62,988 bases of DNA, from positions 1-62,988 of the forward strand of contig NZ_JAENWM010000014.1 of the NCBI RefSeq assembly GCF_016650035.1. Reading direction: 5' to 3'. The notes below the pieces were generated by a model. It did not search any database, was not told the origin of the DNA, and saw only the letters and a program-made list of their open reading frames with translations. Every line of letters begins with the position of its first letter. Position 1 is the stretch's first letter. This DNA is from Clostridium sp. (lineage in GTDB: Bacteria; Bacillota; Clostridia; Clostridiales; Clostridiaceae). Below, piece after piece: positions 1-62,988 of this stretch. Made by a program: the position numbers and the translations under genes.

Positions 1-118
1 CTGGCTAAAACAAATTATACTAATAAAATGATGTTTTCTTATTTATAAATTGATTTCTTAGAGGTAATCTGACGTAAATCACCTACTAATAATAGAAATA
101 AAATGACTTTTCAATTAG

Positions 119-169
119 TTATAATTTGACGTTCAACACTAATTCAGTAATTTTATATCCTTCTCTCAT
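119..169 (-). pseudogene. hsdS: Type I restriction specificity subunit (HsdS), 5' remnant
   Basis: Eleven bases past the hsdM stop a frame opens at ATG 169 and reads MREGYKITEL before losing similarity and stopping at TAA 121-119 after 16 codons. GYK.TELG.IPE.W is a common opening of HsdS proteins, and hsdS normally follows hsdM at this spacing. The usual IPE.WE continuation is absent. The gene was therefore probably cut by a deletion, insertion or inversion whose junction lies near position 135. The match is short, so this rests largely on position. Confidence 0.5.
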
Positions 170-180
170 TTACTCACCTA

Positions 181-1698
181 CTATATCCCTTCAAAGCCCA
201 ATTCAGCCAAATATTTATTTATTTTTTCTTCAGTTTCAAAGCTTTTCTCTTTTAATTCCCTAATTTCTTCAATTACTGCTTCAATATCAATTTCAATTTC
301 TTCTTCACTCATATCTACATATCTGCTTATATTTAAGTTATAGTCATTTTCTTTAATAGTAGAAATGCTTACTACCGCAGCATATTTTTCAACATCTTTA
401 TATTCATCATAAACCTTAACTATGTTATCTATATCTTCGTCTCTTAATCTATTTTTATTACCATCCTTAACAAACTCTTGACTACTATCTATAAATAAGA
501 CCTTCTCTTTTCTATCAATTGGCTTATTCTTATTGATTATTAAAATAGCTGCCGGAATACTTGTTCCATAAAATATATTTGAAGGTAAACCAATAACCGC
601 CTCAATTAAATCATCTTTTAAGAACCCTTCTCTTATCTTTCCTTCAGCACCACTTCTAAACAAAACCCCATGAGGAACTACAGACGCCATTTTACCCTTT
701 GCATTCAAACTTGCTACCATATGAGAAACAAATGCTAAATCTCCGTAGGACTTTGGTGGTATTCCATATGGAAATCTGTGGTACTGGTCAGCTTGAGCTT
801 CTTCTAAACCCCAATTACTCAAGGAGAACGGGGGATTTGCAAGGACTTTATCAAATGTTTTTAAAGCCCCACCTTCTGTATGCATTGGTGTTCTAATTGT
901 GTCGCCCTTCTTAATATCTGCTCCTGTTGCATTATGAAATAGCATATTCATCTTACAAATCGCCCAAGTAGAAAGGTTTATTTCTTGTCCATAAAGTGAT
1001 ATATTTTTAGAATTTCCATTATGCTCTTTTATATATTTTATAGATTGGATCAACATACCGCCAGATCCAGAAGTAGGATCATATATTCTATCCCCTTCTT
1101 GCGGTTTAAGAACATTAACCATAATATTCACTATTTGAGTAGGAGTATAAAACTCACCACCCTTCTTTCCACCTTCATCAGCGAATGTTTTTATTAAATA
1201 TTGATAGGCGTCTCCTAATATGTCATTGCTTTCAAGGTTAGAATCTGCCAAACATATATCATCTAAAAGAAGTAACAGTTGCGATAGTTTCTTATCGGGC
1301 ACACGTTCTTTATCATTATAGTTAGCTGTTGTAAGGACTCCAATTAACTCTGAATTTTTAGGTTCATCTTCGAGACTTTTAAAGGCCTTATCAAGTTCTG
1401 GTCCTATATTTAAATTTAGATTCTTTAATTTTTCCCATCTCGCCTGTTCTGGAACATAAAAAGTCTCATAGATTGAGGGGTCCTCAAGTATAATGTTGAC
1501 TTCTTCTACTTCCATCCCTTGCTCTATAAAATCATTCTTTCTATCTTCTCTTTGTTCGTCAAATTCGTCATTTAATCTTTTTAAAAAAAGTAGTCCAAAT
1601 ATGTAATCCTTGTATTGTGAAGCGTCCAACTCCCCCCTTAAAATGTCAGCCGCTGAAAACAGCGTCGATTCTAATTTCTGTAATGTTAGTTTTTCCAT
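181..1698 (-). CDS. hsdM: Type I restriction-modification system DNA methyltransferase subunit HsdM
   Basis: This is an N6-adenine DNA methyltransferase, the modification subunit of a type I R-M complex (normally M2S1, or R2M2S1 with the nuclease). The 505-aa protein has the HsdM N-terminal helical domain, the SAM-binding motif DPTSGSGG at about residues 207-214 and the catalytic NPPF at 288-291. A strong SD (GAGGAG) precedes ATG 1698. The length is normal for the family. No hsdR is visible and the following hsdS is truncated, so specificity must come from outside the window or the gene is an orphan. Neighbours look like an accessory defence region. Confidence 0.95.
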
Positions 1699-1872
1699 TT
1701 GTATGCTCCTCTTAATCTGTATTTTCCTATACTTTTAATATTCTATTATTTTAAATAATAACCTTTTTAAATAGATAATTTTTCAACTATTTCACCTTAA
1801 TTATAGCATTAATTGGTTCAGAACAATAACTAAAGTGCCACTATTGAATGTATATATGCTTTAAATATAAAA

Positions 1873-1910
1873 TAACCCGAATAGGATTAATAAATAATCT
1901 ATCCGGGTTA
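1873..1910 (-). terminator. Hairpin terminator of the LexA-HTH/RNase H-ParB operon
   Basis: Arms AACCCG.ATAG and CTAT.CGGGTT face each other across an AT-rich loop 14 bases after the double-HTH gene. It closes the four-gene operon and separates it from hsdM, which has about 170 bp of its own upstream sequence. Confidence 0.7.
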
Positions 1911-1923
1911 AAATCCAACTATA

Positions 1924-3081
1924 TTATAATACTTCTAGTGCCTTTTCTTTTATGCTATTTATCAACTTTTCAAGCTCATAATTTAATACCAAATCTTGTT
2001 TATCTATGGAAGATGTTAATTTATCGTAATTGTTCTTCATATAATATTCTTTAAGCTTCAAAATTTCTTTTTTTATTTTACATAAATCAAAATACTTCAC
2101 CACAATAGGTTTCATATTCTGTTCAAACTTTTTATTTGGTATCAATTGAGGTATATCTATATCAAATAACAATTGTTGATATTTTGTTTTTTTTCCTCCA
2201 ATTTTTATTCTATTTATTGGAATATCTTTATACTTCTTTATTAATTCAAAACTATTATTATAATCCTCTTCAGACAGCATATATTTATTTCCTATCTTAT
2301 AGTAATTAATTATACCCTTTTCGCAGTATCTTAATAAAGACCGGTGATCCAAGTTAAAATTCTTCACATACATATTCAAAGGATATAATTTGGGAACTTC
2401 AGTTAGTGTTTCATCAATTATCCTAACATAAATATTAAAAATATTAAAAATATCTTCGCTATTAAACTCTTCGGAAACATCAGTCTCTTTAACAACTCTT
2501 TTATTTTCTGGCACCACATTCAAAAACTTTTCCCATGCCTCTATATATTCATTACCACCTATTAATCCATCTATGATTTGATAATTTGTCACTCCAGTTC
2601 CCGTAAAATGATTTTGGCTTAAATATAATAACAAGCTTTCTTTCTCGATAAATTTATTGTTTTTGTATATTACAGATTTTATTACACCAGTTGAACTAGC
2701 TATTACATCTAAATGTTTTTTAGAAATATTCAGCATATCAACTACAATATTGCGAGAAATATATTTGCTGTAGTCCATAACATCAGTTAATTTAGTCTGA
2801 ACGCCAGTATTGCTAAATTTGTTTATTAATGAATCCCTCAATTCAAGCCTCTTTACTCTTTGTTCCTCATTTTCAGTTATTTTAATTCCATTCTCATACA
2901 CTGGAATATATAATAAGTATTTATGATATTGACTTCTACGACAAACGCTGAATTTTTTTAAGTTTTCATCATATTTTATTATATTTCCTATCGCCAATTC
3001 TAAAATTTCACTATATTGCTTTCCACTCATATGTGGAATTTTATTTATCAAATCATTTTTAAGCACTATTTTAGCTGACAT
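1924..3081 (-). CDS. Uncharacterised protein with two excisionase/MerR-like helix-turn-helix segments
   Basis: I do not recognise this 385-aa family. Two segments resemble the short winged HTH of excisionases and MerR-like proteins. One lies at about residues 108-155. The clearer one lies at about 245-280, with LLRYCEKGIINYYKIGNKYM followed by SEEDY, the usual pattern of a recognition helix, a wing and an acidic last helix. The remainder is charged and helical with no signal peptide or membrane segment. SD GGAGGA precedes ATG 3081. It is the last gene of the operon, 15 bases behind the GIY-YIG gene. Inference: a DNA-binding accessory factor of the operon. Confidence 0.65.
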   Translation of the reverse strand: MSAKIVLKNDLINKIPHMSGKQYSEILELAIGNIIKYDENLKKFSVCRRSQYHKYLLYIPVYENGIKITENEEQRVKRLELRDSLINKFSNTGVQTKLTDVMDYSKYISRNIVVDMLNISKKHLDVIASSTGVIKSVIYKNNKFIEKESLLLYLSQNHFTGTGVTNYQIIDGLIGGNEYIEAWEKFLNVVPENKRVVKETDVSEEFNSEDIFNIFNIYVRIIDETLTEVPKLYPLNMYVKNFNLDHRSLLRYCEKGIINYYKIGNKYMLSEEDYNNSFELIKKYKDIPINRIKIGGKKTKYQQLLFDIDIPQLIPNKKFEQNMKPIVVKYFDLCKIKKEILKLKEYYMKNNYDKLTSSIDKQDLVLNYELEKLINSIKEKALEVL

Positions 3082-3096
3082 TTTAAATTCCTCCTA

Positions 3097-3456
3097 TTAT
3101 TTTCTTTTCCAACACAATAAATCTACACCGCTTAAACTAACTAACTTTTGTAATAAAGTTTCCATGTCTGAAATACTTTTACTGTCGTATTCCATCCATT
3201 GAATTACCATATTATCTCGGTTCAAGTAAGTAATGTACTTATTAATCTCACTATCATTTCTCTTACATCCATAGTACCCCTCTAATCTGTTTTTCAAGTG
3301 CATTGTTTGTCCTATTTTTATCATTTTATTATTTTCATATATCACATATATACCAGAGTTATTTGGCACATTATATGTAACATCAGATAAGCTTATTGTA
3401 TTGAGTTTAATTCCAAATTGAAAAAAATTAATATCCTCTATATTTTTGTTTGTCAT
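3097..3456 (-). CDS. Small GIY-YIG-like nuclease domain protein
   Basis: The 119-aa protein is essentially one GIY-YIG-type fold. It has GIY at residues 35-37, KIGQT at 47-51 where the second motif is usually YIG, the conserved arginine at R57 and a likely metal-binding glutamate at E99. The KIG variant is typical of the T5orf172-like branch of the superfamily. The final asparagine of the classical site is not evident, so activity is uncertain. It is cytosolic, with SD AAGGGG before ATG 3456. It lies third in an operon, 37 bases after the RNase H-ParB gene. Confidence 0.65.
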   Translation of the reverse strand: MTNKNIEDINFFQFGIKLNTISLSDVTYNVPNNSGIYVIYENNKMIKIGQTMHLKNRLEGYYGCKRNDSEINKYITYLNRDNMVIQWMEYDSKSISDMETLLQKLVSLSGVDLLCWKRK

Positions 3457-3493
3457 TTTTTTCTACCCCTTTCCATCCTCATTTAATATAAAA

Positions 3494-4444
3494 CTAATTA
3501 TATAAACTATATTTTTCTCTGAAATCTCCTATGTTTAAGGTAGTTATCAATACTGGAATTTCATCTAAACTAACAATTTTAGCACTGAATAAAGCTAAAG
3601 CTCCACATATAAGGCTGTAATATCCATTACCTATATCCCTAACAACAACAGGCCTACTAATATTGCCTGTTTTAGCTATCTTCTTTAAACCTCCGTTATA
3701 TGCCATTGTTTTGCAATTCAAATGAATACTTTCAGTAACTATAATTTTATTGACAGGTACCATAATTGTATTTACCTTATTATCAGCATACAATTTTATT
3801 AATGTATCCTGTTTCTCTATTAACTTACTACTTTCTATAATATTCTTAATTGATTTATCGATTAATTCTTCATTAATATGAAAGTTAGACAGTTCCGACA
3901 TCTCCACAACACTTAAAGCTTCTTCCACATGCTCCTGCATTAAAATATGACGTTCGTAACTTTCAATAGGTTCACTTTTTATTGCAAAAGCAGCAAATTT
4001 GTCTACAATCACATTGTTAATGTCTTTCTTATTAACTTTTTTAAATCTAACACATCCTTTTGCGAAAGTATCAAACAAATTAATAAGTTTTAAAGTCACA
4101 CTTTGATTTTCATTAATCTTTGGTATTCTTTCTGAATTACTAAATCTTTTTTTAATTTTCTTATATCCGTGACAATTAAAAATTTTAATAATGGACAATA
4201 AATCAATTCTTAATTCAATAAAATATTCTTGTCCATTTAATACTGGTATTATTTTTTCATTAAAAAAATTCAAGCCTTCACTTACCGCTGCTACTTCACT
4301 TTGATAGCTACCATTAGATTTCGATTTTCCATATAGAATTATTGATCCTTTATCATCTTCAGTATTAATAATTTTTACTCCAAATCCACCCTTATTATTT
4401 CTATAGTTTCCATCAGTATAAATTATAAACTTTGCCATGTTCAT
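3494..4444 (-). CDS. RNase H domain fused to a ParB/Srx-like domain
   Basis: This is a 316-aa fusion. Residues 4-155 read as RNase H type 1, and all four catalytic acids can be placed: D11 in YTDG, E50 in SEVAAV, D81 in RIDLLS and D148 in VDKFA. That suggests an active RNA:DNA-hybrid nuclease. Residues 228-302 resemble a ParB/sulfiredoxin-like nuclease fold, with VPVNKIIV, SRPVVVRD, then a YYSLICGALAL stretch and DEIPVLIT. The two are joined by a helical linker. The start overlaps the LexA-like gene by ATGA, implying translational coupling. I know of no named protein with this architecture. Confidence 0.75.
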   Translation of the reverse strand: MNMAKFIIYTDGNYRNNKGGFGVKIINTEDDKGSIILYGKSKSNGSYQSEVAAVSEGLNFFNEKIIPVLNGQEYFIELRIDLLSIIKIFNCHGYKKIKKRFSNSERIPKINENQSVTLKLINLFDTFAKGCVRFKKVNKKDINNVIVDKFAAFAIKSEPIESYERHILMQEHVEEALSVVEMSELSNFHINEELIDKSIKNIIESSKLIEKQDTLIKLYADNKVNTIMVPVNKIIVTESIHLNCKTMAYNGGLKKIAKTGNISRPVVVRDIGNGYYSLICGALALFSAKIVSLDEIPVLITTLNIGDFREKYSLYN

Positions 4445-4662
4445 TCCTCTCTATGCTTAATTATTTTTATTGTTCTTGCAACTCTCTTTTCTCTTTTTAT
4501 ATACCCATCTTCTTCTAATTTTTTTAGATAAATATGAATAGTAGAAATCGAATTACTACCATTGATCAGTTCATGCAATTCTCTAATAGTTGGCGTATAT
4601 CCCCTATCCGTCTGGAACTTTACAATTGCCTCTAATATTCTTTTTTCTTTTTCATTAAGCAC
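4441..4662 (-). CDS. Stand-alone LexA-type winged HTH protein
   Basis: The 73 residues match the LexA N-terminal DNA-binding domain: an opening EKRILEAIVKF, TPTIRELHELI, then the recognition helix region SISTIHIYLKKLEEDGYIKR. No peptidase domain follows, so the protein cannot self-cleave the way LexA does. It starts at GTG 4662 six bases after GGAGGT. It is the first gene of a four-gene operon whose promoter carries a LexA-type operator. A natural inference is that it represses its own operon and perhaps competes at other SOS boxes. Confidence 0.85.
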   Translation of the reverse strand: MLNEKEKRILEAIVKFQTDRGYTPTIRELHELINGSNSISTIHIYLKKLEEDGYIKREKRVARTIKIIKHREE

Positions 4663-4763
4663 GTTCTACCTCCGTTTATGTTCTTACTTGTTTTCTAAAA
4701 TGTTTAATAGGTAATTTTAGTTAAATAATTAAAGACAACAAAAAAACTATCTACCTCCTTTGT

Positions 4764-4866
4764 ACTATCGAAAGATTTAACCAAATGTTACCGCCACGGC
4801 ATACTTACACCTAAAGCTCTACATTGGTTTGCTAAAATTATTTTAGCAGTATCTTTTCCCGATAGT
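4764..4866 (-). ncRNA. Putative structured leader RNA of the LexA-HTH operon
   Basis: Nested complementary segments form a compact multi-stem element on the minus strand. P1 is ACTATCG/CGATAGT (4866-4860 with 4770-4764), continued by AAAGAT/ATCTTT. P2 is a 9-bp perfect hairpin at 4848-4830. P3 is ACCAATGT paired with ACATTTGGT and has a GC-rich tip CCGTGGCGG. It sits in the roughly 270-nt leader between promoter and GTG 4662. A second GATAGT followed by seven U (4751-4740) could compete for the P1 5' strand, as in a switch. I recognise no known riboswitch. Part of it also reads as a coding-like frame, so a decayed gene is the alternative. Confidence 0.5.
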
Positions 4867-4939
4867 TTTTGGATAATAAATAGTTTATAAATAGTTTTGG
4901 GAATTTATAAAATATGAAATTTTGAGAAATATAAAAAAT

Positions 4940-4977
4940 ATTATATACCTTTATATATATAATAAAACATATGTTCG
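4940..4977 (-). promoter_or_regulatory. Promoter with LexA (SOS) box
   Basis: CGAACATATGTTTT at 4977-4964 matches the Gram-positive SOS box CGAAC-N4-GTTYC except at the last base. It overlaps the expected -35 region, with a perfect TATAAT at 4945-4940. Transcription would run into the structured leader and the LexA-HTH operon. Repression by LexA, and possibly by the operon's own LexA-like protein, is inferred. Confidence 0.65.
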
Positions 4978-5099
4978 ATTAAAGCAACATCTAAATTCAC
5001 TTTTAAATTCTTTTTAATACTTAACAAATTATATTATCATTAATCTATGTATTCATTGATAATAGCACAATTACCAATACCCTCATTTTTCCATATGAC

Positions 5100-5402
5100 C
5101 TATGTCCTGCATAAGGCGGTCTCCTTATTACTAGGCTCTACAAATATATTAGATTTACGGATCTCCGGAAGTTCACTGCAAATTTTTTCGAAATACTCTT
5201 CATTGGTAACTACATAAATATTCTCATTACTAACTAAACATTTTATTCTATCCACAGTGCTTCTTAAAAAGCTCTTATTATTAATAATATTTAAAAACTG
5301 TTTAGGGTTTTGCGCACGAGATAGAGGGTAAAGTCTTGTTCCTTTTCCACCTGCTAATATTAGTACATATAGCAAAAAATACCACCCCAACTTATTACTC
5401 AT
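5100..5402 (-). pseudogene. Truncated mannose-1-phosphate guanylyltransferase-like fragment
   Basis: The 100-residue frame carries the nucleotidyltransferase signature LILAGGKGTRLYPLSR, then NPKQFLNI and a Rossmann-like stretch ending EPSNKETA. It then runs into LCRT and stops. Family members are about 350-460 aa, so roughly three quarters is missing. The N-terminal residues before YVLILAGG are also unlike a normal start. It lies at the edge of the accessory region and is probably a relic. Confidence 0.8.
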
Positions 5403-5573
5403 TTCATTTTATGAGCCAGTAGTCCATGTTGTGAGAACAATTTTTAATAAATGCTAGATTACAATAGTTTATTTGCATAATTTAATAGATTTTTAACCAA
5501 TCTATATAGTGAAAATCAATTTTGTTTTCACCCAGGCTTTTTTAAAATATATTATGAAAGGAAGGATTAGATA

Positions 5574-5759
5574 ATGTCACTTAAAAATACACCTTACCCT
5601 TTTGACGGTATGCCTGATGAAGATTACTATGGAGAGCTAGGGACATTGTCCGATAACATAGGACACTTTGAACGTCATGATATCAAACCCACCAATAAAG
5701 TAACTGACCCTAATGATACATCCGAAAGAAATCCTAAAGACACCTTTAGTGAGTTTTAA
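5574..5759 (+). CDS. Small acidic protein of unknown function
   Basis: This 61-aa soluble protein has a good SD (GAAAGGAAGG) about 10 bases before ATG 5574 and is closed by a strong palindromic terminator. It is rich in D, E, P and T with no hydrophobic segment, so it is probably extended or disordered. I do not recognise the family. The isolated transcription unit with good signals argues that it is real. Confidence 0.6.
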   Translation: MSLKNTPYPFDGMPDEDYYGELGTLSDNIGHFERHDIKPTNKVTDPNDTSERNPKDTFSEF

Positions 5760-5817
5760 TATTCCTACTTATAGAAGTTGGAGACTTTCCTTCTGAAATG
5801 TCGTTAAACTTAAACTA

Positions 5818-5863
5818 AAAAGTGTGTAAAATGAAAATATATATTTTCATTTTACACACTTTT
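5818..5863. terminator. Bidirectional palindromic terminator
   Basis: This is a perfect 46-bp palindrome (arms 5818-5840 and 5841-5863) beginning AAAAGTGTGTAAAATG, with A and T runs on both flanks. It lies between the convergent small protein and the HipA-N-like gene and can terminate both. Confidence 0.85.
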
Positions 5864-5875
5864 ATTTAGGGATAT

Positions 5876-6271
5876 TTATTTTAAATCCAAATTAATACTC
5901 TCTTCATTAAAAGGCGAAACAAATTCCAAACTATCTGTTGTGGTTTTGCCTCCACTTCTTTTTAGTAATTCAAATACATCATATTCTTTAAGTTTATACT
6001 CCTTTAAGACAGAGTTTGCATCCCTTTTACAAGGAAGACGATGTGAAAATGAAGTAAATAATTCTTCTCTAAAATACTCTACATCTAATCTTGGGAACTG
6101 CGGTAATGGAGAAAATCCATACTCCTTGGCTTTTCTTACACCCTCAGCATCATATTTAAAATAATATTTTTCACCATTCCTACACAATTCACCTACTTTA
6201 AAACATTCCTCTTGTTCGTTTCTCCATATCATCCATATTATATTCTCCACTTCGCTAGCCATCCCTCTCAT
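5876..6271 (-). CDS. HipA N-terminal-like small protein next to helicase
   Basis: The protein has up to 131 aa. The pattern KVGEL....KYYFKYD, then a PLPQFPRLD stretch, a helix with LFTSFSHRLP and finally DVFELLKRSGG resembles the N-terminal subdomain that precedes the kinase in HipA-type proteins. Here it stands alone with no kinase core. The start is uncertain: ATG 6271, ATG 6262 or the ATG of MIWRNE are all possible. It follows the helicase-nuclease gene by 126 bases on the same strand and may be cotranscribed. Inference: an accessory or regulatory partner of that enzyme. Confidence 0.55.
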   Translation of the reverse strand: MRGMASEVENIIWMIWRNEQEECFKVGELCRNGEKYYFKYDAEGVRKAKEYGFSPLPQFPRLDVEYFREELFTSFSHRLPCKRDANSVLKEYKLKEYDVFELLKRSGGKTTTDSLEFVSPFNEESINLDLK

Positions 6272-6397
6272 CTATATTAAAATTTCTATATTATTATTAT
6301 ACTAACTATATAAAAAATATCAAACCAGAAAAACTGCACAAGGTCAAATTTTCTTGTACTATCATGTCGTACTATAGAATTTCAACAAATATATTGT

Positions 6398-9300
6398 CTA
6401 TCTAATTACATTTTTGTTTATTTTTTGTTTTAATTTTTCCATAACTTCACTTGGATTTCTATAAAATTCACTGGCGCGTATTTTATGAAATTCCCATCCC
6501 ATTCTTTCAAGACACATTTGCATTTCATACTGCTTTTGCCAATTGTAATCTTCATCCGCAGGCATCCCAATACATTTTACTGCTATTTTTTTATATTGAC
6601 CACTCCTCTGCTGTTCTAAACATAAATCTGTTTCTACAACAAAATCTATTGTGTATTTCCCTACTTTTACCTTTGGTGTAAGCTTAAATCCGCTTTCTTT
6701 TATACTGCTCGCTATACGCTCTTCAAAATCATTTAATAGTAAATATTCATCAGATTTAGTTTCTTCCCTTAGTTCATTTCCCTCTAGACAATATTTAAGC
6801 AAGGAGTACCTAACACATTTATTATTAAGGTCTTCTAAGTCTACAGAATGAAATAGCCACATTTGATTTCTTGCACGACTGGTAGCTACATTAAATCTTC
6901 TTATATCAGATCCCTTTGTTAGGGCCGTAAATTTAGCATTGTTTGCTATGACCATGGAGAGGAACATTACATCTCTCTCATCCCCTTGAAAGGAATAAGC
7001 ATCCCCACATATAAGTCTTCTTTGTAGCATTTCCTCCATTCCAAGCTTTTCTACTAAGGAGGCTTGTATAAATTCCGATTGAGTGTCTCCTAAAAGTGAT
7101 ATAACTCCCATCGTCATTCCCTTATACCTATCATTACTACAGCACTCTATTATCTTCTCTACAATACACTCTGCCTCACATACGTTTAACGCCTTATTTT
7201 CATCCTTACAGCCTTCTATAACTTTATATGGCACTATAAATTGTCCAACTTTTTCAGCAGCATCAATTCTTCTTAAAGGAATTATTTCATTAGAATAACA
7301 TAATGCATTACTAAATCCAATTATCTCTGGCACACATCTAAAGTGTTCCTTTAATAATACCCTACTTGGAAACACCCTTAAAGCCGTATTGTATAAACTT
7401 GTTTTTAAATCAAACCACTGCGCATGTGGGATACCTTCTAAATACGTTTCTATCAAAGTTTCTACAACCACATGGTCTTTTCCAATAGCTTCGGGACTTA
7501 TTTGCTTTTCATCGCCTACTATTATTGCTTTTTTAGCCCTCATTAATACTGTTATAGCTGATACGTCACTTTGACTGCTTTCATCCACAATTACTACATC
7601 AAACAGATTATCTGTAAGCTTTAAATTTTCCATGACTCTATTGATTGGCATAATCCATACAGGAATAACGTCCTTGCAATTCTCCATCTCTTTTTGTGCG
7701 ATTTTTCTATACTTTACTGCCTGGGTGCCTGTACCTTTTCCTATCCTCTTTATGGCTTCCATCCAAGTGAATAAGCTTCTCTTCTGAACCTCAGTAGTTC
7801 GTTCTATTTGGTTAAGCCAACTTTTTTTAGAAACAAGTTCTCTTATTATATATTTTTCTTTGATTTTTTGATGTGCTATATTCTTCTCTAATTCTTCTAC
7901 ATCCACTTGTTGTAATTCGCACAAATAATCATTCCATTTTTTCCACTGCCATGTTTTTTCCCAATTTAAATTTTGTAACTCTATCATGAGTGTTTCTTCA
8001 CGGTTTATCATACTTTGGAATAATATAGGACAACATCCTTCTATCTTTTTGCTTAATTCTGTTAACTCTAAAACCATGGGTACTAACTGAGTTAAACTAT
8101 CTATCTCCATATAAGCAGCTCGAATATCACTTATGCTTCTTGTATTTATAGCATTGTGCAGTTTCCCGAGGCATCCTACGCTGCTTGTGCTTGTCTTTAT
8201 TTCTTCTATTTCACCACTTAATTTATTATACCTATTTATACTGCTTAAACTCTCAAACCCATTTTTAAGATAAACGTATGTTTCCTTTTGGTACCAAGAT
8301 AAATTTTCAGTTAAATATTTATCTGGCAGAAAATTAATTATGTTATTCCTAAAGTCATTGTCCCACTCCATGATGATTTCAATATTTCTAATCTCTTTCG
8401 CCACTTCCGTTATATAGTTTAAATTTGATTCATCTATAAACACTCCACCATATTCTTTTACTGTATTGTTCCAAAGACTCTTAAGTTCTCTTTGCAATAG
8501 TTGCAATTTTATAAATAAATCTACAACCACTATTTGTTCACTATTATTTATAAGTTCATAATCCACCGTGCATCCTTCAAATATATATTTAAGTTTCCCA
8601 TGAAGAAACTTAAACACACCTCCTATTTTACCCTTTTCAAGGATTGTTTTTGCTATAACATCAAAGTCATTTTTAAATATGTTTAAATCAACATCCTTTG
8701 GTATTTCAAGTTTATGATTATTTAGTTCGCACTTAATTTCACCTATATTTTTTATATATTCATTACATTTAGAAGCTAACTTTTTCCAAGGTGCTTGCGC
8801 CTGGGTACTAGAATAATAATTTTTCATAACCTCATTTAGCCAGTTATCTTCGAATCCTTCTAGTGTTTCTATGGCATCATCTACAAATTTTAGTAACCTT
8901 CTATTTCCGTAATTTATAGAACTTGTATTATTCCAATTTTTTATATTATTCTCATAAATATGTAGCTCCTGTTCTAATTTAAATAATTTTGATATTCTAT
9001 CACACAAATCATTTACATTAGGCAGAACTGCCACGCACCTATCTATGTTGTTTATTTCATCCATTTGATCTTTTTTGATTAGATCAAGCAACGAAACTAA
9101 CTTTTTAAAGTCTTCATTGCACAATGGATTCGCCCTATTAAATTCCACCTTGTCAACTATAAAGTGATGAGCCTCTTCATTATTTTTAACAAAGCTAGCC
9201 ATTTGCATTAAGGTATATTTTTGACCCTCGTATTCTACCTTCTCATTTTCTCTATCTTCAATGCATTTTATTTCCTTATATAAATTTTCTTGTACCTTTA

Positions 9301-10477
9301 GGCCCTCACTATGTTTATATTTTAAGAGTTTGATTTCCTTTCGTAACTCTTTAGTATCCATAGATAAATTTTCTGTTATTTTCCTAACAGACTCGTCCAA
9401 TTCTTCTAATGATTTTTTATCATTACCTAGTATGCTAATACATAGTGCCCTAACTTCTTCAGGTATTTTATCAGATAAAACCCTTAATGCTTTGTCTGTT
9501 TGGCTTGTCACAAGTACCCTTTTCCCATGAGCCAAAAGATGACATATTAGATTAGCTATAGAATGGCTTTTACCAGTACCTGGTGGCCCCTGTACAACTA
9601 TACCAAAGTTTTCAGCCAGTTTCTTAGTTATTTCCATTTGTTCTTCATTTGCAGGAAGTGGAAACAGCACATCTTGTCCTACTTCCTTCCACTCCTCAAT
9701 AGTCTGAATATCTTGTACTAATTCTTCCTCAGAGACTAGTGCCTCTATAGTTTTAGGAATAGGAAATCCACTTCTTATTTGAGATAATACATCATTTAAC
9801 TCCATATTCCAAAGTCTTGTATCTACCTTTCGAAGGATTATGCAAGGTGCATTGTAAAATTGTATATTGGTATCAATTTTTAAATCAACCTGGCAGGATA
9901 CTTCATTGATGTAACCCCCCTCTATTGGAGATTTCAAAAGTGCAGCTATCTCTTCAAAAATTTTTGAAGCGGTTTCAATATTTCTAACATCCAAGGCCAT
10001 GTTTTTCGCTTTATTTCGAAGTGTTAATAAATTATCTAAGTTTACCTCTAGATATTCATTTAAAAACTCAAGTTCCACATTAGTTTGGTTATTATATGGA
10101 TTTAGAGTAAATATTTTTTTAATTGAATCAAATTTTATTTCCATCTTAGTTGTAAAGATAGGGTGAACTATTTCTTTCCCTTCCTTTCGCCAAGTTAAAA
10201 GGCCATTTGCCCAAACCATCTCTAAATCCTCACTATTTTTTTCTAATTGTAAATATGTTTTCTGAAACTCACTATATAACTTTTCTGCACTATCATCTAT
10301 GCTGAACCAGTAATCCTTATTTTCATCATTATTAAAAGTACACCCGCAAATATTTTGAAGCGTCTTTTGCCAATATACTTTTTCATATTCATTAATATTT
10401 CTTATAGTCTTTTGGTTCATATTTTTAATACTTAATAAATATGAAAATATTTTCTCTACTTTACTATTTATATTCAA
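6398..10477 (-). CDS. Superfamily 1 helicase with C-terminal nuclease-like domain
   Basis: This 1359-aa protein has a Walker A GPPGTGKS at residues 297-304 and DESSQ (motif II) near 960, followed by IVGDEKQISPEA (motif III). Motif V is the stretch with SFQGDERDV and motif VI is FNVATSRAR. These are hallmarks of SF1 (Upf1/Dna2-like) helicases. Between motifs I and II lies an insert of more than 600 residues with coiled-coil character. Residues of about 1230-1345 resemble a Vsr/MTES_1575-type PD-(D/E)XK domain, with YTIDFVVETD and KKIAVKCIG. TTG 10477 is the start, nine bases after GGAGGT. The architecture resembles single-gene anti-phage helicase-nucleases. Confidence 0.8.
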   Translation of the reverse strand: MNINSKVEKIFSYLLSIKNMNQKTIRNINEYEKVYWQKTLQNICGCTFNNDENKDYWFSIDDSAEKLYSEFQKTYLQLEKNSEDLEMVWANGLLTWRKEGKEIVHPIFTTKMEIKFDSIKKIFTLNPYNNQTNVELEFLNEYLEVNLDNLLTLRNKAKNMALDVRNIETASKIFEEIAALLKSPIEGGYINEVSCQVDLKIDTNIQFYNAPCIILRKVDTRLWNMELNDVLSQIRSGFPIPKTIEALVSEEELVQDIQTIEEWKEVGQDVLFPLPANEEQMEITKKLAENFGIVVQGPPGTGKSHSIANLICHLLAHGKRVLVTSQTDKALRVLSDKIPEEVRALCISILGNDKKSLEELDESVRKITENLSMDTKELRKEIKLLKYKHSEGLKVQENLYKEIKCIEDRENEKVEYEGQKYTLMQMASFVKNNEEAHHFIVDKVEFNRANPLCNEDFKKLVSLLDLIKKDQMDEINNIDRCVAVLPNVNDLCDRISKLFKLEQELHIYENNIKNWNNTSSINYGNRRLLKFVDDAIETLEGFEDNWLNEVMKNYYSSTQAQAPWKKLASKCNEYIKNIGEIKCELNNHKLEIPKDVDLNIFKNDFDVIAKTILEKGKIGGVFKFLHGKLKYIFEGCTVDYELINNSEQIVVVDLFIKLQLLQRELKSLWNNTVKEYGGVFIDESNLNYITEVAKEIRNIEIIMEWDNDFRNNIINFLPDKYLTENLSWYQKETYVYLKNGFESLSSINRYNKLSGEIEEIKTSTSSVGCLGKLHNAINTRSISDIRAAYMEIDSLTQLVPMVLELTELSKKIEGCCPILFQSMINREETLMIELQNLNWEKTWQWKKWNDYLCELQQVDVEELEKNIAHQKIKEKYIIRELVSKKSWLNQIERTTEVQKRSLFTWMEAIKRIGKGTGTQAVKYRKIAQKEMENCKDVIPVWIMPINRVMENLKLTDNLFDVVIVDESSQSDVSAITVLMRAKKAIIVGDEKQISPEAIGKDHVVVETLIETYLEGIPHAQWFDLKTSLYNTALRVFPSRVLLKEHFRCVPEIIGFSNALCYSNEIIPLRRIDAAEKVGQFIVPYKVIEGCKDENKALNVCEAECIVEKIIECCSNDRYKGMTMGVISLLGDTQSEFIQASLVEKLGMEEMLQRRLICGDAYSFQGDERDVMFLSMVIANNAKFTALTKGSDIRRFNVATSRARNQMWLFHSVDLEDLNNKCVRYSLLKYCLEGNELREETKSDEYLLLNDFEERIASSIKESGFKLTPKVKVGKYTIDFVVETDLCLEQQRSGQYKKIAVKCIGMPADEDYNWQKQYEMQMCLERMGWEFHKIRASEFYRNPSEVMEKLKQKINKNVIR

Positions 10478-10535
10478 ACCTTTACTACCTCCAACTTATA
10501 ATATAATATATATATTATTTCTCTGCAGATAATGT

Positions 10536-10581
10536 AAAAAGTCTTATTAAACCACAATGGGTTTTAACAAGACTTTTTATT
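10536..10581 (-). terminator. Terminator of the CcpA-like gene
   Basis: AAAAAGTCTT and AAGACTTTTT arms enclose complementary TTAAACC/GGTTTTAA segments. The hairpin begins at the stop codon of the LacI-family gene and has U-runs on both strands. Confidence 0.8.
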
Positions 10582-11578
10582 ATTTACAGGAATCTCTCTC
10601 CACTATTCCATAGGGTAACACAAAATGTTTCTCATCAACCGTTAAATTATTTATAGATTTTATAAGCATTCTCATACTTACAGAGCCCATGTCATACATT
10701 GGTTGAGATACTGTTGTAAGTTTAGGATAGAATATTGAAGCTGAATAAATATCATCAAAACCCATGACATCTACATCGCACGGTACATTAATTGATCTAT
10801 CTCTTAATGCATTTATTACTCCCATAGCAATTTCATCACTAACACAGAATACTGCGTCTACCTTTACACCCTTATCTAATATAGCATTAATTCCTACGTA
10901 TCCATCTCTAGCCTTACCTCCACCACAATAAACTAGATCTTGATTAAATTTTATTTCCAGTTCCTCTAATGCTTTTTTGTAGCCTATGTATCTTCTAGAT
11001 TGTGCATTGATTTTTTCTGTAGTGGTTCCTATATATGCAATATTTTTGTTACCCTTATTTGCTAAATATTTCACTCCATCACTTGCTGCCATTACATTGT
11101 CAATTGAGACACTAGGGAATATACCATCAGTATCTGTAGTTTCTACAAGAACTATTGGCATTTCTAGGTCCTTAATTAAACTTACAACATTATTTTCTAT
11201 GGAATTACTCATATATATAACTCCATCTATCATTTTCTCTTTAAGTATTCTTAGAGCTTCCATTTCCTTTTCTACATCTAAATCTGCATTACAAAGCATA
11301 ATATTATAATTATAAATATTAGCTACATCCTCACAACCCCTAACGATTTCAGGATAAAATTGGTTGGATATATCCGGTATAATAATACCTATTGTGCTAG
11401 ATTTTTGTGTTTTTAAGCTTCTCGCAACTATATTAGGTCTATATGATAATTTTTTTATAGCGTCTCTTACTTTTTTCTTAGTATCTTCATTTACAACATC
11501 AATGTTATTTAAAACCCTTGATACTGTTGCAATAGAAACTCCCGCTTCTCTTGCAACATCTTTTATTGAAGCAGCCAT
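10580..11578 (-). CDS. LacI-family transcriptional regulator, CcpA-like
   Basis: The 332-aa protein has an N-terminal HTH (IKDVAREAGVSIATVSRVLN) and hinge helix, then a periplasmic-binding-protein-like sensor domain. ATG 11578 is chosen because AGGAG lies nine bases upstream, whereas the TTG at 11587 directly abuts that SD. The DNA-binding part and the sensor opening SSTIGIIIPDISNQFYPEIV are close to CcpA, the carbon catabolite regulator that acts with HPr-Ser-P at cre sites. A sugar-specific LacI relative is the alternative, but no sugar operon is adjacent. The gene is monocistronic. Confidence 0.75.
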   Translation of the reverse strand: MAASIKDVAREAGVSIATVSRVLNNIDVVNEDTKKKVRDAIKKLSYRPNIVARSLKTQKSSTIGIIIPDISNQFYPEIVRGCEDVANIYNYNIMLCNADLDVEKEMEALRILKEKMIDGVIYMSNSIENNVVSLIKDLEMPIVLVETTDTDGIFPSVSIDNVMAASDGVKYLANKGNKNIAYIGTTTEKINAQSRRYIGYKKALEELEIKFNQDLVYCGGGKARDGYVGINAILDKGVKVDAVFCVSDEIAMGVINALRDRSINVPCDVDVMGFDDIYSASIFYPKLTTVSQPMYDMGSVSMRMLIKSINNLTVDEKHFVLPYGIVERDSCK

Positions 11579-11732
11579 ATTTCTCAACTCCTAGTATTTT
11601 CTTATCTTATCATTATACTTATAAAAACTAATTTTTTCAAGTTATAATTTATCTTAACTTTTTAGTATAATTATAATGTTTCCCCAAAAAAACTTTTTTA
11701 TAACATTATTTGCAATTTTTTATGTCAAAAAA

Positions 11733-11762
11733 GAAAGTATGTGACAATTACCACATACTTTC
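11733..11762 (-). terminator. ileS terminator
   Basis: GAAAGTATGTG and CACATACTTTC form an 11-bp perfect stem with an 8-base loop. A T-run follows on the minus strand, just past the ileS stop codon. Confidence 0.85.
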
Positions 11763-11776
11763 AAAAATGATTATAA

Positions 11777-14700
11777 TTATATTTTTTCTAAATCTAATTC
11801 TAAATCTTCGCCATTTATCTTAACTTGCGCGTATTCTCTTTTGGCGTTGTATAGAACTTCTACTGCTAAAGTATCACGTTTAATTTGATCTTCAAACTTC
11901 GCAATTACATTTAGAAGCATTTCATTTCCCGATACGTAAATTTTAATCTTATCAGCAACTTCAAAACCACTTTCTTTTCTCATATTTTGAATCTTACTTA
12001 AGATCTCACGTACGTTTCCTTCTTCTTTAAGTTCCTGCGTTATGTTTGTATCTAAAACCACTCCCATTTCGCCTTCCCCAGCAAACGCATAGCCGGAAAG
12101 TCCTTGCATTGTAACAAGTAATCTTTCGCTGTTGAGTTCTATTTCTGTTCCCCCTACATTTATAGTAACTACGTCGCCCTTATTTATAGTCTGAGCAAGC
12201 TCCATTTGGTTCATCGCCCCTATAGCTTTTCTTATACCAGGTATTAATTTACCATATGGCTTACCTAGCACTGGTAGGTTTGGTTTTATTTCAAATTGAA
12301 CATATTTAGAAAGATCGGCTCCTAGCTCTACTTCTTTAATGTTAAGTTCTTCTTTTACTATATCTCCATAATATTCTGGCAGATTTCCTAGACTAACTAG
12401 CATTTTAGCAAGTGGCTGTCTGTTTTTTATATTTGCAGCATTTCTTGCACTTCTTCCTAGTTTAACCGTCTTATATGCTTTATCCATTTCATCCTCTAAT
12501 TCTTTATCCACTTGGTCTTCATTATATTTAGGGAAAGAACATAAATGAATACTTTCTGGTGCATTTTTGTCCAATGCCACTACTAGGTTTTGATATAACT
12601 CTTCTGTTACAAATGGTATAAATGGAGCAGACAGTTTAGCAAATGTTACTATAACTCTATACAATGTCATATAAGCACCAATTTTATCATCTGTAAGGGA
12701 CTCTACCCAGTATCTTGATCTATTACGTCTTACATACCAGTTAGAAAGCTCATCAACAAAGGCTTCAAGTTCAAGAGCACCTTGAGTTATTCTATAATTT
12801 TCTAAATGTTCATCTATATTTTTAACTAGTGAATTTAGTTTTGACATCATCCATTTATCCATAATATTCTCAGCTACAAAATCCTCATATTTAGTTGGGT
12901 CAAAGCTATCTAATTCAGCATATAGAATGTAGAATGAGTATACATTCCAAAATGTTCCTATGAATTTCCTTTGTGCATCAATAACTGCAGCCTCATAAAA
13001 TCTTGAAGGAAGCCATGGCGCACTTGCAGTATAGAAATACCATCTCAGAGCGTCTGCCCCCTGATTGTCAAGCACAGTAAATGGACTTAGAACATTTCCT
13101 TTGTGCTTAGACATTTTTAGTCCATCTTTATCTAACACATGTCCGAGTACTATACAGTTTTCAAATGGGTTTGTATCAAACACAGTAGTTGATATCGCAA
13201 GTAATGTATAGAACCATCCTCTTGTTTGATCTACAGCCTCTGAAATAAATTGGGCTGGAAAATTTGCTTCAAACAATTCTTTGTTTTCAAATGGGTAATG
13301 ATGTTGTGCAAATGGCATTGATCCTGAATCAAACCAGCAGTCAATAACTTCTTCTACCCTAGTCATAGATTTATTACATTTTGGACACTTAACATGTACC
13401 TTATCTATAAATGGTTTATGAAGTTCTATTCCTTCTGGCACATCAATTCCCTTTTCATTAAGTTCTGCTATACTTCCTATCATTTCGCGATGGCCGCATT
13501 CACATTCCCAAATTGGAAGTGGAGTTCCCCAATATCTAGTTCTACTTATACTCCAATCTATAACTCCTTCAAGGAATTTACCCATTCTTCCTGTTCTTGT
13601 GTTATCTGGCATCCAATTTATTTTATTGTTATTTTCTAATAGTTTGTCTCTTACTGAAGACATTCTTACAAACCAACTTTCTCTTGGGTAATATAAAAGT
13701 GGTGTATCACATCTCCAGCAATGTGGATATGAATGTGTAAATTTCTCTGATTTATATAAAACATTATTTTCTTTTAAGTACTCTAATATCTTAGCATCAG
13801 CATCTTTAACAAAAATACCCTTCCACGGAGTAACGCAATCAATAAACTTACCTTCTACATCAACTAAATTAATAAGTGGTAAATCATATTGTTTTCCAAG
13901 CAAGTTATCGTCTTCACCATAAGCAGGTGCAATATGAACTATACCTGTACCATCTGATAGTGTTACAAAATCTCCGTGAACTACATAGAATGCTTTTTCT
14001 TTTGGAGTATAAAACTTAAACATTTGCTCATATTCTACTCCTAAAAGTTCTTTACCTTTAAATTCACGTACAACTTCGTACTCTCCCTCTAGTTTACCTA
14101 GTAACTCTCTTGAAAGTATTAGATGTTCATCTTCCTGGGTTACTTCAACATAATCATATTTTTGATTTACTGCAAGTGCTACATTACTTGGAAGTGTCCA
14201 AGGTGTTGTAGTCCAAACAAGTATATACTTTTCTTCATCTTTTATTTTGTATTTCACGTAAGCTGAAGCTTCTTTTACATCCTTATATCCTTGTGCTACT
14301 TCATGAGAAGATAGTGAAGTCCCACATCTCGGGCAATAAGGCATTACTTTATGTCCTTTGTATAATAAGTCCTTATCCCACATTTGCTTTAACGCCCACC
14401 AAACTGATTCGATATAATCGTTATGATAAGTTACATATGGGTCTTTCATATCTACCCAGAATCCTACTCTCTCAGACATCTCTTCCCACATATTAACATA
14501 GCTAAAAACACTATTCTTACATTCCGTTACAAATTTTTCTACTCCATAAGCTTCTATTCCAGGTTTACCATCAATTCCAAGTCTTTTTTCAACTTCAAGT
14601 TCTACTGGTAAGCCATGAGTATCCCAACCCGCTTTTCTAGGAACATTATATCCCTTCATTACCTTATATCTTGGGATTATATCCTTCATAACTCTTGTCA

Positions 14701-14878
14701 ACACATGCCCTATATGCGGCTTCCCATTAGCTGTCGGTGGACCATCATAAAAAGTAAAATTCTCTTTGCCCTCATTTAAATCAAAATTCTTTTGAATAAT
14801 ATCTTTTTCTTTCCAAAGCTTAAGTATGTCTTTTTCCATGTCCATAAAACTTTTGGAAGAATCATTTTTTTTGTACAT
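11777..14878 (-). CDS. ileS: Isoleucyl-tRNA synthetase
   Basis: It charges tRNA-Ile in the cytosol. The 1033-aa class I synthetase has the HIGH motif in GKPHIGHVL and the KMSKS loop as [19 protein letters not shown] segment, the CP1 editing region and a long C-terminal anticodon-binding part are also present. The THGLPVE and KMSKHK spellings and the length fit the eukaryote-like type 2 IleS rather than the typical ~920-aa bacterial enzyme. Family members of this type are often less sensitive to mupirocin. An SD (AAAGGAG) precedes ATG 14878. A T-box leader lies upstream. Confidence 0.96.
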
Positions 14879-14911
14879 AATAAAACTCCTTTCAATATTC
14901 CTTTTAAATAT

Positions 14912-15160
14912 AAAAAAACCTCACCCTAAAATAGGACGAAGTAAAATTCGTTATGCCACCTATGCCATAAATATACACTAAAGTATGATGATACTTTATC
15001 CTTTAACGCAGAAATACGGATAAGCTTACTAAATTTTCAGCCCTTCAGCTCATAGGTGATTTTCTTCAAACTTTCACTATGGGTTCACATCATACCCCAC
15101 TCTCTGTAAGTTACCTGTTTAAATACTTCTCCTAATCATAGCCTTTTGCTCACGATAATT
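14912..15160 (-). promoter_or_regulatory. T-box leader (isoleucine) of ileS
   Basis: On the minus strand the leader has a stem I region with GAGAGTGGGGT. A specifier-loop context GAAAATCACC carries ATC (15060-15058), an Ile codon. The T-box core is AGGTGGCATAACGAA. A terminator stem at 14941-14919 is followed by seven T. Uncharged tRNA-Ile should stabilise the antiterminator and switch on ileS. Confidence 0.9.
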
Positions 15161-15424
15161 AATATACACTTTTTATCATTATATTATAATGAATTTTTAT
15201 TGTCAATTTTTTTTGGGATTTAATGTTCTTCTAATGTATTCAAAAACATATATATATATGTGATATAATAATATGATATAATTTTCTTAAATAAGCATTA
15301 TATTTATGATATTTCGAAATATAAATAAATACAGCAACCGTTTACAAAAATGAATTTTTCTTTGTATCATCTTGCAAAATTTCATGATTTGTATAAAAAA
15401 AAATGCAAATAGTGAATTTTTTTA

Positions 15425-15453
15425 TTGACAAACTTTCATTTTTGTAATAAAAT
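15425..15453 (+). promoter_or_regulatory. Sigma-A promoter of the glutamine synthetase gene
   Basis: TTGACA at 15425-15430 and TAAAAT at 15448-15453 are separated by 17 bases. The leader to the start codon is about 115 nt and contains a GTCGCC-TTA-GGCGGC hairpin near 15519-15533 without a U-run. Confidence 0.6.
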
Positions 15454-15574
15454 CAGTTTATTTATAACATTCATTTAGTTTAACACCAAACACGTTCTAT
15501 TTTTTAAAATGCTAATGTAGTCGCCTTAGGCGGCTTCTAAATATTAAATATATATTTAAAGGAGGACTAATATT

Positions 15575-17470
15575 TTGAAAAATTTAATTTATGTAATTCC
15601 TAAAGAAAAACATCTTGAAAAAGATCTCAAAGAGATTTTACTTGCCCACACTGAGGTGAAATTCGTCTCCCTAGTAGGTATTGATTTATCTGGAAATGAC
15701 ACTGATGAAAGAATTCCAATGAAGATATTTTTAGATGACATTGGTGCTTTCTCTAAAGGAGCTATTCAAACTGACGGTTCTTCTGTAGTATTGCCTGGAA
15801 TCGCAACTTTAAACAATGCTAAAACAGACATGCTAGCAGATCTTGATTGCAACTGGTTCATTGACTATAATTATGAAAATATTGACCCTGAAACAGAATT
15901 ACCAATAGGAACTTTAAAAATCCCATGTTTCCTACTACATAATGATATCCCAGTGGATTCAAGATCTATCTTAAAGAAATCCGTGGAATGTTTCAAAACA
16001 ACTCTAAATGATTTATTTAAAAAATACCCTTCATCTTTAGATTCCTTTGATTTTAAGTATGAAGATATTGATGAGATCCTACTTACTTCCGCTACAGAGC
16101 TTGAATTCTGGGTAAAAACACCTAATGATAGGGCTCACATAGAAGAGCTATCTACCTCTCAAGTACTTAAAGAGCAATACTGGAGCAGACTTAAAGGAAG
16201 TGTTCGAACTGCCATGGAACAATCTCTCCTTTTAATGGGTAAATATGGTTTCGAACCTGAAATGGGTCATAAAGAGGTTGGTGGCGTAAAAGCTAAAATA
16301 GGCGAAACTGGTTCACTTACTCATATTATGGAACAGCTTGAAATAGATTGGAAATATTCTGATGCTCTTCAATCAGCGGATAATGAGCTATTTATAAGAA
16401 ATTTAGTAAAAGAAACCTTCAGACGTAACAGTTTAGATGTTAACTTTTTAGCAAAACCAGTGCATGATGTAGCAGGAAGTGGTGAACATACTCATATTGG
16501 AGTAGCCGTAAAATTAAAAAGCGGTAAGAGAGTTAACTTATTTACTTCAACCAAAAAACACTTTTTAAGTAATATTGGTTACGCCGCTGCTATGGGTATT
16601 CTTAAAAATTACGAAGTAATAAATCCATTTGTTTCTCCAACAAATGATTCCTTAAGAAGATTAAAACCTGGTTTCGAGGCTCCTGTTTGCGTAGTAACTT
16701 CTCTTGGTCATAGCGTAGATGTCCCATCAAGAAATAGATCTATACTTCTAGCCCTAATAAGAGACCTTGATAATCCTCTTGCTACAAGATTTGAGCTTAG
16801 AGCTCCAAACCCACATACTAATTGCTATATTACTATAGCTGCTATATATATGGGCATTCTTGATGGTCTTACCTACGCCATTAAGAACAATAAAAATGAA
16901 GATGACCTTTTAAGTGAATTATCTAAAGCACCAGGAGACGACAGCGATTATTTAGAGAAAAATAGAGCTTACAGAAGTGAGGAAGATGTTTTTGAATTCT
17001 ATACTGACGATGAGCGCGCAGAATATTTTGGAAAAGCACCTAAAACTATCTACGAAAATCTTCTTGGATTAGATGACTATCCTGAAAAGCTAGAAATACT
17101 TAAAGTAGGGGATGTATTTACTGAAAGTTTACTTAACAGCTTTAAAATGGCAACGGAAACAAGATGGATCACTGAAATAAATAATAGAATACTAAATGAT
17201 TATGCATCAGAAATTAGGCATTCTAAAATGCTTCATACTCCTGAAAAGGCTTTGGATTTAGATTTGGACAATTGGCAAAAAATTAATGATCTAAGACATT
17301 CTCTTATGAAAGACACTTATTCTAAAACCAGCCTATTTACTAAAATAAAGGAAGCTTCCAAAACTAAAGACTACCCTGAACTTTCTAAGTTACAAATAGA
17401 ATTAGATTTACAAATGGATGCTCTTAGAGCTTATTATGTAAATTACAAAAAAAATCTATTAGATATTTAA
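15575..17470 (+). CDS. Glutamine synthetase family protein (long, atypical)
   Basis: It is expected to make glutamine from glutamate, ammonia and ATP. The 631-aa protein shows an opening catalytic glutamate in ATELEFWV. It also has the loop GSGEHTHIGV, corresponding to the GS histidine loop GSGMHxH, and RFELRAPNPHTNCY near the C-terminal catalytic region. The usual HHEVA..QHE segment is replaced by MGHKEVGGVKAKIGE. It is longer than type I GS (about 440 aa), as in the long clostridial GS group, and does not match type III exactly. SD GGAGGA precedes TTG 15575. Product specificity is less sure than the fold. Confidence 0.8.
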   Translation: MKNLIYVIPKEKHLEKDLKEILLAHTEVKFVSLVGIDLSGNDTDERIPMKIFLDDIGAFSKGAIQTDGSSVVLPGIATLNNAKTDMLADLDCNWFIDYNYENIDPETELPIGTLKIPCFLLHNDIPVDSRSILKKSVECFKTTLNDLFKKYPSSLDSFDFKYEDIDEILLTSATELEFWVKTPNDRAHIEELSTSQVLKEQYWSRLKGSVRTAMEQSLLLMGKYGFEPEMGHKEVGGVKAKIGETGSLTHIMEQLEIDWKYSDALQSADNELFIRNLVKETFRRNSLDVNFLAKPVHDVAGSGEHTHIGVAVKLKSGKRVNLFTSTKKHFLSNIGYAAAMGILKNYEVINPFVSPTNDSLRRLKPGFEAPVCVVTSLGHSVDVPSRNRSILLALIRDLDNPLATRFELRAPNPHTNCYITIAAIYMGILDGLTYAIKNNKNEDDLLSELSKAPGDDSDYLEKNRAYRSEEDVFEFYTDDERAEYFGKAPKTIYENLLGLDDYPEKLEILKVGDVFTESLLNSFKMATETRWITEINNRILNDYASEIRHSKMLHTPEKALDLDLDNWQKINDLRHSLMKDTYSKTSLFTKIKEASKTKDYPELSKLQIELDLQMDALRAYYVNYKKNLLDI

Positions 17471-17490
17471 ATTCTATATTGTGAATTATA

Positions 17491-17536
17491 AAAAAATCAC
17501 CTCCATAGTAGAAATACTATGGAGGTGATTTTTTTA
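17491..17536. terminator. Bidirectional terminator between glutamine synthetase and amidase genes
   Basis: AAATCACCTCCATAGTA and its exact complement flank a GAAA tetraloop, with A6 before and T7 after. It serves both convergent genes. Confidence 0.95.
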
Positions 17537-17560
17537 TTATAATTCTGACAATACAAACAA

Positions 17561-18496
17561 TTAGTACAATATATTAGTTATTCCTAAACACTTAAGAATA
17601 CCCGTTGAAATTGCCTTAGCTAATTTATTTTGGTAAGCATCTGTAATTAATAGTTTTTCTTCTTCTTCATTAGAAATAAATGATGTTTCTACCAATATAG
17701 CCGCAGCATCTGTATGACTTAAAACATAAAAATCTGCTGGCTTAATCTTTCTATCATATCTGGCAGTTTCTTTGATTAACTCAGTTTGGATCGCCTCCGC
17801 CAGTTCTTCTCCAGCTACACTTCCTGGGAAATAATAAGTTTCAATGCCACTGACCGCGGAACTTGTAAACGCATTAGCGTGAGTACTTACAAAATAATTT
17901 GGTCTAGCGTTGTTTGAAACATCACATCTTTCTTGAAGCGTTAAGTAAGTGTCATTTTCTCTTGTGTAAATAGCTTCAACACCATTCTTAACTAATATAT
18001 TTCCTATTTTTAAAGTAATAGCTAGTGCTACTTTTTTTTCTTGAACTCCTGATGGCCCTATAGCTCCTGGATCACTTCCTCCATGACCTGCATCTAGAAC
18101 TATTTTGTAGCTTGTCTCCGTAGTGAAATTCATTCTAACTTCTTTAGGAAGAGGATTTCCAACTGCAGACTTAACCTTTTGTGTCACTATTAAAGTATAT
18201 GTCTTATTAGGCTCATAATTTTTTACAGGTTTTACTATTACACTTTTATTGTTATTAGCTAAACTAACTTTAATATCAATGTAATTATTAGTTTGGGAAA
18301 TCACCTTAATATTTGTGGTATTAACACTGGTAGCCATTAAATCTTCATTAAAATTCACTGTCCACTCTTTAGTAACTACCACATTACTTTTAGTTCCCAT
18401 ATCTGTATAAGTGCTTGCCTTAACTGTTTTTTGCATAGATACACTTAATGTAACAGTTAAAATTGTAAATATAATTGCTTTAAAGATATTTTTCAC
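17561..18496 (-). CDS. Secreted N-acetylmuramoyl-L-alanine amidase with SbsA Ig-like domain
   Basis: It cleaves the amide bond between muramic acid and the stem peptide. The 311-aa protein has a signal peptide (about residues 1-27, ending VKA), a bacterial Ig-like/SbsA (Big_5) domain at about 35-125 and an Amidase_3 catalytic domain at about 130-308. Zinc ligands are visible in LDAGHGG, the glutamate of VQEKKVAL and STHAN. The catalytic glutamate lies in AILVETSFISN. GTG 18496 follows GGGGGG by five bases. A matching Ig-like domain precedes the glucosaminidase at 38.5 kb. Confidence 0.92.
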   Translation of the reverse strand: MKNIFKAIIFTILTVTLSVSMQKTVKASTYTDMGTKSNVVVTKEWTVNFNEDLMATSVNTTNIKVISQTNNYIDIKVSLANNNKSVIVKPVKNYEPNKTYTLIVTQKVKSAVGNPLPKEVRMNFTTETSYKIVLDAGHGGSDPGAIGPSGVQEKKVALAITLKIGNILVKNGVEAIYTRENDTYLTLQERCDVSNNARPNYFVSTHANAFTSSAVSGIETYYFPGSVAGEELAEAIQTELIKETARYDRKIKPADFYVLSHTDAAAILVETSFISNEEEEKLLITDAYQNKLAKAISTGILKCLGITNILY

Positions 18497-18812
18497 ATAG
18501 ACCCCCCTAAGTCATTTTATTTCTCATACTTATTTATATCATTATTTAGATAATTTTAAGTATGAATGTAAATTTTGGTATCAACTATGAGTTTATTATA
18601 CTATATATTTATTGGCATCTCCATGATTTTTTAAAATTCCTTTTAATATATTTAAAACTTTCATTTAAAGTCAATCTTTTCACTTTTATAGTGTATATTC
18701 CTCTAAGAAATGTGCAATAATTAAATAATAAATAAAAATTTAAAATATTCTTTCACCGTCTTATATATTTATTGTAAAATATAAATTTAATTTTAAATAA
18801 AAGGAGATTAAA
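18497..18812. other. Divergent intergenic region
   Basis: About 316 bp of AT-rich sequence separates the divergent amidase and metallo-hydrolase genes. It must hold both promoters. I see no gene, conserved RNA or clear operator in it. Confidence 0.6.
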
Positions 18813-19448
18813 ATGAAAATAACTTGGCTAGGTCAATCATGCTTTATCTTAGAAGATTTAAAAGGCCGAAAACTTTTAACAGATCCATTTGACCCTACTT
18901 TAGGATATGAGACATATAAAGGCAGTACAGATATAGTAACTATAAGCCACCAGCATTTTGATCATAATTATTGCAAGGATATAAAAGGTACTTATAAAAT
19001 ATTAGATAAAATTGGGATGTTCTATGTCTATGATATACCTATAAAAGGAATTCCTTCTTTTCATGACAAAGATAATGGTTTAAAACGAGGTGATAACATA
19101 ATTTTTACTTTTAGAATGGATGAGTACACTTTATGTCATTTAGGGGATTTAGGTCACATTCTTTCAGATGATGATTTAGACGCCATTGGTAATGTGGATA
19201 TATTGTTTATCCCAGTTGGTGGTAATTATACAATTGATGCAAAGGAAGCATTTTCAATTACTAAAAAAATGAATCCTAAAATAGTTATACCTATGCACTA
19301 TAAAACTTCACTAATATCCTTTCCCTTAGATGGGGTAGAAACATTCCTTATGTATATGAAAAACGCCTCAAAAACAGATAGCAATACCTTAGAGATCACT
19401 GGTGAAATAAAGGAATCAATGTCTGTAAAAATATTAAATCATATATAG
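18813..19448 (+). CDS. Metallo-beta-lactamase fold hydrolase
   Basis: A 211-aa MBL-fold protein related to the UPF0173/UlaG-like group. It starts KITWLGQSCF and has the metal motif SHQHFDH, a later HLGDLGH and IPMHY near the C-terminus. It is cytosolic, with SD AAAGGAG before ATG 18813. The substrate is unknown. The gene is probably a single transcription unit. Confidence 0.88.
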   Translation: MKITWLGQSCFILEDLKGRKLLTDPFDPTLGYETYKGSTDIVTISHQHFDHNYCKDIKGTYKILDKIGMFYVYDIPIKGIPSFHDKDNGLKRGDNIIFTFRMDEYTLCHLGDLGHILSDDDLDAIGNVDILFIPVGGNYTIDAKEAFSITKKMNPKIVIPMHYKTSLISFPLDGVETFLMYMKNASKTDSNTLEITGEIKESMSVKILNHI

Positions 19449-19586
19449 CATGTGCCCTAAAACAAATAATGTAAATGCATCAATAATATTTTTTTTCGTA
19501 TATCTATTTAAAAATCTACTAAAGTGTAGTATTATAGTAGTTAGGTTACAGATGTTACAAATTTTTTTATTCAGGAGGAAAGTTAT

Positions 19587-19787
19587 ATGAAAACAGGTAT
19601 AGTTAAATGGTTTAATTCAGAAAAAGGGTTTGGTTTTTTATCCATAGAAGGAGAAGAGGATGTATTCGTACATTTTTCAGCTATTGAAGGAGACGGATAT
19701 AAGTCTTTAGAAGAAGGCCAACAAGTTCAATTCGAAATAACTACTGGAGCTAGAGGACCACAAGCTTCTAACGTTACTAAATTATAA
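19587..19787 (+). CDS. csp: Cold-shock protein, CspA family
   Basis: A 66-aa single cold-shock domain with both RNA-binding motifs, KGFGFLSI and VFVHFSAI. It acts as an RNA chaperone and single-strand nucleic-acid binder. SD AGGAGGAAA lies before ATG 19587, and its own terminator follows. The roughly 100-nt AT-rich leader may be the thermosensitive 5' UTR typical of such genes, but no specific fold is evident. Confidence 0.97.
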
Positions 19788-19828
19788 TTAAAATCTTATG
19801 TATTCTATAATATAATTAAGTTATAGAA

Positions 19829-19860
19829 AAAACACCTATCACTTTGTGATAGGTGTTTTT
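19829..19860 (+). terminator. csp terminator
   Basis: ACACCTATCAC and GTGATAGGTGT form a perfect 11-bp stem followed by a T-run. Confidence 0.95.
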
Positions 19861-20002
19861 TAATTTATGTATAAGACTATCTATAAATATCTAAATAGTC
19901 TGATTTGTATTATTCATAAAAAAATTAATAATTTCTGAATATAAAAGTCCTCTTTGCTAAAACTATAAAGATAATTTATAGTTTATGAAAGGATGTTTTA
20001 TA

Positions 20003-20182
20003 ATGTTTGGAAAGATAATAGATATGAATAATACAGATGCTTTTATAAATTTCGTAGATGGAACTACTATGGATATAAGTGTCTCTCATTTACCTAAAAA
20101 TTCAAAAATAGGAGATTCAGTCGATATAAATCTTGGTGTTTTTACTAATATGCATAACGATAAAATGGAAAATTTTTTTTAA
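20003..20182 (+). CDS. Small protein of unknown function, beta-rich
   Basis: A 59-aa product starting at ATG 20003. AAAGGATG lies eight or so bases upstream, whereas ATG 19985 has no SD and is less likely. The sequence MFGKIIDMNN followed by INFVDGTTMDISVSHLP and GDSVDIN looks like a small OB/SH3-type barrel. I do not recognise the family. A weak hairpin terminator follows at about 20196-20236. Confidence 0.6.
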   Translation: MFGKIIDMNNTDAFINFVDGTTMDISVSHLPKNSKIGDSVDINLGVFTNMHNDKMENFF

Positions 20183-20252
20183 AAAATTTTAATAGTAAAA
20201 AACAGCATCCATTTAACTTGAGATACTGTTTTTTATTTTTGTTATAATATAA

Positions 20253-21083
20253 CTAAAACTCATCAGGCTTTTTATCTTCAAAAATTTCAATGTTCCAACT
20301 ACTATCATATTTAGCCACTATATAATATATCTTTTCTTTCTCATTCAGTGAATTTGTAATTGTCAAAATAGATTTATATATAGCAGATTTATATCCTTCC
20401 GTTTTAACCTTTATTAACACATCTGATTTTGTATTACTATCGTTTACTAACTGTGTATTAAAATCGCTAAGCAGCTTACTTTTAAAGGATTCTAAATCAG
20501 TTGATAGTATAAATTTAGCTGCTTCATTATCTTCGCTTATATCAAGCAGTATTTTTTTATTCACAACCTCTTCTTTAAAATAATTATCAAGTACCTTTAA
20601 AATCGAATCATAATATACCGTTTTAAAATCTATAGGCTTTCTAATATTCCAAAAGTTTTGTATAATATCATTGTCAATTCTTTTAGATACAATATAGCTT
20701 TTGTCTTCACTGTATAAGTTAGCTCCATCTTTTTTATCAAGGCCGGCTATATAGTTAAACTGATGAATTTTATCTACTCCCTCATACATTTCAAATATAT
20801 AATCTGAATCCAAAGTTGACTTCTCAGTAACTACTTTAGATGACGATAAAATTTCATACATATCTTTTATCGCTATTTCATCCGTAACCACAAATCTAAA
20901 GCTTTTGTCTCTAGTACTTTGTATTATTATTTTTTTAATTCTTCCCTGCTTAATGTACTCAAAATCATTATTTTTAAGTCCTAACTTTACTTTGATACCA
21001 TCAAAACTTTTACATCCTGTAAACATAAATGCAACTATAAGGATAAAAGAAACCATAATGAGCTTGTTCTTATTTTTGTGCAT
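20253..21083 (-). CDS. Predicted lipoprotein of unknown function
   Basis: The 276-aa protein has a lipoprotein signal peptide ending in the lipobox FTGC (Cys24), so it should be anchored on the outer face of the membrane. The remainder is a mixed alpha/beta charged domain with a central QNFWNIRKPIDFKTVYYDSI helix. No named domain is recognised. It is on the same strand as two further envelope-type genes, with no other clue to function. Confidence 0.75.
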   Translation of the reverse strand: MHKNKNKLIMVSFILIVAFMFTGCKSFDGIKVKLGLKNNDFEYIKQGRIKKIIIQSTRDKSFRFVVTDEIAIKDMYEILSSSKVVTEKSTLDSDYIFEMYEGVDKIHQFNYIAGLDKKDGANLYSEDKSYIVSKRIDNDIIQNFWNIRKPIDFKTVYYDSILKVLDNYFKEEVVNKKILLDISEDNEAAKFILSTDLESFKSKLLSDFNTQLVNDSNTKSDVLIKVKTEGYKSAIYKSILTITNSLNEKEKIYYIVAKYDSSWNIEIFEDKKPDEF

Positions 21084-21197
21084 TTGTTATCCTCCTTGCC
21101 ACTCTCATAAAGAATTAAAAATTGTGTGTCGTTTTTAATTCTTTTTTTTGGAATGCAATCAAATAAATTATAATACACAAAGAACCTTTAAGCAAAT

Positions 21198-21776
21198 TTA
21201 ATTAACTTTAAAAGTTTCTATTATGCTTTCAAAAATTGCACCATAAGCTTCTTTAAAATTAACATTTCTTGTAAAAAATGAAAATCTATAAAACTTACCC
21301 TCATCGTCAATAAAATATTCATAGGCCTTGTACCAATTATTATCAGTTACATTTATTAGGTATTGCACTAAATATGTTTTTTTACCATTCATCATAATGC
21401 TATCTATTTTATAATTTCTAATTACATTTTGCTCCTCAGATATTTTTTTACTCTTATCTAAAAATTTTTTTAAATCTTGATTACTCTTCCATACTTCTAC
21501 AAATCCGTGAATTACTGCATCCGATGATTGGAAATCATTGTGATAAATAATTTCGCCACCAGGAAACTTTTTTTCTTTTACTGTCCATCCTCCTGGTAAT
21601 TTATAACTTATTTTTCCGTCTAAAGCCTCATAATTATCCGATAAAGTAATATTGTTCTCTACAAGAATAGTAGTTTTCAACTTATCCTCAAACTGTTTTG
21701 ATATACCTATAAGAGTAATCATAAGTCCTAGTAGTATTACTAAAATTCCTAATTTTCTTTTATTTATAAATATAAT
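21198..21776 (-). CDS. Membrane-anchored extracytoplasmic protein, unknown function
   Basis: An N-terminal transmembrane helix (KLGILVILLGLMITLIGI) is followed by a soluble domain of about 160 aa with KISYKLPGGWTVKE, a form seen in PsbP-like proteins. The start is odd. The first in-frame GTG (21797) has no SD and sits before a GGAGGGG. The best-placed codon behind that SD is ATT 21776, giving IIFINKRK. No ATG is available in the N-terminal region. The ATT start is an inference; GTG 21797 is the fallback. Confidence 0.6.
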   Translation of the reverse strand: MIFINKRKLGILVILLGLMITLIGISKQFEDKLKTTILVENNITLSDNYEALDGKISYKLPGGWTVKEKKFPGGEIIYHNDFQSSDAVIHGFVEVWKSNQDLKKFLDKSKKISEEQNVIRNYKIDSIMMNGKKTYLVQYLINVTDNNWYKAYEYFIDDEGKFYRFSFFTRNVNFKEAYGAIFESIIETFKVN

Positions 21777-21850
21777 CGTAAGCGTACCCCTCCACACATA
21801 TTAATATTACTATACTATATGATGTATATTAAAGAAATATTAAAAAAATA

Positions 21851-21882
21851 AAAGTGCAACTAAATTATATAGTTGCACTTTT
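21851..21882 (-). terminator. Terminator downstream of the 392-aa gene
   Basis: AAAGTGCAAC and GTTGCACTTT form a perfect 10-bp stem with A/T runs on both sides. It lies just past the stop of the minus-strand gene at 21895. Confidence 0.9.
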
Positions 21883-21894
21883 TTCTCATATATA

Positions 21895-23073
21895 TTATTT
21901 CTTTATAGGGACAACAATGGTAGATTTTTTAGGATCATAAAACATGAGCCAATGTCCCATTACATCACTGTTTTTATCTTGGACCCAAGTCACAAATCCA
22001 GTTTTTCCTCCATAAGGCTGATGAACTTTAGCTCTGCTTCCAGGTATCCCATAAACAATATATTTCATTTTCCCACTAGAATCACATTTATATCCTAGCA
22101 TAAAATATTTATGGTTTCTAATATATGGGTAATAATAAATCATAGGATAATATGCTATTGTATATTTATTATAATCACTAAAATCATACATATTCTCTAA
22201 GTTATTCACAGGTACCTTATACCACTTACACCATTTGATTTCCTTAGAAAAATCAGGCACTTCTTCAAAATCTTTTGCTACTTCCTTAAAGAAATCCCCC
22301 ATAGTCCCTGTAGGATATTCATCTTGTTTCTTATGCTTATGTCTATCTATTTCATAATCATCTTCGGACTGACTAGCTTTGCTTTCCCATTCTAATTCGT
22401 CTAATTTTTCTACATTCTCTACATTCCCTACATTTTCCACATTTACAATATTTTCAACATATTTAATAGTCTTAACATCTTCTCTTTGGTCATTATCTAC
22501 TTCTTTAACTACAGCCTTTTGAACTTCATCATTCTGGGATGCTTTATCATCACTTTCCACTTTAATTAATTCGATGTTTTGTTCATATTCATCAAATTCA
22601 TTAATAATCGCCTCTGTTCTTATTTCTTTCTTTTCATTATTAACATCTGCTAATTTATAGTTTCTCCATTCATTCGGTTTGTCTGTTGTTGAAAACCCAC
22701 TCATTATAGAGACTACATTGTTGTCTAGAAACTTCACAATTGCGGCTCCAATAATTTTCTCAGCAGATATACCAGTATCCGCTATATTTTCCATATCATA
22801 TTCATGGGAAATATCTACCCGACCATAATCGTCTATGTTCAATTTACCCAGCTTTATAATTTTATTCACATCTTTCTTACCACATATTAAAATCATGTAA
22901 TAAGGTTGTTTTTCTTTCCTTAAGTTCTGCACATAGTATGAAATCTTACATTTATTGCTTTTCATTTCGAGCTTAGCATAGCCAGAAGGAATTTTTTCAG
23001 AGTCTAAAGAATAACCTTTCTCGTCTTCTTGTAATATAATAAAATACCTACTATAATTTTTTTTTGGTGTCAC
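21895..23073 (-). CDS. Uncharacterised clostridial protein with acidic repeat linker
   Basis: A 392-aa soluble protein. The first ~140 residues form a beta-rich domain (YFIILQEDEKGYSL, then SYYVQNLRKEK and YYMILICGKK). Residues of about 195-225 form an acidic linker in which VEN recurs three times. The C-terminal ~130 residues (FPEV-like start, KWYKVPVN, YYPMIYYYPYIRN, GYKCDSSGK) form a tyrosine-rich second domain ending in MGHWLMFYD. I believe this pattern recurs in clostridia without a known role, possibly envelope- or spore-related. It lies upstream of rsmA in map order. Confidence 0.65.
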   Translation of the reverse strand: MTPKKNYSRYFIILQEDEKGYSLDSEKIPSGYAKLEMKSNKCKISYYVQNLRKEKQPYYMILICGKKDVNKIIKLGKLNIDDYGRVDISHEYDMENIADTGISAEKIIGAAIVKFLDNNVVSIMSGFSTTDKPNEWRNYKLADVNNEKKEIRTEAIINEFDEYEQNIELIKVESDDKASQNDEVQKAVVKEVDNDQREDVKTIKYVENIVNVENVGNVENVEKLDELEWESKASQSEDDYEIDRHKHKKQDEYPTGTMGDFFKEVAKDFEEVPDFSKEIKWCKWYKVPVNNLENMYDFSDYNKYTIAYYPMIYYYPYIRNHKYFMLGYKCDSSGKMKYIVYGIPGSRAKVHQPYGGKTGFVTWVQDKNSDVMGHWLMFYDPKKSTIVVPIKK

Positions 23074-23150
23074 CTTCTTTTACCTCCATATAAAACTTAC
23101 TCATTATAATATATGAAAGATATAATAAAAAATGAACAATATCTGAAAAT

Positions 23151-23987
23151 TTATTTTACAAGGCCTATTTCATCTGAAAGTGTAGCAAATTCTTGAAGTG
23201 ATAGAGTTTCCCCTCTTCTCTTCGGATCAATATTTGCCCTTTCAAAACATTTTTCTAAATCCTCTTTACTAACGCCCATATTTTTAACACCATTCCATAA
23301 TGTTTTCCTTCTCATATTAAAAGATTGTCTTACTATAGAAAAGAATAATGCCTCATCTTTAACCTTAACTTTAGGTTCTGCTAATCTATCCAATCTAATA
23401 ACAATAGATTCTACCTTAGGCTGCGGCAAAAATGCTGATGGTGGCACTAATCGTAAAATTTTCGTATCACAGTAGTATTGAACTAATATCGAAAATGCTC
23501 CATAAGCCTTGCAATTTGGATCAGAATCAATTCTTACTCCAACTTCCTTTTGTATCATTATGGTCAAAGATTTAAAATTGTACCCCTTTGTAAGCAAATT
23601 AACAATTATTGGAGTTGTAAGATAATATGGCAAATTAGCTACTAGCTTTACGGATTTTTCATCTCCCATAAGTTCATTAAAATCTACCTTTAGAGCATCT
23701 TTATGAATAAGTTCAAAGTTATTAAAATCTTTAAGTTCCTCTTTTAAAATGGGAAAAAGTTTTTCATCTAGTTCTATAGCACAGACTTTTTTAGCTCTTT
23801 TTAATAGTGCTCTAGTTAAGGTTCCAAACCCCGGTCCTATTTCAATAATAAAGTCCTCATTATTAACATCCGCTCCTTCTACAACATCCTCCAGCACAGA
23901 ATCATCTATTAAAAAATTTTGGCCCAGTCCTTTTTTAAACTTAAAATCATATTTCCTTGCAACCTCACTAATCGTTAAGTTTTCCAT
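23151..23987 (-). CDS. rsmA: 16S rRNA dimethyladenosine transferase
   Basis: RsmA/KsgA dimethylates two adjacent adenines near the 3' end of 16S rRNA during 30S maturation. The 278-aa protein has GQNFL near the N-terminus, the SAM-binding [10 protein letters not shown] and the catalytic NLPYY. The C-terminal helical domain contains [17 protein letters not shown] precedes ATG 23987. The first 20 bases overlap rnmV, so the two are translationally linked, as in Bacillus. Confidence 0.97.
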
Positions 23988-24531
23988 AGTTCATCTCCTT
24001 TTCTATCTTTTTAAGAGCCTCTATAAATTCTTCTTTTATAATGCCATAATTGTTTAACCTAGTTATAAATTGAGCGCAATTACCATATCCTATACCTAGC
24101 TCATTTCCTAACGCATCACGCCTGTCTTTTGATCTACTATCACCTGTTAACTTGAAAAATATCATATCGCCTATATTAAACTCTTTTCTTATATCTTGAA
24201 CTTCAAATTTAGCAGCTTCAAGCGCCCTTAATATCGTTTCAGGTGATGCGTTTTCAACTCCTATGTCTCCATCTTTGGTACCATCCTTCTGAGATATGTA
24301 TGCATGCTTTACATTAGCTACTCTTTTGGTAATAATTCTTCTTATCTTCTCTCCTGCAAAATCTGGATCAGTAAAAATTATTACCCCTTTTCGCTTTTGA
24401 GCCTCTCTTATTTTATTAATTATCTTTTCATTGATTCCAAATCCCCCTACAGCAATAAGTTCAGCCTCTACTGCCCTTTTAATCGCTGTAATATCATCTC
24501 TTCCTTCAACTACTATTACTTCTTTAATCAT
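23968..24531 (-). CDS. rnmV: Ribonuclease M5
   Basis: RNase M5 performs the final maturation of 5S rRNA. The 187-aa protein opens with the TOPRIM motif VVEGRDD and has the second acidic motif [13 protein letters not shown]. The smaller C-terminal domain is typical of the family. SD AGGAGG precedes ATG 24531. It forms an operon with rsmA. Confidence 0.96.
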
Positions 24532-24694
24532 AATGTCCTCCTAATCGCTCTTTTGTATTATACTGTCTTTAAATTGTTAGTTCCCATATTATAATAAACT
24601 AAGTTATTACATTTATTCTACAACTATAAAAACCACAGATATTATTTAGTATTTCTTTTAATTACTATATATATAATATCATTTTATTTATTAA

Positions 24695-24746
24695 TAGAGA
24701 ACTCTATTTATAAATAGAGCGCTCTATTTATAAATAGAGTTCTCTA
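24695..24746. repeat. Perfect 52-bp palindrome built of nested palindromes
   Basis: Positions 24695-24720 are the exact reverse complement of 24721-24746. Within it the 18-bp palindrome CTCTATTTATAAATAGAG occurs twice, separated by a GCGC centre and flanked by GAGAA/TTCTC. It lies between rnmV and the yabE terminator. It could form a cruciform or a very long RNA hairpin but has no U-run of its own. Confidence 0.95.
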
Positions 24747-24757
24747 AAGAAAAAAAA

Positions 24758-24773
24758 AGGAGCTTAAGCTCCT
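24758..24773 (-). terminator. yabE terminator
   Basis: AGGAGCTTAAGCTCCT is a perfect hairpin that overlaps the gene's TAG stop and is followed on the minus strand by an eight-T run. Confidence 0.9.
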
Positions 24774-25809
24774 ATTTTAAAATATAAATATCTACATTTC
24801 GAGAACCCCAATTCATACTTTGACTAAGGGTATCGTAATATAGATCTATTCTATTACCTTTTATTGCACCACCTATATCTTCTGCAATGCCATATCCATA
24901 CCCCTCTACATAAAACTTTGTTCCAAGAGGAATAACTCTAGGGTCTACCGCTACCGTACTATATCCATTAGTGTTTCTATCAGCCTTTACGCCAGTGGAA
25001 GTTATACCAAAGCCAGGATCACCTGGGTTTTTACCAGTACTTCTATAATCAGCATTATATGCTGTTGCCCTGACTCTTATCTTCTTAATATAACTAATAT
25101 CGCCTCCACGAGATGATGAATACACACTAGTAGTACCTAATGCAATTATTTCTTTAACTGGATTTGATTTAAGTTCTTCAGTTATTAATTTTCTAGATGA
25201 TTCTTTGCCATTTTCATAAACAATAGCTGAAGTAATAAGTTTTTGACCAGTTTGTCCTTTTTGAATTACTTTTTTTACACCTTTATTTAAATCACTACTA
25301 TTCTTAAATTCAGTTGTAAAATCAATCGTTTTAGTTTCTTCAAGGATTTTTGTTTTCACTCTTGTTATTTGTACTTGTATCCCCGATTCTAGCAAAGTAC
25401 TTTTTGATGGTATAATCTTGTCTTCATTATTCAATACAATTTTTTCTGCTCTTAACATATCTTCTACTGTACTTTCAGCAGTTTTAAGATTTAATTCTTT
25501 CCCATCAACTGTTAATTTAACCTCTACAGCTTTTTTTATATATATTTTGTCACCATCTTTTACTTTACTGTCTAGACTAACTGTTATTTGATCCTTCGCC
25601 CCTAATGCTATATTATTAGTTTTTAGTATTTGAGTTACGTTACTTTTTAAAGTTATAACCTCTATAGATTTACCATCAACAACAATTGATATAGCTTTTT
25701 TCATGTTAAATAAGGTTGCTGTAATGCATGTTAGTACTAACATTACTACAAAAAACGTCTTTGGACCATTTGAAAAACAGCGCTTAAAATTATTTTTCAC
25801 ATTTTTCAT
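24772..25809 (-). CDS. yabE: YabE-like cell-wall protein (DUF348, G5, 3D domains)
   Basis: A 345-aa exported protein. An N-terminal membrane segment (FFVVMLVLTCITATLF) is followed by DUF348 repeats (about 40-145), a G5 domain (about 145-220) and a C-terminal 3D domain. The 3D domain shows the conserved aspartates in AVDPRVIPLG, GIAEDIGG and GNRIDLYYD. 3D domains are the lytic-transglycosylase-like folds of Rpf/MltA relatives. ATG 25809 is chosen, with GGGAGG 10 bases upstream. An upstream extension in the frame has no SD. Confidence 0.9.
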   Translation of the reverse strand: MKNVKNNFKRCFSNGPKTFFVVMLVLTCITATLFNMKKAISIVVDGKSIEVITLKSNVTQILKTNNIALGAKDQITVSLDSKVKDGDKIYIKKAVEVKLTVDGKELNLKTAESTVEDMLRAEKIVLNNEDKIIPSKSTLLESGIQVQITRVKTKILEETKTIDFTTEFKNSSDLNKGVKKVIQKGQTGQKLITSAIVYENGKESSRKLITEELKSNPVKEIIALGTTSVYSSSRGGDISYIKKIRVRATAYNADYRSTGKNPGDPGFGITSTGVKADRNTNGYSTVAVDPRVIPLGTKFYVEGYGYGIAEDIGGAIKGNRIDLYYDTLSQSMNWGSRNVDIYILK

Positions 25810-26107
25810 TATCAAAATTCCTCCCTTGAACAAGAGCACTTGGGTATTATAACTTAAAGCAACAAATGTGTCAAATTTCGAACCCATTCCTCTTAGTTTA
25901 ACTGTCAATGCATCGCTATGCATATAATTATAATTATAATTTTAATTATAAATTATAATTTCAAAATATATTAACTAATTCTGTCTTTCAAGGGCAAATT
26001 AGCAAATAATATTTTTCATTAAAATTATATGTTTAGTATTAATTTTTAATAACCAAAACCTTATGTAAATTTTTGTTATAGATGCAACTATTAACCATAA
26101 TACACTA

Positions 26108-26872
26108 TTAATTTATTTTTAGCAACTTTTTTATATTAAAAACTGTAATTTCTTCAATTTCCTCTATAGCCCTACCCTTAATTTCCGATATTTTTTCTAT
26201 TATATATTGAATGTAATCCGACTTATTCCTTTTTCCTCTATAGGGAGTGGGGGCCATGTATGGACAATCTGTTTCTACTAATATCCTATCCAAGGGTACT
26301 GCGTTTGCAACTTCTGCTATTTTTCTTGCATTCTTAAAAGTTATAACTCCCGTAAACCCTATATAATAGCCTAACTTTAAGCATTCTTTAGCAAATTCAA
26401 CACTTCCTGAAAAACAGTGAACGGTGCCTATAACCTCCGGAAATTCTTTTAATATATCTAAAGTATCACTATGCGCATCCCTATCGTGAATAACAACTGG
26501 TAATCTAAGTTCCTTTGCCAGCATCATTTGAAGTCTAAAAGCCTTCTTTTGAATTTCCCTACTTGGATTTTCTTCATAATGATAATCTAGTCCTATTTCT
26601 CCTATAGCTCTAACCTTTACGTTTTGTGCTAAGTTTCTTAACTCATTAATAATTTCCTCATTAACAGTATCCGCGTGTTCAGGGTGTATTCCTACTGCCG
26701 CATATATAAAATCATATTTATCTGATAATGCTACTGACTTTCTTGCGCCTTCCATAGATGCACCGCAATTTAATACTCCTATTACTCCACTATCATTTAT
26801 TCCACGAATTACTGTATCTCTGTCTTCATTAAAAGCCTCATCATCATAATGTGCATGTGAATCAAATATCAT
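26108..26872 (-). CDS. tatD: TatD-family metal-dependent deoxyribonuclease
   Basis: A 254-aa TIM-barrel hydrolase opening MIFDSHAHYDD. Further metal ligands are visible in GEIGLDYHYEE, the VIHDRDA stretch, TVHCFSGS and LVETDCPY. TatD proteins act as 3'-5' exonucleases on DNA or RNA. The start at ATG 26872 matches the family opening. GTG 26881 is in frame, but neither start has a good SD. It neighbours metG and yabE as in B. subtilis (yabD). Confidence 0.95.
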   Translation of the reverse strand: MIFDSHAHYDDEAFNEDRDTVIRGINDSGVIGVLNCGASMEGARKSVALSDKYDFIYAAVGIHPEHADTVNEEIINELRNLAQNVKVRAIGEIGLDYHYEENPSREIQKKAFRLQMMLAKELRLPVVIHDRDAHSDTLDILKEFPEVIGTVHCFSGSVEFAKECLKLGYYIGFTGVITFKNARKIAEVANAVPLDRILVETDCPYMAPTPYRGKRNKSDYIQYIIEKISEIKGRAIEEIEEITVFNIKKLLKIN

Positions 26873-26949
26873 AAAAAACACTGTACTAAACTTTATATTT
26901 TAAAAGTATAATACAGTTTTCACCATCCTTTCTATTCTTTAATTTACTA

Positions 26950-28473
26950 CTAAAATGAACCCAATATAGGCGCTAAAAGTCCCATAATTGCTCCTAGAAG
27001 TGCCCCTATCCAAGTTATCATCTTTAATTCTTTACTTGCAATCTCCAATATAATTTCTTCTGCGAAAGCTACATCAAATTCATTAATTTTGTCTTCTACT
27101 ATTTTAGCCACATCTAATATTTCAATTACATCAGCAGCTTTATTCTCTATAAATTTATTGTATTGTTCTCTAACTATTTTAGAGATAGATTCAGATAATT
27201 TATTTCCATCTTCTACAAATATTGATTTTGTCTCTATCTGCAAAGATTTATTAATCATTTGGGATACTATTTCTGTTATTTTTATTTTTATATAATCACT
27301 TTCTGTTATAGCTACTATTCTACTCTTTATAAACTCTTCTATTACATTTTTATAATCTACTCCTGTTTTTTCAAGCATTTCTTCAATAGATGTGTAATTA
27401 TTAATATTACCTTCAATTTTATCAAAGACATTTATAATAAGTTTTTCATCTATAATCTTTGTTGTAAATAAATTAATTAATGGATTTATTCCAAGTAGAG
27501 TTTCCTCTTTAGAAAGTTCAGAAAATACTTTAGATATTGATTTTTCCATAAGTTTGTCTATTATATCATTAATAATTAAAGCAATATCATTATGGTTTTC
27601 TTCTTCATCTAAAAACTCATTTATACCAGTTACAACTTTATCATTAATGCTATCAGCATTCATAAACATGGCTATCATTGGACTTAATTTAGTACTAATT
27701 GTTTCACCTACAATTTTTCTAAGTTTCTGTTTGTTTTTTTCTTCCTTCATCATTTTTTTTATTGCCATAGCAATTTCATATCTTTTTCCATATATATGTA
27801 CTTTTATATTGTCTGTTATTTCCTTTGGTATAACATCGCAAAAATTCTTTTCTAAAAACTTTAGCCCATTTACCTTTTCTTCTAAGATTTTTTGAGTTTC
27901 TATCTTGAAATTCTCTGAATCTTTATACTCAATAGCCGCATTTAACATTTTAACTTTTATAGAATTATACAATTCACTTTCACAAACAGCTCTTGGTTTA
28001 GCTCTTAGTTCTAGCATTATTTGGTCATTTACATATTTAACAATATTACTTTTAACATTTTCTTCATTAATATAATCTATAAGTAATTTAGAAATATTGC
28101 TATTAGTTTTAATAATAAATTTAGAATATTCTTCGCCCAATAAATCTTTCAACTCATTTTCTACTGTAACTCCTCTATTTTGTAGCTCTACTACTTTACT
28201 TTTTACCCAAGAATCCACTTGTTCATTCATATTTTCACTGCATAAGGACTTTGTAATTGTTTCCTTTGTCAAAAGATGCTGTCCTATAGACTCACCTACA
28301 CTTTTAGCAATTCTAGATTTTTCTTTTGGTATAACACCTGGAGTAAATGGAACTTTAAATTTACCTATTCTAATCTCTTTGTGTGGTTTAAAAAGCATTT
28401 TTATAGCTAACCAATTGGTTATATACCCGATAATGGATCCCACTAAGGCCCCTATAATAAATTTCATATACAT
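26950..28473 (-). CDS. DUF445-family membrane protein
   Basis: A 507-aa protein with hydrophobic ends and a long helical middle. The first ~45 residues carry the family signature GYITNWLAIKMLFKP and the following FTPGVIPKEK segment. The last ~20 (WIGALLGAIMGLLAPILG) form a second membrane hairpin. This fits DUF445 (YheB-like), whose role is unknown. ATG 28473 follows GAGGGGAG by eight bases and is preferred over 28491. Confidence 0.9.
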   Translation of the reverse strand: MYMKFIIGALVGSIIGYITNWLAIKMLFKPHKEIRIGKFKVPFTPGVIPKEKSRIAKSVGESIGQHLLTKETITKSLCSENMNEQVDSWVKSKVVELQNRGVTVENELKDLLGEEYSKFIIKTNSNISKLLIDYINEENVKSNIVKYVNDQIMLELRAKPRAVCESELYNSIKVKMLNAAIEYKDSENFKIETQKILEEKVNGLKFLEKNFCDVIPKEITDNIKVHIYGKRYEIAMAIKKMMKEEKNKQKLRKIVGETISTKLSPMIAMFMNADSINDKVVTGINEFLDEEENHNDIALIINDIIDKLMEKSISKVFSELSKEETLLGINPLINLFTTKIIDEKLIINVFDKIEGNINNYTSIEEMLEKTGVDYKNVIEEFIKSRIVAITESDYIKIKITEIVSQMINKSLQIETKSIFVEDGNKLSESISKIVREQYNKFIENKAADVIEILDVAKIVEDKINEFDVAFAEEIILEIASKELKMITWIGALLGAIMGLLAPILGSF

Positions 28474-28622
28474 ATTATTTTCTCCCCTCATATTTATCTA
28501 TAGTACAAAATAATTATTACTTGTTTTCCCTATTTTAGTTCTCTTTAGTAATTATAACAACTAATTATAAATCTATGTCCATTAAAATTCAATAGACTAA
28601 TTGTTAATTCGTATGCAAAAAC

Positions 28623-28662
28623 AAAAGCATGGAGTCTAATTTATTAGAACTCCATACTTTTT
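28623..28662 (-). terminator. metG terminator
   Basis: AAAAGCATGGAGT and ACTCCAT.CTTTT arms form a long stem just past the metG stop, with T-runs on both strands. Confidence 0.85.
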
Positions 28663-28669
28663 TAAAAAA

Positions 28670-30610
28670 CTATCTAACTATCGTTCCCGTAGGTAATTCA
28701 CTTGGCACCGTTACTGCAAATAATTTGCTATCATCCTCGGTGGCTGCAGCAATTATCATACCCTGAGATAATTCTCCTCTCAAAGTAACCGGTTTTAAAT
28801 TAGCTACGAGTACTACATACTTTCCAACTAAATCTTCTGGCTTATAATGCTGAGCTATTCCTGAAATCACCTGTCTTATTTCTCCGCCTAAATCTACTTT
28901 TAGCTTAAGAAGTTTTTTAGTTTTTTTCATTGGAACGCATTCTAATACTTTGACCACTCTCATATCTATTTTCTCAAAATCTTCTATAGTAATTTCCTCT
29001 TTTACCGGCTCCATAGTAGGCTTTTGTGCTGCTTTCATGCTTTCTTCTACAATTTTATTAAGTTCTTCTATTTTAGCTTCTACATCTATTCTAGGGAACA
29101 TCACTTCGCCTTTATTAACTTTTGTTCCTGCGCTTGTTCCATCAAAAGATGCTATGCTATCCCAAGTTGTAATTCCTACATTTAATTGTACATTTATTTT
29201 TTCACTTGTAGTTGGTAAAAACGCTGAAATTAATACTGATGTTATTCTTAATGATTCTACTAAATTGTATAATACTGTGCTCAGTCTTCCCTTTTGAGAT
29301 TCATCCTTTCCAAGAATCCAAGGCGAGGTCTCATCTATATACTTATTAGTCCGCCTAATAAGTGCCCAAACATAATCCAACGCTTCAGGAATTTTTAATT
29401 CATCTATAGCTTTTTCTACTTTACTCGGCGCTGCAAGTGCTAGTTCTATAAGTTCATTATCAACATCTGCTATATCTTTCGGTGCTGGAATAACTCCATC
29501 AAAATATTTTTCTACCATTGTTACAGTTCTTGATAATAAATTACCTAAATCATTTGCTAGGTCCGAATTTGTTTTCTTTATGAATATTTCATTAGTGAAT
29601 ATTCCATCTGAACCAAATGGTATTTCATGAAGCAAATAATACCTTACCGCATCCACTCCAAAATGATTAACTAGTATTACTGGGTCTACTACATTTCCTT
29701 TAGATTTCGACATTTTTACACCACCATCAAAAAGAAGCCATCCATGACCAAATACTTGTTTAGGTAGTGGCAAATCTAATGCCATTAACATAATTGGCCA
29801 ATAGATTGTATGGAATCTTAGTATATCCTTACCTATTAAGTGAACATCTGCTGGCCAGTATTTCTCGTAAAGGGAGGTGTCGCAACCGTTATATCCAAGA
29901 GCCGTTATATAGTTTGAAAGCGCATCTACCCACACATATATAACATGGCCTGGATCGAATTCCACTGGTATTCCCCAGTTAAAAGTTGTTCTTGAAACGC
30001 ATAAGTCTTGAAGACCCGGTTTCAAGAAATTATTTATCATTTCATTTTTTCTTGATTCTGGCTGAATAAATTCTGGATGACTTTCAATGTATTCTATAAG
30101 TCTGTCAGCATATTTTGACATTTTAAAGAAATATGCCTCTTCCTTTGCTTTCTCAACAGGTCTTCCGCAGTCAGGACATTTTCCATCAACTGCCTGAGTC
30201 TCTGTCCAGAAAGATTCACAAGGAGTACAATACCAACCTTCATATGCACCTTTGTATATGTCACCTTGATCATACAACTGCTTAAATAGTTTTTGAACGG
30301 CCTCTTTATGATAATCATCTGTAGTTCTTATAAACTTGTCATAGCTTATATTCATAATCTTCCACAAATCTTTTATGCCTGCTACTATTACATCCACATA
30401 TTCTTTTGGAGTAACGCCTTTTTCTTCTGCTATTCTTTGAAGCTTTTGTCCATGCTCATCTGTCCCCGTTAAGAACATTACATCATAACCTGTAAGCCTC
30501 TTAAATCTGGCAATTGCATCAGCAGCTACTGTTGTATAGGTATTACCGATATGTAGATTTGCTGATGGATAATAAATTGGTGTCGTAATATAATAAGTTT
30601 TTTTAGTCAT
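28670..30610 (-). CDS. metG: Methionyl-tRNA synthetase
   Basis: It charges tRNA-Met. The 646-aa class I enzyme has the HIGH-equivalent in SANLHIGNTY. Its zinc knuckle has the cysteines of CTPCESF and CPDCGRP. The KMSKS loop is GVKMSKSKGNV, and a C-terminal tRNA-binding (EMAP/Arc1p-like) domain lies at about 540-646 (FEKIDMRVVKVLE). It is preceded by a T-box leader carrying a Met specifier. Confidence 0.98.
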   Translation of the reverse strand: MTKKTYYITTPIYYPSANLHIGNTYTTVAADAIARFKRLTGYDVMFLTGTDEHGQKLQRIAEEKGVTPKEYVDVIVAGIKDLWKIMNISYDKFIRTTDDYHKEAVQKLFKQLYDQGDIYKGAYEGWYCTPCESFWTETQAVDGKCPDCGRPVEKAKEEAYFFKMSKYADRLIEYIESHPEFIQPESRKNEMINNFLKPGLQDLCVSRTTFNWGIPVEFDPGHVIYVWVDALSNYITALGYNGCDTSLYEKYWPADVHLIGKDILRFHTIYWPIMLMALDLPLPKQVFGHGWLLFDGGVKMSKSKGNVVDPVILVNHFGVDAVRYYLLHEIPFGSDGIFTNEIFIKKTNSDLANDLGNLLSRTVTMVEKYFDGVIPAPKDIADVDNELIELALAAPSKVEKAIDELKIPEALDYVWALIRRTNKYIDETSPWILGKDESQKGRLSTVLYNLVESLRITSVLISAFLPTTSEKINVQLNVGITTWDSIASFDGTSAGTKVNKGEVMFPRIDVEAKIEELNKIVEESMKAAQKPTMEPVKEEITIEDFEKIDMRVVKVLECVPMKKTKKLLKLKVDLGGEIRQVISGIAQHYKPEDLVGKYVVLVANLKPVTLRGELSQGMIIAAATEDDSKLFAVTVPSELPTGTIVR

Positions 30611-30669
30611 AGTTTTCTCCTACCTCTCTCATTCTATTATTTAATAAATATTACAATTTCCCATTAAAC

Positions 30670-30975
30670 AAAAAAAATCTCTAAACAGAAAAAACATTCT
30701 GTTTAGAGACGTATTTAACGCGTTACCACTCTAATTCATCTTTATATCACTATAAGGATCTCCATGGGTGATTATCATCACCTGTCAATATAACGGTTGA
30801 TACCGTATCATCCTATAAATTAAATTTAAAAGCCTATTTTTATAAATATGCTTTCAAAGTTTTTACTCGGATAATCTGCTTCAAGGCCATATTCATAAAC
30901 CGCCATGCTACTGTTTTTCACCCTTCTCAGCTCTCTTTTAACATTTAAGCTTATTACTCTTCTCATCATCGCATT
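30670..30975 (-). promoter_or_regulatory. T-box leader (methionine) of metG
   Basis: The minus strand has the T-box core AGAGTGGTAACGCG. The specifier context GAATATGGCC carries ATG (30890-30888). A terminator stem TCTCTAAACAGAA/TTCTGTTTAGAGA lies at 30709-30678 with a following T-run. Uncharged tRNA-Met should promote read-through into metG. Confidence 0.93.
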
Positions 30976-31087
30976 TGTTTAATAATAAGTATATTGCATA
31001 TAAATTACTATGTCAATATCTTTATCCTAAAATCATAAAATTATACTTAGGTTATCTTTATTTTACATTCATGATTCTATCTTTTCC

Positions 31088-31624
31088 TTAGAAGAAAAAC
31101 TTGGCCAAGTTAACCGCCATTATAATCGCTGTAATGTCTGCCAATATGGCCGCAACCAATGTATGCCTAATTTTCTTTATATTTACTGCTCCAAAATATA
31201 CTGTAAGGGTATAAAAAATAGTTTCTGTTGAACCCATTATTATAGATGCCACTCGCCCTATGTAACTATCTGCTCCATACTGTTTTATGATATCAGTAAA
31301 TACTCCCAGGGCTCCACTTCCTGATAATGGTTTTATTAAAACTAAAGGAACAACTTCTGGTGGAAGTCCAATAAACACAACAACCGGTTTTACTAAATAA
31401 ATAAAAAAGTCTAAAGCCCCAGATGCCCTAAATACATTAACAGCTATTATCATTGCTAGAAGATATGGAAAAATCTTAAGACAAATACTTATTCCATCTT
31501 TTGCTCCTTCAACAAAACACTCGTATACTTTTACTTTCTTAATAAATCCATATATCACCACAAGTCCAATGATAATTGGAATTATTCCCTTTAAAATATA
31601 TGATGCTAAATTACCTAGAATCAC
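31088..31624 (-). CDS. spmB: Spore maturation protein B
   Basis: A 178-aa membrane protein of the nucleoside-recognition/Gate family with repeated hydrophobic helices and the conserved segment KPLSGSGALG. SpmA and SpmB are needed for core dehydration of the spore. GTG 31624 is the likely start, with GAGGTGG eight bases upstream and the opening ILGNLASYILKG. It lies 53 bases behind spmA. Confidence 0.93.
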   Translation of the reverse strand: MILGNLASYILKGIIPIIIGLVVIYGFIKKVKVYECFVEGAKDGISICLKIFPYLLAMIIAVNVFRASGALDFFIYLVKPVVVFIGLPPEVVPLVLIKPLSGSGALGVFTDIIKQYGADSYIGRVASIIMGSTETIFYTLTVYFGAVNIKKIRHTLVAAILADITAIIMAVNLAKFFF

Positions 31625-31677
31625 CCTATTCCACCTCACCCCATATAAATTTATATATAGATACACATAACATTTTC

Positions 31678-32271
31678 TTAGAAATATTTTTGTAGGATTT
31701 TACAATAAAATATACCAAGTATTGCTGCAGTGCCTGTTGCAATTATAGCTGGCAGTATAATAATCGCAGGGTTCTTTGAACCATATGCAGCTCTTATAGA
31801 TATCACCGTTGTAGGTAGTAACTGAATGCAGGCAGCATTTAAAACTAAGAATAAAGCCATGTCATTACTAGCTATGTCTTTTTCTTTATTATTTTTCTGC
31901 ATCTCTTCCATAGCTTTTATGCCAAAGGGTGTTGCCGCATTAGATAGTCCCATCATATTTGCTGTTAAATTCATGGTAATACTAGCCATTGCCTTTTTAT
32001 CTTTTCCCGCATCTTTAAAAATAAGTTTTAAAATCGGTCTAAGTACCATTGCTAATTTATGGGTCAATCCACTTTTTTCAGCGATTTTCATTATCCCACA
32101 CCAAAGACACATCATTCCAACCAGACCCATAACAAGTTCAACAGAACTAGCTGTTGATGAGACAACCGCCTTTGATAAAATCTCTCCTTTCCCTGTAATA
32201 ATTCCAATTATTATCCCTAATGATAAAATCAAAAACCAAATAATATTTATCACATATTTTCCTCCTAGCAT
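31678..32271 (-). CDS. spmA: Spore maturation protein A
   Basis: A 197-aa multi-pass membrane protein opening with a hydrophobic helix (IIWFLILSLGIIIGI). It then has the family segment GLVGMMCLWCGIMKIAEKSG and NMMGLSNAATPFGIKAMEEM. It acts in the forespore membrane together with SpmB. SD AGGAGG precedes ATG 32271. spmA-spmB form an operon. Confidence 0.95.
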   Translation of the reverse strand: MLGGKYVINIIWFLILSLGIIIGIITGKGEILSKAVVSSTASSVELVMGLVGMMCLWCGIMKIAEKSGLTHKLAMVLRPILKLIFKDAGKDKKAMASITMNLTANMMGLSNAATPFGIKAMEEMQKNNKEKDIASNDMALFLVLNAACIQLLPTTVISIRAAYGSKNPAIIILPAIIATGTAAILGIFYCKILQKYF

Positions 32272-32418
32272 TTAAATTAACAGTAATTAATATATATGTA
32301 GTTAATTCTATAAAATTGCTATATATATATATTATTGGTATCATAACTATAAAAAAGATATTTTTTATGTTATTATTTTGTTATTGAAAATAGTATCTAC
32401 TAAAAAAGGAGTTCATCT

Positions 32419-33279
32419 ATGCACAATATACCTTTATTAAATCCTGATGTATTTACACTTTTTATTTATTTTATTATATATTCCTTTATGGGCTGGTGTC
32501 TTGAGACAATATACGCTACAATAAACAAAAAAGAATTTGTTAATAGAGGGTTCCTTCACGGTCCCTTTTGTCCTATTTATGGCTTTGGTTGTTTATCAAT
32601 TATTGTTTTTCTAAAACCTATTGAAAGTAATTATATTTTTCTTTTTTTAGGTTCAGTACTACTAACATCAGTTATAGAATATATAACAGGTTATTTCCTA
32701 GAATCAGCATTTAATAGTACTTGGTGGGATTACAGCGATAAGCCCTTCAATCTTCATGGAAGAATTTGCTTATCATTCTCTATAATATGGGGGTTTATTT
32801 CAATATTTATTTTAAAAGTAATTCATCCCTACATTGTATATATAGTAAACTTAATACCTACTAGCTCACGCATAATATTTTTTTATATTACACTATTATA
32901 TTTCTCCATTGATTTTACCATTACCGTAATTACAATATTTAGACTAAAATCACTATTGACTCAGTTAAATACAGTGTATTTAGAGTTAAATGATAAACTA
33001 TCTAGTTTTAAACTAAATTTAGGGAATATTAAAGATATATCTGAATTAAAAAGTAGATTAGATAAGGTAATAGAGAGTGCAGAAATGAAAGTGAGTAGGA
33101 AAAAATCTGATATCGAAAATATTATAAATGAATTGAAAATAAAATATGAATCTTTGGTTATTAAAAAATCCCCTAATTATTCGAGACTTATAAAAGCCTT
33201 TCCAGACTTAAAATTTAAAGGTTTAGATTCTATTCTAAAGGATGTTGAAAATAAAATTCATAAAGATAAAAAGCAATAG
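32419..33279 (+). CDS. Putative ABC-transporter type IV membrane protein (PF06541-like)
   Basis: A 286-aa protein with about five transmembrane helices and a C-terminal coiled-coil tail. The opening region YSFMGWCLETIYATI, then NRGFLHGPFCPIYGFG and WWDYSDKPFNLHGRIC, is the signature of the family called CmpB/ABC_trans. The family's actual function is unproven and no ATPase gene lies adjacent. SD AAAAGGAG precedes ATG 32419. Confidence 0.85.
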   Translation: MHNIPLLNPDVFTLFIYFIIYSFMGWCLETIYATINKKEFVNRGFLHGPFCPIYGFGCLSIIVFLKPIESNYIFLFLGSVLLTSVIEYITGYFLESAFNSTWWDYSDKPFNLHGRICLSFSIIWGFISIFILKVIHPYIVYIVNLIPTSSRIIFFYITLLYFSIDFTITVITIFRLKSLLTQLNTVYLELNDKLSSFKLNLGNIKDISELKSRLDKVIESAEMKVSRKKSDIENIINELKIKYESLVIKKSPNYSRLIKAFPDLKFKGLDSILKDVENKIHKDKKQ

Positions 33280-33387
33280 TTTACGCTTTTCTATTAAATA
33301 AAAACCATTTGCAACTTGAAATTAGTAATTACTAATGTTAGGATTTAGGTATCCAAAAAAATAACACAAGCTAAAGGAGATTAAAAG

Positions 33388-33573
33388 ATGAAAGAAGACA
33401 ATCTAAAACTAGCACAAAAAGGCATTGATGATGCATTATACACTATAGAATCCCTAGAGAAAACTATAAAAGAAACACCGCTTCCTAAAAACCTCTTAAA
33501 AGAAAGTTTTTATACTCTCTCTAAAAAAGTTGAAGAAATTGAAGATTTGTTAAAAAATGAAGGTATACTTTAG
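33388..33573 (+). CDS. Small helical protein of unknown function
   Basis: A 61-aa, almost wholly alpha-helical, charged protein with heptad-like leucine/isoleucine spacing. SD AAAGGAG precedes ATG 33388, and a strong terminator follows. No family is recognised. Clear expression signals support a real gene. It may be cotranscribed with the membrane protein 108 bases upstream. Confidence 0.65.
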   Translation: MKEDNLKLAQKGIDDALYTIESLEKTIKETPLPKNLLKESFYTLSKKVEEIEDLLKNEGIL

Positions 33574-33594
33574 TACACTATATTTAAATATATA

Positions 33595-33639
33595 AAAACA
33601 ATTAAGGGACTAATAATATTAGTCCCTTAATTGTTTTTA
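33595..33639. terminator. Bidirectional terminator
   Basis: AAAACAATTAAGGGACTAAT and its complement form a long near-perfect stem flanked by A- and T-runs. It lies between the convergent small-helical-protein gene and truA. Confidence 0.95.
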
Positions 33640-33666
33640 TTCTTTTACTCTGTTTAGAAAAATTAC

Positions 33667-34404
33667 TTAATAATTAACCTCTTCTAAAAACAGTCCTTTA
33701 GCTGGCGCTATATGACCAGCATATTTTCTTTCTTTTTTCTCTAAAATAACACTAATCTCATCTACGGATTTTTCACCTAGTCCTACTTCAACAAGTGTTC
33801 CAACTATTAATCTTACCATGTTTTTCATAAATCCATTACCTTGAATACTAATTTCTATGTTTCCATCTTCATTTACAATATTTATAGTGTAAATGTCTCT
33901 AACAGTTGATTTTTTCTTAGTTTTAAGTGTTGTAAAACTTTGGAAATCATGTTCCCCTATTAGAAGCTCCGATGCTTTTCTCATATTTTCTATATTTAAA
34001 GGTTGTATCACATGATAATCATATTTCCTAGTAAATACGTTATGTGCTTTGTTATTACAAATATTATATACATATTTCTTAGCCTTAGCATTATATCTAG
34101 AATGAAAATTGAGATCTACTTCTTCTACTGTCTTCACTACAATATCTTCTGGTAGGTATTCATAACAGTAACTACGCATTTTATGATCTGGCATAGTAGA
34201 TTCAGTTCTAAAATTTGCTACTTGATTTGTTGCATGCACTCCGGCATCAGTTCTACCAGACGCCATAATTTCAATATTCTCTCCAGCCATCTTACTTAAA
34301 ACAGCCTCTATTTTGTGCTGAATCGTATTATCGCTATCTCCAAGTCTTTGCCACCCTTTGTATTTAGTTCCATCATATTCTATTACAATTTTTATATTTC
34401 TCAT
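33667..34404 (-). CDS. truA: tRNA pseudouridine(38-40) synthase
   Basis: TruA modifies uridines 38-40 in the tRNA anticodon arm. The 245-aa protein has the catalytic aspartate in SGRTDAGVHA, an early YDGTKYKGWQR and a C-terminal GNGFMKNMVRLIVGTL. The length is typical and the gene is probably monocistronic. Confidence 0.97.
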   Translation of the reverse strand: MRNIKIVIEYDGTKYKGWQRLGDSDNTIQHKIEAVLSKMAGENIEIMASGRTDAGVHATNQVANFRTESTMPDHKMRSYCYEYLPEDIVVKTVEEVDLNFHSRYNAKAKKYVYNICNNKAHNVFTRKYDYHVIQPLNIENMRKASELLIGEHDFQSFTTLKTKKKSTVRDIYTINIVNEDGNIEISIQGNGFMKNMVRLIVGTLVEVGLGEKSVDEISVILEKKERKYAGHIAPAKGLFLEEVNY

Positions 34405-34500
34405 TAATTATTTATCCCACTTTCTTTTCTAGAATTGAGTCTAGTATTTTATCTATGTTTTTCATTATACACCTAATATTATATACATATATCACAGTTA

Positions 34501-36147
34501 TTAAAACATACCGTATAAAATAAATTTTAATTTAGTCAATACTAAATTCATTTTCACAACTGGATACCTTGTTTCTGTGCTTGAAATAATCCTACGTTTT
34601 ACAATTTTCCAATTAGTTAACTTCCAAGTTGTTTTTAAATCCATCGCATTTTTGCTTATAGCTTTCTTCTCTCTTTCACTGCCATCATAAAATACTACAA
34701 AATCAAATTCCGAATTTTCACCGTCAAATTCTTCATCAAATTTTTTAATAATACTATTAGGTGAAAGTAACAATCTACCTGCTTTCGGTTCTAAGTTAAA
34801 TTTAAGACCTTTCTTATTGCTTGAACATAAATAAGCCTTGTAAATTAGTTCACTACAAAACAGTGCATTATCCGTCATAATATCAAAATTATAATCATAT
34901 GCCTTGCCTAAAGAATTAAAAGCTATAAATAAAGCCTCCAATTTATCTTTTTTAGATAGTTTTGGCCTTAGTGCAGAAAAGTAATCAACTTTTGCAATTG
35001 CATTTAAAGGATTTATTACAACCCCTGGCGCGATAACTTCTATAATGTATTCTATATTGTCTTTATTACATAAACTATCATATACTTTAGGATAAATCGT
35101 TTTTACATATTCTGACACGCAGGAATAATCACCTAGTGACATGTCCTCAAAATAGCTATCCATTTTTTTTAAATCGCCGATATAAATCCCAGAATGAGTC
35201 CAAAATCCTGGTAGCCCAATGTTTGTTAACTGGTAATTATTTCTTTTTAAAAGTATATCACCCGGCATCAATTCTTCTTTTATAATATTAATATCTTCAT
35301 TGCTAACATATTTTTCTTCTCTACTTGAGTAATCAACCCCAGTAATACTTATAGCAATCCATTTCTGAACGGGAAACCAAAAATCAAAAACATTCTTACC
35401 GAAAAAGTCGAGAATATTATTAAACAAAATATTTCTATGGTTTCTAACAAGTTTTACAACATTTAAATAGTTAAAACTTGCATAATCTAATAATTCTTTT
35501 TCCTTTTCGTCTCTCCCATAACTATGGATTTCATGATAATTTAACATAAAATTGAAGTAATGCTTATTTTTAAATAGTGATATCATGTGAGAGATTTCAG
35601 TTATTTCTTGTGTAATGTAATAATATTGTTTTTTATTAATATTGTGTTCTGGTCTACTTTCATTTAACATTGATTCTAAATATTTGTTTTTTTCTATAAT
35701 ACTAGCTAATAATACAGAGTTTTTACGTATTGCTATGGTTGAAGAATAATTTAAAAGTAAACTTTTAAACCTAGCATATGAATCTTCTGTACTTTTGAAT
35801 ATTATCCCTATTTTATATTTTTTCCTAATTTCATTTAGACCATTATAACATTCCACGTAACCAACCCATTTATCTAATATACTTTGTTTATGGGCGAAGG
35901 ACATATTCTGATTATCCTCTGCAAATAAACTTTCCGTACTCTGAATATCTGTTACCACACGTTCTAATTCATTTATAAGATTTAAAGATTTGTCTATGTC
36001 TGCGTTTAACGATATACGGAGTATTTCCGTATTCTTGTCCATAATTCCACTTTCATTAATAAAGTAACCTTTTAATATTAATCTCAATATAAAAACAAAA
36101 AAAACAATACCGATTATTAATATAATAAACATTTTAATCCAAAACAT
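34501..36147 (-). CDS. Membrane-anchored permuted papain-like hydrolase (YiiX/C92-like)
   Basis: A 548-aa protein with one N-terminal transmembrane helix (IKMFIILIIGIVFFVFIL) and a ~230-residue helical region. A C-terminal catalytic domain follows in which the histidine precedes the cysteine: PGDILLKRNN, WTHSGIYIGDL and FCSELIYKAYL. This order marks the permuted NlpC/P60 (YiiX, C92) group. The substrate is unknown; peptide or lipid amides are possible. ATG 36147 with GGGGGAT upstream is preferred over ATG 36168. Confidence 0.8.
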   Translation of the reverse strand: MFWIKMFIILIIGIVFFVFILRLILKGYFINESGIMDKNTEILRISLNADIDKSLNLINELERVVTDIQSTESLFAEDNQNMSFAHKQSILDKWVGYVECYNGLNEIRKKYKIGIIFKSTEDSYARFKSLLLNYSSTIAIRKNSVLLASIIEKNKYLESMLNESRPEHNINKKQYYYITQEITEISHMISLFKNKHYFNFMLNYHEIHSYGRDEKEKELLDYASFNYLNVVKLVRNHRNILFNNILDFFGKNVFDFWFPVQKWIAISITGVDYSSREEKYVSNEDINIIKEELMPGDILLKRNNYQLTNIGLPGFWTHSGIYIGDLKKMDSYFEDMSLGDYSCVSEYVKTIYPKVYDSLCNKDNIEYIIEVIAPGVVINPLNAIAKVDYFSALRPKLSKKDKLEALFIAFNSLGKAYDYNFDIMTDNALFCSELIYKAYLCSSNKKGLKFNLEPKAGRLLLSPNSIIKKFDEEFDGENSEFDFVVFYDGSEREKKAISKNAMDLKTTWKLTNWKIVKRRIISSTETRYPVVKMNLVLTKLKFILYGMF

Positions 36148-36364
36148 ACCTATCCCCCATAAATTCATTTCAGCAATCTAATATTATTATACCATATAAC
36201 TCACTCTTGCTTTAATAATATAATTATAAATTTAATTATTTCTAACTCGTTTTCGTAAATATACCCTAAAAATAAAAACATTTTATTTTTTACATGTTTT
36301 TTTCATACATTTATATGTATACTATACTATAATATATTATATAATGGATTTTTGGGAGGCTTAT

Positions 36365-37819
36365 ATGTTTACAAGTGAATTATTATTACGTTTTTTCAAT
36401 TTATTATTTTTTATTAATATCCTTTTCGCCTTAGCAGTTGTATTCATAGAACGTAAAAACCCTGCAAGTACTTGGACTTGGCTTATGGTACTTTTATTTT
36501 TGCCTAGTATAGGTTTTGTCTTATATTTATTCCTTGGACAAAATCTTAAAAGAAAAAAAATGTTTTCCCTAAAAAAAGAAGAAAAGGAAAACCTAACCTC
36601 AATTATTGATAAGCAAAAGGATTTTTTGAATAATGAAAATTTAACTAAAACTAATCCTTTTTTAAGTAAATATTCTGATATGATGCAACTTAATTTATGT
36701 AGTGATAATGCATTTTACACCAACAATAACCATGTAACTATATTTACTGATGGCAAATCAAAATTTGATAAACTCAAAGAAAACCTACAAACCGCAACTC
36801 TATATATCCATATGGAGTATTATATATTTCAAAACGATACTTTAGGAGCGGCTATCCTTAAAATACTATGTGAAAAGGCCGCAGCCGGAGTAGAGGTTAA
36901 ATTGCTCTATGATGGTATGGGATGCCTTAAGGTACCTAATTCTTTTTTTTCTCCTCTAATCAAGGCTGGCGGAAAAATCGCAATTTTCTTTCCACCCTTT
37001 CTTCCGTATATAAACCTTAGGGTAAATTTTAGAAATCATCGTAAAATAGTCACTATTGATGGTAAATATGCCTTTATTGGCGGTTTTAATATTGGGGATG
37101 AATACTTAGGACTTTCTAAAAAATTCGGTTTTTGGAGAGATACGCATTTACTTATACAAGGTGATGCAATTGACGCACTGGAACTTCACTTCCTAATGGA
37201 CTGGAGATTTGCGGCAAATGAAAACTCTGTTTTTGATGATAGGTATTTCCCTCATAGAACTTACATTGGAAATACAGGTCTTCAAATGGTTTCAAGCGGT
37301 CCTGATTCCACTTTTAATTCTGTTAAAAATGGTTATTTAAAAATGATTAGCAAAGCTGAAAAAAACATTTATATAGAAACTCCATACTTTATTCCAGACG
37401 ACAGCATATTGGAAGCTTTAAAAATAGCCTCCTTGTCTGGAGTCGATGTGCGTATAATGATACCTAGCAAACCAGATCATCCCTTTGTATATTGGGCATC
37501 TACCTCCTATATGGGAGAGCTATTAGATTCCGGCGTCAAGTGTTATACATACACTAAGGGCTTTCTTCATAGTAAATTTATTTCTATTGATGAATCTATA
37601 AGCTCTGTTGGTACCGCTAATCTAGATATTAGAAGCTTTACTTTAAACTTTGAAATTAATGCTTTTATATATGATAAAGATATAACTAAAAAATTAGAAG
37701 ATTTTTTCATTGACGACCTAAAATTTTGTGACGAACTAACTACAGAAAAATATATTAATCGAAGTGTCCCTGTTAAATTTAAGGAATCTGTTTCAAGATT
37801 ACTTTCTCCTATGCTCTAA
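36365..37819 (+). CDS. cls: Cardiolipin synthase
   Basis: It joins two phosphatidylglycerols to make cardiolipin in the membrane. The 484-aa protein has two N-terminal membrane helices and two phospholipase-D HKD motifs, NHRKIVTIDGKYAFIGGFN and LHSKFISIDESISSVGTAN. ATG 36365 follows GGGAGG by five bases. The upstream ATG 36344 lies before that SD and is unlikely. Confidence 0.95.
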   Translation: MFTSELLLRFFNLLFFINILFALAVVFIERKNPASTWTWLMVLLFLPSIGFVLYLFLGQNLKRKKMFSLKKEEKENLTSIIDKQKDFLNNENLTKTNPFLSKYSDMMQLNLCSDNAFYTNNNHVTIFTDGKSKFDKLKENLQTATLYIHMEYYIFQNDTLGAAILKILCEKAAAGVEVKLLYDGMGCLKVPNSFFSPLIKAGGKIAIFFPPFLPYINLRVNFRNHRKIVTIDGKYAFIGGFNIGDEYLGLSKKFGFWRDTHLLIQGDAIDALELHFLMDWRFAANENSVFDDRYFPHRTYIGNTGLQMVSSGPDSTFNSVKNGYLKMISKAEKNIYIETPYFIPDDSILEALKIASLSGVDVRIMIPSKPDHPFVYWASTSYMGELLDSGVKCYTYTKGFLHSKFISIDESISSVGTANLDIRSFTLNFEINAFIYDKDITKKLEDFFIDDLKFCDELTTEKYINRSVPVKFKESVSRLLSPML

Positions 37820-37830
37820 TGACAAAAAAA

Positions 37831-37855
37831 GCTGAGAGTAAATTCTCAGCCTTTT
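37831..37855 (+). terminator. cls terminator
   Basis: GCTGAGA and TCTCAGC form a stem with a GTAAAT loop followed by CTTTT, 11 bases after the cls stop. Confidence 0.85.
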
Positions 37856-37928
37856 AACTTAGTTCTCATATGTTTAGACTATATGTCAAGGATCAATAAC
37901 AAATTATCATATTGAAAGAGGTGCCTTT

Positions 37929-38501
37929 ATGCGAAAAGCTGGAAAAGTAATCAATGTAGACAAAGATAAAGTATATATCATAACCGTGAATCAAGAATTT
38001 GTAACCCTTCTCAAACATAGTTCTGAACCAGTAATCGGAGAACTATATGCTGGTGAAGAGTTCAAACGCCTTGCCCTTTGGAAATATTTCTTATTAATCA
38101 TATGTGTTATATTACTTACATTCTCAGCTAGAAAATTATATTTAGATAATAGATATAATTTTTCCGTTATAGTAGATATGAATTGCACTTTAAAGCTGGA
38201 TATAAACGGCTCTGGAGAAATTAAAAACGTTCAAGGTGTTACTTCTGGTGGCTTTAAGATGGAAAAAGATTTGGATTTAACACATAAATCCTTAGATGAA
38301 GCCTTGCATTTAATTCTAGATGAATCTATTAAGCAAAAATATCTAACTAAAGCACATGCGGATGATGGTTTTAAAATATCTATATTTATTGTTGATAATA
38401 AAAATAATACTCCCATAGACGTAACTAAATTTAAAGACTATGCTAATACACATAATTTCAAAGTCATTATTAATAATAACGGAAAAGCTCTAATTGAATA
38501 A
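37929..38501 (+). CDS. RsgI-like anti-sigma factor domain protein
   Basis: A 190-aa bitopic membrane protein. Residues 1-50 resemble the RsgI N-terminal anti-sigma domain (KAGKVINVDKDKVYIITVN, then a GELY segment). A transmembrane helix lies at about 54-71 and a beta-rich extracytoplasmic domain follows (IVDMNCTLKLDING). RsgI proteins bind SigI in the cytosol. No sigI is adjacent and the usual sensing modules are absent. SD AAAGAGGTG precedes ATG 37929. Confidence 0.75.
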   Translation: MRKAGKVINVDKDKVYIITVNQEFVTLLKHSSEPVIGELYAGEEFKRLALWKYFLLIICVILLTFSARKLYLDNRYNFSVIVDMNCTLKLDINGSGEIKNVQGVTSGGFKMEKDLDLTHKSLDEALHLILDESIKQKYLTKAHADDGFKISIFIVDNKNNTPIDVTKFKDYANTHNFKVIINNNGKALIE

Positions 38502-38527
38502 GGGTACCCTTTTCAGGATACCCTTAG
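38500..38527. terminator. Bidirectional short terminator
   Basis: AAGGGTA and TACCCTT arms surround a loop containing CCCTTTTCAGG. The hairpin sits in the 28 bases between the convergent RsgI-like and glucosaminidase genes and has only short U-runs. Confidence 0.6.
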
Positions 38528-38529
38528 AA

Positions 38530-39678
38530 TTATTTATATTGCGGTATTTCAAATTCTAATTGTACATTTGTATATTTGTCCATAAGATCTTTTATTCTAG
38601 AACTTTGCTTATATGCCCAAGCTATGTCTGTTGCATATTGATGAGTTGCAGGGTGTTCTGGATTCCATCTCATTTTATATAATGTATTTTGTTTACCGGT
38701 ACTTTTATTTATATAGTCGTTAGAGACAAATTCTATTCCACCTTCTATAGCTTCCTCTGGAGTAAACCAACCCAATTTATATGCTCTTTCCGAACCAAAT
38801 TTGTTTGCACCTTTATCATAAGCGCCTATACCAAACATATTATATGTCTTTTTAAGTTCTACTGGTTTTCCATCAACTTCATCTACCTCGTACCCTGTAG
38901 CTAATGCAGAATTCCCATTACCAGTTTCTAATAAAGCATGTGCAACAATATATGCTGGGTTTACATCATTTAACTCGCAAGCATCTAAAAATGTTTTCCC
39001 TTGTCCATCTAATATTCCCTTTCCTTTTAATACATTATCAAGATCTGCTTCACTAATTCCATCAATATAATTTAACTTTAAAAATTGATATGGAGCATAT
39101 TCATGATATTCAAAATTTTTAGGATTCAAATATTCATAAATATCTTTACTACTAGCATTTAAGGAGTAATTCGCTACACTATTAATGGGGCTTACTTTGC
39201 TTTGAATTTCTGAAATTTGACTTAATGTATTATCATATTGTTGATAAATATATTTCGCATTTCCTACATCTTGTAACTGTCCCTTAGCTGGCACAGCTAT
39301 AGTAAAACTCATAGTTACAGCTGTTTTAAGTGATGTACCATTTAAGTCCTTTATAATCTCGTAAATTTGCATTGAATAAGTTTGTCCAGCTAAGTATCCT
39401 AAAGCTGGTGGTTCTATTGTTATGATATCCTTGTAATAAGATATTTTTTTTGGTGCTACGCTAATTCCTATTGGATTAAAAATCCTAACGCTTGCACTAA
39501 GATTGTCCACCATTATTGGTCGATTAAACTTGATTTCCCACACTTTGTTAGTTGCTACATTTGCTTTGTGTTCCATTTGAATAGGACTTGCGGTTGCTAT
39601 AACTGTATTTGGAATAAATAGCAACAAACTACCCAAAATTATTAGAAATAAACTTAACTTGCTTAAATTTTTATTCAT
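38530..39678 (-). CDS. Secreted endo-beta-N-acetylglucosaminidase with SbsA Ig-like domain
   Basis: It hydrolyses glycan strands of peptidoglycan. The 382-aa protein has a signal peptide (about 1-30), an Ig-like/SbsA domain at about 38-130, a linker and a glucosaminidase domain at about 190-375. The catalytic glutamate is likely that of AHALLETGNGNSALATG. Further family residues are in YNMFGIGAYD and ATDIAWAYK. Its Ig-like domain parallels that of the amidase at 17.5 kb. Confidence 0.92.
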   Translation of the reverse strand: MNKNLSKLSLFLIILGSLLLFIPNTVIATASPIQMEHKANVATNKVWEIKFNRPIMVDNLSASVRIFNPIGISVAPKKISYYKDIITIEPPALGYLAGQTYSMQIYEIIKDLNGTSLKTAVTMSFTIAVPAKGQLQDVGNAKYIYQQYDNTLSQISEIQSKVSPINSVANYSLNASSKDIYEYLNPKNFEYHEYAPYQFLKLNYIDGISEADLDNVLKGKGILDGQGKTFLDACELNDVNPAYIVAHALLETGNGNSALATGYEVDEVDGKPVELKKTYNMFGIGAYDKGANKFGSERAYKLGWFTPEEAIEGGIEFVSNDYINKSTGKQNTLYKMRWNPEHPATHQYATDIAWAYKQSSRIKDLMDKYTNVQLEFEIPQYK

Positions 39679-39934
39679 AAAATTATTCTCCCCCTATATC
39701 TTATTACAAAACCCACTAAAGCGGTTTAATCAAATTCTTATCTATAAGCACAAAAATTTAATTTATGATTTTACTTTATATTTGAATAATTATTTAATAT
39801 AATTATATAAAATGGGGCTTTGATTATAAACAACTTGTCCAATTAAATTCTATTTTTTTGCTTATACAACTATACTACCATATAATATGGATTATTCAAC
39901 ATAATTTTAATATAATTCCAAAGGACGGTGCGAA

Positions 39935-40720
39935 ATGAAAAACACTCAAAATGAAAAAAGAAAAAATACTATTTCCCCCTATGAAGATAGTGGTTCGAAA
40001 ACAAGATTAAATAAATTTATAAGTGAAACAGGTTTTTGCTCTAGGCGCTGTGCGGATAAAATGATCCAGGAAGGTAAAGTCACTGTAAATGGCAAAATTC
40101 CAGAAATGGGTACTCAGGTATCAGATGCTGATTACGTTAAAATAAGCGGTAAACCATTAAAACCCAAGGAAGAATTAGTTTACTTAGCTTTCAATAAACC
40201 TGTGGGAATAACCTGTACTACAGAACATAAGGTTAAGGGTAATATTATCGATTTTATAAATTTCCCAAAAAGAATTTTCCCTATTGGTCGTCTTGATAAA
40301 CCTTCCCAAGGTCTTATTTTTCTAACTAATGATGGAGATATTGTAAATAAAATTTTACGTTCAGGTAATAACCATGAAAAAGAATATATTGTTACTGTGG
40401 ATAAACCAATATCTCCTGATTTTATAAAAAACATGGCAAATGGCATACCTATGCTCCAGACTATAACTAAAAAGTGTTTTATTAAAAAAGAAAGCAAATA
40501 TGTTTTTAGAATAGTTTTAACAGAAGGCCTTAATCGTCAAATACGAAGAATGTGTGAGTATTTAGGCTATGCCGTTGTAAGACTTGAGAGGCTTAGAATC
40601 ATGAATGTATCTATCCATAATTTGCCTCTTGGAAAATGGAGATATTTAACGCATAACGAACTAACCTTTATTAATGAGTTAGTTATTGATTCAATTAAAA
40701 CAGAAGATGGTTCAAAATAA
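39935..40720 (+). CDS. rluF: 23S rRNA pseudouridine synthase, RluF-like
   Basis: A 261-aa RsuA/RluB-family enzyme. An S4 domain at about 24-85 ([20 protein letters not shown]) is followed by the catalytic domain with [17 protein letters not shown], whose aspartate is the nucleophile. [20 protein letters not shown] lies near the end. The opening [11 protein letters not shown] fits RluF, which modifies U2604 of 23S rRNA. SD AAAGGACGG lies before ATG 39935. Confidence 0.9.
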
Positions 40721-40735
40721 TGCATTTTTATAATG

Positions 40736-41153
40736 TTATCCACATTGTACACACAGAAATTGTGGATAACTTGTTAATCTTAGATAATAATAATTATGCT
40801 TTGTATTATAACTAGTCCCTTTTATTTTAGTGATTATAATGCTCAGATGTTAAATAATAGTATATTTCATTCGTTATTACAATATTTTTCATTTAGAATC
40901 ACAAATTGTACACATTAAAATTTACTAATCCACATTTGTATTGAATTATGTATGTTTTTCAGAAATAATTATATACTATTGAATACTTATACACATTATC
41001 CACAGCTTTGTTGTGGATAACCTGTTAAATCTATGTTAACGGATTAAATTCACAGCTAATTTGATTGTTCCGTTATTAAAGCTTGTATTTTAAATACGAT
41101 ATTGTAAAATTAATTCATTAAGTTATGCACATTATCCACAGTTTTGTTGATAA
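40736..41153. other. DnaA-box cluster in an intergenic region
   Basis: Seven exact matches to TTATNCACA lie within 405 bp. On the plus strand they are at 40736, 40987, 40996, 41123 and 41132; on the minus strand at 40761-40769 and 41012-41020. One-mismatch copies lie at 40926 and 41145. They form three units of a forward box followed 15-17 bases later by an inverted box with a TGTTAA tail (AACTTGTTAA, AACCTGTTAA, AACATGTTAA). The gap is 452 bp, AT-rich and free of genes. No dnaA or dnaN is nearby, so a DnaA-titration, regulatory or secondary-origin site is inferred. Confidence 0.85.
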
Positions 41154-41172
41154 CATGTTAATAACTTTTTAC

Positions 41173-41769
41173 TTATTTTACCACTAATTTCCCTTTTACT
41201 ATAAGCCTGTGAGTGGCTACTCTTATAGGAGTGCAGGTAACTAATGTTATTTCTGCTCCTTCTGTATTATCTAAAACCGATATTTCTTCTGGCTCTACAA
41301 CCTTACTTTCATAAACCTCATATTTGAACTCACCAGCCCTTGTAGTAACTATTATTATATCGCCTATACCTAACTCATCTAGTCTATTAAAATATTGATT
41401 ATATGTATAGCTTCTATGCCCTGCAATACAAGTATTACCTTTCTCACCAGGCATTGGTGTTCCAGTAAAATGCCCCACTGCATATTTTAATATTCCCGTA
41501 TCAATACCTTCACTAAGAGCTACATTTACATCAATTTTAGGAATTGCAATAATTCCGATGGTACCTAATTTATTATCTGAAGGCTTTTTTTCTTTAATAT
41601 TCGCATTTTCAGCATCCCCTAACTTCTCATCAGTCTTTTGAATGCTTTCCTTAAACTCTTGAATCATGTTCTTTTGTTCTTTATTAGCCTCGTATCTCAT
41701 AGATAGTGCAGAGATAATTATTGCCGCTCCTATAATCATAAGAAGTATTCCAATATAACTTTTTTTCAT
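41173..41769 (-). CDS. Class D sortase
   Basis: A 198-aa membrane-anchored transpeptidase. An N-terminal helix (IGILLMIIGAAIIISAL) is followed by a coiled-coil linker and the sortase barrel. The catalytic histidine is in CIAGHRSY, the cysteine in LVTCTP and the arginine in ATHRLIV. ATG 41769 (MKKSYIG) is the likely start; an upstream in-frame ATG 41787 exists. No substrate with an obvious sorting signal is adjacent. Confidence 0.92.
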   Translation of the reverse strand: MKKSYIGILLMIIGAAIIISALSMRYEANKEQKNMIQEFKESIQKTDEKLGDAENANIKEKKPSDNKLGTIGIIAIPKIDVNVALSEGIDTGILKYAVGHFTGTPMPGEKGNTCIAGHRSYTYNQYFNRLDELGIGDIIIVTTRAGEFKYEVYESKVVEPEEISVLDNTEGAEITLVTCTPIRVATHRLIVKGKLVVK

Positions 41770-42000
41770 AACATTCCCACCAACCATTTTCTATATTTTG
41801 ATATGTCTAAGATATTATATCATATATATCCATCCCAGTTAACATATAATTATATTCTTGTTAATTATTTGCATAGTTTCGCCATAATAAAATTTCTTGA
41901 TTACTTGCCTATGAAATGCTATATTAGGCATATAATCATGTCAATGTATTTACGTAAGGCTTAACATATTTATAAATTAAATTGAAAAGAGGTAATTAAC

Positions 42001-42468
42001 TTGAGAATTGGAATGGGATACGATGTTCATAAATTAGTTAAAGATAAGAATTTAATACTTGGTGGGATAACCATACCACACAAAACGGGTTTACTCGGCC
42101 ATTCAGATGCTGATGTTCTCATTCATGCTATTATGGATGCTCTTCTAGGTGCCGCAGCCCTAGGAGACATTGGGAAGCATTTTCCTGATACTGACACTAA
42201 ATATAAAGACATCTCTAGCTTAGTTTTACTTAAGCATGTAGGCAGTTTAATAACTGAAAAAAATTATCTAATTGAAAATATCGACGCTACAATAATTGCA
42301 CAAACACCTAAAATGGCTCCATATATACCCTATATGGTAAAAAACATTGCATCTGCACTAGATTTACCTATAGATAAAATTAATATTAAAGCTACTACAG
42401 AGGAAGGCCTTGGCTTCACTGGGCATCTAGAGGGGATTTCTTCAAATGCCATATGCCTTTTAAAATAA
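42001..42468 (+). CDS. ispF: 2-C-methyl-D-erythritol 2,4-cyclodiphosphate synthase
   Basis: IspF forms the cyclic diphosphate intermediate of the MEP isoprenoid pathway. The 155-aa protein has the zinc ligands in GYDVHKL and [10 protein letters not shown], followed by [11 protein letters not shown] and a C-terminal [11 protein letters not shown]. It starts at TTG 42001, nine bases after AGAGG. It is isolated from the other MEP genes. Confidence 0.98.
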
Positions 42469-42497
42469 GATTATATGATTTTACTTAAATAAAAAAT

Positions 42498-42527
42498 AAG
42501 GACATTTCTTATAAGCGAAATGTCCTT
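42498..42527. terminator. Bidirectional terminator between ispF and the EAL gene
   Basis: AAGGACATTTC and GAAATGTCCTT form a perfect 11-bp stem with an 8-base loop, preceded by an A-run that serves the opposite strand. Confidence 0.85.
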
Positions 42528-42532
42528 AAACT

Positions 42533-44446
42533 CTAAAATCCTTGTTCCCAAATTTCATAATCTGCATGGTCAATAAGCATTGCGGAAGAAAAATATGTGC
42601 CTTGACCATATTCAACTCCTAGTTCCACTAATTTTTCCTTTTCTTCTAAAGTTCGTATTCCCTCAGCTATAATTTTCATACCGGTTTTCCTACCCATTTT
42701 AACCAAATGATCTACCATTAATACCTTTATTTCATCTTTTTCAACATCCTTTACTATTTCTTGAGAAATTCTTATAAAATGTGGCTTCATCTTTATTAAT
42801 TCCACCATATTAGAATTACCTTCTCCATAGTTATCCATAGCTAATTTGAATTTTAGTTCATTAGCAAAATTACGCCAAAATGCACTTCTTGGTATACGTT
42901 GCATTATCTCTAAAACTAAATTTGTACCTTTCAATTTCTTTATAACTTTTTTAATAGTATGTCTTGTTGTATCAGATTGAATTTTAAAGAATAATCCATC
43001 TTCAATAAACGGTCCAAGTTTATCTAGGTAATTAACTAATTTATCACAAGCTAGCATAGTAAGATTTTCTAAGTCCCCTGTAAGTCTAGCTTTTTCAAAC
43101 ATTTCATCCGGAAAAAATTCTAGTCTTGAATCCCTAACCAGTATTTCTAATGATTTAACCTTTCCACTACTCAAATTTATAATAGGTTCAACCGTAAGTT
43201 CTATAGATTTATTTTTTATTATACCGGAAATATGATATGCCTTTTCATCAATCTTATATATTAAATCCTCATCTAAATACTCACTCATTGAAGTTTCATC
43301 TAAAAACCATCCAACACTAGTACTTGAAGAAAGACTAGGATTATATAGCCCTATAAGTTCATGCTTTAAAACAGCTCTTAAATTATACATTGTGTAAATC
43401 ATTGCTGCCATTCTTTTATTTTCATCATTTGTCTTACGAAGAAAATTTAAGCCTGCTGAGACTCCAGCTAAATAAAAAGATGGCTCATATAATTTATTTC
43501 TAGAATCTGAGAGCAAATAATCTATACCGTGTCTGAGTTCAGGTATTATATCTCTAAGTATACTAGCCCCTTCTCCATCGGGTATATCAACATACTTTAC
43601 ATTCCTTGTTAATTCTTCACATAAACTAATCCAAAATTTTCTTTGTTTATTGTTATCAAATTTCAAATAATCCATTAGTGAATGTAATTCTAAATACCTT
43701 GTATCATAGAATATATTGCTATGAACTTGATAAGTTCCAAAGTCAATAATAGAGGGCTTCTTAACTGAAACAATTACGTTGCCTCCATGAAAGTCTCCAT
43801 GTATGCAAGAATCCAGATATTTAATCTCGTTACCGTTCCATACCGCTTCATCTGTAAAGAATTTATAAGGGTTCGGGAAAAACTTGTCAACTCCATCAAT
43901 AACTAACCATTTTTTATCTTCATCAATCATCAATGTTTCAAAAGCCTTTACAAGTTTTGCATCCATAAATCTGTAACCTAAGGAGCTTTTCACAATATCA
44001 ATGGGCGATTTAATTTCAGAGGTATAAGGTCTGTTCCAAGTATATAAAAATTTTGCTACTTGCTCTGACGTTTGCTTAACTAATGCTAATTCATTTTCCA
44101 GTGAATATTTAAGGGTTTTGATTCCTAGTACAGTGTCTCCCCCCAGTTCATATAGCACGCCGAATCTCCTTGAATCATTTTTACATTGAATTTCAACCTC
44201 ATCAATGATTTTAGGGATAAATCCTTCAACAGAATTTTCTCTAGCCTGTAAAAATGCTCTATTATGTAGTCCAGTTTCATTTACTTCTTGTATTTTCATA
44301 ACTCCGAGTTTTCGTGATTCTCCAAATTCCACAGTATATACTGCTGCGCCAGATTGTCCATCATTTAATTCATTAATTATTTCTATAGGTTGGTTTTCTG
44401 CTGCAAAATTTTCTAAAACCACTGCTTTCTCTCTCTGGCTTAGCAT
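42533..44446 (-). CDS. Aminoglycoside-phosphotransferase-like kinase domain fused to a degenerate EAL domain
   Basis: A 637-aa cytosolic fusion. Residues 1-400 have an APH/choline-kinase fold, with GQSGAAVYTVE, the catalytic HGDFHGGNV near 217 and IIDFGTY near 233. Residues of about 415-637 resemble an EAL phosphodiesterase. EAL reads EIL, DDFG reads DNYGEG, and the LKID lysine is replaced (FIRIS), while AEGI and QGTYFS remain. Loss of metal ligands suggests it does not hydrolyse c-di-GMP and may sense it or act as a scaffold. The kinase substrate is unknown. It is a single gene. Confidence 0.8.
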   Translation of the reverse strand: MLSQREKAVVLENFAAENQPIEIINELNDGQSGAAVYTVEFGESRKLGVMKIQEVNETGLHNRAFLQARENSVEGFIPKIIDEVEIQCKNDSRRFGVLYELGGDTVLGIKTLKYSLENELALVKQTSEQVAKFLYTWNRPYTSEIKSPIDIVKSSLGYRFMDAKLVKAFETLMIDEDKKWLVIDGVDKFFPNPYKFFTDEAVWNGNEIKYLDSCIHGDFHGGNVIVSVKKPSIIDFGTYQVHSNIFYDTRYLELHSLMDYLKFDNNKQRKFWISLCEELTRNVKYVDIPDGEGASILRDIIPELRHGIDYLLSDSRNKLYEPSFYLAGVSAGLNFLRKTNDENKRMAAMIYTMYNLRAVLKHELIGLYNPSLSSSTSVGWFLDETSMSEYLDEDLIYKIDEKAYHISGIIKNKSIELTVEPIINLSSGKVKSLEILVRDSRLEFFPDEMFEKARLTGDLENLTMLACDKLVNYLDKLGPFIEDGLFFKIQSDTTRHTIKKVIKKLKGTNLVLEIMQRIPRSAFWRNFANELKFKLAMDNYGEGNSNMVELIKMKPHFIRISQEIVKDVEKDEIKVLMVDHLVKMGRKTGMKIIAEGIRTLEEKEKLVELGVEYGQGTYFSSAMLIDHADYEIWEQGF

Positions 44447-44655
44447 ATTTTACCCCCTGTATCTATTTATTGTTATTATAATGCTATTCATAATGTAAAT
44501 AGACATATCTTTCTCCAAACATAAAACATTTATCATAGTTATCTAATAAAATTATAAACCATTTATTATAATAAATGGTGTACAAATTATTAATAATTTG
44601 CCTGTTTTATAAATAATTGTTACAATTTAATTATACTACAAATATATTGTTTTAG

Positions 44656-44862
44656 TTAACTAAATAACTTCCTAGTACAACAGTACTTGTCTCCCTTTTT
44701 TTCTAAATCAAACTCATTTATAGATGTAACTCTATCATGTTGTTCTACATGAAGTACATAACCTTCCTTATTTTTGCTTACAAAAAATACTTTTGTATAA
44801 TTCATAACATCTACTTTATCCCCAGAAATATCATAAATTAGTGTTGGTATCTTATTTAACAT
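44656..44862 (-). CDS. Small protein of unknown function
   Basis: A 68-aa soluble protein, probably starting at ATG 44862 nine bases after AAGGGG; ATG 44868 is alternative. The alternating pattern (IPTLIYDISGDKVDV, then YVLHVEQHD) suggests a small beta structure. No family is recognised. Confidence 0.55.
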   Translation of the reverse strand: MLNKIPTLIYDISGDKVDVMNYTKVFFVSKNKEGYVLHVEQHDRVTSINEFDLEKKGDKYCCTRKLFS

Positions 44863-44979
44863 AAACATCTACCCCTTTTATAATTATTAACTATGAATTA
44901 ATAAATATTATACTAGAATCATATTTATGCTAAAATTTTATTAAATTTTTTCTTATGTTTTATAATACAGATAAAAAAA

Positions 44980-45010
44980 AGAAACTTTCAGAGTTACCCT
45001 AAAAGTTTCT
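44980..45010 (-). terminator. arc operon terminator
   Basis: GAAACTTT and AAAGTTTC arms pair around a short loop, with long A- and T-runs on either side, 16 bases past arcB. Confidence 0.85.
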
Positions 45011-45025
45011 TTTTTTAAATCTATA

Positions 45026-46024
45026 TTAATTACCTAGTGTTGCTACCATAACTGCTTTTATAGTATGCATTCTATTTTCTGCTTCATCAAATACTATAGA
45101 AGCTTCACTTTCAAATACTTCATCTGTAACTTCAACACCATTCATCCCAAATTTTTCAAATACATCTCTACCAACTCCAGTTTTTAAATCATGATATGCT
45201 GGTAGACAGTGCATAAATTTAGTATCTTTATTACCAGTAAGTCCCATCATTTCACTATTAACTTGATATGGTTTTAATATATTAATCCTTTGCTGCCAAA
45301 CTTCATCTGCTTCTCCCATTGAAACCCAAACGTCAGTATATATAACGTCTGCATCTTTTACTCCCTGTGCTACATCACTTGTAATAGTAATTTTTGCTCC
45401 TGTCGTAGCAGCTACCTCTCTACATTTACTAACTAGTGCTTCTTCAGGTAATAATGAATTTGGAGCAACTATTCTAAAGTCCATACCCATTTTAGCAGCA
45501 CCTATCATAAGAGCATTTGCCATATTATTTCTACCATCTCCAGTATAAACAAATTTGATTTCATTTAATGGTTTTTGAAAGTGTTCTTTTATAGTTAAGA
45601 AATCTGCAAGAATTTGTGTTGGGTGATCTTCTGTTGTTAACCCATTCCATACAGGTACTCCTGCATATTTTGCTAGTTCTTCAACTACTTCTTGACCATA
45701 TCCTCTATATTCTATCCCGTCGAACATTCTCCCAAGAACTCTCGCTGTATCTGCTACTGACTCTTTTTTGCCAATTTGAGTGCCTGTAGGTCCAAGGTAA
45801 GTTACATGTGCTCCTTGGTCTAGTGCACCTACTTCAAAGGCACATCTTGTTCGTGTAGAACTTTTTTCAAATATTAGAGCAATGTTTTTGCCCTTTAATT
45901 TCTGCTGTTCTGTACCTGCATATTTAGCCCTTTTTAAATCTCTAGCTAAATCAAGAAAATAATTTATTTCTTTTGGTGAAAAATCCATAAGTGTTAAAAA
46001 ATTCCTATTTCTTAAGTTAAACAT
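45026..46024 (-). CDS. arcB: Ornithine carbamoyltransferase (catabolic)
   Basis: In the arginine deiminase pathway it splits citrulline with phosphate into ornithine and carbamoyl phosphate. The 332-aa protein has the carbamoyl-phosphate motif KSSTRTRC and the ornithine-binding stretch HCLPAYHD. The catabolic role is inferred from the operon with arcA and arcC; the fold alone does not separate it from biosynthetic ArgF. It is last in the operon, 30 bases after arcA. Confidence 0.95.
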
Positions 46025-46054
46025 AATAAATCCCCTCTCTTATCTTTGCTTTTT

Positions 46055-47263
46055 TTATATTAAATCTTCCCTATAGAATGGCATAGACATGCATCTAGGG
46101 CCACCTCTACCTCTCGATAACTCACCAGAAGGCATTTGAAGTACCTTTATGCCATTTTTATCTAAAATCTCATTGGTAACATAATTTCTCTCATAAGTTA
46201 TTACGGTGCCAGGAGATATAGCTAGTGTATTAGAACCATCATTCCATTGTTCTCTTCCCGATATAACCTTATCTCCTCCTCCGCACCGTATTAAGGTAAT
46301 ATCTTTTTTCAAATGACTAGAGAGTATTTTTTCTAAACTCCCTTCTTCTTCTTTGGGTATTAATTCTTTGTTTTTATGGTCATAAGTTATTGCTGTTACT
46401 TTTAACTTACCTTCTATTCCAGGATGAACAGTGAATTTATTATAATCAATCATTGTAAACACAGTATCTAGATGCATAAATGCTCTAGTTTTAGGTATAT
46501 GAAAAATTAGGATTGTTTTAAAACTTCCTCCTTTTTCAAATATATTCTTAGCCATAGACAAGACTGCTTCTTTATCAGTTCTCTCACTATGACCAACTGC
46601 TATAACTTCATTTGATAAAATTAATTCATCTCCACCTTCAATATTATATACCTCATCTCTATCGTACCACAAATTAATACCTGAATCCTTAAGTTCTGGG
46701 TGATATTTAAAAATATATTTAGCAAAAACTGTTTCGCGCCTTCTAGTTTTTGTTTTCATAGAATTTAGACTTACTCCATCTCCAATACATGCAAAAGGAT
46801 CACGTGTAAAATATAGATTTGGCATAGGATCCATTATAAACGGGTATTCATCATAATGTTCTATGATATCTATTTCTTTTTTTCTTATTCCTGCCATCAC
46901 CTTATTTATCATTTCCTTTTCAGTCAATGAATATAAGTATCTTTTTAAAGATGTTATTATTCCAGTCTCGTTTATACCACATTCCTCAATTACCTCATTT
47001 AAAAATAGTTCCTTGACTGATGACTCTTTTATTGCCTCAACAGCTAAATTTTCTAGATACAGTGTTTCTACACCATTCTCCTGCAATATCCTTGCAAAAT
47101 TATCATGCTCTTGCCTAGCTACCTTTAAAAATGGAATATCATCAAATAAAAGCCTTTCTAAATATTCCGGTATTAAATTTTCAATTTCTTCTCCAGGTCT
47201 ATGTATAAGAACAGTCTTTAAATTCCCAATTTCTGAATAAACATTAATTTTTTTGTTAATCAT
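46055..47263 (-). CDS. arcA: Arginine deiminase
   Basis: It converts arginine to citrulline and ammonia. The 402-aa protein has the family motifs [18 protein letters not shown] and HLDTVFTM. The catalytic cysteine is near the end in [13 protein letters not shown] 47263 is preferred over 47269 because GGAGGG then lies nine rather than three bases upstream. It is the middle gene of arcC-arcA-arcB. Confidence 0.98.
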
Positions 47264-47286
47264 GTTCATCTGCCCTCCTATATTTA

Positions 47287-48231
47287 TTAATATACTATTT
47301 TAGTTCCAGACATACCTTTTAATGCTTCTTTTGCTTTTGAAAGCGATGCTATAATTGCTGTTTTATCCTTACTTTTCATTATGAATTTTTTACAAGCTTC
47401 AACCTTTGGAAGCATACTACCAGGAGCAAATTGCCCTTCAGAAATATAACTATTAAGTTCATCAAGAGTAATTTGCTTTAGCTCCTTTTGATTCGCCTTA
47501 TTATAGTTTACACAAACTCTATCTACTCCTGTTAATATTAAAAGCACGTCAGCATCAAGTATTTCCGCAAGTTTTTCAGCTGCAAAATCTTTATCTATAA
47601 CTGCTGCAACGCCCTTAACAATTCCACCTTCACGAATAACAGGAATACCGCCTCCTCCACAAGATATTATAATATTTCCCATATCAACTAGCTCTTTTAT
47701 TAAATCCTTTTCGATAACATCAATAGGTTTTGGGGATGCAACAACTCTTCTATATCCTCTACCAGCATCTTCTTTCATTATATAACCATGTTCTTTTTCC
47801 AGCTTTTCAGCTTCAGATTTTGTATAAAAAGAACCTATTGGTTTAGTCGGATTTTGAAAACCTTCATCATCCTTGTCAACTACTACTTGAGTCACTATAG
47901 TTCCTACTGTTTTATCTATACTTCTATTTCTTAATTCTTCACCTATAGCATTTTGAAGATGGTATCCTATATAGCCCTGTGAAAAAGCTCCACATACATC
48001 AAAGGGAAAGAGTACATTACCATCATCAACCTTTTGAGCATCTTCTATTGCTGCAACAATTTGGCCTACTTGAGGTCCATTTCCATGAACTACAGATACC
48101 CTATGGCCATCATCTATAAGATCAACTATTGATTTAGCTGTTTCTTTACAGGTCTTAAGTTGACCCTCAGGACTTTTGTCTTTAGGATTCGATTGAAGTG
48201 CATTTCCACCCAGTGCTAATACTATTTTCAT
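47287..48231 (-). CDS. arcC: Carbamate kinase
   Basis: It makes ATP from carbamoyl phosphate and ADP, the energy-yielding step of the arginine deiminase pathway. The 314-aa protein shows [10 protein letters not shown] at the start, [10 protein letters not shown] and SCGGGGIPV, and [12 protein letters not shown] near the C-terminus. ATG 48231 lies eight bases behind GGAGGG. It is first in the operon, an unusual place for arcC. No arcD antiporter follows. Confidence 0.97.
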
Positions 48232-48483
48232 AATTATACCCTCCAATGCATTAATTAAAAATTTTATGTTTTAATCTTTATTTTTATACTATTCTCTTAT
48301 ACAATCGTTGTCAACCAATGCAATTTAATCTTACTTGCATAAGTATTCTAACCATTTCATACCGATTTATTTAAATTCTTTATATTATTACTAAATATAT
48401 AAAAAATCTCTATGTTAATTGTATAATTATATATAATTAGTGAATAAATTTTATAAAACTTTATTTATATTTTTATGATTTGT

Positions 48484-48542
48484 TTGACATAATAATAATA
48501 AACATATATAATAATAATATACAGAATACCCCACACGGGTAT
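48484..48542 (+). promoter_or_regulatory. Consensus sigma-A promoter with CsoR/CstR-like operator
   Basis: TTGACA (48484-48489) and TATAAT (48507-48512) with a 17-base spacer are both perfect consensus. The palindrome ATACCC-CACAC-GGGTAT at 48526-48542 lies just after the expected start site (about 48519) and just before the SD. It resembles G-tract operators of CsoR-family repressors (copper, nickel or persulfide sensors). Strong transcription held off by a repressor is inferred. No CsoR gene lies in the window. Confidence 0.65.
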
Positions 48543-48556
48543 AAGGAGGATAATAT

Positions 48557-48853
48557 ATGAACATTTCTTTTGATGATAGTACTAAAAAAGCTTTAAGTAA
48601 ACAACTTTTACAAAAAAATAAATCTTCGGTTAGATTACTTATAAAAGGTTTTGGTTGAGGAGGCCCAATATTAGGTGTTGTTCTGGATGAACAACAAGAT
48701 GATGATATTTTAGAATCAGTAAGCGGAATAAACTTTATAGTAGATAAGGAGTCTTCTTTTGTTTTTGAAGACACAAAAATCATGTATGTAAAAAGTATTT
48801 TTGGAGAATCCTTTAAAGTCTTGACTTCAGGTACTTCAGAAAGTTCTTGTTAA
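48557..48853 (+). CDS. HesB-like selenoprotein (in-frame UGA = selenocysteine)
   Basis: Reading from ATG 48557 (SD AGGAGG, 7 bases upstream) the frame meets TGA at 48656-48658, codon 34. It then continues uninterrupted to TAA 48851, giving 98 aa. The UGA falls in the motif GFG-U-GGP, exactly where HesB/IscA-like proteins have GxGCGGP, and is followed by the family pattern LGVVLDEQQ...GINFIVDK. A SECIS-like hairpin follows the UGA. HesB-like selenoproteins are an established family related to A-type Fe-S scaffold proteins. C98 is the only cysteine. Function is not established; a redox or persulfide role is inferred from the operator. Confidence 0.88.
48677..48695 (+). promoter_or_regulatory. 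Bacterial SECIS element
   Basis: GTTGTTC-TGGAT-GAACAAC is a perfect 7-bp hairpin with a GG-containing 5-base loop. The loop lies about 25 bases after the UGA, inside the coding region, the spacing expected for SelB-dependent selenocysteine insertion. Confidence 0.8.
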
Positions 48854-48895
48854 AAAAAGATACTAAAATTTATAATATGGAATAGACATAAAAAA

Positions 48896-48920
48896 GATCA
48901 CTATTTTTATAATAGTGATC
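48896..48920. terminator. Bidirectional terminator
   Basis: GATCACTAT and ATAGTGATC pair around TTTTTAT with A5 before and a C-interrupted T-run after. It lies between the selenoprotein gene and the convergent DUF1836 gene. Confidence 0.85.
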
Positions 48921-48925
48921 CTTTT

Positions 48926-49516
48926 CTAATTTTCATAATCACGTACAATTTTTTGAACTAATTTTTTTATGGCACTTGCTTGAGACACTAATGTCATTAC
49001 TACCAAAAATAATTCTATTCTTTCCTTATCTGCTTCTTTTAAATCTAATACATCAATTATTTTTTGTAATTTTGATTTATCATAAACCTCTTTATTTACA
49101 AAATCATCAAAGCTTTCTTTTTGTATATCCGAAAAAATTTTATATGACTTTTCCCATGGAATAATATCATCGTCTCTATCATTGATTTCATTAAAGGCCA
49201 ACCTAAAAACTTTTTTAATTTCTTCAGATGTAAGTATTGGCCTCATATAACTAAGTAAGACCAATTGTGCTAGATGCAATTTTGTATATCCTCTTTTTTT
49301 GCTATCCTCTGGCTTTGATATAACCTCACTTTTTATATAATTTTGTACTATATTATTAGTGTAATTGTCAGAGTCAAATCTATCGTTTAAGTAATCAATA
49401 ACTTGAGACAAAAATAAATCATACTGCGGTAATTCCTCATATGGAATTATGCTGTTTTCTGATATTTCTTTTGCCAGCAAACTTATATTTTCTAAAACAG
49501 ATTTAGTTTTGTCCAT
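48926..49516 (-). CDS. DUF1836-family protein
   Basis: A 196-aa soluble helical protein. LPQYDLFLSQVIDYLNDRF at about residues 28-46 and GYTKLHLAQLVLLSYMRPIL at about 85-104 are the family marks. DUF1836 proteins are predicted MerR-like HTH regulators of unknown target. It is a single gene, convergent with the selenoprotein. Confidence 0.8.
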   Translation of the reverse strand: MDKTKSVLENISLLAKEISENSIIPYEELPQYDLFLSQVIDYLNDRFDSDNYTNNIVQNYIKSEVISKPEDSKKRGYTKLHLAQLVLLSYMRPILTSEEIKKVFRLAFNEINDRDDDIIPWEKSYKIFSDIQKESFDDFVNKEVYDKSKLQKIIDVLDLKEADKERIELFLVVMTLVSQASAIKKLVQKIVRDYEN

Positions 49517-49908
49517 AGTGTATCACCTTCCATTAATTAATATTTTAAATAAAATACTTTATATCCTTATTATAAGGTACATATAAACCTATTACAAGTT
49601 ATTTCCGACATTCTTCTATTGTTTTAATTTTTTTAAACTGTAGCAATAAATGCTTTTTTCTATAATCCAAAAATCAAATTTAATATTGTAGAATATCCAA
49701 ATCAAAAGTACAACCCTTCGACATTTATTTTTATACAATCCCATAAAATAGCTATTTTATTTTTTAGGCAATTCTATGATTTAAAAGTAATTTATATGCT
49801 GATTTCAACGGGTTTAGTTATCTTTTTTATAATTATATATTAAATTTATAATGTTAATATTATCAGTAAAATTTAGTATTTGAAATTTTGCATTTTTATA
49901 AAAAGATG
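49517..49908. other. Long AT-rich intergenic region
   Basis: The gap between the divergent DUF1836 and abrB genes is 556 bp. Apart from the abrB promoter at its right end and a long leader, I see no gene, RNA or repeat in it. Confidence 0.6.
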
Positions 49909-49937
49909 TTGACATTTGTATTATATGGTAGTATATT
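49909..49937 (+). promoter_or_regulatory. abrB promoter
   Basis: TTGACA (49909-49914) and TATATT (49932-49937) with a 17-base spacer. The implied leader is about 130 nt. Confidence 0.65.
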
Positions 49938-50072
49938 AAATAAAGATGGAATTAAATATTAATTTTGTAATATTAACTTAATTAATCTATAATAAAGTTT
50001 TACTTAAATGTAATTTTTATAAATATTTTAATACTAATATGTCGAAAATTGTTATCCTAAGGAGGATTTATT

Positions 50073-50321
50073 ATGAAATCAACAGGCGTTGTAAGAAGAG
50101 TAGATGAACTTGGAAGAATCGTTATCCCAATAGAACTTAGAAGAAACTTAGAAATTGCAGAAAAAGATGCTTTAGAAATTTATGTTGATGGTGAAATGAT
50201 TGTACTTAAAAAATATCAACCAGCTTGTATTTTTTGTGGAGAGGTTAAAGACGTAGTTAACTACAGAGGTAAGAACATATGTACTCCATGTCTAGACCAT
50301 CTTAAACAAGAAAAATTTTAA
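50073..50321 (+). CDS. abrB: AbrB-family transition-state regulator
   Basis: An 82-aa DNA-binding swapped-hairpin protein. The opening MKSTGVVRRVDELGRIVIP and LRRNLEI segment is the AbrB/SpoVT signature. The C-terminal ~30 residues carry two CxxC pairs (CIFCGE and CTPC), a possible zinc-binding tail. It should act as a dimer or tetramer governing transition-state genes. SD AAGGAGG precedes ATG 50073. The position between the rsmI cluster and metG region matches B. subtilis abrB. Confidence 0.93.
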   Translation: MKSTGVVRRVDELGRIVIPIELRRNLEIAEKDALEIYVDGEMIVLKKYQPACIFCGEVKDVVNYRGKNICTPCLDHLKQEKF

Positions 50322-50338
50322 TAAGAATCAAATAAAAA

Positions 50339-50370
50339 AAAGGGAATCCTATAATTATAGGATTCCCTTT
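50339..50370 (+). terminator. abrB terminator
   Basis: AAAGGGAATCCTATAA and TTATAGGATTCCCTTT form a perfect 16-bp stem followed by T-residues. It may also serve the convergent NlpC/P60 gene. Confidence 0.95.
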
Positions 50371-50448
50371 TTTTGCTTATGAAAAAATACATTATTATAA
50401 TTTACCCCAAAAAAAAAGGCTATAAAATATAGCCTGTCCATATTAAAA

Positions 50449-51546
50449 TTATCTAACTCTTCTTGCACTAAGGTAATCACTTCTTGTAAGTGCAGATATT
50501 TTAACTACATCACCAGTATGAGGTGCATGAATATACGAGTTATTACCTACATATATCCCCACATGATGTGGTGTACCTGTTCCAAAGAAAACTAAATCTC
50601 CTGGCTGTAAATTGTCTCTTGATACATATGACCCTTGTGTAATCTGTGTGTATGTAGTACGAGTTAACGAAATTCCAAAATGCCTAAATACATATACCGT
50701 AAAACCAGAACAATCAAAAGAATTAGGACCATTCGCACCCCAAACATAAGGTGTCCCTAAAAAATTAGTAGCATAAGCAACTATCGCATTAGAGCTAATT
50801 GATGTTGCCCCTCTAGATACAGAATAATTAGGTGCACTATCTCTTATCTGTTGTATTTGCTTCATAGTAGCATTTACTGTAGCCTGAGCATCAGTAATTT
50901 TACCAGAGTATAATTGTTCTTGCTTATTAGCTTCTGCAATTAATTTAGTTTGTGCTTCCCTTTTTTCTTTAAGGCTTACTATTTTCTTCTCATTTTCAGC
51001 TTTTAATTCTACCAGATTAATCTTTTCAGTTTCAAGTGCAGCTTTTTGATTTACAATTTTTATCTTTTCATTGTTTAATTTTGCGATGACTTTATTATCA
51101 TATTCTACTATTTTTTTGATGTTATCCACTCTTGACATAAGGTCTTCTATTCCCTTAGAGTCCAATAGTATTTCTAAATAGCTATCCGCACCATTCATAT
51201 ACATAGTTCGCACTCTTTTATTAAATAAGTCTTCTTCTTCTTTAATATTCTCTTCTGCAACTTGTATATCTTTTATTGTTTTTACTATCTTTTTCTCAGT
51301 TTCCCCAATTTTAATTTTTGTATTATCCACTTCTATGTAAAGCATTTCCATATCGTGATCTAGTTTTTCAATTGAATTTTCTATATCTTGAACATTATTT
51401 TGTGCTTGCTTATATGCATTATTTTGCATTTCAAGTTGAGTCTTTTGACTTTTTAGTTGATCTGATAATGGATCTGCCATTACCTGCATACTTATTGTAG
51501 TAGCTAGTCCAATTGTTACTATCAATGATATTATTTTATTACGCAT
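50449..51546 (-). CDS. Secreted coiled-coil NlpC/P60 peptidoglycan hydrolase
   Basis: A 365-aa exported protein with a signal peptide (about 1-24, ending MADP). A long coiled coil of about 200 residues as in PcsB/CwlO-type hydrolases is followed by a C-terminal NlpC/P60 domain with FDCSGFTVYVF (Cys), HHVGIYVGN (His) and YIHAPHTG. It cleaves D-Glu-diamino-acid bonds; in CwlO-type enzymes the coiled coil interacts with FtsEX. ATG 51546 follows GGGGGG by eight bases. Confidence 0.94.
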   Translation of the reverse strand: MRNKIISLIVTIGLATTISMQVMADPLSDQLKSQKTQLEMQNNAYKQAQNNVQDIENSIEKLDHDMEMLYIEVDNTKIKIGETEKKIVKTIKDIQVAEENIKEEEDLFNKRVRTMYMNGADSYLEILLDSKGIEDLMSRVDNIKKIVEYDNKVIAKLNNEKIKIVNQKAALETEKINLVELKAENEKKIVSLKEKREAQTKLIAEANKQEQLYSGKITDAQATVNATMKQIQQIRDSAPNYSVSRGATSISSNAIVAYATNFLGTPYVWGANGPNSFDCSGFTVYVFRHFGISLTRTTYTQITQGSYVSRDNLQPGDLVFFGTGTPHHVGIYVGNNSYIHAPHTGDVVKISALTRSDYLSARRVR

Positions 51547-51759
51547 TAGAAATACCCCCCGAATCAAAAAATATATGTAATTTAAACATTTTTAAATCAA
51601 CGTTTTTATTATACCACTACTTTATAGCAAATCTCAATGAAAAACATAAGAAAACTTGTAAACTTTTTAGATATATTATGTTTTTTTACACAAATTACCA
51701 TAAACTTTACTGTTATTGTATTTATAGGATAATTTATTACCAATAATACTAAAAAATTG

Positions 51760-52602
51760 TTAAATGTTTAATGAGTGCTTATATATTTCTGATTTAGGCA
51801 TATGTCTATCCTTTGCAACCTTTTTCATTGCATCCTTTTTATTTATTCCTTCATCCATATATTTTTGAATATGTTCCTGTATCGTCATCATGTCCCACTT
51901 AGCTTTTTCATCTTTATCTATAGCTTCCTTACTTTTACCTGCAATTACCAATACATATTCTCCCCTTGGAGAGTTCTTTTTATAGTATTCTATAGCTTCT
52001 TCTAAAGTAAGCCTAATTATTTCTTCATACAACTTTGTAAGTTCTCTACACATGGATATTTTCCTGTTACCAACATTTTCATATAAAAATTCTAAAGTAT
52101 TTAAAAGTCTATGTGGCGCCTCGTAGAAAATTAGTGTTTCACTCCTATCTAACAAATCATCAATAATAGGCTTTCTTTCTTTGTTTTCCCTAGGTAAAAA
52201 TCCTCTAAATATAAATTTTGTAGTATCCATTCCTGAATACACAAGCGCAGTAGTAATAGCTGTGGCTCCAGGTAGCACTACGAATTCTATATTCTGTTCT
52301 ATACACTTTGCGACTATTACACTTCCAGGATCTGATATTCCCGGTGAACCCGCATCACTAATTATAGCTATGTTTTTACCTTCTTTTACCTGATTAATTA
52401 TATTTTCACTTTTCCCTTGTTCATTATGCATATGATAACTTATAAGAGTTTTTTTTATATTAAAATGATTTAAGAGTTTTAAACTTTGTCTTGTGTCTTC
52501 TGCTGCTATTAGATCTACATTTTGTAATACTTCTAATGCCCTCAGTGTAATATCCTTTAAATTCCCTATTGGAGTTGGTACTAAGTATAATTTTCCTGCC
52601 AT
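51760..52602 (-). CDS. rsmI: 16S rRNA 2'-O-ribose C1402 methyltransferase
   Basis: RsmI modifies the P-site decoding nucleotide C1402. The 280-aa protein starts AGKLYLVPTPIGNLKDIT and has AAEDTRQS, SDAGSPGISDPG and FYEAPHRL, the tetrapyrrole-methylase-fold signature of the family. ATG 52602 follows AAGGATG. The order trmN6-rsmI matches B. subtilis yabB-yabC. Confidence 0.97.
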   Translation of the reverse strand: MAGKLYLVPTPIGNLKDITLRALEVLQNVDLIAAEDTRQSLKLLNHFNIKKTLISYHMHNEQGKSENIINQVKEGKNIAIISDAGSPGISDPGSVIVAKCIEQNIEFVVLPGATAITTALVYSGMDTTKFIFRGFLPRENKERKPIIDDLLDRSETLIFYEAPHRLLNTLEFLYENVGNRKISMCRELTKLYEEIIRLTLEEAIEYYKKNSPRGEYVLVIAGKSKEAIDKDEKAKWDMMTIQEHIQKYMDEGINKKDAMKKVAKDRHMPKSEIYKHSLNI

Positions 52603-52661
52603 TATTATCATCCTTTACTGTAATATTTGCATTTATCCCTCTAGCTTTAGGTTAATTACCA

Positions 52662-53405
52662 TTAAATTCCATTCGAATTATACATTTCAACAATTTCCTG
52701 AGTATAACTACCATCTTCATTGTGAACATATAGCGGTGGCTCCCACTTTAAAAAAGTTCCTCCATCCCTTTGCCCCTCAACGAGTACAATATTAGGCGCC
52801 TTATTTACACTAGGATGCACCATTCTTATACGTTTAGGTTCAATTCTATGTTTCCTCATAGTGCATAAAATATCAACTAATCTGTCTGGTCTATGTACCA
52901 TATATAGCCGTCCATTATCCTTAAGTAAAATTCTACATGAAATAATCACATCTTCTAATGTGCACAGAATCTCATGTCTTGCTATAGCATTCTTATCATT
53001 TAAATTTATTAATCCTGAATTACGAAGTTTATAGGGGGGATTAACTGTAACAATATCCACTTTAGGAATCTTTTTAATAAGTTCTATATCCTTTAGATCT
53101 CCGTTTATAAATTTAATCCTATGCTCCAATTTATTATACTGAATCGAACGATTTGCCATATCTACAAATTCTTGTTGAATTTCCACACCAATTATATCAC
53201 TTGCATATGTTTTACCTGCTAATATAAAAGGTATTATACCCGTACCAGTACATAAATCAACAATTTTAGCATTTTTTCTTACTTTTGCAAAATTAGCCAG
53301 CAGTACAGCATCCACACCAAACCTAAAAGCATTTTTTTTTTGAATAACATGAATTCCCTTTATATTAAGATCATCTAAAGTTTCATTGTCTCTTAAAAAA
53401 TTCAT
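52662..53405 (-). CDS. trmN6: tRNA1(Val) adenine-37 N6-methyltransferase-like (TrmN6/YabB)
   Basis: A 247-aa SAM-dependent methyltransferase. It has motif I VDLCTGTGIIP and the base-methylase motif NPPY in VTVNPPYKL. The opening RFGVDAVLLANF is typical of TrmN6/YabB. ATG 53405 is chosen for GGAAGGAG six bases upstream; the longer frame has no SD. Confidence 0.9.
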   Translation of the reverse strand: MNFLRDNETLDDLNIKGIHVIQKKNAFRFGVDAVLLANFAKVRKNAKIVDLCTGTGIIPFILAGKTYASDIIGVEIQQEFVDMANRSIQYNKLEHRIKFINGDLKDIELIKKIPKVDIVTVNPPYKLRNSGLINLNDKNAIARHEILCTLEDVIISCRILLKDNGRLYMVHRPDRLVDILCTMRKHRIEPKRIRMVHPSVNKAPNIVLVEGQRDGGTFLKWEPPLYVHNEDGSYTQEIVEMYNSNGI

Positions 53406-53603
53406 TGCACCGCTCCTTCCTATGAACTTTACGTCTACTATATACATAACAATAAAAGAAGTATACCTTAATTTTTATTACAAAATCAATAGAATCACTA
53501 AAATGTTTTTTTTATAAACAATAAATACATGATAAAAATACTATTAGCAAACACTTATGAATATATATTAACTATAAAATAATTGATTGTAATGAGGTTT
53601 AAA

Positions 53604-54260
53604 ATGGAATTAATATTATATCCTTTTAAAAATATAGTTTTTAATAAAAGTTCTGTATTACTAGACGCATCTTTCCTACTAAGCTTAATATATGATGATG
53701 ATATTAAGCATAGTGAATGTTTATCATGCCTAAAACTACTTTCTGAGCGAAGCTGCGAATATTATATAAGCAGTATGGTGTTTGCAGAAGTTTTAAACCA
53801 AATACTTTATAAGTTATTCATTAGTGATATTCAGTGTAGAATAACCAATACTAAACCTTATAACTCAAATGAAAATATTAGATATATTACAAATAGCTTT
53901 AGCCGACATGATACAAAAATATTGAAACAAAAGAGAGAGGACAGACTTATTCATATTCCGTATAAAAGATATTTTGATAATATTTCTAAAAATTCTTCAA
54001 AACGAAATTTATTGAAAATCTATTACAATAAGTCTGTAGAAATAATTTCAGAAGTTGAAAAGATTATAAATATTAAATATGTAAATATTTCTGAAGAGTG
54101 TATGCCCCTAGTTAAAAAAATCATGTGCGAAAACTTACTATCAGTGAATGATGCTTTTCATATGGCTACTGCCGAGTTTAACAAAATAGAATATTTACTT
54201 ACTTTGGATGGTGATTTTATTTTTGCTGAAAGTAGCAAAATGAAAATACTCAAAATTTAA
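53604..54260 (+). CDS. PIN-domain protein without partner antitoxin
   Basis: A 218-aa PIN-like ribonuclease fold. The likely metal-binding acids are in LLDASFLLSL, the MVFAEVLN stretch, SVNDAFHMATAE and TLDGDFIF. VapC toxins are about 130 aa; this one has a ~70-residue central insertion and no adjacent small antitoxin gene. ATG 53604 behind GAGG is chosen over TTG 53583. It interrupts the conserved order on the opposite strand, so it may be acquired. Confidence 0.75.
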   Translation: MELILYPFKNIVFNKSSVLLDASFLLSLIYDDDIKHSECLSCLKLLSERSCEYYISSMVFAEVLNQILYKLFISDIQCRITNTKPYNSNENIRYITNSFSRHDTKILKQKREDRLIHIPYKRYFDNISKNSSKRNLLKIYYNKSVEIISEVEKIINIKYVNISEECMPLVKKIMCENLLSVNDAFHMATAEFNKIEYLLTLDGDFIFAESSKMKILKI

Positions 54261-54276
54261 GCTTATATTATAAAAA

Positions 54277-54313
54277 AAGAAGCGTAGTTTGATTATCTCA
54301 AATTACACTTCTT
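54277..54313. terminator. Bidirectional terminator between PIN and LysM genes
   Basis: AAGAAG..TA.TTTGA and TCAAA.TA..CTTCTT arms pair imperfectly, with an A-run before and a T-rich tract after. Confidence 0.7.
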
Positions 54314-54325
54314 CTCTTATAGCTA

Positions 54326-54988
54326 TTATTTTGGAATATTAATAACGGAGCCCTCTTTAATATCATTCTCATCAGTAATTCCATTTGTTTCTTTTAAAAC
54401 TTCTATAGCCTCTTTCACACCATAAGTAGGCATAATATTTTTAGCAATCGATGTTAATGTATCTTGATTTTTTACAGTGTATTCAGTAGTTTTAGCATCC
54501 GAAACTGGAACTGTTGCTGTTTCAATCGCTTTTTCATAAGGAATTATTATTTCGTCACCTTCAGCAATTTTATAAGATTCATCCATATTATTTCTATCTT
54601 TAACAAAATTAAGAATCTCATTTATATCATGGCTAGGCATATGTGCGCTCACTATACCAAATACTGTATCATTCTTTTTAACAGTATAAATTCCAACATT
54701 AGTTTTGTCATTAATATAAACTTCATCCAATTCATTACTGTTTGCCACTTGAATATCTTCAACTTCATTTTGCATTTCATTCAAACTTATATTACTCTCA
54801 TCATTTTCATTTGCTAATGTCTGAGTATTGCTCTCAATTATTGAATTGTCTGTTTGTACTACACTTTTATCTGGCGTTTTTTCTTTTGCAGTATCATCTC
54901 CTGATCCTATAAACCTTACAGCAAAAAATACTCCTAAGATTACTATCGCTATAGTAGATATTGTAATTAATCCTTTTTTCATTCTCAT
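54326..54988 (-). CDS. Membrane-anchored LysM protein
   Basis: A 220-aa protein with an N-terminal membrane helix (ISTIAIVILGVFFAVRFI), an acidic N/E-rich linker and two LysM domains (about 122-175 and 176-220: YTVKKNDTVFGIV and YTVKNQDTLTSIA). LysM binds peptidoglycan glycans. No catalytic domain is present. ATG 54988 follows GAAAGGGG by eight bases; the longer frame is not supported. Confidence 0.88.
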   Translation of the reverse strand: MRMKKGLITISTIAIVILGVFFAVRFIGSGDDTAKEKTPDKSVVQTDNSIIESNTQTLANENDESNISLNEMQNEVEDIQVANSNELDEVYINDKTNVGIYTVKKNDTVFGIVSAHMPSHDINEILNFVKDRNNMDESYKIAEGDEIIIPYEKAIETATVPVSDAKTTEYTVKNQDTLTSIAKNIMPTYGVKEAIEVLKETNGITDENDIKEGSVINIPK

Positions 54989-55137
54989 ATTTAAAACCCC
55001 TTTCATAATTATTAGTAAATGATTTACATTTAAATTATTGACACAATTTATTAGTCTCATACATTTAATTTGAATTTAACAAAAAAATAAGGCTGCCAAC
55101 CTTATAATACAAGTTAACAGTCTTTATATATTAATTT

Positions 55138-55398
55138 TTATATTCTATTAGAATTTTCTATTTGATTTTTCACTTCTTCAACTGTCATTCCAGTGGCATC
55201 TATAATTGATGTGCTTGATATAGTATCCTGCGTCCCCATAATATTTTGATTTTCACCTGTAACAACAACTGCATCATACCTATTGAGAAAATTCCCTGCA
55301 TTTTTTTTTCTATTATCAAATTCTTTGACTGCATACCCTTCCTCAATTAAATAATTTTTAATTGGATTCAATCCCTTTTGTACCGCTACTTTCTTCAT
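55138..55398 (-). CDS. UPF0180 family protein (YkuS-like)
   Basis: An 86-aa soluble protein. It opens with a KKVAVQKGLNPIKNYL segment, then VVVTGENQNIMGTQDT and ATGMTVEEVKNQIE, the features of UPF0180/YkuS. The role is unknown. It lies in a short run of small genes below ricT. Confidence 0.88.
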   Translation of the reverse strand: MKKVAVQKGLNPIKNYLIEEGYAVKEFDNRKKNAGNFLNRYDAVVVTGENQNIMGTQDTISSTSIIDATGMTVEEVKNQIENSNRI

Positions 55399-55481
55399 GT
55401 TTTACGCCTCCTCTCGAAGTTATTATCTCCAATTTTAAGAAGCATATTCAAATAACTACTTTTATGATTACCTTAACTATA

Positions 55482-55508
55482 GAAAAAACCAGAGATTTAA
55501 TCTCTGGT
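55482..55508 (-). terminator. Terminator overlapping the 72-aa gene's stop
   Basis: ACCAGAGA and TCTCTGGT form an 8-bp stem whose loop holds the TAA stop at 55499-55497, followed by T6 on the minus strand. Confidence 0.8.
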
Positions 55509-55715
55509 CTTTTCTATAACTGTATAGCAGGCGTCTTCAATAGAATCAATTAAATTTTGAAGTGAAATAAAATAATCATCATATATTATTTCTACTTCTT
55601 TACTTTCACTGTTTATTCCACAAGCAATTACTCCTTGATTATTCGATATTGCTAAATTAACATTACTAATATCTTTTGAAGTACTCATATTGAAAATTTT
55701 TATAACCGCCTTCAT
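55497..55715 (-). CDS. Small HMA-like (ferredoxin-fold) protein lacking CxxC
   Basis: A 72-aa protein with the beta-alpha-beta-beta-alpha-beta rhythm of heavy-metal-associated domains (VNLAISNNQGVIACGI, then VEIIYDDYF and LIDSIEDACYTV). The metal-binding CxxC loop is replaced by STSK. Metal binding is therefore unlikely. It sits 10 bases after ricT and is probably in the same operon. The family assignment is tentative. Confidence 0.55.
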   Translation of the reverse strand: MKAVIKIFNMSTSKDISNVNLAISNNQGVIACGINSESKEVEIIYDDYFISLQNLIDSIEDACYTVIEKTRD

Positions 55716-55725
55716 ATTTATCCCC

Positions 55726-56637
55726 CTAGTTCTCTTTAAATAATTCTTTTATTATATATGAATCTTCGCTATTCTCAGCTAACTCTAATTTAACATCTTC
55801 AACACTAACAGGCTCTTCATAGCTTCCAGAAATCAAAGTTAAATCTTCAATTTTAACTTCCACTATTTCCTCATCCGTACCATTAAGTTCTATCTTGATT
55901 TTAACTGCTTCCTTTACAACACTATTACCAATAACTTCTGCTCTTCCATGAGGAGTATCAACTATAGACCCTACGGTAGGTAGTGTTTTTCTTATTTTTT
56001 CATATGTATCCTGTTCATAGTTTAAGCAGCACATAAGTCTACCACAAATACCTGATATTTTCGTAGGATTTAATGATAAATTTTGTTCTTTTGCCATTTT
56101 TATAGATACTGGCGCAAACTCACCTAAAAAAGTTGAACAACACATAGGCCTACCACATGGTCCAAGCCCACCAATCATTTTAGCTTCATCCCTAACTCCT
56201 ATTTGTCTAAGTTCTATTCTTGTTCTAAATACAGTTGCTAAATCTTTTACGAGTTCACGAAAATCCACTCTTCCATCCGCTGTAAAATAAAAAATAACTT
56301 TATTATTATCGAAAGTATACTCTACATCTATAAGTTTCATATCAAGTTCATGCTTATGTATCTTTTCAACACAAACTTCATAGGCTTCTTTTTCTTTTCT
56401 TTTATTTGCCGAGTCTTTTTCTGCGTCTCCATCGGTAGCCTTTCTTATGACAGATTTAAGAGGAGACACTATATTATCTTCCTTTATCTCTTTTATACCA
56501 ATAACACATTCTCCAAATTCTATTCCTCTTACTGTTTCAACAATAACCATATTGCCCTTTTGAATATTTATATCATTAGGACTAAAATAGTATATTTTAC
56601 CAGCTTTTTTAAATCGTACTCCTATTACCTTAACCAT
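55726..56637 (-). CDS. ricT: PSP1/YaaT-type stage 0 sporulation protein
   Basis: A 303-aa PSP1 C-terminal domain protein. It has YFTADGRVDFRELVKDLA, the cysteine-rich stretch GGLGPCGRPMCCSTF and CGRLMCCLNYE. In B. subtilis RicT acts with RicA and RicF in RNA-processing and phosphorelay control and binds Fe-S clusters. SD AGGAGG precedes ATG 56637, one base after the holB stop. Confidence 0.95.
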   Translation of the reverse strand: MVKVIGVRFKKAGKIYYFSPNDINIQKGNMVIVETVRGIEFGECVIGIKEIKEDNIVSPLKSVIRKATDGDAEKDSANKRKEKEAYEVCVEKIHKHELDMKLIDVEYTFDNNKVIFYFTADGRVDFRELVKDLATVFRTRIELRQIGVRDEAKMIGGLGPCGRPMCCSTFLGEFAPVSIKMAKEQNLSLNPTKISGICGRLMCCLNYEQDTYEKIRKTLPTVGSIVDTPHGRAEVIGNSVVKEAVKIKIELNGTDEEIVEVKIEDLTLISGSYEEPVSVEDVKLELAENSEDSYIIKELFKEN

Positions 56638-56638
56638 A

Positions 56639-57583
56639 TTAAACCTCCTGCATTTTAAATAGCATTACTTCAAATGTTAACCCTGGGTTAACATTTCTAT
56701 CTAAATTCTTTCTAGTATCATTTATTATATTTATAATACCATTTAATTTGTTAAATGAAAATGTATTAGCTAATTCTTTAATAGACAATATTTTATCTAT
56801 GTTAATAATTAAGTTTTCTTCTTCTATTTCTTTATATATTATAGTATCCCTAATATATGAAAGAAATGCAGTTATTATTTCCTCAAAATTTTCCTTTTGA
56901 TCAGATAATTTTTTTTCATATTTGATTAATTCCTCAGTAGTAACTTTGCTAAGTATGAGCAATATTTCCAAGGTAATATTTCTAATATTTTTGAAATTTT
57001 CATCACAAATAAATTTTTCAGCATTACCAGGTATTCCATTACTAAAAGCTATAATAACTCTTATATCCTGCACGGGTAAGTATGTATAATTTATTTTTAA
57101 AAATTCTTCCATCTCATCTACACTTAAGTTTTTTAGTTTATGTATTTGACATCTGGATTTTATTGTATCCAATATAACCTCAAGATTTTCGCATAACAAA
57201 ATTATAGTAACATTTCTAGGTGGCTCCTCAATTGTTTTTAAAAAAGCATTTTGAGCTTGTACTGTCATTTTATGAGCGTCGTAAATAATTATAACTTTTT
57301 TATAGCCCTCATAAGGTTTTTTATGGATTTCTTCGTTTAAAGTTCTTATAGAGTTTACCCCTATTGTACTCTTATTTTTTTCGATGCGCCATTCTACCAA
57401 ATCCACATATTTCCTATCTTCATTTTCTCCTAAAATATTAAGCCCTATATTTCTAGCTAATATGCTTTTACCTATTCCATCCTCTCCAACTAAAAGATGT
57501 GCATGTGATAATTTATCTAATTTTATAGATTTACTTATTTGATTTTTTATACTGTTATGACCTATTATACTTTCAAAACTCAT
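56639..57583 (-). CDS. holB: DNA polymerase III delta-prime subunit
   Basis: This is the clamp-loader subunit. The 314-aa AAA+ protein has SHAHLLVGEDGIGKSILA (Walker A), AQNAFLKTIEEPP and SRCQIHKL. The usual zinc cysteines are missing. SD GGAGGG precedes ATG 57583. It is in operon order with darA, tmk and ricT as in B. subtilis. Confidence 0.93.
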   Translation of the reverse strand: MSFESIIGHNSIKNQISKSIKLDKLSHAHLLVGEDGIGKSILARNIGLNILGENEDRKYVDLVEWRIEKNKSTIGVNSIRTLNEEIHKKPYEGYKKVIIIYDAHKMTVQAQNAFLKTIEEPPRNVTIILLCENLEVILDTIKSRCQIHKLKNLSVDEMEEFLKINYTYLPVQDIRVIIAFSNGIPGNAEKFICDENFKNIRNITLEILLILSKVTTEELIKYEKKLSDQKENFEEIITAFLSYIRDTIIYKEIEEENLIINIDKILSIKELANTFSFNKLNGIINIINDTRKNLDRNVNPGLTFEVMLFKMQEV

Positions 57584-57602
57584 TTTAGCCCTCCATGCAT
57601 AA

Positions 57603-57654
57603 GAGCAAGTATAGACTTATAATTATACTTGTCTACTTATAAGTATACTTGCTC
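57603..57654. repeat. Long imperfect inverted repeat between darA and holB
   Basis: GAGCAAGTATA (57603-57613) pairs exactly with TATACTTGCTC (57644-57654). The inner ACTTATAA/TTATAAGT extends the stem, and AAGTATA-like words recur three times. No U-run follows on the minus strand, so it looks like a processing hairpin or a repeat rather than a terminator. Confidence 0.75.
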
Positions 57655-57662
57655 CTAGTTAG

Positions 57663-57992
57663 TTACACTTTTAGATACTTATCTACATCAACTACAAATA
57701 CATTCGCGCCACCTGCATCCACTTCGATAGGGAATGGCATATATACTCCAGTTGACCCTGCTACAGATGAAGGTGATGTTATTATTTGTTTTCTTACTTT
57801 ACAGATATCCTCTATAATAGCAAGAACTTCATCTACTTTTTCCTTTTCTATCCCTATTAATAGTGTTGTATTTCCCGATTTTAAAAATCCACCTGTGGTA
57901 GCTAGTTTTGTAACCCTAAAACCCTTATCTGTTATTTCTTCTATTAAATCACTTGCATCATCATCTTGTACTATTGCAATAACTAGTTTCAT
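57663..57992 (-). CDS. darA: PII-like c-di-AMP receptor DarA (YaaQ/PstA)
   Basis: A 109-aa trimeric PII-like protein that binds cyclic di-AMP. The opening MKLVIAIVQDDDASDLI, the TTGGFLKSGNTTLLIG loop and GANVFVVDVDKY at the end are typical. It lies 14 bases after tmk in the conserved cluster. Its downstream targets are unknown. Confidence 0.94.
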   Translation of the reverse strand: MKLVIAIVQDDDASDLIEEITDKGFRVTKLATTGGFLKSGNTTLLIGIEKEKVDEVLAIIEDICKVRKQIITSPSSVAGSTGVYMPFPIEVDAGGANVFVVDVDKYLKV

Positions 57993-58006
57993 AAAATCCC
58001 ATCCTT

Positions 58007-58627
58007 TTATAATTTTATTTTTTTAATGGCATCTATTAAATCTTTATGTATTTCATAGATATCTCTATTGCCATCTATTACTTCTATTTTATCATATTTT
58101 TTACAAATGTCTAAATAACCTTCAAAAACTTTTTTATGGAATTCATTTCCGCCATTTTCTAACCTATCCAAAGTTCTTTGCTTTTTCTTCCTTTTCAATC
58201 CTTCTTCATAAGGAATGGTAATCATAAATATTAAATCCGCCTCAAGTCCACCGAGCGCTGCTTCATTAATGTCTTTTACTATTTCCATTCCAAGTCCTCT
58301 TCCAATCCCTTGATATACCATTGAAGAATAAACAAAACGATCACATATTACAATCTTACCTGCTTTTAAAGCTGGTTTTATAATTTCACTAACTAGTTGT
58401 GCACGGGAAGCAGCATATAGTAGCGCTTCACACATATAGCTCATACTCGAATTATCATTGTCTAATATTATTTCTCTGATTTTTTCACTTATTTCCGTGC
58501 CTCCAGGTTCTCTTGTTCTGACTACCTCATATCCTAATTGTTTTAGATGTTTTTCTAATAATTCTATTTGAGTAGTTTTTCCTGAACCATCTGGACCCTC
58601 TAATGCTATTAGTCTACCTCTTTCCAT
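58007..58627 (-). CDS. tmk: Thymidylate kinase
   Basis: It phosphorylates dTMP to dTDP. The 206-aa P-loop kinase has ALEGPDGSGKTTQ, the DR[YF]-type motif CDRFVYSS and RTREPGGTEI. It lies in the cluster with the decarboxylase upstream and darA downstream. Confidence 0.97.
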   Translation of the reverse strand: MERGRLIALEGPDGSGKTTQIELLEKHLKQLGYEVVRTREPGGTEISEKIREIILDNDNSSMSYMCEALLYAASRAQLVSEIIKPALKAGKIVICDRFVYSSMVYQGIGRGLGMEIVKDINEAALGGLEADLIFMITIPYEEGLKRKKKQRTLDRLENGGNEFHKKVFEGYLDICKKYDKIEVIDGNRDIYEIHKDLIDAIKKIKL

Positions 58628-58666
58628 GCAATTACCTCCACCGTTATATATAGATATTATAAATAT

Positions 58667-60115
58667 CTATTTTTCTACTGTCGCTACTTTACCATCATTA
58701 ATTCCAAGTACTGTTACATTAGCTTGCACGTAATATTCTATGACCTCTATACTATTTAACCCTATCCTTTCTCCAGGCATTACAATAGGTATTCCTGGCG
58801 GATATGGAACTATTGCAGCTGCACTTATTTTATTCTCTGACTCCCTTAGTTCTAACATAATTCTTTTTTTATCCATTATTTCGTAGGGGTACATAATGGA
58901 CATAGGCATATCATAATCTAATAAATGAATATATTCTACCTTTAAAGTATCCATGTCACAATTTCTAAGGGCTATGTATAGCTTTTGAAAATCCTTTTCA
59001 TTGTTAAACAGAGAAAATATCAAAACAACATTCCTACTATCGCTCATTTCAGCTTGAATTTTATTTACCCTTAAATATTTTAATAACTTATGACCACTAT
59101 AACCTTTAGGCACATTTAATATAAATCTAGTTAAATCCATAGTATATTCATTAATATCTAAATCTTGATTTGATGATAGATCTTTTAAATCACCCCGACC
59201 CAAAATATAGAATTTTCCTAAGCTATTAATTTTCTTTCTATTAAACACGCATAATTTAATTAATTCTTCATACTTACTCTCTCCATACTCTTCGATATAA
59301 AATCTTGCATAATCCATAGAACATAAAAGCATGTAGGATGGACTTGTACTTAAAAAGGCGCTTACATAGAAATCCACTTTACTGGTATCTATATCTCTCC
59401 CTACATGTAAAAAAGCTGTTTGAGTTAGACTAGGTAATGTTTTATGTGCACTCATAACAGCCATGTGTGCTCCTAATTTCATAGGATTTTCCGGCAATGA
59501 TTTACATGTTCCAAAATGCGCACCATGTGCTGCATCTACAAGTACCTTCATGTTATATTTCCTTGCTATTTCTATAACATAAGGTAAATCAAGGCATATT
59601 CCATAATAATTAGGGTAAGTAACAATAATCCCTTTTGCATCTTTGTTTTTATTAACTATACATAAAAAATGCTCCTTATCTAAAGGTAAAGGAGCATCGT
59701 AGTTAGAATGAATTTTATTTTTAATATACACTGGTTTAAGTTTTCTCATAATAATAGCATTAAATATTGAACGATGACAATTTCTCTCCACAATTATTTT
59801 ATCACCCTCTTTAAAAGATGAAAAAATCATAGATAAATTCCCACTAGTACTTCCATTGACTAGAAAATAAGATTTTACACTGCCATAATATTCACTCAAT
59901 AACTGCTCAGACTCTTTTATTATTCCTTCTGCACTGTGAAGATTATCTAGACCATCAACTTCTGTAAGATCTGCTTTAATTAAATTTTTATAAAGCTCTT
60001 CGCCTTGCGCCGTTTCTAAAAACCCAGTCCCTGCTTTATGTCCTGGCATACAAAAGGGAACATTTTTCTCTTTTATATATTTTAACACTCCTTCTACAAG
60101 TGGTAATCTTGACAA
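58667..60115 (-). CDS. Orn/Lys/Arg decarboxylase family PLP enzyme (YaaO-like)
   Basis: A 482-aa fold-I PLP enzyme. It has PFCMPGHKAG near the N-terminus, the pyridoxal region LVDAAHGAHFG and the Schiff-base lysine in MSAHKTLPSLTQTAFLH. YPPGIPIVMPGE lies near the end. It decarboxylates a basic amino acid, probably arginine or lysine, leading to polyamines; which one cannot be read here. It starts at TTG 60115, ten bases after GAGGAG, inside the end of gin. Confidence 0.92.
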   Translation of the reverse strand: MSRLPLVEGVLKYIKEKNVPFCMPGHKAGTGFLETAQGEELYKNLIKADLTEVDGLDNLHSAEGIIKESEQLLSEYYGSVKSYFLVNGSTSGNLSMIFSSFKEGDKIIVERNCHRSIFNAIIMRKLKPVYIKNKIHSNYDAPLPLDKEHFLCIVNKNKDAKGIIVTYPNYYGICLDLPYVIEIARKYNMKVLVDAAHGAHFGTCKSLPENPMKLGAHMAVMSAHKTLPSLTQTAFLHVGRDIDTSKVDFYVSAFLSTSPSYMLLCSMDYARFYIEEYGESKYEELIKLCVFNRKKINSLGKFYILGRGDLKDLSSNQDLDINEYTMDLTRFILNVPKGYSGHKLLKYLRVNKIQAEMSDSRNVVLIFSLFNNEKDFQKLYIALRNCDMDTLKVEYIHLLDYDMPMSIMYPYEIMDKKRIMLELRESENKISAAAIVPYPPGIPIVMPGERIGLNSIEVIEYYVQANVTVLGINDGKVATVEK

Positions 60116-60306
60116 TCCTTAGTCACTCCTCTTGGTATAAATTGTACTAACGTCTTTCTTATACAGTTCTTGTAATATTCATAAAAATCCGTGTTAGTAT
60201 TTGATTCTATCAGTCTTTCCTCACAATTGTTACAAATCCCTCTTCCATTTATTATTATACCATCATTTAGAGGCTTTCTACATATAATACACTTTTCTTT
60301 TATCAT
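60094..60306 (-). CDS. gin: Sigma-G inhibitor Gin (CsfB)
   Basis: A 70-aa zinc-binding anti-sigma factor. Two cysteine pairs (CIICRKPL and ICNNCEER) frame the finger. In B. subtilis it restrains sigma-G in the forespore and sigma-E in the mother cell. It overlaps the decarboxylase start by 22 bases, and csfB heads the same cluster in B. subtilis. Confidence 0.9.
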   Translation of the reverse strand: MIKEKCIICRKPLNDGIIINGRGICNNCEERLIESNTNTDFYEYYKNCIRKTLVQFIPRGVTKDCQDYHL

Positions 60307-60561
60307 AATTCCCCCTTAATCTTGCTGATTTAAAACTACCTAAAGTATAGCCTCTTATAATATATTTTATTCAAGCAAGTGCTATTTCTTATTTTGTCCA
60401 CATAATAATTTGAAATATATTTATCTACATTTTAATTTATAACTAGCTTTTTAAAATTATTATTCGACCTTTTAATTTTTTTGTGTGTATATCAATAATT
60501 TTATGCACCTTTGGTTATACTAATTATGTCAACAAGCACAAAACTTTGAGAGGAGAATTTT

Positions 60562-61719
60562 ATGAAGCAAGAAATTATAAGTTATATAAGTAGTATAAAA
60601 GAAGATATATATAATTTATCAAACTACCTTTATACTAATCCAGAGACTAGCTATAATGAATATAATGGTTGTTCTTATATAATAAATATGTTAAAAAATC
60701 ATGATTTTAAAATACAAAAAAACTATTGTAATATTCCAACATCCTTCATTGCTCAATATGGGAATGGACACCCTAAAATATGTTATATATGCAAATATTC
60801 ATCTACGGAAAACTTAGGTCATATTTATGGTAATAATGTAAATGCAAGTATTTCTACTGCTGCAGCACTGGGCTTATCAAAAGTTATATCCAAAAGTGGA
60901 GGCAGTGTAATTCTGATAGGATGCCCAGGTGAATATTCAAATGGAGCAGAATTAACGCTTGCAAAAGAAAAATGTTTTGAAGATATCGATATTATTATTG
61001 CACCCCATTGTGATATTAACAATGCGGAAAGCGGATCCTCAATGGCTACAATACCAATTAAAATAAAATATAATAAAAACATTAACAATAAGGATAAAGA
61101 CCACAGTAAATTTTCATCTTTAGACACTTATTTGCTTATACTAAGTACGTTAAGCCAGTTGTTAAAAGGTCTAGATAGCAGCTATTCTATTGATACTGTT
61201 TCTGTTATAAATGCCTCATCCTGCTCTGATTCGCACTCTGATTCAGAGTGCAGATTTTACCTTAGAGCTAATAAATTAAATGAAGCTAAATTATTTGAAA
61301 AAACTATTGTAGATTTTATTGAGTCAATGTCTCCAATTGTTAATGTAACCTGCGGAGTTAGCTTATTTGAATTACCTTGTGATGAGCTTTTAACTAATAG
61401 AGGTTTATCAAGATTATTTACACATAACTTAAAAGAATGCGGTATTATTGATATATTGCCATCTAAAGAAGCCCTATACGGATTAGGAATAGGATCTATA
61501 AGCCATATTACTCCATGCATATATCCATCCATATCAATTACAGAAAAGTCCACAATAAGTTGTCCATCATCCTTATTTGCTAAGGAAACCCAAACAGATT
61601 TTTGTAAAAATAATATGATAAAAGCTGCATCAGCTCTCGCCATAACAGGCCTGGACATTATTGAAAAGCAAGATTTATTAAAAGAAATTATATTTGAATT
61701 AAATAGATTACAAATATGA
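60562..61719 (+). CDS. M20-like peptidase homologue with degenerate metal site
   Basis: A 385-aa protein with the layout of M20D amidohydrolases: an N-terminal helix with LYTNPETSYNE, a catalytic domain, a lid domain and ILPSKEALYG near the end. The metal motif GHxxH reads GHIYGNN at 86-92. The catalytic EE reads GEYSN at 123-127, and the late GSxD..G.V reads GSISHITP. Loss of these ligands suggests it is not a normal zinc peptidase. It has no signal peptide and its own SD (AGAGGAG). Function is unknown. Confidence 0.75.
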   Translation: MKQEIISYISSIKEDIYNLSNYLYTNPETSYNEYNGCSYIINMLKNHDFKIQKNYCNIPTSFIAQYGNGHPKICYICKYSSTENLGHIYGNNVNASISTAAALGLSKVISKSGGSVILIGCPGEYSNGAELTLAKEKCFEDIDIIIAPHCDINNAESGSSMATIPIKIKYNKNINNKDKDHSKFSSLDTYLLILSTLSQLLKGLDSSYSIDTVSVINASSCSDSHSDSECRFYLRANKLNEAKLFEKTIVDFIESMSPIVNVTCGVSLFELPCDELLTNRGLSRLFTHNLKECGIIDILPSKEALYGLGIGSISHITPCIYPSISITEKSTISCPSSLFAKETQTDFCKNNMIKAASALAITGLDIIEKQDLLKEIIFELNRLQI

Positions 61720-61745
61720 TTTACTACTTATTTTATTGTAAAAAA

Positions 61746-61778
61746 AAGAAGTATAATTTTAGCTAAATTATACTTCTT
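61746..61778. terminator. Bidirectional terminator
   Basis: AAGAAGTATAATTT and AAATTATACTTCTT form a perfect 14-bp stem with a 5-base loop between the convergent M20-like and membrane-protein genes. Confidence 0.92.
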
Positions 61779-61796
61779 TTATATATGTGTTTTTTA

Positions 61797-62288
61797 TTAA
61801 AACACTTGTTTTTCTTTTAATAAGGTTATTTTGTTCATAAGACTATCACTAGGTTCAAAATAAAACTTTTTAAATTTATCTCCTAGTTTATATACACAAC
61901 AAAATTTACTCTGAGCAAATGTAGAGCAAATGTATTTCTTACTACTACTAATACGGATATCAGGTTTGCAATTTCTATATTTACCAATAAACTCTATATC
62001 CTTTAATTTTATATCTTCTAATATTTTAACCTCTTCACCTTTAATTTTATGAATAATGAATTGATCTGCCACTATTGAATATTTATACTTAATCTTACAT
62101 TTTGAAAACTCAATATAACAAAAAGTAACCATTAATGTATTAAAAAATATAGTTATAAAAGTTTTTATATTCATGTTACCTACATTTATATTAGGTAATA
62201 GATCTGATAAGCATATAAATGTAATTAACGTAATAAACAATAATATCACAACTGGAAACTTTTTCCTTTGCACCATCTCTTTATACAT
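61797..62288 (-). CDS. Small membrane protein of unknown function
   Basis: A 163-aa protein with two N-terminal transmembrane helices (FPVVILLFITLITFICL and IKTFITIFFNTLMVTFCYI). A cytosolic PH-like beta domain follows (SIVADQFIIHKIKGEEV, then LKDIEFIGKYRN). GGGGG lies 11 bases before ATG 62288; ATG 62276 is an alternative. Such small PH-like membrane proteins are common in clostridia and uncharacterised. Confidence 0.65.
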   Translation of the reverse strand: MYKEMVQRKKFPVVILLFITLITFICLSDLLPNINVGNMNIKTFITIFFNTLMVTFCYIEFSKCKIKYKYSIVADQFIIHKIKGEEVKILEDIKLKDIEFIGKYRNCKPDIRISSSKKYICSTFAQSKFCCVYKLGDKFKKFYFEPSDSLMNKITLLKEKQVF

Positions 62289-62652
62289 ATAATTCCAGAC
62301 CCCCTAAATTAGCTTTAAATATTAGACATAAATAGTTTTATGCAACATATGTGATTATACTAGCATTTCATATATTAATCTACTTGTACTAAGTTGTCTA
62401 TGGTACTTATACGCATTGAATATTCGCATATACAACCATTAAATCAATATACATGTATCAACATACATATTTCTAAGTATAGCTTTATATTACTAGCTTT
62501 TAAGGGACATCATAAATTCTTAACTTGTTTATATATCCTAACGTATGTTACCAGAGTATGGTTGTATCAATATAGATGTAACCATATAATATATAATTTA
62601 TAATTTATAAAACTATTATGCATTTTAATTATCTCAGACAAAATGAGAACGC
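62289..62652. other. AT-rich intergenic region
   Basis: About 364 bp between the membrane-protein gene and the tRNA terminator. Short TATA-rich words repeat loosely. No gene with a ribosome binding site and no RNA is evident. Confidence 0.6.
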
Positions 62653-62688
62653 AAAAAAAAGTATTTTGTAATAAATCACAAAATACTT
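62653..62688 (-). terminator. rRNA/tRNA operon terminator
   Basis: AAGTATTTTGT and ACAAAATACTT form a perfect 11-bp stem followed by eight T on the minus strand, directly after tRNA-Cys. Confidence 0.93.
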
Positions 62689-62763
62689 TGGAGGCGCCAC
62701 CCGGATTTGAACCGGGGAATGAAGGTTTTGCAGACCTTGACCTTACCGCTTGGCTATAGCGCC
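62689..62763 (-). tRNA. tRNA-Cys (GCA)
   Basis: It is 75 nt including an encoded CCA. The acceptor stem GGCGCTA/TGGCGCC and U73 discriminator fit, and the anticodon GCA is at 62731-62729. The T-arm GGTTCAAATCC is present. It is last in the rRNA-linked cluster. Confidence 0.97.
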
Positions 62764-62768
62764 TTAAC

Positions 62769-62844
<76 letters not shown>

Positions 62845-62849
62845 AAATT

Positions 62850-62966
62850 ACCTGGCGACAACCTACTCTCCCACAAGGTCACCCTTGCAGTACCATTGGC
62901 GCATTGAAGCTTAACCTACCTGTTCGGTATGGGAAGGGGTGTTACCTTCATGCCATAATCACCAGA
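62850..62966 (-). rRNA. rrf: 5S ribosomal RNA
   Basis: About 117 nt beginning CTGGTGATTATGGCATGAAGG. It has the conserved loop CCGAACAGG and ends GGTTGTCGCCAGG. It is the 3' part of an rRNA operon whose 16S and 23S genes lie beyond the right edge. Exact ends are good to a base or two. Confidence 0.96.
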
Positions 62967-62988
62967 TTGAGAATATAAATATTCTCTC

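Follow-up and report, generated by a model that had tools for sequence, protein, structure and literature searches.

A close described counterpart of the regulator gene considered here is gp6 of phage GIL01, a truncated LexA homologue which activates transcription of the phage late genes (PMC6182141), comprises a LexA DNA-binding domain only and acts at a site overlapping the -35 of an SOS-linked promoter. In Psychrobacillus phage PVJ1, a lexA gene of 67 aa, preceded by one other small gene, leads dinB and yolD in an operon whose start lies just behind a LexA-type box of the weaker AAAC form. The present locus is a four-gene operon of a Clostridium sp. (contig NZ_JAENWM010000014.1), which lies in a window, that is the whole stretch of DNA analysed, of 62,988 nucleotides. 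Like gp6 and the PVJ1 protein, its first product consists of a LexA DNA-binding domain only and is encoded behind an SOS-type promoter region, and gp6 is a published precedent for such a truncated LexA regulator. The gp6 protein, however, binds its own palindrome (GaCACAC GTGTGaC) rather than a LexA box, and the cargo in PVJ1 is a dinB-type polymerase, whereas the genes that follow here are predicted to encode nucleases.

The four ORFs are intact and tightly spaced on the minus strand (1924–4662 by ORF calling; Table 1), the 73-aa and 316-aa ORFs overlapping by 4 bases and the remaining intergenic gaps measuring 37 and 15. The hairpin 3' of the last gene is stable (-18.4 kcal/mol, z = -4.18, a stability reached by 0 of 200 shuffles) and is followed by UUUUAUAUUUA; it is absent from the list returned by the terminator scan, and transcription is likely to terminate there. 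The arrangement proposed in an earlier sequence-only reading of this DNA, four closely spaced genes with a closing hairpin, is thus confirmed by ORF coordinates and hairpin energy, and so is its LexA-type box, which overlaps the -35 belonging to a TATAAT promoter (box 4977-4964, TATAAT from 4945).

Table 1. Features of the operon and its control region in window coordinates.
Feature	Position	Strand	Basis or remark
LexA-type (SOS) box CGAACATATGTTTT	4964..4977	-	sequence and position over the -35
-10 element TATAAT	4940..4945	-	17-nt spacer to the -35 that overlaps the LexA box
Strongly folded leader RNA, 111 nt	4758..4868	-	folding energy against shuffles
73-aa LexA DNA-binding domain ORF	4441..4662	-	GTG start
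316-aa RNase H-ParB-like two-domain ORF	3494..4444	-	recurring gene of the set
119-aa GIY-YIG-like ORF, UvrC/T5orf172-like	3097..3456	-	altered motif
385-aa orphan ORF with weak HTH_17 segment	1924..3081	-	
Hairpin 3' of the last gene, likely terminator	1873..1910	-	folding energy against shuffles

The 73-aa protein carries the N-terminal winged-helix domain of LexA (Pfam LexA_DNA_bind, E 2.9e-9, 37 bits against a cut-off of 23.7) and shows 38% identity with the LexA of its own genome over query residues 8-70. The C-terminal self-cleaving peptidase is absent, the match to the NCBIfam lexA model being confined to positions 4-72 of its 203; the domain score, the length of the protein and this partial match agree with the earlier view of a LexA DNA-binding domain without peptidase. 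Relatives of the short LexA occur in phages. Similar boxes precede three other genes for such short LexA proteins that comprise the DNA-binding domain only, one of them carrying a stop, and LexA-type boxes are likewise found in the genome studied here at recA (AGAACAAACGTTCG), in the dinB region (AGAACACATGTTCG) and at lexA (AGAACATAAGTTTG, given as the reverse strand of the printed site). These parallels make control of the operon by the SOS response through the candidate LexA box plausible. The frequency of the box adds less. The strict pattern CGAACRNRYGTTY is rare in the window (1 found against 0.05 expected; 5 of 100 shuffles), whereas neither the looser pattern GAACNNNNGTTY (2 against 2.11) nor CGAACATATGTTTT with two mismatches allowed (1 against 1.05) is unusual there, and genome-wide neither of two box patterns exceeds its control (20 matches against 24, and 18 against 30). 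The case for the box is therefore one of position and parallel boxes, not of rarity, and of the SOS control proposed earlier it is the sequence and placement of the site that stand, with counts no better than chance across the genome. The promoter at 4940..4945, with its poor -35, is missing from the consensus promoter scan, which detects promoter-like sites overall no more often than expected (27 against 27.2). As the pattern search turned up no LexA box in the 2.5 kb upstream of each of 11 further RNase H–ParB family loci (10 with an intact member, plus L027, which has the ParB part only), SOS control would be a trait of the window copy and not of the family.

Between promoter and first gene the transcript would contain a folded leader which the sequence-only reading had passed over. 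It consists of a closing stem (ACUAUCG/CGAUAGU) and two hairpin arms (-30.2 kcal/mol, z = -3.97, 0 of 200 shuffles equally stable), and the terminator scan marks a terminator-like stem within it at 4801-4789. Its best z was -2.8 in a coarser scan with 20-nt steps and 40 shuffles, and 110-nt windows of the intergenic stretches at other loci reach z values down to -6.8, so that a low z alone does not single the leader out. A search of Rfam for a known RNA family gave nothing above chance, and the structures at other family loci looked unrelated by eye. No full-length relative was found in 225 genomes of the order, in phages, in plasmids or in two pattern scans of viral contigs; the blastn matches in 23 other genomes of the order are pieces of 22–52 bases and not relatives.

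The gene that recurs elsewhere is the second one. Scored as a single sequence, its 316-aa product stays below the Pfam cut-offs for both RNase H (13.8 against 25.8) and ParB_N (18.6 against 26.3), yet with a family profile and the predicted fold the RNase H assignment is firm and the ParB-like one likely, and the fusion of the two domains read earlier from the sequence finds support. The predicted fold is that of a type 1 RNase H, and the metal ligands shared with bacterial RNase HI, D11, E50 and D81, are kept in 9 of 9 aligned sequences, with a fourth ligand that is D in five and H in four; unlike RNase HI, the protein is fused to a second domain and single-sequence scores lie far below the RNase H cut-offs. 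The second domain resembles the N-terminal domain of Noc by family profile (5.5e-7) and by fold, the similarity spanning profile residues about 245-297; the VIA-align rows cover almost only the RNase H domain, list no ParB chain and are uninformative on this part. ParB partition proteins carry a GERR-type CTP motif and, in addition, a central HTH and a C-terminal dimer domain. In the window copy the motif is not intact, G-A-L-A (A284) standing in its place, with R in 6 of 9 aligned sequences, and the central HTH and the dimer domain are absent, as the protein ends at residue 316, just past the ParB-like domain.

Eleven intact members of this RNase H–ParB family were found, all clostridial as far as seen. 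Full-length matches occur in 7 of 225 genomes of the order, in 4 of 391 genomes of a class sample and, at a stricter cut-off, in 1 of 299 genomes of a phylum sample, the last being the genome studied here. For the class only matches spanning nearly the whole profile were counted, the profile at E <= 0.001 matching 364 of 391 genomes with plain RNase H and ParB included. The window protein has no match in phage and plasmid collections; where its relatives do have matches, these cover one domain only, the RNase H part in four phage records and in two viral contigs and the ParB part in one plasmid. No description of the fusion was recognised in the open-licence literature searched, PMC4234289 and PMC4619093 included, for the most part at the level of titles and the beginnings of abstracts.

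The two promoter-distal genes are less telling. The 119-aa protein retains the G-x-Y, G, R and E residues of the GIY-YIG (UvrC/T5orf172) type, which all 4 aligned sequences keep, but scores below the Pfam GIY-YIG cut-off (17.3 bits against 22.6), finds its best NCBIfam match, UvrC, at 1.5e-5 and far below the model cut-off, and has KIG for YIG (KVG in two of its three relatives, YVG in the third). The full motif is not present, the nuclease role inferred earlier has weak support for this protein, and catalysis appears doubtful. Relatives at E <= 0.001 were counted in 19 of 225 genomes of the order, a number of little meaning for co-occurrence, as many of the ORFs (616–634 aa) are taken for UvrC; phages and a viral-contig scan gave no match. 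Among the 225 genomes the 385-aa protein turned up in one, its own, and NCBIfam, phages, plasmids and a six-pattern scan of viral contigs gave no match to it. It had been credited with two HTH segments, of which Pfam HTH_17 returns a single weak one (E 0.0046, 17.6 bits against a cut-off of 27); the AlphaFold model is unusable (pLDDT 34), so that the second segment is seen only by eye.

Do the four genes then form a module? We found the set in none of 13 other loci, and when the 73-aa and 385-aa proteins were compared with the predicted ORFs of at least 60 aa around these loci, neither had a match at E < 1 other than itself; a pairing of RNase H–ParB with a related GIY-YIG gene recurs at one other locus. 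A conserved four-gene system, and with it the single module suggested by the sequence-only reading, is rejected on these grounds and on the occurrence of the 385-aa protein in a single genome. As far as searched, the genes are never together elsewhere, and what recurs is RNase H–ParB. Nor does the set match a named defence system, the sequence-only reading having known of none: PADLOC and NCBIfam gave no specific model, three of the four proteins having no PADLOC match and the fourth matching CARF/Csa3 models only via its wHTH.

Judged by gene content, the setting is defence-island-like, the window holding, besides a HipA-like fragment, the type I R-M gene (hsdM) and the helicase-nuclease noted earlier, the latter resembling anti-phage proteins (NCBIfam ProA/Hhe resemblance). 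Nine of the 11 intact family members have genes of mobility, restriction or defence close by, a raw count without base-rate control, and the partners differ; the scans took chosen neighbours, 10 proteins in each of four. L021 and L023 have no such neighbours, except for a transposase-type HTH in L023. Restriction and defence genes (type I R-M, PLD-helicase/DUF1156/DUF499, McrBC-like) adjoin members about as often as replication and mobility genes, Tn7-like, integrase, Rep and restriction genes being among the neighbour types.

Most likely, then, the RNase H–ParB gene is island cargo rather than part of a new four-gene defence system. For the locus as a whole we favour, tentatively, an operon of nucleic-acid-processing cargo that is SOS-controlled and carried by a defence/mobile island. 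Its promoter would be kept closed by host LexA and opened by DNA damage. The short LexA, made first, should not be inactivated by RecA because it lacks the peptidase, and would most probably feed back on this box, whether by damage-proof repression, which would turn expression into a pulse, or by activation in the manner of GIL01 gp6. RNase H–ParB would be the main effector: the RNase H domain would be expected to cleave the RNA of RNA:DNA hybrids and the ParB/Srx-like domain to bind DNA or a nucleotide and position the protein. Hybrids such as R-loops and primers on mobile DNA would be cleared or processed, in support of the element's replication or upkeep. The GIY-YIG-like and 385-aa HTH proteins may be locally added helpers.

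A defence role is possible, and it fits nearly as well as cargo, since members adjoin defence genes about as often as mobility genes. Damage caused by infection would here direct RNase H–ParB against the hybrids or R-loops formed while an invading phage or plasmid replicates, the GIY-YIG protein serving as a second nuclease. The defence-type neighbours of window and family speak for this, as do two family copies that share only 31% identity and each have an almost identical DUF499 system (89-91%) next to them. However, the PADLOC result argues against it, partners change at almost every locus, replication-type genes also adjoin, and island neighbours are often unrelated passengers; we consider an effector of defence somewhat unlikely. 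An accessory of host DNA repair, SOS-induced to remove R-loops or misinserted RNA from damaged chromosomes and kept for its survival benefit, is unlikely: the SOS-type control region, the predicted RNase H activity, which fits R-loop clearance, the dinB and yolD genes behind the short LexA of PVJ1 and a same-genus short-LexA copy whose following ORF start resembles, by eye, the dinB-region protein of the studied genome would agree with it, but the distribution of the family is very patchy and the box was not found near its other members. A decayed or random assembly of neighbouring passenger genes that share a promoter by accident, behind a chance box, is distinctly improbable. In its favour are a gene set seen nowhere else to date, a box whose loose patterns and genome-wide counts show no rarity, and flanking genes that are truncated or short (5100-5402, NTP transferase; 5876-6271, HipA-like). 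Four intact, tightly spaced ORFs with a promoter-type region and end hairpin, and active-site residues kept family-wide, argue against it.

A further, improbable reading would make RNase H–ParB a new enzyme class of mobile islands that degrades hybrids in a targeted way. A perhaps nucleotide-gated ParB/Srx-like sensor would guide the RNase H to the RNA:DNA hybrids that competing replicons form, and in this genome the box and a RecA-proof mini-LexA would couple the enzyme to DNA damage, with the structured leader RNA as a second check. The recurring fusion, whose neighbours include Tn7-like, integrase, Rep and restriction genes, is a concrete candidate for a protein that acts on RNA:DNA hybrids when replicons are in conflict, and the mini-LexA behind a LexA-type box offers a testable circuit, in which a LexA without peptidase should escape removal by RecA.

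We read the operon as a union of an itinerant RNase H–ParB gene with SOS-type promoter control and a short LexA gene. The four ORFs of the sequence-only reading lie where it placed them, and its LexA-type box with TATAAT promoter and the hairpin 3' of the last gene (-18.4 kcal/mol, z = -4.18) are likewise present; the promoter is absent from a consensus promoter scan and its -35 is poor. The genome comprises 3.97 Mb in 167 contigs, one of which is the entire window, and since housekeeping genes (by eye) follow from 10,580 onward, the operon is placed close to the left end of the contig. Its company there is hsdM (Pfam N6_Mtase), an NTP transferase, a HipA-like fragment and a helicase–nuclease. 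The NTP transferase is truncated and the short HipA-N-like ORF matches PDC-M03B over about half of the model; both are signs of island turnover. The 1359-aa helicase–nuclease (AAA_11/AAA_12 plus MTES_1575) resembles PDC-S37 as well as the anti-phage ProA and Hhe, the NCBIfam scores for the latter two being far below cut-off. With 26.7% G+C versus 29.7% (sd 1.9%) in equal-size stretches of 10,580–62,988, the operon is no clear outlier.

Positions of features in the window and at the compared loci (L-numbers)
Locus	Feature	Position	Strand
Window	HTH protein, 385 aa (ORF)	1924–3081	minus
Window	GIY-YIG-like, 119 aa (ORF)	3097–3456	minus
Window	RNase H–ParB, 316 aa (ORF)	3494–4444	minus
Window	Short LexA, 73 aa (ORF)	4441–4662	minus
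Window	Folded leader part	4758-4868	minus
Window	TATAAT	from 4945	
Window	LexA-type box CGAACATATGTTTT	4977–4964	
Window	NTP transferase, truncated	5100-5402	minus
Window	HipA-N-like ORF	5876-6271	minus
Window	Helicase–nuclease	6398-10477	minus
L023	RNase H-like gene, 151 aa	9939-10394	
L025	Hairpin and T-run	7232-7474	
L027	Hairpin and T-run	2527-3121	
L084	RNase H–ParB gene, cut short	4547-4816	
L098	Tn7-like element	7328-18761	
L127	Short LexA gene	5130-5410	

The idea that the four genes form one recurring set did not survive the co-occurrence check, as the set was not found again elsewhere. The 385-aa protein is present in 1 of 225 order genomes and has no match among phage, plasmid and viral sequences, and against predicted neighbours at 13 other loci it and the 73-aa protein matched themselves only. 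The 119-aa GIY-YIG-like protein has two matches at these loci: the first is in L025, the second in another genome of the genus, in a stretch from which an RNase H–ParB match is absent.

By counts alone the box carries little weight: the window has a single strict CGAACRNRYGTTY against 0.05 expected, looser patterns are no commoner there than chance, and genome-wide neither of two tested patterns exceeds its control. More weight is carried by position and parallels. Boxes of the same genome lie at lexA (AGAACATAAGTTTG), recA (AGAACAAACGTTCG) and the dinB region (AGAACACATGTTCG; recA and dinB named by eye), and the C. difficile lexA, recA and ruvC boxes read GAAC....GTTT (PMC4234289). Within 2.5 kb upstream at 11 other RNase H–ParB family loci, a pattern-matching LexA box was found in none.

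LexA-domain genes elsewhere were compared in a set of ten, namely those of nine of the 15 phage records found with the 73-aa protein as query, plus one same-genus chromosomal copy. Three are DNA-binding domain only and, by sequence, of Gram-positive type (the same-genus copy, Phage Wrath, 82 aa, and PVJ1, 67 aa). Because a LexA-type box lies within 300 bases upstream of all three, and 10 of the 12 boxes in 60,616 bases stand upstream of LexA-domain genes, short LexA plus box is a repeated arrangement. Full-length LexA genes carry boxes in four of five cases; upstream of the mEp390 gene (E. coli phage; 106 aa) and of an unassigned one (L133; 155 aa) there is none. The same-genus gene (L127) has an in-frame stop and its box 45 bases upstream; behind it an ORF begins that is similar, by eye, to the protein encoded in the dinB region of the operon's own genome. 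In alignment, the recognition segment of the 73-aa protein, S-x-S-T-x-H, is similar to that of LexA, which favours action on the same box. Activation by a short LexA protein is shown for GIL01 gp6, a truncated phage LexA homologue; gp6 has its own palindrome as site (PMC6182141), so that by sequence the 73-aa protein may be either a repressor or an activator.

Between promoter and first gene runs a leader of ~270 nt, and 111 nt of it form a structure of -30.2 kcal/mol (z = -3.97, 0/200 shuffles as stable). The surrounding 201-nt stretch is less striking (z = -1.72, 11/200 shuffles), and a coarser scan gives at best z = -2.8. The folded part holds a terminator-like stem; by eye, AAAAACTATC and GATAGTTTTT offer an alternative pairing, with a T-run further down. 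No Rfam family scored above chance, and relatives were limited to 22–52-base pieces in the 225 order genomes, with none found in phages and plasmids. Beside family genes at L025 and L027 (ParB only), both in one genome, a very stable hairpin and T-run precede a ribosome-site-like stretch and resemble an attenuator.

In what company does the RNase H–ParB gene travel? Mobility, restriction or defence genes lie within ~8 kb of 9 of the 11 intact members, as a raw count: hsdM and helicase–nuclease (window); type I R-M, a recombinase (partly by eye) and a Rep-like protein (L022 and L091); PLD helicase, DUF1156 and GIY-YIG (L025); a TnsD/TniQ gene and DUF499, with glmS and tnsA/B/C-like genes by eye (L026/L098); resolvase-, Vsr- and C5-methyltransferase-like genes, by eye, and a DnaD-like one (L082); integrase and G2P-type Rep with helicase (L083); McrBC-like PDC-M26A and DUF2357–PDDEXK (L094); and, by eye, a serine-recombinase-like gene ~5 kb off (L024). 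Such genes were not seen near L021 and L023, except a transposase-type HTH in L023, where a separate RNase H-like gene (by eye; weak match) also lies nearby. In L098, glmS is followed by the tnsA/B/C-like and TnsD/TniQ-type genes of a Tn7-like element, the RNase H–ParB gene lying 30 bases behind the last of these. The shortened gene of L084 (89 aa) adjoins transposase- and AAA-like genes (by eye), and a further copy, at another place in genome G491, contains stops. L025 and L026 have a 189-aa protein and DUF499 in common (89–91% identical), yet their RNase H–ParB proteins are only 31% identical, which suggests that these genes reached islands of one type independently. From its domains and gene company we infer the role of the RNase H–ParB enzyme, and narrowly prefer a part in maintaining or processing mobile DNA to a dedicated defence function.
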